A stretch of 40,180 nt of DNA, from NCBI GenBank assembly GCA_031267615.1, contig JAIRYM010000016.1, positions 1-40,180 of the forward strand, written 5' to 3'. The notes beneath the pieces are model-generated. The model searched no databases and had not been told where the DNA came from. It was given only the letters and a program-made list of their open reading frames with translations. Positions within the stretch are counted from its first letter, which is position 1; the number at the start of each line of letters is the position of its first letter. The DNA is from Dysgonamonadaceae bacterium. GTDB taxonomy: Bacteria > Bacteroidota > Bacteroidia > Bacteroidales > Azobacteroidaceae. Positions 1 to 40,180 of this stretch are shown piece after piece. The position numbers and the translations under genes are program-made.

Positions 1-247
1 ATTATCTTTTCTCCCAAACTGTTTGGCGAACTTTCCAATATCATTATCTTTTCTCCCAAACTGTTTGGCGAACTTTCCAATATCATTATCTTTTCTCTCA
101 AACTGTTTGGCGAACTTTCCAATATCATTATTTTTTCTCCCAAACTGTTTGGCGAACTTTCCAATATCATTATCTTTTCTCTCAAACTGTTTGGCGAACT
201 TTCCAATATCATTATTTTTTCTCTCAAACTGTTTTGCGAAATTGAAG
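1..247. repeat. 42-bp tandem repeat array (about 5.7 copies)
   Basis: Copies of a 42-base unit start at 1, 43, 85, 127, 169 and 211; the last decays after about base 235. Copies differ mainly at two C/T positions (ctcccaaa or ctctcaaa, attatctt or attatttt). Each unit holds the short palindrome CAAACTGTTTG. Because 42 is a multiple of 3, frames stay open on both strands. The minus frame reads a hydrophilic 14-residue unit (DIGKFAKQFGRKDN) from about 306 to the window edge, but has no ATG, GTG or TTG start, so I do not call a gene. The array runs off the left edge. Confidence 0.95.
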
Positions 248-325
248 TTGTATATGTATGTTTTTTTAAGAAAAATGGAGATTTTTTTAAAAAAACGGCT
301 TTTTTCTCATTTTTTTTGTAAAAGT

Positions 326-359
326 TGTTGGATATTAAAAAATTTATTATTACCTTTGC
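326..359 (+). promoter_or_regulatory. Bacteroidota-type promoter for the DUF6261 gene
   Basis: TTGTTG at 326-331 is followed after about 20 bases by TACCTTTG at 352-359, an exact match to the Bacteroidota -7 element TAnnTTTG. The expected transcript start near 366 leaves an A/T-rich leader of about 35 bases before the ATG at 402, with no Shine-Dalgarno site, as is normal for the phylum. Confidence 0.7.
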
Positions 360-401
360 AGCGATATTGTTTAATTAATTATTTTTTAAAACAAAATTAT
401 T

Positions 402-1364
402 ATGGCAAAATTTATAGGATTAAATTTCAGTTACCTGCCGAATGATGCTCATTACAATTACGTCTCCAATTTCGACGATTCTCTTAAAGACGCATCTGAG
501 GCAATAGAAACTGCCGTAGGATCGCTTGTGGATGATTTCGATGCGCTTTGCATTGAAGAATCTGATCTTATGAAGTGGGTCAGAAAGAGTGACCTTACTA
601 AAAAGATACAGGCGGCGGACAGAGATCTTGACCGCACTTTCAGCGCTCTCCGCGCTGTTGTAAGAGGGCTTACATACTCCAAGTCAACGAGTATTTTGCC
701 GTCTGCAGATTATGTATACACGATGCTGATGAAGTATGGAAATGTGAACGTAAAGCCATACGAAGATCAGTGCGGTATTGTGAAAGCTGTTATTGAAAAT
801 GTATCTGCAGGAGGAGACTATGCGACAGATGTTTCGATACTTGCAGCGGCTCCCTCTACGATTAATGCTGCTATCAGTGATCTTAAACAGAGTTTAACAA
901 CTTTTGAGACTCTGCTTGGTCAGCGTGACAAGAAGAAAATGAAAAAACCGAAAAGATCTTTTAAAGTTGTCAGGCGTGAAATTGAAATTGTGTATCATAA
1001 AATTACAGAAATTATTGATGCATATTCAATTTCAAGTACAGACGCTTCATTCAACAATTTTATCGATCTAAACAATGAAGAAATAGATCGTCTAAACGGA
1101 GAGCACCAACATGTTCGTTACAGTATCGCAAAGTCGCAGCCGGCGAAAATACCTGATCAGCAATATACAGGATATCCAGTTACACCGGTACCGGAGGTAT
1201 TGTTTAAAGACAGTGACGGAGTCCTTCATCACCTTTCTCTTGGGAAAGATTTCTATCTAAAGTACAAAGACAACAAAGAGGTTGGAAACGCAACGATGTT
1301 TATACACGGCACCGGCAAGTATAAAGGAAAAAGGACTACTGTGTTCATAATACACCATACTTAA
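402..1364 (+). CDS. DUF6261-like cytoplasmic protein with Ig-like C-terminal strand motif
   Basis: The 320-residue protein has no signal peptide and a mostly helical body (residues about 1-240) that I recognise as resembling DUF6261, a Bacteroidota family of unknown function. A lysine-rich stretch (DKKKMKKPKRSFK) lies near residues 175-187. The last 45 residues differ in kind: YKDNKEVGNATMFIHGTG followed by KYKGKRTTVFII matches the pattern 'Y-x-N-N-x-x-G-x-A-x-x-x-I-x-G-x-G-x-Y-x-G-x-x-x-x-x-F-x-I' of bacterial Ig-like surface repeats, which is odd in a protein without export signal. The ATG at 402 follows a good promoter. The gene looks monocistronic, with an inverted-repeat element downstream. 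Family assignment is from memory of sequence character; function unknown. Confidence 0.7.
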   Translation: MAKFIGLNFSYLPNDAHYNYVSNFDDSLKDASEAIETAVGSLVDDFDALCIEESDLMKWVRKSDLTKKIQAADRDLDRTFSALRAVVRGLTYSKSTSILPSADYVYTMLMKYGNVNVKPYEDQCGIVKAVIENVSAGGDYATDVSILAAAPSTINAAISDLKQSLTTFETLLGQRDKKKMKKPKRSFKVVRREIEIVYHKITEIIDAYSISSTDASFNNFIDLNNEEIDRLNGEHQHVRYSIAKSQPAKIPDQQYTGYPVTPVPEVLFKDSDGVLHHLSLGKDFYLKYKDNKEVGNATMFIHGTGKYKGKRTTVFIIHHT

Positions 1365-1374
1365 TATGAGAGAG

Positions 1375-1520
1375 TTAACAATTAAGGATTAAGAATTAAC
1401 AATAATGTAACTGTTATGCCATTGAATGGTTGCTTTTTCATTCATATTTTATGTTATTAATTTGATTTTTTTTCGATCACAAAATGGCAGTTAATTTTTA
1501 ATTCTTAATTGTTTATTATT
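1375..1520. repeat. Imperfect inverted repeat, possible MITE-like element
   Basis: The left end (AACAATTAAG...AGAATTAAC, about 1377-1400) pairs with the right end (TTAATT...CTTAATTGTTT, about 1491-1514). Inner segments (AACTG..GCCATT near 1411-1423 and AATGGCAGTT near 1483-1493) also pair, so the stretch could fold into one long imperfect hairpin. AATTAAGAATTAA-type sequences are common in Bacteroidota intergenic repeats. No open reading frame is inside. Confidence 0.5.
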
Positions 1521-1610
1521 AAAAATATAAAAAATGGGGCACGAGTAAAATACTAAATAACAGACAACAAAAATATTGTAAACAATCGTTTTATAAAAAT
1601 ATTTTTTGAC

Positions 1611-2096
1611 ATGAAAAATTTGAAACTGTTTTTAACACTGTGCATTTGCTGCACAGTGATTGCGGGTAAGGCGCAGAATCTTTTCTCGAAAGGAGACAAA
1701 GTTGTGGGACTTGGAATTGGTCTGTTTGAATACGACAGATCCGGTTTCCCGTTTGCCGCATCTGCTGAATTTGGGCTCAAGGATAACCTGTTTGATGAAA
1801 ACTCATCTCTCGGAGCCGGCATACTGGCTGGATATTCTGCAGACAGATATGAAGGGAAAGACTATTCATATTTCCTGATCGGAATACGAGGTGCGATGCA
1901 CTACAAATTAGTTGAAAAATTAGATACATATACCGGACTGATGTTCGCTTTTGAAGGCGGAAGTAACAGAAACAGAGGATTAATTCCAGGACTGTTTGCA
2001 GGCGGAAGATATTATTTTACAGATAATGCAGCAGTGTTTGGAGAAATCGGCTATGGTATCTCCCTTCTGCAAATTGGAATTTCAATAAAATTATAA
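1611..2096 (+). CDS. Small outer-membrane beta-barrel protein
   Basis: The 161-residue protein has a clear Sec signal peptide (MKNLKLFLTLCICCTVIAGKAQ, cleavage probably after residue 20 or 21). The mature part alternates polar and hydrophobic residues in strands with glycine and aromatic residues at strand ends (VVGLGIGLFEY, GAGILAGYSA, SYFLIGIRGAMHY, GRYYF, VFGEIGYGISLLQIGISIKL), typical of an eight-strand OmpA/OprF-type porin-like barrel. It ends in a hydrophobic strand but Leu rather than Phe. The stop lies one base before the next ATG, so it is probably co-transcribed with the M24 peptidase gene. Exact role unknown. Confidence 0.8.
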   Translation: MKNLKLFLTLCICCTVIAGKAQNLFSKGDKVVGLGIGLFEYDRSGFPFAASAEFGLKDNLFDENSSLGAGILAGYSADRYEGKDYSYFLIGIRGAMHYKLVEKLDTYTGLMFAFEGGSNRNRGLIPGLFAGGRYYFTDNAAVFGEIGYGISLLQIGISIKL

Positions 2097-2097
2097 C

Positions 2098-3264
2098 ATG
2101 AAAGACTGTAAGACAAGCATAAATCAGCACAGGCTAAGGGTAAAGAAACTGCTGAAAGAAAAAAATGCAGACGGGTGTTTGATTTATTCTTCGGTGAATA
2201 AATATTATCTTTCAGGGCTTATTTTTAAGGGGTTTATCTATATTCACAAGTACCGTGATCCGGTATTTTTTGTGCAGAGAGAAACAAGTTTGGAGGAAAC
2301 GCATGTTTTTCAGATAAAAAAGCCAGAGGAAATACCGGCGATACTTGAATCATTAAATTATCCGGATATAAATTTTCTGTTTATGGAAAAGGGACAGATG
2401 CCGTATAATGACTGTGTGAGACTCAAAAATATATTTAAACCGGAAAAGACAGGAGATGCTACGGAACTGCTTCGCATAGCGCGAATGATAAAAACAGAAT
2501 GGGAAATAGAACAGTTCAGAATCTCTGCCGCCAAACATGCTGAGGTTTACGACATGATTCCGTCCGTTTTCCATAAAGGAATGAGAGACATTGATTTCCA
2601 GATAGAAATAGAACGTCTGATGAGGCAGAACGGATCTATCGGCTTATTCAGAACGCATGGAGATATGGAGATTTTTATGGGAAGTTTGTTGACAGGCAAT
2701 AATGCTTCTACGCCTTCGCCATACAACTTTGCACTCGGAGGAGCCGGTATTCACAACAGCCTGCCAATCGGCAGCAACGGAGAAATAATTGACAGCACAA
2801 AAACCGTAATGGTAGATTTCGCAGGCAATTTTACGGCTTACATGACAGATATGACACGGGTTTATACAACCGGGGAGCCGGGCGATGAAGCAGGAAAAGC
2901 ACACAAACTGTCTGTCGAAATGCACAAACGGTTAATGTCCGAAGTCAAACCCGGTGTATCCTGCTCTTCAGTATGGAGATGGTCTAAAAAAATGGCTGAG
3001 GAAGCAGGATTTGGAGAAAACTTTATGGGCAGAAAGTTTAAGGCTAAATTTGTCGGTCACGGCACGGGACTCGAAATCAATGAACCTCCGATACTTATGG
3101 AACGCTCAGGAGACGTTTTTCAACCCGGAATGGTTTTTGCATACGAACCCAAATTCGTATTCGATGGCGTCGGAGCAGCAGGCATAGAAAATACGTACAT
3201 CGTGACAGAAAGCGGCGTAGAAAAGCTAACCGTATTTGAAGAAGATATTATTAAAATCCCCTGA
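2098..3264 (+). CDS. M24 family metallopeptidase (Xaa-Pro aminopeptidase type)
   Basis: The 388-residue protein has a creatinase-like N-terminal domain (about 1-150) and a pita-bread M24 catalytic domain (about 150-385). The five M24 metal ligands are visible: D240 and D251 (VMVDFAGNFTAYMTDMTRVY), H321 (VGHGTGLEINEPP), E350 (FAYEPK) and E364 (GIENTYIV). This predicts a two-metal cytoplasmic enzyme that removes N-terminal residues before proline or acts on small peptides. There is no signal peptide. The start follows the porin-like gene by one base, and malQ begins 13 bases after its stop, so a transcriptional unit is likely. Substrate cannot be read from sequence; creatinase or prolidase activity are alternatives. 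Confidence 0.88.
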   Translation: MKDCKTSINQHRLRVKKLLKEKNADGCLIYSSVNKYYLSGLIFKGFIYIHKYRDPVFFVQRETSLEETHVFQIKKPEEIPAILESLNYPDINFLFMEKGQMPYNDCVRLKNIFKPEKTGDATELLRIARMIKTEWEIEQFRISAAKHAEVYDMIPSVFHKGMRDIDFQIEIERLMRQNGSIGLFRTHGDMEIFMGSLLTGNNASTPSPYNFALGGAGIHNSLPIGSNGEIIDSTKTVMVDFAGNFTAYMTDMTRVYTTGEPGDEAGKAHKLSVEMHKRLMSEVKPGVSCSSVWRWSKKMAEEAGFGENFMGRKFKAKFVGHGTGLEINEPPILMERSGDVFQPGMVFAYEPKFVFDGVGAAGIENTYIVTESGVEKLTVFEEDIIKIP

Positions 3265-3277
3265 ATCATATATATAT

Positions 3278-5380
3278 ATGAACAACAAGCTGGCAAAATA
3301 TCTGTTTACACGTCCCGTAACCAAATTTAAAAAGACAGTTCGGAATGACAGAACATTAATAATCTCAGTCTCCTCTACAGAAATAATGCCGTCACAGAGC
3401 ATCGTGATAACCGGCAATCAGCCGCAGCTTGGCAACTGGCAGCCTGAAAAATCACCAATAATGAACTGCATACGGTTACAGCAATGGAAAATAGCTCTTG
3501 ACGCCTCAAAACTTATCGGCAGCGTAGAATACAAATTCTGTGTGGTCGATACCGAAACCAGAAGACCCATCCTCTGGGAAGATGGAGAAAATCGCATACT
3601 GCCGGCAATTCCAGACAAACAGTTTTTCAGTATAGAAGTCGAACCGGCAATTCGCATAAAGCCGGTGAACACGAGAATAGCAGGAACAGTAATACCTGTA
3701 TTCTCACTGCGAACAAAAAAAAGTTTCGGAATCGGAGACTTTGGAGACTTGATACCATGCATCGACTGGTTAGCGATGACGGGACAGCATATTCTGCAGC
3801 TGCTGCCCATAAATGACACAACGAAAGACCATACGTGGAAAGATTCATATCCATATAACGCAATCTCAATCAATGCCCTTAATCCGCTGTATCTTAATCT
3901 GAAGAAGCTAGGAATTCTTCGCCACAGCGGAAGACGGGCCCTTTACAGCATGGCAAAAAAGAGATTAAATTCATTGCCGGAAATAGACTACAATAAAGTT
4001 GACTTTTATAAATGGAAATATTTTCAGGAGATTTTTAATCAGGATGGTAAGAAAACATTGCAGTCAATAGAATACAGTTATTTTTATAAAGAAAATCAGG
4101 AGTGGCTGATTCCATACGCATCTTTTTCCGCAAAAAGAGATGGCAAGGATAAGAATCTGTATCTTTACCTTCAATTCCATCTGCACAGGCAACTGTCGCA
4201 AGCAGTTTATTACGCACACTCAAAACGGGTGCTGATCAAGGGAGATGTTCCTGTAGGCGTCAGTCGCAAAGGCATTGACGTCAAAATGGACAGGAAACTT
4301 TTTAATACATACTTCAATACCGGCGCACCGCCTGACGCCTTTTCCGAAACCGGTCAGAACTGGGGCTTTCCGACATACAACTGGAACGTAATGGAAAGCG
4401 ATGGCTACAGCTGGTTTAAGAAACGATTCATCAATCTTGGCAAATATTTCGACGCATACAGGATCGATCACATACTTGGTTTCTTTCGCATCTGGGAGAT
4501 TCCAACGAGATACACGTTAGGAATCTTTGGCAACTTCTATCCTGCGATTCCATATTCTGAAAAAGAAATTCTCGCAACCGGTTTTCCGTTCAAGAAAGAT
4601 ATACATACAAAGATACAAAGATTAAATGAAGACAGCAAATTACTGTTTGTAAGCGACCAAAGACAGAGCGGGTATTACCATCCGGCAATAAATGCAAGGC
4701 AGTCATCTATTTACAAAACACTTGATGAACAGTCAAAGCAACAGTTTGATTGCCTTTACGACGAATATTTTTACCACAGAAACAATGAGTTATGGAGTAA
4801 AAAAGGTAAAGAAAAATTGCAGGCAATAACCATGTCTACCGATATGTTACCCTGTGGCGAAGACCTTGGAATGATACCGGACTGTGTACCGGAAATAATG
4901 CGCGAACTAAACATCTTGAGCCTTGAAATAGAGCGCATGTCAAAACATTCAGGACGCCTGTTTACAGATATAAATAACCTTCCATACCTCTCAGTCTGTA
5001 CAACATCGACGCATGATATGAATACACTTCGTTTGTGGTGGAAAGAAAACACAGCATTAACACAACAATATTACAACAATATACTTGGACGCTCAGGCGA
5101 AGCGCCGGCAGAGTGCACAGACGACATTTGCGAACAGATAATAGCTAATCACCTGAACTCAAACTCAATGCTGGCTATACTTCCATTACAGGACTGGCTG
5201 TCAATAGATAATACAGTCCGGCGCATCAATGATGCGGAAGAACGTATCAACATACCGTCAAATCCCGATAACAGATGGCGTTACAGTATGCATCTCTCGT
5301 TCGAAGAATTACATCAGGCAACGGCGCTAAATGAAAAAATCAGGCGACTTGTTATCAAGTCAGAAAGACAAATAGAATGA
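3278..5380 (+). CDS. malQ: 4-alpha-glucanotransferase (amylomaltase, GH77) with one N-terminal CBM20
   Basis: MalQ transfers alpha-1,4-glucan segments between maltodextrins in the cytoplasm. I chose ATG 3278 because it follows the upstream stop by 13 bases; a longer frame from TTG 3236 would overlap the M24 gene. The product is 700 residues. Residues about 25-120 form a starch-binding CBM20 (SIVITGNQPQLGNW). The GH77 domain follows, with PYNAISINALNPLYL for acceptor binding, nucleophile D397 (AYRIDHILGFF), acid/base E528 (LPCGEDLG) and D580 (STHDMNTLR). Bacteroides homologues that I know of often carry two CBM20 domains; only one is evident here. Role: glycogen or maltodextrin metabolism. Confidence 0.93.
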   Translation: MNNKLAKYLFTRPVTKFKKTVRNDRTLIISVSSTEIMPSQSIVITGNQPQLGNWQPEKSPIMNCIRLQQWKIALDASKLIGSVEYKFCVVDTETRRPILWEDGENRILPAIPDKQFFSIEVEPAIRIKPVNTRIAGTVIPVFSLRTKKSFGIGDFGDLIPCIDWLAMTGQHILQLLPINDTTKDHTWKDSYPYNAISINALNPLYLNLKKLGILRHSGRRALYSMAKKRLNSLPEIDYNKVDFYKWKYFQEIFNQDGKKTLQSIEYSYFYKENQEWLIPYASFSAKRDGKDKNLYLYLQFHLHRQLSQAVYYAHSKRVLIKGDVPVGVSRKGIDVKMDRKLFNTYFNTGAPPDAFSETGQNWGFPTYNWNVMESDGYSWFKKRFINLGKYFDAYRIDHILGFFRIWEIPTRYTLGIFGNFYPAIPYSEKEILATGFPFKKDIHTKIQRLNEDSKLLFVSDQRQSGYYHPAINARQSSIYKTLDEQSKQQFDCLYDEYFYHRNNELWSKKGKEKLQAITMSTDMLPCGEDLGMIPDCVPEIMRELNILSLEIERMSKHSGRLFTDINNLPYLSVCTTSTHDMNTLRLWWKENTALTQQYYNNILGRSGEAPAECTDDICEQIIANHLNSNSMLAILPLQDWLSIDNTVRRINDAEERINIPSNPDNRWRYSMHLSFEELHQATALNEKIRRLVIKSERQIE

Positions 5381-5395
5381 CAAATATTACAATAC

Positions 5396-6580
5396 ATGGA
5401 CGAATTATTACACACATCCCGTCACCTTAGACTTTCAGAACTCAATAACATCATATCAGTTCTGTTTAAAGACGTCTTTCAATCCAAATACTGGGTTCTG
5501 GCTGAGACATCTGATGTACATTTAAACAGCACCGGACACTGCTATGTAGAATTTATAGAGAAAGATATCCAAACCGGCAAAATTATTGCAAAGGCAAGAG
5601 GATATATCTGGGCGAACACATACAGGATTCTGTCACAGCAATTTGAAATGACAACAGGCAGGAAATTCGCGTCAGGACTGAAAGTGCTGATAAATGTTTC
5701 TGCAGAGTTTCATTCCGTCTACGGATATGGCTTAAATGTCCATTCAATAGATTCGAAATACACGCTTGGAGACTTGCAGGAAAAGAGAAATGCAATTCTG
5801 CAGCAGCTTAAAGCAGAAGGCGTTCTGACAATGAATAAGGAATTATCACTTCCGCCGCTTCCCCAGCGCATAGCAGTTATTTCCTCCGCCACAGCAGCCG
5901 GCTATGAAGACTTCGTACATCAACTTTCAGCCAACAGTTCAGGATTTGTATTCTATCCCAGTCTTTTTCCAGCAATAATGCAGGGCGATCAGACAGAAAA
6001 ATCCATCATTTCCGCTTTAGATAAAATATTTGAACACAGAGATCTTTTCGATGTTGCAGTAATCATCCGCGGCGGAGGCTCAACATCAGACCTTGCGTCA
6101 TTTGATTCATACCTTCTCGCCTCAAACTGTGCGCAGTTTCCTTTACCCATAATCATCGGCATCGGACATGAAAGGGACGATACCGTGCTTGATTTTGTAG
6201 CCTTTCACAGAGCGAAAACCCCGACAGCAGTAGCAGATTATCTGATAAACAAAATGGAAGAGACATCAACAGTATTGAAAACTTTCACAGACAGCTTGAA
6301 GATCATATCAGACAAGCTTATTGAAGATAAAAAATCCATGCTTGAAATTCTTTTGCAACAAATCAGCAACACAACACAACAGTATCTTTTGAAAGCAAAT
6401 TCGGACTTAGAATCAAAAGCCACATTCTTCAAACTGTCTTCACCGCAATACATTCTGAAGAAAGGATATTCAATAACAATGAAAGATGGCAAATCGATAA
6501 AATCTTCGGCGTCTCTGCTTCCAGGTGATGTCATCGAAACAATTTTATACGAAGGAAAAATAGAATCAGTTCTCAGGTAA
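5396..6580 (+). CDS. xseA: Exodeoxyribonuclease VII large subunit
   Basis: XseA is the catalytic subunit of exonuclease VII, which degrades single-stranded DNA in repair. The 394-residue protein has an N-terminal OB-fold (about 1-105, ending with the family segment SVYGYGLNVHSID), then the catalytic domain with LPQRIAVISSATAAGYEDF and the conserved RGGGSTSDLASFD and IGIGHERDDTVLDFV motifs, and a coiled-coil-rich C-terminus. It starts 15 bases after malQ and is probably in the same unit. The small subunit xseB, usually adjacent in bacteria that keep the pair, is not in the 50 bases before folA or elsewhere in the window. Confidence 0.93.
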   Translation: MDELLHTSRHLRLSELNNIISVLFKDVFQSKYWVLAETSDVHLNSTGHCYVEFIEKDIQTGKIIAKARGYIWANTYRILSQQFEMTTGRKFASGLKVLINVSAEFHSVYGYGLNVHSIDSKYTLGDLQEKRNAILQQLKAEGVLTMNKELSLPPLPQRIAVISSATAAGYEDFVHQLSANSSGFVFYPSLFPAIMQGDQTEKSIISALDKIFEHRDLFDVAVIIRGGGSTSDLASFDSYLLASNCAQFPLPIIIGIGHERDDTVLDFVAFHRAKTPTAVADYLINKMEETSTVLKTFTDSLKIISDKLIEDKKSMLEILLQQISNTTQQYLLKANSDLESKATFFKLSSPQYILKKGYSITMKDGKSIKSSASLLPGDVIETILYEGKIESVLR

Positions 6581-6588
6581 CACTATTC

Positions 6589-6616
6589 TTGTTAAAAATA
6601 TTTATTATTATTTTTG
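6589..6616 (+). promoter_or_regulatory. Promoter of folA
   Basis: TTG at 6589-6591 and TATTTTTG at 6609-6616 match the Bacteroidota -33 and -7 elements with a 17-base spacer, slightly short. Transcription would begin near 6623, only a few bases before the ATG at 6631. This argues against extending the gene to the TTG at 6589. Confidence 0.6.
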
Positions 6617-6630
6617 TAACAGAAAATTTC

Positions 6631-7131
6631 ATGGCAATAATATCCATCATAGCAGCAGCAGGCACAAACAACGAGATAGGACGCCAAGGAGGATTACTTT
6701 GTCACCTGCCCTCAGATTTGAAACATTTTAAGGCAATAACATCAGGGCATACCATTATAATGGGACGGAAAACATTCGAATCTCTACCCGCAGGCTCCTT
6801 GCCGAACCGTCGTAATATCATTATAAGTCGCAATAAAGATTTGCAGCCTGAAAAAGCAGAAGTATTTCCTTCGTTAGATTATGCGCAGGTAAAGTTAATG
6901 AATGAAGAAGAAGTCTTTATCATTGGGGGAGCACAGATTTATCGCCAGGCAATCGAGTTTGCAGATAAAATTTACCTTACACGTATCTTTGCCTCTTTTC
7001 CCGATGCAGATGTCTTTTTTCCTGAAATAGATAAATCTGTCTGGAAAGAGATTGCCCGTGAAACTTTTATGCCGGACAAAGACAGCAATTCAGCTGTAGC
7101 CTTTTCTTTTGTGGAATATATCAGGAAGTAA
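6631..7131 (+). CDS. folA: Dihydrofolate reductase
   Basis: This 166-residue enzyme reduces dihydrofolate to tetrahydrofolate with NADPH. Start ATG 6631 gives the canonical N-terminus MAIISIIAAAGTNNEIGRQG; upstream in-frame residues are not DHFR-like. Visible features are the Met20-loop region GGLLCHLPSDLKHFK with catalytic acid D29, the NADPH motif IIMGRKTFESLP, and the FIIGGAQIYRQAI segment near the nicotinamide site. The highly conserved Trp of the Met20 loop (W22 in E. coli) is Cys24 here. The gene has its own promoter right after xseA and its 3' end overlaps the convergent truB by 11 bases. Confidence 0.93.
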   Translation: MAIISIIAAAGTNNEIGRQGGLLCHLPSDLKHFKAITSGHTIIMGRKTFESLPAGSLPNRRNIIISRNKDLQPEKAEVFPSLDYAQVKLMNEEEVFIIGGAQIYRQAIEFADKIYLTRIFASFPDADVFFPEIDKSVWKEIARETFMPDKDSNSAVAFSFVEYIRK

Positions 7132-7801
7132 CACTTTGTTGAAAGTTACTTATATTAAGGCATTTATCAAGAGTAACTTCTCCGATTCGCGTTCTCACGA
7201 GCGACGTCAGGTATGCTCCTGACAGCAGTGCCTTCCCGATGTCTCGCGCCAGAGCTCGTATGTAAGTCCCTTTACTGCACACAACTCTCAATTCTAATTC
7301 ACAGGGACTGAAATTTAGCAGTTCGATTTCATCAATAACAAGTATTTTCGGTTTTAAATCTACATTTAATCCTTTGCGAGCAAGTTGGTATGCCCGGTTT
7401 CCATTGATTTTACATGCAGAATATGCTGGTGGAATCTGCTCAATCACACCGATAAACTGCTGCAATACTTTCAGCACATTATTTCGCGTGATATGTTCTG
7501 TCGAATACTTTGCATCTACCGGAGTTTCCATGTCGAAAGAAGGTGTTGTTTCGCCGAGTCGCACAGTGGCAACATATTCCTTCGTTTGTGCCTGCAGTTC
7601 ATCAATATGTTTTGTTGCTCTTCCCGTGCAGAGGATAATCACGCCGGTTGCAAGCGGGTCAAGCGTGCCAGCGTGTCCGACTTTTAATTTTTTTATTTTA
7701 AGATGTTTACAAAGGATATTCCGGATTTTGTTTACTAAATCAAAAGACGTCCATCCGAGTGGTTTATCAAAATACAGAACTTCGCCGTCAATATAATTCA
7801 T
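7121..7801 (-). CDS. truB: tRNA pseudouridine(55) synthase
   Basis: TruB makes pseudouridine 55 in the T loop of tRNAs. The 226-residue protein has the family start (LYFDKPLGWTSFDLVNKIR) and the catalytic aspartate D48 in VGHAGTLDPLATGVIIL, the same residue number as in E. coli. Further family motifs are KEYVATVRLGETTPSFD, PPAYSACKINGNRAYQLAR and SKGTYIRALARDIG. The usual C-terminal PUA domain of some homologues is absent, as is common in Bacteroidota. The start lies two bases after the lpdA stop, so the two are co-transcribed. The end overlaps folA by 11 bases on the opposite strand. Confidence 0.95.
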   Translation of the reverse strand: MNYIDGEVLYFDKPLGWTSFDLVNKIRNILCKHLKIKKLKVGHAGTLDPLATGVIILCTGRATKHIDELQAQTKEYVATVRLGETTPSFDMETPVDAKYSTEHITRNNVLKVLQQFIGVIEQIPPAYSACKINGNRAYQLARKGLNVDLKPKILVIDEIELLNFSPCELELRVVCSKGTYIRALARDIGKALLSGAYLTSLVRTRIGEVTLDKCLNISNFQQSVTS

Positions 7802-7803
7802 AA

Positions 7804-9183
7804 TCAGAACGAGAAAACTGTCTCTTTCAGTATCTCGCTCACGGTAGGATGCGGGAAAACTATCTGTTCAAGTTCGGCAAGTGTCATTTCCTGTTCAATA
7901 GCTATGCAGGCGCCGTAAATCATTTCGCTGCAAGGGTTGCCGATAATATGAACGCCAATCACTTCGCCGTATTTTTCGCCGGCAATCACCTTGCACAGCC
8001 CCACACCGCCTTCATTTTCGGCAACAAAACGTCCGGCGTACGCCATCGGCAGTTTGGCGATGCGATAAGCGATGCCTTCTTTTTTCGCCTGCTCTTCGGT
8101 CAATCCGGCGCACGCTACTTCCGGATTGGTATACACTACTCCCGGAATGGCGTTGTAGCGCATCGTATCCGGGCAGGAGTTGGGCGTATGTATGCCCCTG
8201 TAAAGATTATTGACAACAACCTCGCCTTCGCGGCTTGCTGTGTGGGCAAGCATCGAAAATCCCGTGACGTCACCTGCAGCAAAGACATTCGGCACGTTAG
8301 TGCGCATTTGATTATCAACTTTCACTGCGCCTTTAACGAGTTCTACTCCGAGATTTTCGATTCCGAGTCCATCTGTAACCGCTCGACGACCTGCGCTGAC
8401 AAGTATTTTGTCTCCTTTCACAGATTCGGTTTTCCCTTCGGGCGTAACGTAAACGACTTCATGTCCACGCACTTCATTAACGCGGCACGAGAGGTTGAAC
8501 TTGACGCCTTTCTTTGCATATATATCGCGCAGCATCGCGCTTATTTCGCAGTCGAGACCTCCGAGAATTTCGGGAAGCATTTCAACGACAACAACTTCGG
8601 TACCAATTGAGTTATAGAAGCTTGCAAATTCCATACCGATAACTCCGCCGCCAATGATGACGAGCGATTTCGGCTGTTCAGTCAGCGCAAGTATCTCGCG
8701 GTTAGTCATAATAATATCGCCTGCTTCCTTGATGCCTGGGATTGGCGGCACAAAGGCTTCCGAACCTGTGCAAAGCAGCAAATTGGCGGCATGGTATGAT
8801 TCTCCGTTGCACGAGATTTCGATGCCTTCCGCAGAGCGTCCTTTCACGTACGCTTCGCCTTTTACGACCTCCACTTTGTGGGTTTTCATTTTCGAGCCAA
8901 CACCTGCAACCAATTTTTTGACTACCTTGTTTTTGCGGGCTACTATTTGCCCGAAATCATATCCGACTCCTTCGGTGCGGATACCATATTTGTCGCCATG
9001 ACGAGCATAGTCATACACTTTTGCACTGTATAGCAGCGTTTTTGTTGGAATACAGCCTTCGTTGAGGCATACGCCGCCAAGTTCGCGTTTTTCAAACAGG
9101 ACAACGCTCAATCCTTTTTCGCCTGCACGCTCTGCAGCCACGTATCCGCCAGGTCCACCTCCGATAATTGCTAAATCTTTCAT
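7804..9183 (-). CDS. lpdA: Dihydrolipoyl dehydrogenase (E3)
   Basis: E3 reoxidises dihydrolipoyl groups of 2-oxoacid dehydrogenase or glycine-cleavage complexes with NAD+. The 459-residue flavoprotein has an FAD-binding GGGPGG at residues 8-13, the redox disulfide C39/C44 in GGVCLNEGCIPTK, an NAD-binding VIIGGGVIGMEFAS, the second FAD motif VFAAGDVTG, and the C-terminal active-site pair in HPTVSE. All key residues are present. The partner E1/E2 genes are not in the window. It lies 67 bases downstream of the ROK kinase gene and 2 bases upstream of truB. I see no TAnnTTTG element in the 67-base gap, so it may be transcribed from further upstream. Confidence 0.95.
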   Translation of the reverse strand: MKDLAIIGGGPGGYVAAERAGEKGLSVVLFEKRELGGVCLNEGCIPTKTLLYSAKVYDYARHGDKYGIRTEGVGYDFGQIVARKNKVVKKLVAGVGSKMKTHKVEVVKGEAYVKGRSAEGIEISCNGESYHAANLLLCTGSEAFVPPIPGIKEAGDIIMTNREILALTEQPKSLVIIGGGVIGMEFASFYNSIGTEVVVVEMLPEILGGLDCEISAMLRDIYAKKGVKFNLSCRVNEVRGHEVVYVTPEGKTESVKGDKILVSAGRRAVTDGLGIENLGVELVKGAVKVDNQMRTNVPNVFAAGDVTGFSMLAHTASREGEVVVNNLYRGIHTPNSCPDTMRYNAIPGVVYTNPEVACAGLTEEQAKKEGIAYRIAKLPMAYAGRFVAENEGGVGLCKVIAGEKYGEVIGVHIIGNPCSEMIYGACIAIEQEMTLAELEQIVFPHPTVSEILKETVFSF

Positions 9184-9250
9184 GTATTTATTATTTATTC
9201 AATCGTTCTCTCTTACTGTTACTATTAATAGATTTCAGATACAATAAAAT

Positions 9251-10216
9251 TCATTCCCAAGCCAGGGCACCTGCGCCGAGTATTGCGGCTTCCGCATCAT
9301 TCAACTGCGATACAAGTATTTCCGTCTTACCGCGATAGATGCTAAAAATATTTTTGTCGAGCGATGCTTTCAATGGTTTGAGCAAAAAGTCGCCTGCGTG
9401 AGTAAGTCCGCCAAAGAGGATAATAGCTTTTGGGCTTGAAAATGCAATAAAATCGCAAAGCGCTTCGCCGAGAAGTGTTCCTGTAAAATTAAATATCTCA
9501 ACAGCAATTCCATCGCCTTTTTGTGCAGCATCAAAAACATCTTTCGACGTGATTTCGCGATTGGTAATGCGTCTTAATGACGAGGCTTTTTCGGGATTGA
9601 TTTCGAGAAATTCTCTTGCTGTACGTGCTACGCCGGGGGCGGAACAGTATGTTTCTAAACAGCCTGTTCGTCCGCAGCCGCAAAGTCGTCCATTATGACG
9701 AATAATGCGCACGTGTCCTAACTCGCCTGCAAGTCCATCGTGTCCAATAACTAATTGTCCGCCTGCCACAATTCCGCTACCCAAGCCTGTTCCAAGTGTG
9801 ATAAAAATAAAGTCTTTCAAACCTTTCGCCACTCCGTAAATCATTTCACCGATTGCAGCTGCATTGGCATCGTTAGTCAGGCGACAAGGCAGATTTGTTT
9901 TGCCAGTTAGCATTTGTGCAAGTAAAATCTTTTCTCCCGACTTTGCCCATTGAATATTTGCAGCCATTGAGATAGAGCCGTCGTGTATATTGCCATTCGG
10001 CACACCCATTCCAATTCCAATAATCTGTTCTGACAGGTTATTTTTGGTAATCAACTCACTAATAGCATCGCCGAGTGCATTTATATATTCTTCGCCAGAA
10101 ATGTAATCGCCTGTTTTTATTGAAGCACGAAATAAAATTTCGCCGCGACGATCCACAACTCCAAAAGCAGTGTTCGTTCCTCCCGTATCTACTCCGATTA
10201 CATAGGATTTGTTCAT
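9251..10216 (-). CDS. ROK family sugar kinase (glucokinase-like)
   Basis: This 321-residue protein has the N-terminal phosphate-binding motif VDTGGTNTAFGVVD, a second glycine-rich ATP-binding segment (ITLGTGLGSGIVAGG), the sugar/zinc segment GELGHVRI, and the ROK zinc motif CGCGRTGCLE. It has no helix-turn-helix, so it is a kinase, not a repressor. The likely reaction is ATP-dependent phosphorylation of glucose or another hexose in the cytoplasm. It begins 12 bases after the GH2 gene, suggesting that it phosphorylates the sugar which that glycosidase releases; this is inference. Confidence 0.9.
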   Translation of the reverse strand: MNKSYVIGVDTGGTNTAFGVVDRRGEILFRASIKTGDYISGEEYINALGDAISELITKNNLSEQIIGIGMGVPNGNIHDGSISMAANIQWAKSGEKILLAQMLTGKTNLPCRLTNDANAAAIGEMIYGVAKGLKDFIFITLGTGLGSGIVAGGQLVIGHDGLAGELGHVRIIRHNGRLCGCGRTGCLETYCSAPGVARTAREFLEINPEKASSLRRITNREITSKDVFDAAQKGDGIAVEIFNFTGTLLGEALCDFIAFSSPKAIILFGGLTHAGDFLLKPLKASLDKNIFSIYRGKTEILVSQLNDAEAAILGAGALAWE

Positions 10217-10228
10217 TATTCTTATTTT

Positions 10229-12034
10229 TTATCTAAGTATTTTGCAAATTTCCTGATTTATTTTGCGAAGCCTGTCTTCTTCGAGTTTCACGACTTTGCG
10301 GTCATAAGTCATCAAACCGTTCACTTCGCCTTCTACGTCGGTTGTCTGCGTATAAACTGCTGCTGAAAAACCAACAGGAATCAGCGTTTTCAGTATTTCA
10401 GCAAATTTAACGTATTCGTCTGTAACTTCTTTTGAATTTTTAAATTGAACATAACCCCAATTCTTGTCCGGTTGCCAAAGATGCTCTGCTACAGGCATTC
10501 CGATACCGCCATATTCACCGAGAACAGTTGGGCGTTCTGCATCATAGAAATACAGGCGCGGTTGCGGATAATTGTGTAAATCAAGCATATCGCCGACTGG
10601 ATAATGATTACCTCCACTTGCGGGATTAACAAGTCGCGACGGGTCGCAGTGCTTTGTCCATGCAACAACTTCGTGTGTTTTGAACTGTCCCCAAGCTTCG
10701 TTAAACGGCACCCATACAACGATTGAAGGATATGAAACGAGTGCATCTATAATTTCTTTCCACTCTTTATAATAGTTGTTTTCAGATTCTTCTGTACGAA
10801 TAAATTCTCCGTATTTGTAATATCTATCTGTGTACCACCGCGGACTGCTTTCTCCTCCGCTCGGCATATCCTGCCAAACTAACATCCCAAGACGGTCGCA
10901 ATGATAATACCAGCGGGCTGGCTCAACTTTTACGTGCTTGCGTATCATATTAAAACCAAAATCTTTAGTCTTTTCTATGTCATAAGCAAGAGCTTCGTCT
11001 GTCGGCGCAGTATAAAGTCCGTCGGGAAACCACCCCTGATCAAGAGGACCGAACTGAAACAGATTCTCATTATTCAGTTGCAGGCGTACAATACCGTTTT
11101 CATCACGTTTCGTTGATATTTTTCGCATTGCACAGTAACTTTTTACTTTATCAACTGGTTTACCATCGCTTGAAAGCGTAATTTCCATATCATAAAGGAA
11201 TGGTGAATTGGGCGTCCAAAGTTTTGCGTCCGGAACGTATAGTTCTATTTTTTCGGAAATAACCGATTTTATTGAAGATACGACTTTGCCATTGTCAATA
11301 ATTTTCACTTCGGCAACGTCATAAGTAGCAGCGCCTGCTGCATCTAATGTTACATTTATCTGACTTTTATCCATATCAGGCACTGTTTTGAGCGAAATGA
11401 TATGTTTTTCATGAACAGGTTCAATCCAGACAGTTTGCCAAATACCCGTAACGGCTGTATACCATATTCCGTCAGGCTTGTTTACTTGCTTTCCACGAGG
11501 CTGGAAACTTTGGTCTGTCGCATCCCAGACTTTTACGACAAGTTTTTGTTCGCCCGACGTAAGAAACGGTGTGATGTCGAAACAAAACGGAGTGTAACCG
11601 CCTGTATGAATTCCGATTTTTATATCGTTGAGAAAAACTTCAGCTTTCCAGTCCACAGCACCGAAATGCAGAATTGTGTGGCGGTTTTTCCACGAAGAAG
11701 GCACTGTGAAAGTGCGGCGATACCAAAGTTCATTGTCTTTGCCGACATTTTTTTGCACTCCCGAAAGCGAAGATTCTACGGCAAACGGCACGAGGATTTT
11801 TCCGTCAAACTGTTGCGGTTCACGCTGTCCTTCCGGAATGATTGCATAATCCCAAAGTCCGTTCAGGTTCTGCCATTCCGACCGTTCCAATACTGGACGA
11901 GGATATTCGGGTAATACTTTTTGTGGATTGATTTTTTCAGCCCAGGGAGTTTTAATTTTATTGCCTGCCGGTGTCCACTGGGCCGAAATGTTTATTGACA
12001 GCAGGATACAAAATAATAATAAACAATTTTTCAT
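10229..12034 (-). CDS. Glycoside hydrolase family 2, exported
   Basis: The 601-residue protein has a Sec signal peptide (cleavage likely after residue 18, ISA|QW), a GH2 sugar-binding jelly roll (about 45-205, with WYRRTFTVP and FGAVDWKAEVFLN), an Ig-like domain (about 210-305) and a TIM barrel (about 315-600). The acid/base is E446 in VPFNEAWGQF and the nucleophile E507 in VLGEYGG; both are present. GH2 contains beta-galactosidases, glucuronidases and mannosidases, and the substrate is not clear. There is no lipobox or type IX C-terminal domain, so the periplasm is the likely site. It heads a cluster with the ROK kinase. Confidence 0.9.
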   Translation of the reverse strand: MKNCLLLFCILLSINISAQWTPAGNKIKTPWAEKINPQKVLPEYPRPVLERSEWQNLNGLWDYAIIPEGQREPQQFDGKILVPFAVESSLSGVQKNVGKDNELWYRRTFTVPSSWKNRHTILHFGAVDWKAEVFLNDIKIGIHTGGYTPFCFDITPFLTSGEQKLVVKVWDATDQSFQPRGKQVNKPDGIWYTAVTGIWQTVWIEPVHEKHIISLKTVPDMDKSQINVTLDAAGAATYDVAEVKIIDNGKVVSSIKSVISEKIELYVPDAKLWTPNSPFLYDMEITLSSDGKPVDKVKSYCAMRKISTKRDENGIVRLQLNNENLFQFGPLDQGWFPDGLYTAPTDEALAYDIEKTKDFGFNMIRKHVKVEPARWYYHCDRLGMLVWQDMPSGGESSPRWYTDRYYKYGEFIRTEESENNYYKEWKEIIDALVSYPSIVVWVPFNEAWGQFKTHEVVAWTKHCDPSRLVNPASGGNHYPVGDMLDLHNYPQPRLYFYDAERPTVLGEYGGIGMPVAEHLWQPDKNWGYVQFKNSKEVTDEYVKFAEILKTLIPVGFSAAVYTQTTDVEGEVNGLMTYDRKVVKLEEDRLRKINQEICKILR

Positions 12035-12091
12035 TTAATATAATTTATTTTATTTTCCGATTTTGTTTTTTGTAACATATTACTTTTTCAG

Positions 12092-12179
12092 CGGAAAGGA
12101 CAGGATTCGAACCTGCGAAGCCTTTTCTGGGCTTACACGCTTTCCAGGCGTGCCTCTTCAACCACTCGAGCACCTTTCC
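12092..12179 (-). tRNA. tRNA-Ser (anticodon GGA)
   Basis: Read on the minus strand, the 88 bases fold as a class II tRNA. The acceptor GGAAAGG pairs with CCTTTCC. The D arm contains CTCGAGTGGTTGAAGAGG. The anticodon stem-loop CGCCTGGAAAGCG has GGA at 12145-12143. A long variable arm AAGCC...GGCTT follows, then the T arm CAGGTTCGAATCCTG. The long variable arm and GGA anticodon fix serine. The discriminator base is G and CCA is not encoded. Confidence 0.97.
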
Positions 12180-12198
12180 ATGGTGTCAAAAAACGGTG

Positions 12199-12228
12199 CA
12201 AAATTATATATTTTTTTTGAACCTGCAA
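12199..12228 (-). promoter_or_regulatory. Promoter of the tRNA-Ser gene
   Basis: On the minus strand TTG (12228-12226), a 19-base spacer and TAATTTTG (12206-12199) form a full Bacteroidota promoter. Transcription would start near 12192, about a dozen bases before the mature tRNA 5' end. Confidence 0.65.
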
Positions 12229-12253
12229 GCTATTTTGCTATTTGTATTGCAAA

Positions 12254-13723
12254 TTAAATACAGCATTGATACATTCCGGTACTGAGTTTTTCGTGCATCG
12301 CAGCTGCTGCTTTCCGTCCGTCGCCCATAGCAAGTATTACTGTAGCGCCGCCACGCACGATGTCACCGCCTGCAAAGACGTCCGGTAAATCGGTTTGCAA
12401 CGTTTTCTGATTGACGGTAACTGTTCCCCATTTACTGACTGAAAGTCCCTTAAAGGTGTTTGGGATAAGTGGATTCGGAGATACGCCGATTGCTACAATG
12501 ACTAAGTCTGCATCGACAGTTTCCGTTGCGCCTGGTATTTCAACCGGACGACGACGACCTGATGCGTCCGGTTCGCCAAGTTGCATCTTTTGTAATATCA
12601 TCTGTTTGACGTTCCCTTTTTCATCGCCGGTATATTTAACCGGATTATACAGATTCATGAAAATAACTCCTTCTTCTTTGGCGTGATGAATTTCTTCTAT
12701 TCGTGCAGGCATTTCTTCTTCCGAACGGCGATAGACGAGCATCGCTTTTTCGGCGCCAAGCCGGCGGGCTGTACGTACTGCGTCCATAGCTGTGTTGCCG
12801 CCGCCGATAATTGCAACGTTTTTACCGAAAAACACCGGCGTATCTGTTTCTGTCCGGTTTGCGCCCATAAGGTTGATGCGAGTCAAATATTCGTTTGCCG
12901 ACAATACGCCCGACAGGTTTTCGCCTTCAATATTCATAAAATTCGGCAACCCTGCGCCTGTGGCGATAAAAATGCCTGCAAAATCCTGTTCGTGCAGGTT
13001 TTCGTATGTTAAGGTTTTACCTACTATGCAGTTCGTAATAAACTTTACTCCTGTCTGACGCAAGTTTTCTATTTCTTTATCTACGATTTTGTTTGGAAGG
13101 CGAAATTCTGGAATACCGTATTTCAACACCCCGCCTATTTCGTGCAATGCTTCGAAAACAGTTATATCATAACCGCGATTAGCCATGTCGCCGGCAAATG
13201 AAAGACCTGCCGGACCGGAACCGGCAACTGCAATTTTCAAGCCGGCAGAGCTGTTTTTCGCAACATTTTTATCTGCGACTGCGCTGTCGGCTGCAAATCT
13301 TTCCAGATAGCCGATTGCGACTGGCTCAAGATTCATTTTATGGTAAATACATCGACTTTCGCACTGTTTTTCCTGTGGACAGACGCGACCGCAAACGGAG
13401 GGCAAGGCTGATGTTTCTTTCAGCACTCGCGCTGCTTCGTCAACATCGCCCCGTTCTATGTTTTTGATAAAGCCGGGAATGTCTATTTCTACAGGACAGC
13501 CTTCTATACAGGTTGGATTTATACAGTCAAGACAGCGTTTCGATTCTTGCAATGCCTGTTCTGCCGACAGGCCGCGGTTTACTTCTCCGTAACTTCTGCT
13601 GCGCTCTGCTGCATCCAGTTCCGGCATCTTAATTCGTGGAACAGCTGTTCTTTCTTTTGCTTTTATACTTTTGCGAAGTTCTTCGCGCCACGTCTCGTTG
13701 CGACGGTTATTTTCCAGGTTCAT
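12254..13723 (-). CDS. gltA: Glutamate synthase small-subunit-like NADPH oxidoreductase (GltA/NfnL type)
   Basis: The start is ATG 13723, giving MNLENNRRNETWREELRK and 489 residues. A longer open frame (to 14440) only exists because the upstream pseudogene is in the same frame. The N-terminal part carries iron-sulfur cysteine clusters (RCLDCINPTCIEGCPVEIDI and CGRVCPQEKQCESRCI). An FAD motif (VAGSGPAGLSFAG) and an NADPH motif (AIIGGGNTAMDAVRTARR) follow, then VFAGGDIVRGG near the end. Members act either as a stand-alone NADPH glutamate synthase or as the large subunit of NfnAB ferredoxin:NADP oxidoreductase. No NfnA-like partner is adjacent, so the role is undecided. A -7 element lies just upstream. 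Confidence 0.88.
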   Translation of the reverse strand: MNLENNRRNETWREELRKSIKAKERTAVPRIKMPELDAAERSRSYGEVNRGLSAEQALQESKRCLDCINPTCIEGCPVEIDIPGFIKNIERGDVDEAARVLKETSALPSVCGRVCPQEKQCESRCIYHKMNLEPVAIGYLERFAADSAVADKNVAKNSSAGLKIAVAGSGPAGLSFAGDMANRGYDITVFEALHEIGGVLKYGIPEFRLPNKIVDKEIENLRQTGVKFITNCIVGKTLTYENLHEQDFAGIFIATGAGLPNFMNIEGENLSGVLSANEYLTRINLMGANRTETDTPVFFGKNVAIIGGGNTAMDAVRTARRLGAEKAMLVYRRSEEEMPARIEEIHHAKEEGVIFMNLYNPVKYTGDEKGNVKQMILQKMQLGEPDASGRRRPVEIPGATETVDADLVIVAIGVSPNPLIPNTFKGLSVSKWGTVTVNQKTLQTDLPDVFAGGDIVRGGATVILAMGDGRKAAAAMHEKLSTGMYQCCI

Positions 13724-13743
13724 TCTTTTAGTGTTAGGATGTG

Positions 13744-13751
13744 CAAAGATA
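13744..13751 (-). promoter_or_regulatory. -7 promoter element of gltA
   Basis: The minus strand reads TATCTTTG, an exact TAnnTTTG, about 20 bases before the gltA ATG. No clear -33 TTG is seen. Its position supports the 13723 start and separate transcription from the pseudogene. Confidence 0.5.
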
Positions 13752-13924
13752 CGAAAATAACTTAGAATTGAGAATTGAAAATTGAAAATTAATGTTTTTT
13801 TTTTCTCTCCTTCTTTGGAAGGGACAGGGTATATATATATATTGTCTTCGTAAAACAAGTCTGCGGAGCGTCTGTCCCCACGGGGACAGAGGCAAAAACA
13901 GTCTGCAAACACTCTGTCCCACAG
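13752..13924. other. Repeat-rich junction between gltA and the SUMF1 pseudogene
   Basis: The stretch holds a run of AATTGA/AATTGAAA repeats (13766-13793), a T-rich tract, an AT dinucleotide run (13832-13841) and a palindrome with 9-base arms TCTGTCCCC / GGGGACAGA at 13871-13890. A related CTGTCCCACAG is at 13914-13924. The minus frame stays open through it by chance, joining the pseudogene to gltA, but the translation does not resemble either family. Confidence 0.6.
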
Positions 13925-15103
13925 GAACCCTTCTGTAGAATCATACCAGTTCCAGCACCATTCACAAAGATTACCGCTCATATCGTACAAACAACGCTCG
14001 TTGTAGTCTCTGGTTTTAACAGAGTGGGTACCGTAACCTGAATTACCGCTGATTTGATCTATATTTTCCCAATACCACGCAACGGTTCCAACAGTACTGC
14101 TGCCTGAGTATGTATAATTGTGCGTCTGGATACCGCCGCGCGCTGCATATTCCCACTCGCTCTCGGTGGGCAAACGATAACCATTGGCAGTAAAATTGCA
14201 GGTAGCGGCATCCCAACTGATATTACCGGTTGATGGTATGTCGGTGTAATCCAGATTTAGCCAGTCTACCTCATAGTTGTTTACATCTACGCTATAACAG
14301 GGCTCTTTACCCTCCATTATACTTAATTTATTACAATACGTTATAGCGTCATACCAGTTGATCATGTCCGCAGGTTTGGATGAGGACGGCGCGTAATTTG
14401 AATTAGTGCTGCACTGAAAACTCGAAGGGTTTATTCCCATTACATACTCAAACTGCGCCTAAGTAATTTCTGTTTCAGCCCACTGCAAAGTGGGAATAAC
14501 TGTGTTAGTATTGGTATTGCTGATGCCGTAGTTCCAACTGTTGCTGCCTGCTACGGGAAGCATCTTTGGCTTCAAAAACGAAGCAGGGTAATAATACTTT
14601 ACGCTTATATTGGTCTGTGATTCTGCAAAGATTATGCTATTGCTGCTCTGCTTGCCCTGAGAGACGGCATTTGATATACCCACAAAAAACTAATACTGCA
14701 CTGCATTAAGGTCAGGGGCGGTAAAGGTTTTGTAGCTGTTACTTGCTGTTATGCCGCAAGTAATCGCATTATCACTTAAAGCTACGGGCGGAATGGCAGG
14801 GGTGTTGTTGTAACAAATCTGTATCCACTCCACCCCATTCCACGTCTCAACACATTTAGTGTCAATATTGAAAATCTGCAAGCCCATAGCATCGGCAGTG
14901 GCTTTGGCGCCAAATGTTACCTGCATGTCGTTGCGCTCCTGTGTAGAAAGTTGCGGAAGACGCAAACCGCGTGTACCGCCGCCTTCTAACTCAAGTATGG
15001 AAAAACTTTCAGGATCCTTGAGATCACCAATTGTCACCTGCGCGAAGGCGCAGTTTGCGCTCAACATGATGAACGCGGTCATTGTTAAAAGAATTTGTTT
15101 CAT
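13925..15103 (-). pseudogene. Secreted SUMF1/FGE-sulfatase-fold protein, decayed
   Basis: One minus frame reads a signal peptide (MKQILLTMTAFIMLSANCAFAQ from ATG 15103), then a Bacteroidota surface-protein domain (FSILELEGGGTRGLRLPQLS, then KCVETWNGVEWIQIC). An Ig-like segment and a SUMF1 domain follow (PADMINWYDAITYCNKLS, GYRLPTESEWEYAARGG, MSGNLCEWCWNWYDSTEG). Two TAG codons interrupt it at 14690-14692 and 14459-14461. Both fall where related sequences suggest Gln (VQY-x-FFVG and EIT-x-AQFEYVMG). The homology stops at about 13925, before the RGGSW segment and C-terminal strands, so the 3' end is gone. A paralogue fragment lies at 39372. When intact it was probably an exported C-type-lectin-fold protein, not a true sulfatase-activating enzyme. 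Confidence 0.8.
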
Positions 15104-15667
15104 TGTTCTAAATAAATTTATATAGTGATTGTTTAATTCTAAGGAATAATTGCACTCTGTATTTCTGTCCAGGGACCTTTCTGACCGCGGGTGTTTTCCC
15201 AACGGCCGATCAGATAAGCGAAGATCATTATTGCCAGTTTGTGGCGTTTACTGTGCCCTGAGGGTATCCAATCCCTGTTATTCATAGGAATAAAAATTAA
15301 TTTGGTTATAAAATTTTCCTGTTTTGGTGTTATAATTTGTGTTTTGGGACGCCCTGAATTTAAAATCGGACGCCCTAAATTGGAAATAGGGCGACAAATT
15401 TTTAAAACTGTACGTACCAAATTTAAATTAAAAACGCCGAAAAAAGTTTTGGGAAAACCCGAAAAAAGTTTCATTTCACCGCAGCAAAAAGATAAACCGC
15501 CCGAAAAAATTTTCGGCATGTTTAATACAGAATTTATAAGTAGATTGTCGGTTACTGGTCTGAGGGGGGGTCGTGTGGTATAAACTGACACACTTTTTCA
15601 TGCGTCAATTGCGAATTTTTGAGGTAAAAATGTTCGTTTGCCATTTCCATTTTGTTATTAACGGCGA
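15104..15667. other. Non-coding leader/repeat region upstream of the pseudogene
   Basis: No convincing gene is present. Overlapping frames exist on both strands (plus 15239-15583, minus 15139-15591) but match nothing I recognise. Bases about 15347-15470 form a degenerate 21-base repeat, which in the plus frame gives seven-residue units GRPEFKI, GRPKLEI, GRQIFKT, VRTKFKL. A run of seven G (15564-15570) lies near the right end. A strong minus-strand promoter at 15668-15698 points into the region and may have been the pseudogene's promoter with a long leader. Confidence 0.5.
15552..15650 (-). CDS. Possible 32-residue peptide with a C7 tract
   Basis: A small frame starts at ATG 15650 (a second ATG at 15644), about 18 bases after a full consensus promoter. 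It reads MEMANEHFYLKNSQLTHEKV and on to a stop at 15552. A tract of seven C lies in the codons for HDPPSD. One extra C would shift it into the next frame, which is open to 15139. I do not recognise the peptide. It could equally be the remnant 5' end of a decayed gene. Confidence 0.25.
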   Translation of the reverse strand: MEMANEHFYLKNSQLTHEKVCQFIPHDPPSDQ

Positions 15668-15698
15668 CAAAGGTAAAACAATTTTTTAAAACGGCAAA
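15668..15698 (-). promoter_or_regulatory. Consensus minus-strand promoter
   Basis: TTTG (15698-15695), 19 bases, TACCTTTG (15675-15668) on the minus strand is a full match to the Bacteroidota promoter. It points at the small frame at 15650 and, further on, the SUMF1 pseudogene. Confidence 0.6.
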
Positions 15699-15784
15699 TT
15701 TTTTTATGAAAATAATTTTGCATAAAAGGTCGATATGCTAATTAGCGGCATTTATTCCGCAGGAGAGAGCGTAGAAGCAATGCA

Positions 15785-15840
15785 AAAATTACAATTAGAA
15801 CCGGACAAAATTTTCAGAATATTTGTACCGGTTCTAATTG
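15785..15840 (-). terminator. Terminator of the DUF1573 gene
   Basis: Perfect 13-base arms CAATTAGAACCGG (15792-15804) and CCGGTTCTAATTG (15828-15840) can pair, and ACAAA/TTTGT inside extends the stem with one bulge. On the minus strand the hairpin begins 9 bases after the DUF1573 stop and is followed by TAATTTTTG, as expected for an intrinsic terminator. Confidence 0.75.
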
Positions 15841-15849
15841 ACATCTTTA

Positions 15850-16284
15850 TTATTCAACCGTTCCTTTTATCTTAACTTGCACAGTTTCTGTCTTATCACC
15901 TTCGGCAATAGTAATAGTAACGGTCTTTTCAAACGGACCAGGACGTCCCTTTGTGCTGTATGTAGCCTTTACTTCGCCTGATTTCTTGACAGCAATAGGC
16001 TCTTTGGTGTAAGAAGGTGTGGTGCAGCCACAAGATGCTTTAACATTTTGCAATACGACAGGTTGTCCGCTGTTGTTCGTTACCGTAAAAATCGCGCTCA
16101 CATCGCCGTCGCTTTCTTTGACGGTTCCAAAATCGTGTACTGCTTTGTCAATCGAAATATTGTTTTCGGTTGTGATTTCAGGAGCAGTTTTCTTGTCCTT
16201 TTTCTCGTTCTTGGCGCTTGCCAACATACACAAACCTGCAAAAACAGGAATGATAATTGCAAATTTTAAAATGTTCCGTTTCAT
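15850..16284 (-). CDS. DUF1573 periplasmic protein
   Basis: The 144-residue protein has a signal peptide (MKRNILKFAIIIPVFAGLCMLASA), a lysine-rich linker and one DUF1573 Ig-like domain (about 45-144). It shows the family hallmarks AVHDFGTVKESDG, FTVTNNSGQPVVL and KASCGCTTPSYTKEPI, and an end in strands (VQVKIKGTVE). DUF1573 proteins are common, exported and of unknown function in Bacteroidota. There is no lipobox. It has a -7 element upstream and a strong terminator downstream, so it is monocistronic and divergent from the thioredoxin-fold lipoprotein. Confidence 0.88.
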   Translation of the reverse strand: MKRNILKFAIIIPVFAGLCMLASAKNEKKDKKTAPEITTENNISIDKAVHDFGTVKESDGDVSAIFTVTNNSGQPVVLQNVKASCGCTTPSYTKEPIAVKKSGEVKATYSTKGRPGPFEKTVTITIAEGDKTETVQVKIKGTVE

Positions 16285-16319
16285 TGTTTATATTATAAAA
16301 TAGTTTGTATTTAGAATTG

Positions 16320-16327
16320 CAAAGTTA
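16320..16327 (-). promoter_or_regulatory. -7 element of the DUF1573 gene
   Basis: The minus strand reads TAACTTTG, matching TAnnTTTG, 36 bases before the ATG. A TTTG lies 24 bases further upstream, a longer spacer than usual. Confidence 0.5.
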
Positions 16328-16400
16328 ATATTTTCAACTGTAAAACTATATCAAATAATCAAAACAGACAAAAATTCAGTAAAAAATAACATAAAATTTG

Positions 16401-16408
16401 TACATTTG
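16401..16408 (+). promoter_or_regulatory. -7 element of the thioredoxin-fold lipoprotein gene
   Basis: TACATTTG matches TAnnTTTG, 26 bases before the ATG at 16435. The -33 element is weak. It forms a divergent pair with the DUF1573 promoter. Confidence 0.5.
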
Positions 16409-16434
16409 CGCCGAATTTTTAATGTTAAAACTAA

Positions 16435-17589
16435 ATGAATCATTTTTATACGGTTAAATCAATCGCTTTTGCGAGTATATGTTGTGCCGCGCTATCCTGC
16501 TCTGATGAGAATCAATTCAGTATTTCGGGAAATATAGAACATGGAGCAGGCAAAACTCTGTATTTCGACAATATCACTGCATCGTCGGCTGTTTTGCTTG
16601 ATTCTGCTGTTCTGAAAGGCGAAGGTGCTTTCCGTTTCACAGGCAAACGTTCCAATGCGCCTGATTTTTACCAGCTTCGGCTTGATGGACAGGCAATCAA
16701 CATTGCAGTGGACAGTACAGAAAAGATTACAGTCAAAACTGATACTGTCAGTTTTGCTCGAAATTACACCTTAAATGGTTCTGTAGAATCGGAAAAAATT
16801 AAAGAATTAACTTTTCTTCAACTTACCGCAAATCAAGATTATCGCAAATTAGCGATGGCATATCATGATAAAACTCTGTCTCTTGATTCATTTCAAATAA
16901 AAATTCAGGAAGTTGCAAACTTGTATAAAGAAAAAGCGAAAGAATATATTTTTGAAAATTTATCGTCTGCTACTGCATATTTTGCTTTATTCCAACAAAT
17001 TAACGGCTTATTAATTTTTGACCCTTACGATAAGTCAGATTCCAAAGTTTTCGGCGCTGTAGCAAATCTTTGGAACGCAAATTATCCTGATGCACAGCGT
17101 ACTAAACATCTCAAACAACTATTTACCAATTCGTTGAAAGTTATACGTTTCGACAATATGAACATGGAAAACCATATAGTTTCTAATATGGAATATTTTG
17201 ACATATCGCTCCCTTCGGTTGATGACAGCCAAATACGACTGTCAGAAGTCAGTGCGGGCAAAGTAATTCTGCTTGATTTCACAGCCTACGAATTGGAAAA
17301 TTCACCTGCACGCAATGAACTGTTGGCGAGCCTTTACAAAAAATATTATGGTAAAGGATTTGATATTTACCAGATTGCACTTGACGCCGACAAACATTTT
17401 TGGAAAAATGCAGCAATGAATCTTCCCTGGAATTGTGTGATAGAACCAAAATCTATTTATTCAGAAATACTTAAACGCTATAATGTAAACAATATTCCCG
17501 TCAGTTTCATCATCGACAGAAAAGGGAACATAGTTGCACGTATTGACGATATTCGTCAGGTTGATAAAGAAATACAGACAAGACTTTAA
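16435..17589 (+). CDS. Thioredoxin-fold lipoprotein with DUF4369-like domain, no CxxC
   Basis: The 384-residue protein has a lipoprotein signal with the lipobox Cys at residue 22 (AALSCSDEN). A DUF4369-type domain (about 27-125, GKTLYFDNITASSAVLLDSA) and a helical linker (about 125-255) follow. The C-terminal domain (about 255-384) is thioredoxin-like (KVILLDFTAYELENSPARNE, then YNVNNIPVSFIIDRKGNIVARI). The cis-proline segment NIPVSF is kept, but where redox members have WCxxC this one reads AYELENSPA, so it cannot be a disulfide reductase. It is probably an envelope protein using the fold for binding. It has its own -7 element and a terminator. Confidence 0.85.
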   Translation: MNHFYTVKSIAFASICCAALSCSDENQFSISGNIEHGAGKTLYFDNITASSAVLLDSAVLKGEGAFRFTGKRSNAPDFYQLRLDGQAINIAVDSTEKITVKTDTVSFARNYTLNGSVESEKIKELTFLQLTANQDYRKLAMAYHDKTLSLDSFQIKIQEVANLYKEKAKEYIFENLSSATAYFALFQQINGLLIFDPYDKSDSKVFGAVANLWNANYPDAQRTKHLKQLFTNSLKVIRFDNMNMENHIVSNMEYFDISLPSVDDSQIRLSEVSAGKVILLDFTAYELENSPARNELLASLYKKYYGKGFDIYQIALDADKHFWKNAAMNLPWNCVIEPKSIYSEILKRYNVNNIPVSFIIDRKGNIVARIDDIRQVDKEIQTRL

Positions 17590-17635
17590 ACTTATAATGA
17601 GGGATAGCATGAATATCCAGAGGCATAAGTTTTTA
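17588..17635 (+). terminator. Terminator of the lipoprotein gene
   Basis: AAACTTAT (17588-17595) pairs with ATAAGTTT (17625-17632), and GGATA (17602-17606) with TATCC (17614-17618) inside. The plus strand continues with TTTTT. It lies between two convergent genes and overlaps both ends. Confidence 0.55.
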
Positions 17636-19993
17636 TTGCATCCAACCCACTTTCACAACAAAATTTCGCCCCTCGTTGTAAATGCCTTCGTTTTTGTATC
17701 GCGACAGATGGTCAAAATATTTTTCGTTCAACAGGTTATTGGCAGAGAAATTTAATGTTGCCTGCTGCTTTCCAAATTTAAATTCAAAGTTTAATCCGAC
17801 ATTCATGACATTGTAGGTGGGTGTTGCCGTTTCTTCTTCTGCAAGCGCATTTTGGGAGAAAGAATATAGATTTTGCAGATAAATCGAATATTTTTTCAGG
17901 ATTTTTTTGTTTGCAAATGTTATACTGACATTGCTTTTCAATTTTTGCGAAGGCATCAGCGGTAAATAATTTTTTTCAGTATCACGACCGAAAGTATTGG
18001 CGTATGAACCTTCAATATGCAGCCAGTCAAGAGGGTGCGGATGCAGGTGAAATCCTGTTTCTCCACCATAAAGGAACGCATTGGTTTGTAAATAATTATA
18101 AACATTTATATCATCTATAATTTCGCCGGTCGGCTGAATATAGATAAAATCTCGAATATAATTGAAGTAGGGACTGATAAAGGCTTGAAAATGCAGAGTG
18201 CGGTAATTGAGCGAAGCATCTGCCTGATAACTGTTTTCTGTTTTCAGAGCTGAATTGCCGATTTCGTAACGATTTGTACCCTCATGAACGCCGTCACTCA
18301 AGAGTTCAAACATATTTGGGGCGCGAAAACCTGTTGAAAGATTGGTACGTAAAGACAAAGTTTTGTTTATGTCTTTTACAATCGGCAGAAAAATACCTGT
18401 TGAAAGATTGAATGACGGAAAATTTTTGTGTAGAGGTTTAAAATTTTCAACCTCTACCGTACTGATATTACGATTATCAAAACGAATGCCTGTTTGCCAA
18501 AACATTTTTTCGCCGTAATAATAATTCGCCATTGCAAACGCGCCAATATCAAATGTTTCGGCATTTGGAACAAGCATCTCTTCGCCGTGATTTCTGTTCG
18601 TCTGATACATACCCTGACTGCCTGCAACAAATTCCCATCGTTCCCGTCGCTGCGAATACCATCGGGCATTATACAGCATCGTGCCTAAATTCATTTGTAG
18701 TTCGGGTGTTTCTTCTTCCTCAAATTCCTGTCTTTTATTGAAAACATACCCCAAATCAAATTTCAGCCGCGAATTATTATCGAAAAACAGTGTGTTTTCC
18801 CATCCGATTATATGTGTTGCAAGATTTTGATACGGTATTTCGGGACGATGTCCTTTTGTGGAGGTATCTTCATTTTCCGTTAATCCGTATTTTTCATTTA
18901 GATAACTGTATTTTAATGCTGTACTGATTTTTTCATTAGTAAAAGCAATCGTAGATTTTATATCGCCTGTATTGAAACGGCTGTTAGGCACTCGATCGTT
19001 GAATCCATCGGCATAATCGCGATGTGCAGTATATCCGCCAAACAGATTGAAATGTAAATTGTTTTGCGACATTTTGAGTTTACCTGTATTGCGCCAACCG
19101 CTCGTGTTTGAGTGAAATTCAGAATTGACGGCAGTCTCGATATTGTTATTATCGGCATATCGCTCGCCAACAAAATACAGCACACCGCCCAAAGCATCAC
19201 TACCATAGAGCAACGAAGATGGTCCCTTGATGATTTCCACCTGTTCATAACCATTATCATCCAAGCCCAAGCCGTGTTCGTCGCCCCACTGTTGATTTTC
19301 AAGTCTCACGCCCTGTGCAAAAACGGCGATGCGGTTACCACTCAACCCACGAATAACGGGTTTCCCAATGCCCGTTCCTGTGCTGAAATTATCAATTCCC
19401 GCAACATTTGTCAGTTTTTCGCTTAACGAAATTCCCTGAAAAAGCGTTTTGCGCAAATCCAATTTTTCGACATTGGCAACGTTTTCTCCTTGCAAGCGCG
19501 AAGAATATCCCGATACGGTAAGTTCCGGTATATAATGTACGGAATCTGCCACTTGACTTAAGGCAGGCAGAGCGAAACAGCATAAAGCAAGGCAAAGCGC
19601 CGCAGTTGTGTGTGCACAGCGTGAACAGACACCTGTAAGAAACGTGGAAACAGATGATACGCGATAGCCTTCAGGAACTTGCTGTGTAGCGAGCGGCTCG
19701 TCGAGACAGGTAACGATATTGCAGTCTGTGCAGCGGAAATGCGCGTGGTTGTCGTGATGATGCCCCGCAATACAATTGTGGCAAAGTGAAAAATAGGTTT
19801 TTCCATCTTCTGCTGTAATTTTATGAATTTTTCCGTCTTCGCAAAAACCGTTCAGGATACGATAAATAGTAACTCTGTCGATTTTTTCCGTGAGCCGTTG
19901 CTCGATTTCTTCATGGCAAAGCGCCGAAGATGCTTGTTCCAATACATTAAACACCATCTGTTTAGTCTTTGTGTTACGTTTGTTTTTATCCAT
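17633..19993 (-). CDS. In-frame fusion: Fur/Zur metal regulator + TonB-dependent receptor
   Basis: One uninterrupted 786-residue frame from ATG 19993. Residues 1-126 are a complete Fur-family repressor: winged helix (IDRVTIYRILNGFCEDG), histidine-rich metal site (H78-H80, H83, H85) and structural zinc cysteines C88/C91 and C123/C126. Immediately after C126 comes AHTTAALCLALCCFALPALS, which looks like a signal-peptide core, then a receptor plug (VIRGLSGNRIAVFAQGVRLE, IIKGPSSLLYGSDALGG) and a beta-barrel (about 290-786). I see no in-frame ATG, GTG or TTG at the junction, so the receptor lacks its own start. Ancestrally these were probably two overlapping genes for zinc-responsive uptake. A deletion, a real fusion or an assembly error could explain the frame; the receptor may be non-functional as written. 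Confidence 0.85.
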   Translation of the reverse strand: MDKNKRNTKTKQMVFNVLEQASSALCHEEIEQRLTEKIDRVTIYRILNGFCEDGKIHKITAEDGKTYFSLCHNCIAGHHHDNHAHFRCTDCNIVTCLDEPLATQQVPEGYRVSSVSTFLTGVCSRCAHTTAALCLALCCFALPALSQVADSVHYIPELTVSGYSSRLQGENVANVEKLDLRKTLFQGISLSEKLTNVAGIDNFSTGTGIGKPVIRGLSGNRIAVFAQGVRLENQQWGDEHGLGLDDNGYEQVEIIKGPSSLLYGSDALGGVLYFVGERYADNNNIETAVNSEFHSNTSGWRNTGKLKMSQNNLHFNLFGGYTAHRDYADGFNDRVPNSRFNTGDIKSTIAFTNEKISTALKYSYLNEKYGLTENEDTSTKGHRPEIPYQNLATHIIGWENTLFFDNNSRLKFDLGYVFNKRQEFEEEETPELQMNLGTMLYNARWYSQRRERWEFVAGSQGMYQTNRNHGEEMLVPNAETFDIGAFAMANYYYGEKMFWQTGIRFDNRNISTVEVENFKPLHKNFPSFNLSTGIFLPIVKDINKTLSLRTNLSTGFRAPNMFELLSDGVHEGTNRYEIGNSALKTENSYQADASLNYRTLHFQAFISPYFNYIRDFIYIQPTGEIIDDINVYNYLQTNAFLYGGETGFHLHPHPLDWLHIEGSYANTFGRDTEKNYLPLMPSQKLKSNVSITFANKKILKKYSIYLQNLYSFSQNALAEEETATPTYNVMNVGLNFEFKFGKQQATLNFSANNLLNEKYFDHLSRYKNEGIYNEGRNFVVKVGWMQ

Positions 19994-20024
19994 AATTTAG
20001 AGAAAAAAATTGTTATTAACGCCA

Positions 20025-20060
20025 CAAAGTTACAATAAACTTTTGATAATACAACATTAT
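20025..20060 (-). promoter_or_regulatory. Promoter and possible Zur operator of the Fur-receptor gene
   Basis: On the minus strand TTG (20054-20052), a 19-base spacer and TAACTTTG (20032-20025) form a full promoter about 30 bases before the ATG. An AT-rich dyad ATAAT-N5-ATTAT (20046-20060) overlaps the -33 element. Fur-family sites are AT-rich dyads, so autoregulation is plausible but unproven. Confidence 0.55.
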
Positions 20061-20101
20061 TGCATTATTTTTTATATAGAATATATGACAGTAAACTTTC
20101 T

Positions 20102-20109
20102 TATCTTTG
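20102..20109 (+). promoter_or_regulatory. -7 element of ftcD
   Basis: TATCTTTG matches TAnnTTTG, 29 bases before the ATG at 20139. No clear -33 TTG at the right distance. Confidence 0.45.
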
Positions 20110-20138
20110 CATTTGAATTTCACAAATAAATTAACTTT

Positions 20139-21029
20139 ATGAATCCGCTTGTAGAATGTGTACCTAATTTCAGTGAAGGACGCAACAGGGATAAAATAGA
20201 AAAAATCGTCAATCCATTTCGGAGTAGAGCCGGGGTTAAACTGCTTGATTACACCGCAGACAGCGACCACAACAGAATGGTTATTACTGCCATTGGTAAG
20301 CCTGAAGCAATGTATAATGCTGTAATTGAAGCTGTCGGCATTGCTGTCAAAGAGATAGACTTGCGGCAGCACAAAGGACAGCATCCGCGTATTGGCGCAG
20401 CAGATGTCATTCCGTTTATTCCGTTGCGCGATATGGATTTGGCTGCTGCTGACGCTTTGGCGAAAAAGACTGCAGAAAGCATTGCTCGACAATATGATTT
20501 ACCTGTTTATCTTTATGAATATTCGGCTTCGGCGGAACACCGGCGCAACCTTGCATCTGTCCGAAAAGGAAACTTTGAAGGATTGTCGGAAAAAATGCAA
20601 CTTGCAGGATGGCAACCCGATTTCTGCACTGCAAAGCCTCATCAAACGGCTGGCGCAACAGTTGTCGGTGCAAGAAAGCCTTTAATTGCGTTCAATATAA
20701 ATCTTGATTCCGACAAATTGGAAATCGCTCAGGCAATTGCACGCAACATCCGATTCAGCAACGGCGGATTGCCGGCTGTTAAAGCATTAGGATTGAAACT
20801 TGAAACACAAAATTGCGTACAGGTATCTGTGAATCTGACGGATTATACACAAACATCTATTTATCAAGTCGTAGAAACAATACGTACAGAAGCGGCGAAA
20901 TATGGCGTAAACATTAAAGGCAGCGAACTGATAGGTTTGCTGCCTTTGCAGGCTTTGACCGATACTGCGGCGGCATATCTCGGATTGCAGAATTTCTCAG
21001 TAAGTCAGGTGCTGGAAACGCATCTTTGA
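20139..21029 (+). CDS. ftcD: Glutamate formimidoyltransferase
   Basis: This 296-residue enzyme transfers the formimino group of formiminoglutamate to tetrahydrofolate in histidine degradation. It shows the family start LVECVPNFSEGRN, SDHNRMVIT, the catalytic region QHPRIGAADVIPFIP, and GARKPLIAFNINL plus VQVSVNLTDY in the second subdomain. The length fits a formyltransferase-only protein without the cyclodeaminase domain of the vertebrate enzyme. Other histidine-utilisation genes (hutH, hutU, hutI, fchA), often adjacent in Bacteroidales, are not in the window. It has its own -7 element and is convergent with the DEAD-box helicase gene. Confidence 0.95.
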   Translation: MNPLVECVPNFSEGRNRDKIEKIVNPFRSRAGVKLLDYTADSDHNRMVITAIGKPEAMYNAVIEAVGIAVKEIDLRQHKGQHPRIGAADVIPFIPLRDMDLAAADALAKKTAESIARQYDLPVYLYEYSASAEHRRNLASVRKGNFEGLSEKMQLAGWQPDFCTAKPHQTAGATVVGARKPLIAFNINLDSDKLEIAQAIARNIRFSNGGLPAVKALGLKLETQNCVQVSVNLTDYTQTSIYQVVETIRTEAAKYGVNIKGSELIGLLPLQALTDTAAAYLGLQNFSVSQVLETHL

Positions 21030-21043
21030 AAAGTGAGAAACGG

Positions 21044-21061
21044 TGATTGCAGTTGCAATCA
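21044..21061. terminator. Palindrome between convergent ftcD and helicase genes
   Basis: TGATTGCA (21044-21051), GT, TGCAATCA (21054-21061) is an 8-base-arm palindrome in the 40-base gap between two convergent stops. It has no T tract, so terminator function is only suggested by position. Confidence 0.35.
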
Positions 21062-21069
21062 TGCTTCAT

Positions 21070-22788
21070 TCAAGAATTTCTTTTCTTTTTGCCGTACTTG
21101 TAGTTTTTGTGTGATTTGCCTGCTCCGCCAGGTTTCTCAGAAGGTCGTACTTCGATTGTTTTTCCATCAACATTAAGCCGGTTCATTGCGTCAATGACTT
21201 GACCTGCCATTTGTTTATCTACCTCGAAGAGTGTGAAATCGTCGTGGAGTTCTATGCGTCCAATCTCTACTCGCTTCCCTTTTACACTGCGATTGACTAT
21301 GTCTATCAGTTGCGCTGGCATCATGCGGTTACGGCGTCCCAAGTTGAGTTTCAGGATTTTCTTACCCTCTTCGGCGCGGTCAGCTGTAAGGTGGCGACGA
21401 CTTGAATCCCTCTGCTTCTTAGAGGTTCTTGAGGTTTGCGATTCATTTACATGCCTGTCGTCCACTGCTTCAATCGTTGCTGCGTTGCGGTAATAATTGA
21501 GCAGACGTTTAAATTCAAGCGAAAGCATGCGTTTTATAATATCCTCTTTGTCGAGCCATTCTAATTTGTGGAAGATGGAGGGTACGATGCGGGCGATTTC
21601 GTCTTCATTGACTTCGACCCGCTCTATCTTGTCTGCAAAGTTGAATATCTGTTTCTCGCAAATAGTCTTGCTGTCGGGGACAACGCCCTTTTCAAATTTA
21701 CATTTCAGAGTATCCATTATTTTGCGCAGCTTGCCTTTTTCCTTAGAATGGCAGATGGATATTGAGATACCTGTCTTGCCGGCACGCGCGGTGCGACCGC
21801 TGCGATGAGTATAGATTTCGCTGTCATCGGGAAGTCCGTAGTGAATGATATGCGTCAGGTCGTCAACGTCGAGACCGCGGGCTGCGACGTCGGTAGCAAC
21901 GAGAAACTGAAGGTTACGGTTGCGAAACTTCTGCATCACAAAGTCGCGAGCAGTCTGCGTCAGGTCGCCGTGCAGAGAGTCGGCATTGTAACCGTCGCGA
22001 ATGAGGCGGTCGGCTGTTTCCTGTGTTTCAAGGCGGGTACGGCAAAAGACAATACCGTAAATGTCGGGATAATAATCGACTATCCGCTTAAGCGCTGCAT
22101 ACTTGTCTTTCGCGTGAACGAAATAGTATATATGGCGGATGTTTTCGTTGCCCTGATTCTTTCTTCCGATAACGACTTTCTGCGGTGTGTGCATGTAACG
22201 CCCTGTTATCCGTTCGATCTCGGAAGGCATTGTAGCCGAGAACAGCAGCATGTTACGCTCATCAGGCGCCGCGGCAAGAATCTTTTCCAGATCCTCGGAG
22301 AAACCCATTGACAGCATCTCGTCTGCTTCATCCAGTATAACGTTTTTGATGGTAGAAAGGTCTGCCACACGGCGGTGCATGAGGTCAAGAAGCCTGCCGG
22401 GGGTAGCGACTATAATATGCACGCCCCGCTTGAGGGCTTTGATCTGACTTTCGATGCTGGAGCCGCCATAGACAGGCAAAACCGTAAGGCTGTCAATATA
22501 TTTGGAATAGTCGTTCAGGTCGGACGCTATCTGCAGACACAGTTCGCGTGTCGGACACAGGATCAGCGTCTGAGGCTGCCGGCGGCGCGTATCTGTCTGC
22601 TGCACAACCGGAAGCCCGTACGCAGCAGTTTTGCCGGTACCGGTCTGCGCGAGCGCAATTATATCGCCTGCGTTTTGCAGCAGCAGCGGAATAACCGCCT
22701 CCTGAACAGGCATAGGTGAATCAAAGCCCATCTCGCTTATCGCGCGAACGAGCGGTGGCGTAACGCCAAGGTTTTCAAATTTTATCAT
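21070..22788 (-). CDS. DEAD-box ATP-dependent RNA helicase (DeaD/CsdA-like)
   Basis: The 572-residue protein has all core motifs: Q motif near the start (FENLGVTPPLVRAISEMGF), motif I AQTGTGKTAAYG, Ia PTRELCLQ, VATPGR, motif II DEADEMLSMGF, motif III SAT, HGDLTQTARDFVMQKF, VATDVAARGLDVDD and HRSGRTARAGKTG. A C-terminal DbpA-like RNA-binding domain (about 480-555) precedes a basic tail (SHKNYKYGKKKRNS). Such helicases assist ribosome assembly and mRNA turnover, often in the cold. It is monocistronic with a full consensus promoter. Confidence 0.94.
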   Translation of the reverse strand: MIKFENLGVTPPLVRAISEMGFDSPMPVQEAVIPLLLQNAGDIIALAQTGTGKTAAYGLPVVQQTDTRRRQPQTLILCPTRELCLQIASDLNDYSKYIDSLTVLPVYGGSSIESQIKALKRGVHIIVATPGRLLDLMHRRVADLSTIKNVILDEADEMLSMGFSEDLEKILAAAPDERNMLLFSATMPSEIERITGRYMHTPQKVVIGRKNQGNENIRHIYYFVHAKDKYAALKRIVDYYPDIYGIVFCRTRLETQETADRLIRDGYNADSLHGDLTQTARDFVMQKFRNRNLQFLVATDVAARGLDVDDLTHIIHYGLPDDSEIYTHRSGRTARAGKTGISISICHSKEKGKLRKIMDTLKCKFEKGVVPDSKTICEKQIFNFADKIERVEVNEDEIARIVPSIFHKLEWLDKEDIIKRMLSLEFKRLLNYYRNAATIEAVDDRHVNESQTSRTSKKQRDSSRRHLTADRAEEGKKILKLNLGRRNRMMPAQLIDIVNRSVKGKRVEIGRIELHDDFTLFEVDKQMAGQVIDAMNRLNVDGKTIEVRPSEKPGGAGKSHKNYKYGKKKRNS

Positions 22789-22852
22789 TGGGATATTGTT
22801 TTATTTATTAAGTGTTATCCACTTTTGGTTTACCGTGTTTGTAAAAAGCGTG

Positions 22853-22884
22853 CAAAGGTAACGCTTTATTTCGAGAACAGCAAA
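22853..22884 (-). promoter_or_regulatory. Promoter of the DEAD-box helicase gene
   Basis: On the minus strand TTTG (22884-22881), 20 bases, TACCTTTG (22860-22853). The leader is about 58 bases, long enough for cold-responsive control as seen for other helicase genes, though no structure was identified. Confidence 0.65.
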
Positions 22885-23265
22885 TAAAACCGCTAACTTT
22901 GCGCATATAACAGTAATATAAGCATTTTACCTGTTAATAATTAACCTTTGCATTAAGACAAACCGAAGACAGTTACTGAAAACCACCAGCCGCTCCCCTA
23001 CCCTGCACGCCCGCCTTCCCCATCCCCGTACGCCCTTTTCTTTGGGCGTGCCGGCTCCCTGCGGGCGCCGTCGGGCTTTCCGCTGCAATGCCTTCGGCAT
23101 TTCCGCTGCAATCCCTCACGCGTCCGTTATTCACCATCCCACGTTGCAGGGGCACCCCTTGTTGGTGCCATTCGTTGCAACATCACACAGGGGCGCCCAC
23201 AAGGGACGCCCCTACATTCATCAATACCACACCCACCAAAGAAGGTGAATATATGCGGTACGTGT
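22885..23265. other. GC-rich gene-free stretch with REP-like palindromes
   Basis: No gene seen. From about 22975 to 23217 the composition turns GC-rich. It contains the hairpin AATGCC-TTC-GGCATT (23087-23101) between two copies of TTTCCGCTGCAAT. Two copies of the GGGGCGCCC-type repeat follow (about 23145-23171, and inverted at 23190-23217). TAACTTTG at 22894-22901 on the plus strand resembles a -7 element without a partner. Short frames here translate the repeats and are not genes. Confidence 0.7.
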
Positions 23266-23295
23266 TTTGCATATTAAAAATAATTAGTATATTTG
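23266..23295 (+). promoter_or_regulatory. Promoter of the HU-like/DUF4469 gene
   Basis: TTTG (23266-23269), 18 bases, TATATTTG (23288-23295) match the Bacteroidota promoter, 35 bases before ATG 23331. This supports 23331 rather than an upstream start in the repeat region. Confidence 0.65.
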
Positions 23296-23330
23296 CGCCT
23301 CCATTATTCATTAATTTAATTCATAAACAA

Positions 23331-24080
23331 ATGGCAAAGCTACATTATTGGAAGGTTTGGCTGAGACCAAACACACTGACGAAAGAAGCTGACAATGACT
23401 ATTTCGCAGAAGTATCAACAACGGGTTACACGCTGCGTAACGAAGACATTGCGCGGATAATCGTAAAAGGGAGAAGCGAACTCCGCTACGACACCATACT
23501 GAGTATCCTGAATGAGAGGGACGCGGCAGAGAGAGATGCGCTTTCGAATGGCTCACCGGTGCAGAGCGGCAACATGCGCCTTACACCGCGCGTGACTGGC
23601 AAGTGGACAGGAACCGACCACGTCTACAACCCCGCGCAGCACCGTATCACTCTTGATGCAGTGCAGACCGTCGAAATGCGTCGCACGCTCGAAGACACGG
23701 GCGTCGAAGTACTGGGCAAAAAGATTGACGGCGGCGCCATCATCGGACTTGTTACCGACGTTATGACCGGCAAGACCGATGGTACGATCATCGTTGGCGG
23801 CGACGTCATCATCACCGGAGACAAGATCAAGATTGCGCCCGCCGGCGAATCGGGACTTGGCGTCTACTTCATCAACGAATACGGAGACGAGATCGCCCTC
23901 GATCACCCCGCCTCTGAGAACACCCCAAAGAAGATCATCTGTCGCCTTCCCGCAGACATAACAGCCGGCGGCGTGTACACGCTGAAGATTGTGACACGCT
24001 TTTCAAACAGTTCCACATACATTAATGATCCACGTATCATCCTGTACGACATTCCTCTGACAGCAGTAGCGCCTCTGTAG
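23331..24080 (+). CDS. HU-like DNA-binding protein with C-terminal DUF4469 Ig-like domain
   Basis: The 249-residue protein has an N-terminal IHF/HU-like DNA-binding domain (about 1-120, LTKEADNDYFAEVSTTG and ARIIVKGRSELRYDTILSIL) and a C-terminal Ig-like DUF4469 domain (about 130-245, ITGDKIKIAPAGESGLGVYF, then RLPADITAGGVYTLKIVTRF). This architecture is common in Bacteroidota, usually in many paralogues of unknown function. The body is more GC-rich than its neighbours and GC-rich palindromic repeats lie on both sides. The TAG stop is the first bases of such a repeat (GTAGGGGCGCCCC), so the C-terminus may have been set by repeat insertion. Confidence 0.85.
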   Translation: MAKLHYWKVWLRPNTLTKEADNDYFAEVSTTGYTLRNEDIARIIVKGRSELRYDTILSILNERDAAERDALSNGSPVQSGNMRLTPRVTGKWTGTDHVYNPAQHRITLDAVQTVEMRRTLEDTGVEVLGKKIDGGAIIGLVTDVMTGKTDGTIIVGGDVIITGDKIKIAPAGESGLGVYFINEYGDEIALDHPASENTPKKIICRLPADITAGGVYTLKIVTRFSNSSTYINDPRIILYDIPLTAVAPL

Positions 24081-24205
24081 GGGCGCCCCTTGCGGGCGTC
24101 CGACCGGCACACGGGCGGAAACATTTGACGGACTGTAGGGGCGCCCCTTGTGGGCGCCCTTCGTTTATATTACACAAGGGCACCCACAAGGGATGCCCCT
24201 ACATT
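24077..24205. repeat. GC-rich REP-like palindromic repeats, first cluster
   Basis: Two direct copies of a GTAGGGGCGCCCCTTG-type unit start at 24077 and 24135, and an inverted copy lies at about 24176-24205 (ACAAGGGCACCCACAAGGGA, then TGCCCCTACA). Each unit is itself imperfectly palindromic (GGGCGCCC). The spacer between the two direct copies (GGCACACGGGCGGAAACATT) recurs in the second cluster at 24353. Confidence 0.85.
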
Positions 24206-24226
24206 GGCGGGAACGTTTGTATGATA

Positions 24227-24352
24227 CGGGCGACGTTTAAACGTGACGTCGGGCGACGTTTAGATGCAACGTCGGGCGACGTTTAGATGCGACGTCGGGC
24301 GACGTTTAGATACGACGACGGGCGACGTCGATGTATGACGACGGGAATGATC
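24227..24352. repeat. 23-bp tandem repeat array
   Basis: Units start at 24227, 24250, 24273, 24296, 24319 and partially 24342, each opening with CGGGCGACGT. The middle copies differ by one or two bases; the ends have drifted more. The unit contains ACGT twice and GACGTC at junctions. The first copy holds the perfect palindrome ACGTTTAAACGT (24233-24244). No gene is present. Confidence 0.92.
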
Positions 24353-24590
24353 GTAGGGGCACCCCTCGTGGGTGCCCAATCGGTGCACGGGCATAAACGT
24401 TTAACGATTGTAGGGGCGCACCTGTGTGTGCGCCCTCCGAAGGAGTGGAACGTGCGCGGACGCGCAGGGCTACGGTGCGACGAAGAGCAGAAGGCAACAG
24501 TACGCACCAAGCGCCCGCGCAAGCGGGAAAGCGCCCCTGAGGAAAAGAAGTACGAACATGCAGGGGCGTCCCCTGCGGGCGCCCTTGTGT
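24353..24590. repeat. GC-rich REP-like repeats, second cluster
   Basis: Bases 24353-24435 are a diverged, nearly collinear copy of 24077-24159, with the same repeat-spacer-repeat order (GTAGGGG...GTGCACGGGCATAAACGTTT...GTAGGGG). A further unit is at about 24561-24588 (GCAGGGGCGTCCCCTGCGGG). Between them, 24436-24560 is GC-rich and shows no gene that I recognise. Confidence 0.8.
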
Positions 24591-24629
24591 GATGTGCCCG
24601 TCAATTACCCTCTTTGCAGCAAAAAGAAG

Positions 24630-24650
24630 CCGCGCCCCTGTGAGGCGCGG
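24630..24650. repeat. GC-rich hairpin
   Basis: CCGCGCC (24630-24636) and GGCGCGG (24644-24650) are perfect 7-base arms with a 7-base loop. It sits about 70 bases downstream of the small minus-strand gene, but no T tract follows on either strand. It may be a terminator stem or another repeat. Confidence 0.45.
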
Positions 24651-24717
24651 TAAGCATTGACTCCGCCCGTGGTGACGAGCAGCGTCAGGGAATCAGAGGA
24701 TCAAAGGCAGGTATTAT

Positions 24718-25011
24718 TTATTGACTGTACAAACGGTTAAGACTGCACGGAAGCGCTATGTTACGGATAGCAAGACTTTGAAGCCAGCCTTCCCTGTCAG
24801 ATTCGAGCAGCGTTTCCTGCACTTCCCGAAACAGAGCGACTTCTTCAGCAGTATAGGAGTCAGACGGACGTCCATGGAACACATCCAGTTCCTCGTCATC
24901 ATAATACTCTGCCGGACGGCTGTGTACCGAGGCGGTTTCCGGACGGTTGTGAACACAGGTTTCGTGCAGTCCGCAACATTCTATCTTGCCGGTTTTCCAG
25001 TTAATGCGCAT
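24718..25011 (-). CDS. Small conserved Bacteroidota protein of unknown function
   Basis: The 97-residue protein (MRINWKTGKIECCGLHETC...) resembles a small Bacteroidota family with CCGLHxxC near the N-terminus and an acidic core (EYYDDEELDVFHGRPSDSYT, then AEEVALFREV). A metal or redox role of the three cysteines is possible but not shown. It has no signal peptide or membrane segment. It lies 70 bases downstream of secDF on the same strand. A terminator-like hairpin ends 15 bases before its ATG, and I see no promoter of its own. Confidence 0.7.
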   Translation of the reverse strand: MRINWKTGKIECCGLHETCVHNRPETASVHSRPAEYYDDEELDVFHGRPSDSYTAEEVALFREVQETLLESDREGWLQSLAIRNIALPCSLNRLYSQ

Positions 25012-25025
25012 GATATGGTGCTTTT

Positions 25026-25066
25026 AAGAAAAGCCCGACAGGTTGTATTTATGCCGGGCTTTTCTT
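25026..25066 (-). terminator. Strong hairpin terminator after secDF
   Basis: Perfect 12-base arms AAGAAAAGCCCG (25026-25037) and CGGGCTTTTCTT (25055-25066) with a 17-base loop start 16 bases after the secDF stop. Arms with A-rich and T-rich ends suit termination in both directions. It also lies 15 bases before the downstream small gene, so partial read-through could control that gene. Confidence 0.8.
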
Positions 25067-25081
25067 TTATGTAACAGTAAA

Positions 25082-28000
25082 CTATTTCTTTTTGCCTTCC
25101 TGAATCTGGTATGCAATCGGGGCTGCGGTAAACAGCGACGAGAATGTTCCGATGAATACGCCAAGCAGCATCGCAAACGAGAAACTCTTGATAGAATCGC
25201 CTGCAAACAGGAAGATTACCAGAAGTACGATTATTGTACTCATCGACGTGTTGAACGTGCGGTCGAGGGTAGAATTCAGCGCTTCGTTAAACAGTTCGTA
25301 TTTGGGACGCTTCGGATACAGGTGTGTGTATTCGCGAACCCTGTCGAAGATTACCACCTTGTCGTTGATTGAGTAACCTATCACGGTCAGTATCGCGCCT
25401 ATAAATGTCTGATCTATTTCGAGCGAGAACGGCACCAGCCCCCACAGTATTGCGTAGACGCCGATTATAAACACGGCATCGCCGGCAAGGGCAACGCTCG
25501 CGCCGATACTGTATGATATGTCTCGGAATCGCAGCAGGATATAAAGTCCGATCGCAATCACAGCGAAGATGACGGCATAATATGCACCTGTTTTGATGTC
25601 TTCTGCAACGCTTGGTCCTACTTTTTGGGAACTGATGATGCTTCCGCCTGTATGGTTTTCTCTGTCTACGAAGATCTCTTTCGAAATGTTTTGCGTTAGC
25701 AACGGCTTGAGCGAATTATACAGTTGTTCTTCTATGTCGGAATCAACGCCGCTGTCGTTATTTTTGATGAGGCAGTTTGTGCTGATGCGTACTGTTTTGC
25801 CGTCTGTTCCGATAGCAATCACACTGACGCTTGCATCCGTGATGCCTGCTTCGGGATATTTCTGTGCGAGTGCTGAATTGGCGTCTTTGAAATTGTTGGT
25901 AATCAACTCGCGCACCTGTTCTACATTTTCAATCGGGTTTTCAAACTGTACTACAAAGTTACGTCCGCCCGTGAAGTCGATACCCTGATTTAAGCCTCTT
26001 GTGAATAAGGCAACAAGGCAAATTGCGACTACTATACCGTTGATTGTATAGATCAGTTTGCGGTTGCCGAGAAAGTTATATTTTGGGGCAATGAGGAATC
26101 CGAGAACTTTCTTTGAGAACGCAGTTGTGAATGTCAGGTTGAGCAGGTGTCCTTTTGACAGAAATGTTTCGTAAATAACGCGGGTAAGGAACACTGCTGT
26201 ACCGAATGAAATCAAAATACCTATAATAAGCGTGGTTGCGAAACCTTTGATAGGTCCTGTTCCAAACCAGAAGAGGATAACGCCTGTAATGATGGAGGTG
26301 AAGTTGGAGTCGAATATTGCGGAAAATGCTTTCTGGTAACCTTCTTCAACTGCTTTCTTTACCTGTTTCCCGCCACGTATTTCTTCTTTGATGCGTTCAT
26401 AGATAAGTACGTTGGCATCGACTGCTATTGCGAGAGCAAGCACTATACCTGCAATACCGGAAAGGGTCAGCACTGCATGGAACGATGCCATAACGCCTAT
26501 TGTGAAGAACAGGTTAAACAGCAGAGCCAGGTTTGCAATCAAGCCCGGTTTCCATCCGTAAATTATCATCAGGTAAGCCATCAGTACAGCGAGAGCAAAG
26601 AGGAACGAAATTATGCCTGTATTAATTGCTTCCTGTCCGAGCGACGGTCCTATCATTTCTTCCGAAACGATTCGTGCAGGCGCCGACATTTTTCCTGATT
26701 TCAACACGTTTGCCAGGTCTTTTGCCTGTTCACTTGTGAAATGTCCTGTAATCTGTGAATGTCCGCCTGTAATTTCCTGGTTTACGTTGGGGTATGAATA
26801 AACATTGTTATCGAGTACGATAGCAATAGCCTTTCCAATATTATCTTTAGTCAACCGCGCCCATCTTTTTGCACCTTCGGAATTCATTGTCATATTGACT
26901 TCCGACGAACTGCCATACTCCGAAATCCTGTCGCTTGCATCTGTAATCACGTCTCCTTCGAGTGGCGGACGTCCGTCTCGCGTTGTGATTTTCAGAGCAA
27001 CTAGCTCGTAAATATCCGATCTTTCGTCTCGTGGTTTAACTGTCCACTTCGGATTTAACTGTCGAGGCAAAACTTCCTTTACCTGGCGCATATTAAAATA
27101 TCTGTCCACTAAAGGCTTGTTTGCTTTGGGAACATATCCGATAACGGCGCTTTCAAGCGGTTGATTGGGAGAAAATCCAAGTGCATAAAACAGCGGATAT
27201 TCGCGTTGGTATTCTTTCAACTGTTCTGCCTCTGACTGTGTATTGACAGTAGCGGTTTTTGCGCTGTCGCTTTCAAGTAGCAGCGAGTTATCGGCTGCAA
27301 CACTGCTTGCTATGTCTGTATTTTCAGTTGTCGCCGCTGTTTTTGCTGGTGCTGTTTCTGTTTCTGTTGCCGCTGCGTTTGCTTCGGCTGCCTTTATTGA
27401 ATCGGAAATAATTGCATTTGCGGCAAGCAATGCTTGATGAATATCTTTTTCCTGAAATGTTTCCCAAAATTCGAGGTTAGCGCTGCCTTGCAGCAGTGTG
27501 CGTACACGTTCTGGCTCTTTGATACCCGGAAGTTCGATAAGGATACGTCCATCCTGTTCGAGTTTCTGAATGTTTGGCGCAACTACGCCAAAACGGTCGA
27601 TACGAGTCCGCAACACGTTGAACGAGTTATCTATTGCACTTTTGAGTTCTGCTCTCAATACCGCTTCAACCTCGTTGTCATTGCTATTTGGAGTTATTTT
27701 TTCTCTCAATTCAGCCATACTGAAAATTGCAGACAGGCTAGCGCCTGCGTCAATTTCTCTATATGCCTCACGAAACAGGGTAATGTAATCCTTGTTGCTC
27801 GTGTTCCGACGTTCGGAAGCAAGGGCAAGAGCGCGGTTGAAATTTTCGTCTGTATTGTAGTTTGACAGTGATTTAAGTACGTCAACTACGCTTAATTCCA
27901 TAATAACACTCATACCACCTTTAAGGTCAAGTCCGAGGTTTATTTCCATAGTACGGGCTTTTTGCAATGAATAGCCAAGCCATACTGTTTTAGAAGACAG

Positions 28001-28156
28001 CGAGTCAAGATAGTGGCTCGCAATTCCATTACCTGCTGCCTCATATTCGTTTGCCTGCCTGTAATATTTGTTCGTTACGAAAGTAAACGAAATATAAAAC
28101 AGAGAAACGAGGCTCAACAGGACAGCAAAAGTAGTTATAAATCCTTTGTTTTGCAT
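25082..28156 (-). CDS. secDF: Protein translocase SecDF, single chain
   Basis: SecDF uses the proton gradient to pull proteins through SecYEG. The 1024-residue chain joins SecD (about 1-690) to SecF (about 690-1024), as is usual in Bacteroidota. SecD shows a first membrane helix, LGLDLKGGMSVIMEL, a periplasmic P1 domain with an Ala/Thr/Glu-rich insert (about 240-310), and VLALAIAVDANVLIYERIKE in helix 4. SecF shows GIDFTGGRNFVVQFE and GYSINDKVVIFDRVRE. Both conserved transmembrane Asp/Asn motifs are present. It ends in TAG. It has a full promoter upstream and a strong terminator downstream. It supports type IX secretion by feeding the periplasm. Confidence 0.96.
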   Translation of the reverse strand: MQNKGFITTFAVLLSLVSLFYISFTFVTNKYYRQANEYEAAGNGIASHYLDSLSSKTVWLGYSLQKARTMEINLGLDLKGGMSVIMELSVVDVLKSLSNYNTDENFNRALALASERRNTSNKDYITLFREAYREIDAGASLSAIFSMAELREKITPNSNDNEVEAVLRAELKSAIDNSFNVLRTRIDRFGVVAPNIQKLEQDGRILIELPGIKEPERVRTLLQGSANLEFWETFQEKDIHQALLAANAIISDSIKAAEANAAATETETAPAKTAATTENTDIASSVAADNSLLLESDSAKTATVNTQSEAEQLKEYQREYPLFYALGFSPNQPLESAVIGYVPKANKPLVDRYFNMRQVKEVLPRQLNPKWTVKPRDERSDIYELVALKITTRDGRPPLEGDVITDASDRISEYGSSSEVNMTMNSEGAKRWARLTKDNIGKAIAIVLDNNVYSYPNVNQEITGGHSQITGHFTSEQAKDLANVLKSGKMSAPARIVSEEMIGPSLGQEAINTGIISFLFALAVLMAYLMIIYGWKPGLIANLALLFNLFFTIGVMASFHAVLTLSGIAGIVLALAIAVDANVLIYERIKEEIRGGKQVKKAVEEGYQKAFSAIFDSNFTSIITGVILFWFGTGPIKGFATTLIIGILISFGTAVFLTRVIYETFLSKGHLLNLTFTTAFSKKVLGFLIAPKYNFLGNRKLIYTINGIVVAICLVALFTRGLNQGIDFTGGRNFVVQFENPIENVEQVRELITNNFKDANSALAQKYPEAGITDASVSVIAIGTDGKTVRISTNCLIKNNDSGVDSDIEEQLYNSLKPLLTQNISKEIFVDRENHTGGSIISSQKVGPSVAEDIKTGAYYAVIFAVIAIGLYILLRFRDISYSIGASVALAGDAVFIIGVYAILWGLVPFSLEIDQTFIGAILTVIGYSINDKVVIFDRVREYTHLYPKRPKYELFNEALNSTLDRTFNTSMSTIIVLLVIFLFAGDSIKSFSFAMLLGVFIGTFSSLFTAAPIAYQIQEGKKK

Positions 28157-28206
28157 TTGACTTTTATTATTTTTATTTTTTTACTGTGTTTCTGCTTTTT
28201 GACGTG

Positions 28207-28240
28207 CAAAGGTACATTAAATTTTTTAAATATGCGCAAA
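28207..28240 (-). promoter_or_regulatory. Promoter of secDF
   Basis: On the minus strand TTTG (28240-28237), 22 bases, TACCTTTG (28214-28207), about 50 bases before the secDF ATG. Confidence 0.6.
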
Positions 28241-28273
28241 ATTTCAATGATTTTTCTTTAACAAAGATAAAAG

Positions 28274-29635
28274 TTACACTGGCTTTGAAAATTTCCGGTC
28301 TGTGTTTTGCTGCCATTTATCGAAAGCTGCCGCAATATTACGGACAAATAAACGTCCGTCTGTCGTTATCTCAATGCGACTGTCACTCATCTTGATAATT
28401 CCGTCGTTTGCAAATTCACGAAAGCGTGCAGCATCAAATGAAGTGCTATTCTTTATTGTTTCTACCGTCATTTCGAGCCTGTCGGAAAGTTCGTACCAAT
28501 CAATGCAGTAATTGCACATCAGAGTTTCAATGACTTCGCGTACAATCTGTTCTTCTTCAGAAAGAGTATAACCTTTAATAGTTGCCAGTCCGCCGTCAAT
28601 ATGGGAAATATAGTCTTCTATATTCTTGTCGTTCTGCGCATATACTGTGGCGAGTTGGCTTATTGCAGTAACGCCAAAAGCATAAACCTGTCCTGTGGTA
28701 CGGCGAGTGCAATATCCTTGAAAGTTACGGTGCAACTGGCGGTTTTGCAGAGCGAAATACAATTCGTCATCAGGCTTTACAAAATGGTCAAGTCCGATTG
28801 CCTTGTATCCGGATTGTAAAAGTATTTCTCTAGCTGTGTCATAAATGCGGTTTTTATCGTAAGCGGAAGGAAGTCCGATTTTTTCAAGTATGAGTTGACG
28901 CGGATTTACCCAAGGCACGTGAGCATAAGAAAAAGTTACAAGGCGGTTTGGTTGCAGTTCGACTGCATGACGGACTGTCTGCGAGAAACTTTCGACGGTT
29001 TGCAAAGGCAGTCCGTAGAGTAAATCAAGGTTTATCTTTGCTCCTGCTGTCCGTAAAATATCGAAAACAATTTTTACAGGCAGTTTCGTCGGGCGGCGAT
29101 TAACAGCTTTCAAGACTTTCTCATTAAAATCCTGAATACCGATACTGAAACGGTTAAATCCAGTATCGGCAAGCACCTGCAAGTCGCTTTCATTCAAGTA
29201 AGCGGCATGACATTCGATAGCGATTTCAGGATTTTCGATTTGAGGAAAGGCCGACAAAAGATGAGCATTCAGTTCTTTCAAAACAGAGGATGGGAGGACA
29301 GTTGGTGTACCGCCACCATAATGTATTTGTGCGATTTTTCTTTCAGGATTGAGATTCTGTATAACAATGTCAATCTCTTTATGCAGTGCAGCGACGTAAC
29401 GTTCAATCGTATTTCGGGTACCCATTGCAAACGAATTGCAGCCGCAATAGTGGCAAAGATGGTGGCAAAACGGTATATGCAGGTAAAATGAAAGATGCGA
29501 AGGTTTGTTCTTGTTTGATTTTTTTAGTGCTATCTCATAATCTGTAGCAGTGAACTCTTTACTGAAAAAATTTGCAGGTGGATAACTTGTATATCGAGGA
29601 ACAGGAACATTATATTTTGCGAGAAGTTTGCTCAT
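28274..29635 (-). CDS. hemN: Oxygen-independent coproporphyrinogen III oxidase
   Basis: HemN is a radical-SAM enzyme converting coproporphyrinogen III to protoporphyrinogen IX without oxygen. I chose ATG 29635 (MSKLLAKYNVPVPRYTSYPP), which matches HemN N-termini; the longer frame from 29671 adds unrelated residues. The cluster motif is C57, C61, C64 with C66 (CHHLCHYCGCN), the form that distinguishes true HemN from HemW. GGGTPT, the SIGIQDF and DLLYGLP motifs and a C-terminal HemN domain follow; length 453. The 5' end overlaps the fkbM 3' end by 26 bases, so it is the last gene of the porU operon. Confidence 0.93.
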   Translation of the reverse strand: MSKLLAKYNVPVPRYTSYPPANFFSKEFTATDYEIALKKSNKNKPSHLSFYLHIPFCHHLCHYCGCNSFAMGTRNTIERYVAALHKEIDIVIQNLNPERKIAQIHYGGGTPTVLPSSVLKELNAHLLSAFPQIENPEIAIECHAAYLNESDLQVLADTGFNRFSIGIQDFNEKVLKAVNRRPTKLPVKIVFDILRTAGAKINLDLLYGLPLQTVESFSQTVRHAVELQPNRLVTFSYAHVPWVNPRQLILEKIGLPSAYDKNRIYDTAREILLQSGYKAIGLDHFVKPDDELYFALQNRQLHRNFQGYCTRRTTGQVYAFGVTAISQLATVYAQNDKNIEDYISHIDGGLATIKGYTLSEEEQIVREVIETLMCNYCIDWYELSDRLEMTVETIKNSTSFDAARFREFANDGIIKMSDSRIEITTDGRLFVRNIAAAFDKWQQNTDRKFSKPV

Positions 29636-30386
29636 AGTTAATGGAATGTACAAAAACATAGTCTCCGCCAATGCTTTTATCTAGCTTTTCAATTTCAACA
29701 AGTTGGTTTTTGTATAGTTTATAAGGAATGTATCCTGATTGTTTGAAAAGCGCAACAAGTTTTTCTTCATTTTCCGCCCAGACTTCAACCTGAACAATCG
29801 GTTTAAAACGCTCGATAAGTTCAATCATATCAGCAAGTACAGTATATTCAAACCCTTCAATGTCGCACTTGATATAATCTATCTGCTGTAAATCCTGAAA
29901 TAAAACTGACGGTCTTTTCATTTTCGCTTCAAACCGAAATTTTTGTTCATTGAGATCACCATCTTTCTGTGAATCATAAACGTGTGGAAGTCCTGTATTG
30001 TAACAGGTTGCCGAAGACGAAATGACAAGTTTCACCTTCTTTTCTTCTGCGCCAAGCGCGTTTGGATAAAGCGTGATGTTTGTGTATTTTTTCGCCTGCT
30101 CATTAAAGACTTTGTTATAAGCCTGAATTGGCTCAACGGAATATACTTTACCCTGTTTTCCAACCCAATCGGCAAAAAGTATTGAATAATAGCCCAGATT
30201 CGCTCCAATGTCAATTACAGTGTCGCCTTTTTTGATTAAGTTTTTTACATAATAATGATAATCATACAGATGTGAAAATTTTAATAAACCTGTTCGATAC
30301 AGTAAAAAGTAACTTCTTTGAAGCACGCGAAGATAGTTTTCAAAACTTAAAAACTTATAAATAAGTGTTTTAATAAAATTTATCAT
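29610..30386 (-). CDS. FkbM family methyltransferase
   Basis: The 258-residue protein has the SAM-binding motif GDTVIDIGANLGYYSILFAD, the acidic VEP loop (VYSVEPIQAYN) and the FkbM core IDYIKCDIEGFEYTVLADM, followed by VQVEVWAE. FkbM-type enzymes O-methylate sugars or small molecules, often in surface glycans. No glycan biosynthesis genes are adjacent. Its place between ispF (12-base gap) and hemN (26-base overlap) in a secretion/isoprenoid unit gives no clear substrate. The N-terminal 25 residues are hydrophobic-aromatic but not a clear membrane anchor. Confidence 0.9.
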   Translation of the reverse strand: MINFIKTLIYKFLSFENYLRVLQRSYFLLYRTGLLKFSHLYDYHYYVKNLIKKGDTVIDIGANLGYYSILFADWVGKQGKVYSVEPIQAYNKVFNEQAKKYTNITLYPNALGAEEKKVKLVISSSATCYNTGLPHVYDSQKDGDLNEQKFRFEAKMKRPSVLFQDLQQIDYIKCDIEGFEYTVLADMIELIERFKPIVQVEVWAENEEKLVALFKQSGYIPYKLYKNQLVEIEKLDKSIGGDYVFVHSINYEQTSRKI

Positions 30387-30398
30387 ATAGTGAAGTTT

Positions 30399-30875
30399 TT
30401 ATATAATCAACACTGTGCAATAAGCGGCGATGCCTTCTTCGCGTCCGACAAAACCCATACTCTCGTTGGTAGTGGCTTTTATAGATATATCGTCGGGACT
30501 GACGTTCATTATTTCTGCAAGGCAGGTTTGCATTTGTGGAATATGTGGATTTAGTTTTGGTTGTTCTGCACAAACTGTTATGTCGGCATTTCCAAAAGAA
30601 TAACCTTTATCTGCAAGCAGTTGCATTGTTTTTTTTAACAAAATTTTACTGTCTATATCTTCGAATGATTTGTCGTTGTCGGGAAAATTACAGCCAATAT
30701 CACACAAGGCTGCGGCGCCGAGTAAGGCGTCGCAAAGAGCGTGAATCACAACATCAGCGTCAGAATGTCCTAAAAGTCCCTGACGGTGAGAAATTTCTAT
30801 GCCGCCGAGATAAAGCGCTCTATCACGTGCGAAACGGTGAACATCGTATCCAAAACCAACTCGAAACCTGCTCAT
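30399..30875 (-). CDS. ispF: 2-C-methyl-D-erythritol 2,4-cyclodiphosphate synthase
   Basis: IspF catalyses a cyclisation step of the MEP isoprenoid pathway. The 158-residue protein has metal ligands D11 and H13 (FGYDVHRF) and H45 (DADVVIHALCDALLGA), the phosphate segment GLLGHSDADV, and the C-terminal family segment SIKATTNESMGFVGREEGIA. Its ATG overlaps the porV stop as ATGA, indicating translational coupling. The porU-porV-ispF order is the one found in Porphyromonas and relatives. Confidence 0.97.
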   Translation of the reverse strand: MSRFRVGFGYDVHRFARDRALYLGGIEISHRQGLLGHSDADVVIHALCDALLGAAALCDIGCNFPDNDKSFEDIDSKILLKKTMQLLADKGYSFGNADITVCAEQPKLNPHIPQMQTCLAEIMNVSPDDISIKATTNESMGFVGREEGIAAYCTVLII

Positions 30876-32056
30876 CGCATCAGATTTTTCAGCCCGTCCA
30901 TGTCGAAACTCAATGAAAAGCGCAGGGTCTGGTCAAGCGGATTGGACGGAGTTGTTGAAATCAGGTATGCAACATCAAGTTGAAGAACTTCCATCTTAAA
31001 ACCCGCACCGGCAGTAAAATATCGGAAATTACCCTTGTTTGGATTTTCATAAAAATAACCGCTTCTGATGAAGAATTTATTGTCATAACCATATTCAATA
31101 CCAAGTCCACCACGAAGTTCCTGCAACTCTTCCTTAAATCCACCAGGAGCATCGCTGAACGACTTGAAAATTCCTGCTATCGGGGATTGGTCGTTATATT
31201 CACGCCACTGTCTTTGCTGTTCAATTTCATCGCTGGACCTTAGCGGCGGAGTAGGAATCAAAAACTTGTTTATATCCAGATTAAATGAAATAGTATTATA
31301 ATCGTCAAGCGGAGCCAGAAGAGAAGCTCCGAGCCGTAAGTTTGCAGGAAGAAACTCATTCGTGATAGCACCATTGTAAGATAACTTACTGCCGATATTT
31401 GAAATATCGAATCCCAGACCTAACATACATTCGCTGTTGCCGAGCATCACATATTTGTTGTAATAGCCGGCAATGTCGCCCGCCCAAGCAGAACCTGGCG
31501 TTATGCCATTGTTGCCTGCCGCAGATGCGCCAAGGTCGGAATATATGAATCGCAATCCTGCCGCCATAGAAAAGTTTTCATTCAATTTAAGCGAATACAT
31601 CACATCTGCAGTCATTTCATAAGGACTGACGGTTCCCATGTCATCATCCGGGGAAGCACCTGTCATATGAATCTCACCGATTGAAAAATATCTCAGGGAT
31701 CCGCTCAAAGCGTGCCTGTCCTCTTCTCCGAGTTTATAATACCCAACAAGATATCCGAGGTTAATATCATCTACAATTTTTCTAAGCCATGGAGTATAGG
31801 TCAACGCTATTCCCGCCTTGCTGTAAGCAAAAGCATATTTTGCAGGATTCCAGTGCTGAGAATACACGTCAGGCTCGGTAGCCGCACCCACATCACCCAT
31901 AGAGCCTGCACGGGCATCCGGAGCGATAACCAGCGTTGGCACTGCATATCTGATAGGATTGAAATAACTTGCAGCATCCTCATCAGGCTGAGCTTTTGCA
32001 AAACAGGAGCAACCAATCAACAGAAGAAGTGCCACAATAAATTTTATTTGTCTCAT
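30872..32056 (-). CDS. porV: Type IX secretion outer-membrane shuttle protein PorV
   Basis: PorV is a FadL-like beta-barrel that carries type IX secretion substrates from the translocon to the PorU sortase. The 394-residue protein has a signal peptide (cut after about residue 22, AKAQ), then the family N-terminus VPTLVIAPDARAGSMGDVGA and SQHWNPAKYAF. Barrel strands run to the end (LRFSLSFDMDGLKNLMR). It starts 43 bases after porU and overlaps ispF by four bases. Neighbours confirm the assignment. Confidence 0.93.
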   Translation of the reverse strand: MRQIKFIVALLLLIGCSCFAKAQPDEDAASYFNPIRYAVPTLVIAPDARAGSMGDVGAATEPDVYSQHWNPAKYAFAYSKAGIALTYTPWLRKIVDDINLGYLVGYYKLGEEDRHALSGSLRYFSIGEIHMTGASPDDDMGTVSPYEMTADVMYSLKLNENFSMAAGLRFIYSDLGASAAGNNGITPGSAWAGDIAGYYNKYVMLGNSECMLGLGFDISNIGSKLSYNGAITNEFLPANLRLGASLLAPLDDYNTISFNLDINKFLIPTPPLRSSDEIEQQRQWREYNDQSPIAGIFKSFSDAPGGFKEELQELRGGLGIEYGYDNKFFIRSGYFYENPNKGNFRYFTAGAGFKMEVLQLDVAYLISTTPSNPLDQTLRFSLSFDMDGLKNLMR

Positions 32057-32099
32057 ATTAAAATTTTGATGTTGTTTTTAAACTGTAACAGATTAAGTT

Positions 32100-35000
32100 T
32101 TATTGTTTCAAAACTATAATTTTTTTCGCTCTACTGACTTCCGTACTGCCGGCGGTTTTCACCATTGCCCGATAGATATAGACGCCGGGATTGACGCGGA
32201 ACCCTCTTGTGTCGGTCAAATCCCATTCAAACGAGAGGTTTTTGTCCATACCGGCAGACGCTTTTTTAAAAACTGTCCACAAGGTCTGTCCCGAAAGGTC
32301 ATAGACGTTGACTATAACTTCAAGCGCGGTTTCAGGCAGATTACTTTTAAATACAAATCTAGTATCTATCAGGGCGGGATTGCCGTAAGCCGTCAAATCA
32401 ATAATTTCCGGTTTGTATCCTTTAACAACCCTGAATGTCAGCGAATCTTCCGAATAATTGTTCATTATATCCCAAACGCGGAACCGCAGACGATGTTCGC
32501 CATCAGGCAGTTCAGGAATCGAAAAGCCTACAATTCCTGTTTGAATATCATAAATCTGATTGAGATTATATTCCCACTTGTTGTCTATAAAAATCTTTAT
32601 GTCGTGTCCAATGCCTGATCCAGAAAAATTGACGCCATCTTCGTCGAACACAGAAGCAAAGAAGAATGGAGTCGGATTTACAGCATCGCCGTCTGTAAAC
32701 GATTCTGTATTAAGATACATTGCCTTTATTTCTGGACCTATGCCGTCATTTTCAACATCTTCATTAGTGCCGTAAAAACTGTATCTTTCAAAATATCCCG
32801 ATGCATCACGCAGCAGTGTGTTTTGTTTATCTGCCGCATAGAAAATCATTTTTCCGTTGTCTTTAGTGTATGAAATATCTTTCGGAACGGTAAATGAAAA
32901 TTCAAATTCCCCGTTTGTTACTGCCGTAGAACCGAGGAAAACCTGATTAGGATACGACGAATATGTAAATCTGTCGCCTGTCGCATCCATAACTGTTGAT
33001 TCGGTTATTTTCTTGCTGTCGAATACAAGCGCTTCAAGGTTGCCCGAAAAATTACTGCTTTTAATGCCTGACTCGTCAGTAATTATTCCGCGAACAGCAA
33101 TATTATCTAATGCCCTGAAATTTTTAATTTCGCTATCGACAGGTTCACCGTTAACCGTTTCAATCTCAACTTTCCATTCTGGATAGTTCAATCGCAAAGC
33201 GGGGTCGCCGAGCAGGACATAGTTGAGTTTGTTTCCATCGGATTTCAAATCAAGTTTACTTTGTCGCAAAACATCGCCGAGACGAAGATGAGCACCCGAT
33301 GCGTCTTTTTCAAACAGATATTTAATCAGTTTTTGGTTAATCTGAAAATTGTTTAATTGATAAACAACTCGCGAAGTAGTATAAAGGGCGATTGCACCGC
33401 TGTTTTTATTGAGAAACGCTTCTTCGCCAGCCGAAGTTTGAACACCATCGTACCAGCCAAAATCACAAGTAGCGGTAATCCAAAGCGGCAGGTTTGCAAA
33501 ATCCATTTGCCTGATGTCAGTAATATTAATCATATCTTCTGACGACCAAGCCTTTGTGCTACCATGTCCTGTGTAGTTCAGCAGAAAACAGCCTTCTTTC
33601 AGCGTATTCAAAAATCCCTTTTTGGCTTCTGGATATGTAGTGTTTCCACTAGTATTTACGGCTTTATATGCGTCCATAAAATACTTGTACTGCATATATT
33701 CGGGATGGTTAGCGTCGATATATTGCGCAAGCGCATCCGCTTGTTTGGCGTGAGTACAAAAATCGTTTGGATTATTTGAATCTGTATTGTCGGCGGTGAA
33801 AATGATTTTGCTTTTCCAATTACCTGCCTGACTGTTATTCATATAATTGAGGATTTTATTCACAGCATTGCTTGCTTGCAAAGTTGAACTTACAGGAAGT
33901 CGCCCGATGCCCAAGTCAATGCCTGCCGAAACGACAGACAATCCTTCAGAATCGTCGAGAAATCCGAAATAGTCATCTGTTCCGTAAGAGTATGATTCAT
34001 CCAGCGATTCCTTCATTTGATAGGTCAGCAGAAAATTTTGAGGATTGAGTTTTGCACATTCCGAAGTCAAATGTCGGTTATCAAAGATACCATCGCCAAA
34101 TAGCAACAGGTATCGCGGTTTTTCGCTTGCGACAATTGCTCTGTCGTAAAACATTTTAACAAATCTGCGATATGCCGTACCGTCAGGCGTTCCAGATGAA
34201 AATTCGTTAAAAACTAACTTATCATCAACTACCGTAACATTAAGCGATTCGGCACGATGCCGTTCTGCAAGGGTTTCTGCATAAGGTAGATACATAGTTG
34301 GAGCAAGAATAATCATATCTGTTTGAGGTAAGGCATGAAGGTCTTGATTCGCTATTTCGCCTACTAATTGTGGTGTAGGAAACTGTTGAGTAATATCCAC
34401 CATTACATATTCGTGCAATATATTATCCTGATTTGTTGAAAATGAAAGTGTTGTACCGTTGAGGTTTGCATCTTGCCGATTTACTTTGTAATTACCTGTA
34501 ATGTCCCATATCTGACTGTTCGCCGATGCTTTATCAACATTATAAGTAACAGGTTTGTATATGCTTTCGCGATTGCGAAAAAAAGTATAGCCTGTATTAT
34601 AAAATTGCAGTAAACGCTTCATATTTAGCGTAATATGGTTCAGATTGGCGCGTGAATGGCGTGAAGGATGGCAAGATACAGTGAATGTTGTATTTTCCGA
34701 TTTTTCTCCGTTCCAACTGTTCCAACTTTCGAGCATATTTGCTTTTTTTGATGTATTCGAAAAAGTTACAAAGTTCAGTTTCACAATCGTATCATTCCCA
34801 AGAGCTAGTGCAACTATATCAGCAGCGCTCGGCTTTGAAGCAAAAGAAAGTTTCACGTTGCCCGCATCGGAAGTTATGCCCGGAATGGAAAATGAAAACT
34901 GTTTAGAGCCTGAACTTCCGAGGAAACTTTCCCCAAATAATTCGCGTCCTGTATATGAAATAGTTGTATTGTCTTTTTCGTAAACTAAATAATCATCAAA

Positions 35001-35507
35001 CACTGTGAGTGTTATACTTGCTGTATTTTCTGAAGGCTTAACCAACATTTCCTTCGGACCTGCAGCATCTTCCTTTAAAAAATATGAGCCGTAAGTAGAA
35101 AAATAATTATTTTGATGTTCATAAATGCCTCTCGATGAATTATATGTCCACTTTACTGTTCCTCGTCCATAAAAAAGGAAGAAATCACCTGCGCTGAAAA
35201 TACCATCAGCGCCTTTATTTACATAAACAGAAACTTCGGGAATATCGTCTGTATAAGGTTGTGAGAAATCTTCGTTAAGCAACCAGCCACCGTAACCATA
35301 AACTTTCACTTGTGCAGGATTGTCGAAGCCAAATTTTTTCAAATCTTCATAAGTCAGTTTGTAAACAGCGTTTTCGGTAACTTTTATTTGTACCCATTTA
35401 CCTGACGACAAAATAGATGACATCGCATAACGACTACCGTCATTAGCCGCAGACATTCGGCACAACGACATCACAATCAATATTATGGTTACTGTTACTC
35501 TCGTCAT
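32100..35507 (-). CDS. porU: Type IX secretion system sortase PorU
   Basis: PorU is the gingipain-like C25 cysteine protease on the cell surface that cleaves the C-terminal signal of type IX substrates and attaches them to A-LPS. The 1135-residue protein has a signal peptide (1-20), N-terminal beta domains, and a C25 domain with catalytic H648 (LLNYTGHGSTKAWSSEDM) and C681 (ITATCDFGWYDG). An Ig-like region and a C-terminal domain of the type IX kind follow (FVFKSNLPETALEVIVNVYD, then RAKKIIVLKQ). The catalytic Cys position is close to that reported for P. gingivalis PorU (C690). It heads the operon porU-porV-ispF-fkbM-hemN. Confidence 0.95.
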   Translation of the reverse strand: MTRVTVTIILIVMSLCRMSAANDGSRYAMSSILSSGKWVQIKVTENAVYKLTYEDLKKFGFDNPAQVKVYGYGGWLLNEDFSQPYTDDIPEVSVYVNKGADGIFSAGDFFLFYGRGTVKWTYNSSRGIYEHQNNYFSTYGSYFLKEDAAGPKEMLVKPSENTASITLTVFDDYLVYEKDNTTISYTGRELFGESFLGSSGSKQFSFSIPGITSDAGNVKLSFASKPSAADIVALALGNDTIVKLNFVTFSNTSKKANMLESWNSWNGEKSENTTFTVSCHPSRHSRANLNHITLNMKRLLQFYNTGYTFFRNRESIYKPVTYNVDKASANSQIWDITGNYKVNRQDANLNGTTLSFSTNQDNILHEYVMVDITQQFPTPQLVGEIANQDLHALPQTDMIILAPTMYLPYAETLAERHRAESLNVTVVDDKLVFNEFSSGTPDGTAYRRFVKMFYDRAIVASEKPRYLLLFGDGIFDNRHLTSECAKLNPQNFLLTYQMKESLDESYSYGTDDYFGFLDDSEGLSVVSAGIDLGIGRLPVSSTLQASNAVNKILNYMNNSQAGNWKSKIIFTADNTDSNNPNDFCTHAKQADALAQYIDANHPEYMQYKYFMDAYKAVNTSGNTTYPEAKKGFLNTLKEGCFLLNYTGHGSTKAWSSEDMINITDIRQMDFANLPLWITATCDFGWYDGVQTSAGEEAFLNKNSGAIALYTTSRVVYQLNNFQINQKLIKYLFEKDASGAHLRLGDVLRQSKLDLKSDGNKLNYVLLGDPALRLNYPEWKVEIETVNGEPVDSEIKNFRALDNIAVRGIITDESGIKSSNFSGNLEALVFDSKKITESTVMDATGDRFTYSSYPNQVFLGSTAVTNGEFEFSFTVPKDISYTKDNGKMIFYAADKQNTLLRDASGYFERYSFYGTNEDVENDGIGPEIKAMYLNTESFTDGDAVNPTPFFFASVFDEDGVNFSGSGIGHDIKIFIDNKWEYNLNQIYDIQTGIVGFSIPELPDGEHRLRFRVWDIMNNYSEDSLTFRVVKGYKPEIIDLTAYGNPALIDTRFVFKSNLPETALEVIVNVYDLSGQTLWTVFKKASAGMDKNLSFEWDLTDTRGFRVNPGVYIYRAMVKTAGSTEVSRAKKIIVLKQ

Positions 35508-35560
35508 ATTAATTTGTTTATAAAAATAACTGAATAGATAACGAAATATACAGTGTTTTA

Positions 35561-35590
35561 TTGTTATCGTAAAAAAAAGTCATACCTTTG
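35561..35590 (+). promoter_or_regulatory. Promoter of fucU
   Basis: TTG (35561-35563), a 19-base spacer and TACCTTTG (35583-35590) match the Bacteroidota promoter, 21 bases before ATG 35612. Confidence 0.65.
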
Positions 35591-35611
35591 TGCAATTATA
35601 ATAAAAAATTT

Positions 35612-36037
35612 ATGTTAAAAGGAATCAATCCGATTATTTCTCCCGAACTGCTGAAAATTCTGGCAGAAATGGGACACGGCGACGAAATCGTTTTCGGAGA
35701 CAGTAATTTTCCTGCTGCATCTCGCTCACAACGACTTGTCCGCGCAGATGGACACACTATTACGGCGATGCTTGAAGCAATACTGCCCCTGTTTCCTCTT
35801 GATTACGCAGTGGATTATACTACAGTGTTAATGAATTATCGCGGCGAAACAGAACCAAAAGTATGGAATCGTTATCGCGAAATTCTTGGGCGCTATCCAG
35901 ATGGCAACAAGCAATATCTGCTTATACCTAAACCCGATTTTTACGAGCGGGCAAGTCAGGCGTACTGCGTCGTTGCAACGAGCGAATCAGAAGCATTTGC
36001 AAACCTGATTATCAGAAAAGGTTGTGTAAAAAAATAA
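35612..36037 (+). CDS. fucU: L-fucose mutarotase / RbsD-FucU family protein
   Basis: FucU interconverts alpha and beta anomers of L-fucose; relatives act on ribose. Start ATG 35612 gives MLKGINPIISPELLKILAEM; the TTG at 35588 lies within the promoter. The 141-residue length is typical. Visible features are the catalytic-histidine segment MGHGDEIVFGDSNFPA, ADGHTITAMLEAILPLFPLD, and the C-terminal YCVVATSESEAFANLIIRKG. It lies 14 bases before the GH106-like gene and probably shares its transcript, linking it to deoxyhexose (fucose or rhamnose) use. Confidence 0.92.
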   Translation: MLKGINPIISPELLKILAEMGHGDEIVFGDSNFPAASRSQRLVRADGHTITAMLEAILPLFPLDYAVDYTTVLMNYRGETEPKVWNRYREILGRYPDGNKQYLLIPKPDFYERASQAYCVVATSESEAFANLIIRKGCVKK

Positions 36038-36051
36038 ACAAAAATAATAGT

Positions 36052-39000
36052 ATGAAATCTACATTCATTTTACCATTTTTAATGCTTTGCGTCAACTTGT
36101 TTGCCAATAACGTTGACGACAATACATTCATTTCTCCGCCATCGTATTACCACCCCGAAACGTGGTTTCACTTTATCGACGGTAATGTATCGAAAGCCGG
36201 AATTACAGCGGACTTGGAGGCTATCTCCGCCGCAGGAATATCGGGCGTCCAACTCTTTCACGGACATTTCGGCGGAGGATGGCCCGGCGTTGAGCCGCAA
36301 ATCGAATGTTTAAGTCCATTATGGGACGAACACGTGCGCTTTGTTGCCGAAGAATGTCACCGACTCGGACTGCGCTTCACAATGCAAAACTGCCCGGGAT
36401 GGGCAATGTCGGGCGGTCCGTGGATTACGCCCGAAAATGCAATGCGAAATATCGTTATGAGTCGCACCGATGTTATCGGCGGCAACGCTAATGCAGAAAC
36501 AAGATGCGTCTTGCCCATCCCGCAACCCTCCAGCAAAGAATGGCGCGATTACCGCGACTTAGTCGTTCTTGCATTTCCAACGCCTTTAGGCGACGAAAAT
36601 GATAACGGGGCGTTGCTCGCAACGCCCTTACAACCGCAATCTGTTGAAAGCGATATTGATTTCGACTGGAAAAGTTTTATTGCAGGCAAAAAAACTGACA
36701 GAATAAAAATATTACCTGACAAAGAAGGAAAAGACCATTATTTGGAAATAACTTTTGCAGAGCCGGTTACTGTGCGTACCGTGGAATTTTCGAGCATCGA
36801 AGGATTTAATCAAGGCTGGTGTTACGAACCGGGCGTACATATTAAAATTGATGCAATAACGCAGAAAGGACGCGCAACGCAAACCATTTTCGACGCCGAT
36901 ATGCCTGTGGCAAACTGGCAGGACGACAGCCCCGTTTCGTTTGCCTGCAACGAGATAAAAAACGTGTCGCGCTATAGAATTACATTTAAAAACCTCCACG
37001 ATATGTACCTCGACTCCATCCGCCTTTATTCTGCAGCACGAAAAAACAGTTGGGAATCGGAAGCGGGCTGGACTTTGCGCAGTATTCTTCGCGAAGGCGA
37101 AAAGGCAAAACAGTCGAAAGAGGCTTATGTAAAATTTTTGCAAATTGTTGATGTTACGCAATATATGAAGCCAGACGGCTCACTGTCGTGGACGCCTCCG
37201 GCAGGGCAATGGACTATTCTTCGATTCGGACATGTCAACGCCGGACACCGCAACGCGCCCGCGCCGGCAGAGGGAACAGGCTGGGAGTGCAACAAACTCG
37301 CCTGTTCAGGTCCCGATGCTCATTTCGCAGGATATATCGGACGGCTTATCGACAAACCGCTTGCAGGAGGACTGCTCGACTGTATGCTGCTCGACAGTTG
37401 GGAATGTCATACTCAGACTTGGACTGCAGGTTTGGATTCTATTTTCTCTCGGAAAATGAGTTATGAACTTACGAAACATCTGCCTTCGCTGTTTGGTTAT
37501 ATTATAAATAATCAGGAATATACATCGCGTTTTCTATTAGATTTCCGGCGAGTTACGGGCGATTTGTTTGCAAACAAATTTTACGGCAGAATGGCGGAAC
37601 TTGCGCGGGAAAACGGATTGGAGATACAGTACGAAACCTCTGCCGGAGACGTCGTTCCTGCTGACATTATGGAATATTTCAAACACGCCGATGTTCCGAT
37701 GGCAGAGTTTTGGCAGCCGTATTCAGATTCTTATGTAGGGGCGCTAAATTTCAAATCCATAAAACCGACCGTTTCCGCAGCCCGTCTTTATGGTAAGCCG
37801 CGCATTGCGGCAGAGGCGTTTACCTCGTTCGCTCTAACTTGGGACGAGCATTTGACTATGCTCAAAGAAATTGCAAACCTCAACTGCATCGAAGGCATAA
37901 CTCATTTAGTATTTCATACTTACACGCATAATCCACGAACCGACTGGCTACCGCCCGGCACATCTTTCGGCTCATCCATTGGTACGCCTTTCCTGCGCGG
38001 ACAGACTTGGTGGAACGCAATGTCAGAATTTACCGACTATTTTGCGCGGTTAAACTATATGCTTGAAGCGGGACGCCCGGTGTCGGACGTGCTGTGGTAT
38101 CTCGGCGACGAAATCAATCATAGACCTGACCAAAACGCGCCATTTCCCGCAGGTTACAAATACGACTACTGCAATCCCGATATTCTTTTAAACAGACTTT
38201 CGGTCGAAAACAACATTCTGAAAACACCAGAAGGATTGGAATATAAGGTTTTTTATATTCCCGATAATGAACGAATGTTGCCCGAAACGCTCGAACGAAT
38301 CGCAGAATTTGTCCGTCAGGGAGTTGCCGTCGTCGGCAATGCACCTCAGGGACTTGCCACTCTATCTGAAAATGCCGATGCACAAAAGCGTTTCGATAAA
38401 TCAGTAAAAGCAATTTGGAACAAAAAAAATAAAAACGTCTTTTCAAACACTTCGCTCGAAGAGGTGTTGCAGCGGCTTGATATAAAGCCGGATGTAGTCG
38501 GAGGCGATGCCCTGTGGCTGCACCGCTGCACAGAAAACGCCGATGTGTATTACATTGCAGCGCCATACGGAAAAGGATTTCACGGCACATTGAGTTTCAA
38601 TACCCGAGACGCCGAAATGCAAAACGCCTGTGCCCTTGTCTATGACCCGCTTACAGGTGAAACTTCGCCTGCAAAGGTAGTCGGCAAAAGCGGCGGGCGC
38701 ACAGTTTTATTTTTCGATTTGCCTCAGGCAGGCGCCTGTTTTGTGAAATTTTTCCCCTCCGCGATGACAATAGAGCCGTTTTGTCCCGACAATATTAAGC
38801 CCTCCAGTGAGCAAACGCTCGACACGGAATGGACGCTCTTATTCCCCGAAGGCTGGGGAGCGCCCGATTCTCTGAAAACGAGGGAGTTGAAGGCTTGGAA
38901 AGATCTTCCACTCTCGGCAGAAGGCAAAGCGTTTTCGGGGACAGCGATTTACAAAACCAGGTTTTCCTTTGAAGGTATTAAAAACCTTAACAACTCTACG

Positions 39001-39318
39001 GATTTTAAGGTCAAGGAAAAGCAGGTAACTGTTTCCCTCGACCTCGGCGAAGTCGAGATGATTGCCGCCGTAACCCTCAACGGCAAACGCCTGCGCACGC
39101 TTTGGACGCCACCCTACCGCATTGACATTACCGACGCTATTCGCGAAGGCGACAATGACTTGCAGGTGGAAGTTACATCGACGTGGTTCAACCGCCTCGT
39201 ATATGATGCAAATTTGCCTGAAAACGAGCGCAAAACGTGGACTATAGCTGGACCCAAAAAAGATGCTGCGTTGAGAAAAAGCGGGCTAATGGGAGAAGTG
39301 AAGATAATTAATTATTAA
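36052..39318 (+). CDS. Exported GH106-like glycoside hydrolase (alpha-L-rhamnosidase type)
   Basis: ATG 36052 follows fucU by 14 bases and gives a signal peptide (MKSTFILPFLMLCVNLFA). The 1088-residue protein opens with the GH106 pattern (HFIDGNVSKAGITADLEAIS, GISGVQLFHG, NCPGWAMSGGPWITPENAMR). A middle domain (about 200-350) resembles a carbohydrate-binding beta-sandwich. The barrel continues (ENGLEIQYETSAGDVVPADI, PRIAAEAFTSFALTWDEHL). The C-terminus has a GH2-like sugar-binding sandwich (DLGEVEMIAAVTLNGKRLRT). GH106 enzymes cut L-rhamnose from plant pectins such as RG-I/II or other glycans; the true substrate is not shown. No type IX C-terminal domain is seen, so it is probably periplasmic. 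Pairing with a fucose mutarotase suggests deoxyhexose release. Confidence 0.85.
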   Translation: MKSTFILPFLMLCVNLFANNVDDNTFISPPSYYHPETWFHFIDGNVSKAGITADLEAISAAGISGVQLFHGHFGGGWPGVEPQIECLSPLWDEHVRFVAEECHRLGLRFTMQNCPGWAMSGGPWITPENAMRNIVMSRTDVIGGNANAETRCVLPIPQPSSKEWRDYRDLVVLAFPTPLGDENDNGALLATPLQPQSVESDIDFDWKSFIAGKKTDRIKILPDKEGKDHYLEITFAEPVTVRTVEFSSIEGFNQGWCYEPGVHIKIDAITQKGRATQTIFDADMPVANWQDDSPVSFACNEIKNVSRYRITFKNLHDMYLDSIRLYSAARKNSWESEAGWTLRSILREGEKAKQSKEAYVKFLQIVDVTQYMKPDGSLSWTPPAGQWTILRFGHVNAGHRNAPAPAEGTGWECNKLACSGPDAHFAGYIGRLIDKPLAGGLLDCMLLDSWECHTQTWTAGLDSIFSRKMSYELTKHLPSLFGYIINNQEYTSRFLLDFRRVTGDLFANKFYGRMAELARENGLEIQYETSAGDVVPADIMEYFKHADVPMAEFWQPYSDSYVGALNFKSIKPTVSAARLYGKPRIAAEAFTSFALTWDEHLTMLKEIANLNCIEGITHLVFHTYTHNPRTDWLPPGTSFGSSIGTPFLRGQTWWNAMSEFTDYFARLNYMLEAGRPVSDVLWYLGDEINHRPDQNAPFPAGYKYDYCNPDILLNRLSVENNILKTPEGLEYKVFYIPDNERMLPETLERIAEFVRQGVAVVGNAPQGLATLSENADAQKRFDKSVKAIWNKKNKNVFSNTSLEEVLQRLDIKPDVVGGDALWLHRCTENADVYYIAAPYGKGFHGTLSFNTRDAEMQNACALVYDPLTGETSPAKVVGKSGGRTVLFFDLPQAGACFVKFFPSAMTIEPFCPDNIKPSSEQTLDTEWTLLFPEGWGAPDSLKTRELKAWKDLPLSAEGKAFSGTAIYKTRFSFEGIKNLNNSTDFKVKEKQVTVSLDLGEVEMIAAVTLNGKRLRTLWTPPYRIDITDAIREGDNDLQVEVTSTWFNRLVYDANLPENERKTWTIAGPKKDAALRKSGLMGEVKIINY

Positions 39319-39338
39319 TTCATCACATAGCGCACCAC

Positions 39339-39357
39339 AAGTCCGATCGACCGACTT
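39339..39357. repeat. Short inverted repeat downstream of the candidate variable region
   Basis: AAGTC (39339-39343) and GACTT (39353-39357) flank CGATCGACC. On the minus strand it begins 15 bases after the TAG at 39372. Some retroelement variable regions have a small hairpin just downstream, but this one is short and could be a weak terminator between convergent genes. Confidence 0.3.
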
Positions 39358-39371
39358 ATAATTTTATGCCC

Positions 39372-40067
39372 CTACCTACACACAACCCGAAACCCATAGC
39401 GGCCGTACCGGTTATACGGGTAGCTGGAGTTCCGGTACGAAACGAGGCAGTAGTCAGCGTCATACTCCCAGCTGCCGCCGCGAATAACGCGGTAGTTAGA
39501 AGAGTAACCTGTAGAGACTACAGCATCCCCTGTCGGAGTGCTAAACGGAGTGCCACTGCTGCTGCCGTCAAAGGTAGCATCCCCCTTGTTCCAACACCAC
39601 TCACAAACGTTGCCTGACATGTCAAAGAGACCAAGATCGTTGGCGCCTAAGGTGCCAACAGGGCGGGTACTGTATTTGTTATCAACATATGAATTATCCC
39701 AGTACCACGCTACGTCGCCAATGGTAACACTGCCGGAATATTCCCATTCGCGCACATTTGTACCGCCACGCGCTGCATACTCCCACTCCCATTCAGTGGG
39801 CAAACGGTAGCCGTCGGCTGTGAAATCGCAGGTGACTGCGTCCCATTTGGCGTCAGTGGTTGATGGTATATCTGTTGTATATTTAAGTTCTAACCAGTTG
39901 CTAACACTGGAAACAGTATAAACAGGGCCCTTGCCTTCCATAGCGCTTAACTTGTTGCAGTACGCTATCGCGTCATACCAGCTGATCATATCAGCAGGTT
40001 TGGCTGATGAGGGTGCGGATAAATCAATTTGGGTATCAGTAGTATTATTGCAACTAAAGTAATTAAT
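39372..40067 (-). pseudogene. SUMF1/FGE-fold (C-type-lectin-like) protein, N-terminally truncated, with candidate variable C-terminus
   Basis: The minus frame opens at 40067 after a TGA and runs to TAG 39372; the first ATG is at 39989, inside the conserved domain. The domain is nearly complete from YFSCNN onward: PADMISWYDAIAYCNKLSAM, GYRLPTEWEWEYAARGG, LGLFDMSGNVCEWCW, NYRVIRGGSW and the end GFRVVCR. The signal peptide and N-terminal domains seen in its paralogue at 13925-15103 are missing. The end of another gene's frame lies only 9 bases beyond the TGA, suggesting truncation by a mobile element. Nothing suggests sulfatase activation. The fold is used by ligand-binding proteins and by retroelement targets. 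It could still be expressed from ATG 39989 (205 residues). Confidence 0.75.
39390..39482 (-). other. Candidate diversity-generating-retroelement variable region (VR)
   Basis: From the Arg before GGSW to the Phe of GFRVV, the variable-looking residues E-Y-D-A-D-Y-C-L-V-S-Y-R-N-S-S-Y-P-Y-N-R-Y-G-R-Y are set between fixed G, W, C, R, P and F. Fifteen codons (TAT, GAC, GAC, TAC, TAC, AAC, TCC, AGC, TAC, TAT, AAC, TAC, GGC, CGC, TAT) all end in C or T and all derive from AAC or AAT by changing only the adenines. That is the signature of adenine-specific mutagenic retrohoming, and the SUMF1/C-type-lectin C-terminus is the usual target. No reverse transcriptase or template repeat is in the window. 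Confidence 0.55.
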
Positions 40068-40075
40068 TCAAGTTG

Positions 40076-40180
40076 CTATTTATCTACGTTATATAATTTA
40101 TCAAAAGTATATCCCCAAATGAAAGCAATCAACTTAATAAGGAAACCATTTTCAGTAACCGCATGAATTGTTTTAGGCAA
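40076..40180 (-). CDS. C-terminal end of a gene cut by the window edge, possibly a transposase
   Basis: A minus frame is open from the window edge to TAG at 40076-40078 and reads LPKTIHAVTENGFLIKLIAF then IWGYTFDKLYNVDK. It has no internal start, so it is the 3' end of a longer gene. The amphipathic, aromatic-rich tail resembles the C-terminal helix of some DDE transposases, but I cannot assign a family. Its position right beside the truncated SUMF1 frame fits an insertion sequence having cut that gene. Confidence 0.5.
   Translation of the reverse strand: MPKTIHAVTENGFLIKLIAFIWGYTFDKLYNVDK

Follow-up and report, generated by a model that had tools for sequence, protein, structure and literature searches.

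The diversity-generating retroelement (DGR) of BPP-1 has one target, in cis, and the TvpA DGR of Treponema denticola was reportedly described by Le Coq and Ghosh in 2011. In BPP-1, the reverse transcriptase (RT) adjoins the template, mutagenesis is directed to template adenines, and the system is described with Avd and with a defined IMH and stem-loop (PMC12875486). The T. denticola DGR is reported to consist of one template repeat (TR) and RT, together with an HRDC accessory gene that lies between the TR and the RT and overlaps the RT, and to have up to seven dispersed targets of the formylglycine-generating enzyme (FGE) type (PMC4891356). According to the same report, complete systems have 2–7 target genes, lipoprotein signals are found on 62% of the targets, and some isolates carry truncated or heavily mutated targets or targets without an RT (PMC4891356).

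Distant targets have been described in other groups as well. In cyanobacteria, 76 remote targets in 21 genomes were assigned at >50% TR identity, and the variable proteins are described as mostly predicted cytosolic, many of them kinase-linked (PMC7517822). For Thiohalocapsa PB-PSB1, the account gives 15 targets with 21 variable repeats (VRs) in nine loci and four classes, with links to conflict systems; trans activity was inferred there from VRs without any non-adenine mismatch to a distant TR, and diversification was observed in natural populations (PMC10907252). The multi-VR DGRs of a 2012 survey had two to four VRs, with more at a distance (PMC3521204). According to a 2019 survey, a single TR may have a dozen VR copies or even hundreds, but the leading example given is atypical: A-to-N changes are few, and all 21 of its VRs lie in one adhesin gene (PMC6642488). 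A large metagenome survey notes that its own method would miss remote targets (PMC8144416).

Among nine open-library papers with the DGR term and “termite,” none was titled on a DGR in termite-gut bacteria. The genus considered here presumably lives in termite guts. The window, that is, the whole stretch of DNA that was analysed, is 40,180 nucleotides long and comes from a draft genome (G000) of 2.13 Mb in 128 contigs that is 87.6% complete. We are confident that window positions 39491-39381 are a VR of a trans-acting DGR made up of a template, an RT, and an HRDC gene, with putative homing into seventeen or more loci.

The window's variable stretch and its template

The gene carrying the signature is read on the minus strand, and its stop codon lies at 39374-39372. 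Six bases separate this stop codon from the VR core (39381..39491, minus strand), and a wider template-like stretch covers 39375..39501 (minus strand; the limits are approximate and were set by eye). The core is homologous to a template repeat elsewhere in the genome, on contig C20 (G000:C20:735-845), a run of AAC and AAT codons in a framework common to the window. The initial annotation, made from the window alone, had claimed the adenine signature of a DGR at this gene end, and the comparison with the template confirms it: the two differ at 19 of 111 positions, and 15 of the 19 mismatches fall on the 31 template adenines, leaving four non-adenine changes across the full 111 bases. When 19 mismatches were placed at random, 15 or more fell on adenines in 0 of 200,000 trials. 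In a local alignment without the last base, the window VR by itself gives 15/31 adenine mismatches against 3/79 others (Fisher p = 1.2e-7).

The same annotation had counted 15 adenine-derived NNY codons. The adenine-directed NNY pattern stands, since 12 of the 14 template AAY codons are altered in the window VR and 13 of the 14 are NNY there, but the count is somewhat high. An altered AAC codon at 39467-39465 reads GAG, which requires a C-to-G change in addition; the CTC at 39446-39444 is NNY but lies over template CGC and is thus a non-adenine change; and two TAT codons are also TAT in the template. These corrections aside, the variable stretch between GGSW and GFRVV is as it was described. 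The two-step changes TCC, GGC, and CGC all stand over template AAC codons, and, as had been said of AAY codons in DGR templates, adenine-only changes turn none of the template's codons into a stop. Almost certainly, the window stretch is a DGR VR that came from the template on C20.

An RVT_1 profile search of the genome found two RTs, at C20:1254-1838 and C58:3254-3826. On C20, an HRDC-domain ORF (C20:179-712; PF00570, E 6.7e-9) is followed by the template and then by the RT ORF (C20:1044-2030; RVT_1, E 1.9e-19), and the RT and HRDC frames are both open. The suggestion of a remote VR with an RT elsewhere was therefore a good one, as a near-copy template adjoins a DGR-type RT on another contig of the genome. 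This RT matches phrog_1423 “Reverse transcriptase” (E 1.9e-95) and has the motifs IGNLTSQ and YMDD, which we take to mark DGR-type RTs. It also resembles, at 37% identity, a plasmid RT annotated beside a DGR Avd gene. The NCBIfam group II, Drt, AbiA, and retron models all fell below cut-off for it, and the top PADLOC models were for generic RTs and defence RTs; the best 25 of 68 included none for DGRs. None of the libraries used gave a hit that is named as a DGR RT. Contig C20 starts within the last 25 bases of one more (18th) VR, which is outside the 17-locus counts given below, and the gene at the cassette's own cis position is cut by this contig start.

The spacer between template and RT (L050, 846-1043) is conserved in patches in three genomes; the spacers of G000, G007, and G044 have a mean column identity of 72%. 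It is possibly a structured RNA that primes cDNA synthesis. A candidate structure from RNAalifold (35 pairs, nine two-sided changes) was rejected, its covariation term being only -0.66 with three sequences.

Two other loci in the genome recall parts of the cassette. At L051 (G000:C42, 92-488), a VR equal to the template at 80/80 non-adenine core sites is followed by a remnant of an HRDC gene, and we read this locus as a partial duplicate of the cassette. The second RT (L052, G000:C58, 2760-4039) is 34-35% identical to the first, adjoins an AAC-rich ORF, and has a phage head gene (phrog_29) nearby. In the draft genome, the AAC-rich neighbour has no second copy at E <= 0.01. The C58 locus is possibly a second, prophage DGR.

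Seventeen loci and one template

A DNA search of the genome with window 39340-39560 as the query (E <= 10) gave 24 matches including the window, 18 of them with E <= 2e-8. With the TR core as the query, 18 places were found at E <= 1e-5, namely, the template and 17 VRs, which lie at 17 loci on 17 contigs, the window included. These were compared with the 111-base template core and its 31 adenines. Paralogues that differ equally at non-adenine positions had been named as evidence against a DGR; instead, the 17 VRs pooled have mismatches in 270/525 adenine cells versus 83/1351 others (odds ratio 16, p 2e-102). The adenine excess is seen in each of the 17 at p < 0.05 and is weakest in C8 (11/29 v 11/78, p 0.013) and C112 (16/31 v 18/80, p 0.005). 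Template A has been changed to G in 129 cases, to T in 97, and to C in 44. Three FGE paralogues outside the VR set, aligned to the template as controls, each have between a quarter and two fifths of their non-adenine sites mismatched to it. Two of them showed no adenine excess, with 13/30 v 32/80 (C11, p 0.83) and 12/30 v 16/63 (C109b, p 0.23), and the third had a nominal adenine excess (C83, 16/29 v 24/74, p 0.044). Aligned but left out of the counts were C114b and C117b, which have no VR, and the chance matches C43, C106, C98, and C83b.

The VRs range from clean to heavily mutated. Non-adenine mismatches are entirely missing from four of the 17 (C84, C99, C41, and C42; 79-80 sites each) and many in C112 (18/80), C8 (11/78), C30 (10/80), and C37 (10/79). 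Since several VRs rich in such changes look retired, the figure of 17 takes in former targets along with present ones. The range within one genome may allow the dropout of each target to be dated. Target orientation relative to replication is reported to influence homing (PMC12875486). A relation between VR strand and replication was tried here and dropped: over 17 contig stretches, the VR strand agrees with GC skew in 8 and with the coding majority in 9. Three of the four clean VRs agree by skew, versus one of the four with ten or more non-adenine changes, which is too few to weigh.

Variable ends could also arise by ordinary gene conversion among paralogues combined with diversifying selection on surface residues, without a DGR, and the paralogues do match piecewise at 72-92% nucleotide identity, which suggests exchange. 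A codon comparison bears on this explanation. It covered 15 of the 17 targets, with up to the last 270 residues aligned; C42 and C37 were left out, their frames being only 72 and 60 residues. Protein identity is similar in the VR (53%) and upstream (57%). However, codons for the same residue are identical in 1608/1791 pairs (90%) in the VR versus 3290/5230 (63%) and 3280/5695 (58%) in the two upstream halves, and codons for different residues agree in the third base in 1393/1690 pairs (82%) versus 3712/9140 (41%), although these pairs are not independent observations because the genes are related. Selection on residues would neither spare third bases nor track template adenines, and the differences fall on the adenines of a non-coding template that adjoins an RT. 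Conversion and selection without a DGR are thus scarcely credible. The agreement of third bases in the VR suggests that one template has been overwriting genes with diverged flanks. Repeated copying from one template predicts a common framework in which first and second bases vary; duplication followed by selection does not. The overwriting is visible as a sharp step of synonymous-site identity at the VR, and the genome is a clear natural example of many unlinked genes that match one DGR template. Template, RT, accessory gene, adenine-directed mismatches, and VR homogenisation across diverged genes can all be read from the sequences.

Downstream, the template and the VRs have GGGTTTCGGGTTGT in common (changed in one or two of them) and for the most part diverge after it, a pattern such as IMH and IMH* would give. 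The bases 3' of GGGTTGT are unlike those of the template in 15 of the 17 VRs; they are alike in C42 and partly alike in C116. The 3' ends are of the TGCAGGTAG and TCCCGCCAG types, plus that of the window. The last bases of the window VR, TGTAGG, are like those of most other VRs and unlike the template's TCCCGCCAG. When perfect stems of 5-12 bp were sought in the 110 bases after each VR, 10 of the 17 had one, some of them terminator-like, and no uniform stem-loop was common to the 17 over this distance. In eight of the 17, the VR is followed by a similar stretch around ATTATAAGTCGGT, recognised by eye (window 39330-39371, C109a, C71, C99, C60, C87, C41, and C112); C71 and C99 are one base off in this stretch, and both also have the palindrome GGTCGATCGACC. 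Another flank, different and terminator-like, is common to C84 and C114a (by eye).

Target proteins, apparently retired copies, and relatives

The window holds the 3' part of a TvpA/FGE-like target gene (39372..40065, minus strand; a 231-codon frame between stops). Its product matches PF03781 (FGE-sulfatase fold) with E 3.5e-34. Matched as it is by PF03781 and by the GldK model, this protein might be taken for a working formylglycine-generating enzyme or a GldK/PorK-like structural protein with a C-terminus that happens to vary. The GldK match, however, reaches 71.7 bits against a cut-off of 350. For the paralogue on C99, T. denticola TvpA (2y3c) is the best solved relative by sequence, with E 6.8e-40 in an alignment that runs through the VR; the best FGE enzyme is far behind (E 4.1e-17). 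The enzyme or structural role is very improbable. The targets would probably be secreted ligand-binding proteins with a C-type-lectin/FGE fold, forming a repertoire that is kept diverse. A simple pattern finds a Sec-like signal in 11 of the 17 targets and, in 3 of these 11, a Cys in the signal stretch. The six targets without a signal are four that reach the start of their contig, C37 with its frame of 60 residues, and the interrupted gene of the window.

The window protein covers only positions 87-254 of the PF03781 profile, and a simple pattern search found no N-terminal secretion signal in it. Homology to the paralogues ends at about 40065, and the end of a repeated element, recognised from its copies and translation (40055..40180, minus strand), breaks into the target gene and continues past the contig end. 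Five more copies of the element were found, four of them 94-98% identical to it and the fifth 77%. One of its frames, judged by eye, presumably resembles a transposase C-terminus; Pfam gave no family in 62 residues of one copy. Because of the four non-adenine changes and the element that cuts off the 5' part, the window copy is probably a relic, a past target, so that the alternative of a relic, also raised at the outset, fits this copy too. Interrupted and without a signal, the gene is taken as a past target that no longer makes a full protein, and it is likely that the copy is dead as a protein.

The window contains a second member of the family, frame-broken and without a VR (13934..15141, minus strand), whose open frame continues into an oxidoreductase gene (12254-14440), presumably gltD. 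Nearby, a repeat of about 245 bases (15461-15705) is 86-89% identical to stretches on C8, C87, and C99 (172 bases in the case of C99), and these three contigs also bear target genes.

The state of the window copy is one of the points in favour of frozen VRs, that is, of an old rewriting by a cassette that is now silent, with duplication and selection explaining the present state. Others are that non-adenine changes are common, with four or more in 8 of the 17 VRs (nine if the window's full core is counted), and that a genus-mate, G018, has 35 FGE matches and VR-like C-termini with no RVT_1 match in a 74%-complete genome. On the other side, the RT and HRDC frames are still open, and four VRs equal the template at all 79-80 non-adenine sites, whereas upstream same-residue codons agree in about 60% of pairs. 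Frozen VRs are unlikely. The clean VRs and the open genes make it fairly likely that the system still acts on some of the 17 loci.

The C20 RT was found in 6 of the 45 genomes of the family, G000 included (E <= 1e-40), the matches in G010 and G024 being 34-35% identical. The remaining three, G007, G008, and G044, have compact cassettes in which a cis VR gene is followed by an HRDC ORF and an RT, each with its own TR; the template lies before the RT in G007 and G044 and after it in G008. With its own template, G007 gives 14/29 v 0/78 for the cis VR and nine further loci with an adenine excess (p 3.5e-8 to 0.019), with one short match left unaligned. The templates of G008 and G044 find only their cis VRs (15/31 v 0/77 and 13/31 v 3/81, respectively). 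The C-terminal part of the G000 HRDC protein departs from three aligned relatives. An alignment-based RT scan of genome contigs gave 335 records, and the best 80 of these, which were kept, are mostly from Bacteroidota drafts, with some from other phyla. An HRDC-like ORF lies beside the RT in 79 of these best 80 loci; the exception, L163, is cut 10 bases before the RT. An earlier scan of genome contigs with a single RT gave no match, and an exact pattern scan of viral contigs for the VR framework gave 0 matches.

Across 38 genomes of the genus, the number of FGE matches runs from 0 to 35, with 1-4 in 29 of the 38 and the largest counts in G018 (35), G007 (28), G000 (23), G001 (15), G036 (13), and G008 (10). 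This unevenness means that large families are present in some species and absent in others. A pattern search of 22 loci of G018 (L105-L126) gave 10 VR-like C-termini. Eight of these, of equal length and compared by eye, have mostly NNC or NNT at their variable codons, and two of the eight depart widely. Neither an RVT_1 match nor a template was found in this genome of 1.4 Mb, so either the RT is missing from the draft or the family was orphaned by the loss of the RT.

Proposed mechanism and known systems

A transcript of the C20 template would be copied by the adjacent RT, with the HRDC-domain protein as an accessory. The resulting cDNA would be random opposite template adenines and would replace the matching C-terminal stretch of scattered TvpA-like genes, in trans. 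Reverse transcription, trans homing, and the continued working of the system are what we infer from the patterns described above. We are strongly confident that the window stretch was rewritten in trans; its VR would have been rewritten in the past by the C20 DGR, and it is now probably a dead target. There is perhaps an even chance that a broader picture is correct, in which a single template is the broadcast source that keeps rewriting seventeen or more scattered secreted receptor genes of this small Bacteroidota genome, probably that of a gut symbiont. The framework of the family would then evolve in concert and its binding sites independently, and different species of the genus would have assembled such families separately, each around its own template.

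BPP-1, as it is described, is similar in having the RT beside the template and mutagenesis at adenines, and differs in that the G000 system has an HRDC accessory and many targets. The targets are scattered over the genome as in the reported cyanobacterial DGRs, but those of G000 look secreted. As in the account of Thiohalocapsa PB-PSB1, there are VRs that show no non-adenine mismatch to a distant TR; unlike its nine loci and four classes, G000 has 17 loci and one template. The closest likeness is to T. denticola. In G000, one set of TR, RT, and HRDC gene matches several dispersed FGE-like targets, and the system described for T. denticola likewise has FGE/C-type-lectin targets with a VR, one TR and RT for several dispersed genes, and an HRDC gene, and its truncated or heavily mutated targets and its isolates without an RT are further points of likeness. 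In contrast to that description, G000 has 17 VR loci, the order HRDC-TR-RT, and Sec-like signals in 11 targets. With TvpA nearest to the C99 target, and with the HRDC gene and dispersed FGE targets of T. denticola, the G000 system belongs to a known kind, the TvpA-type multi-target DGR. It is the number of targets that is unusual: seventeen separate genes is high among the target numbers in the papers cited above, although no record is claimed.
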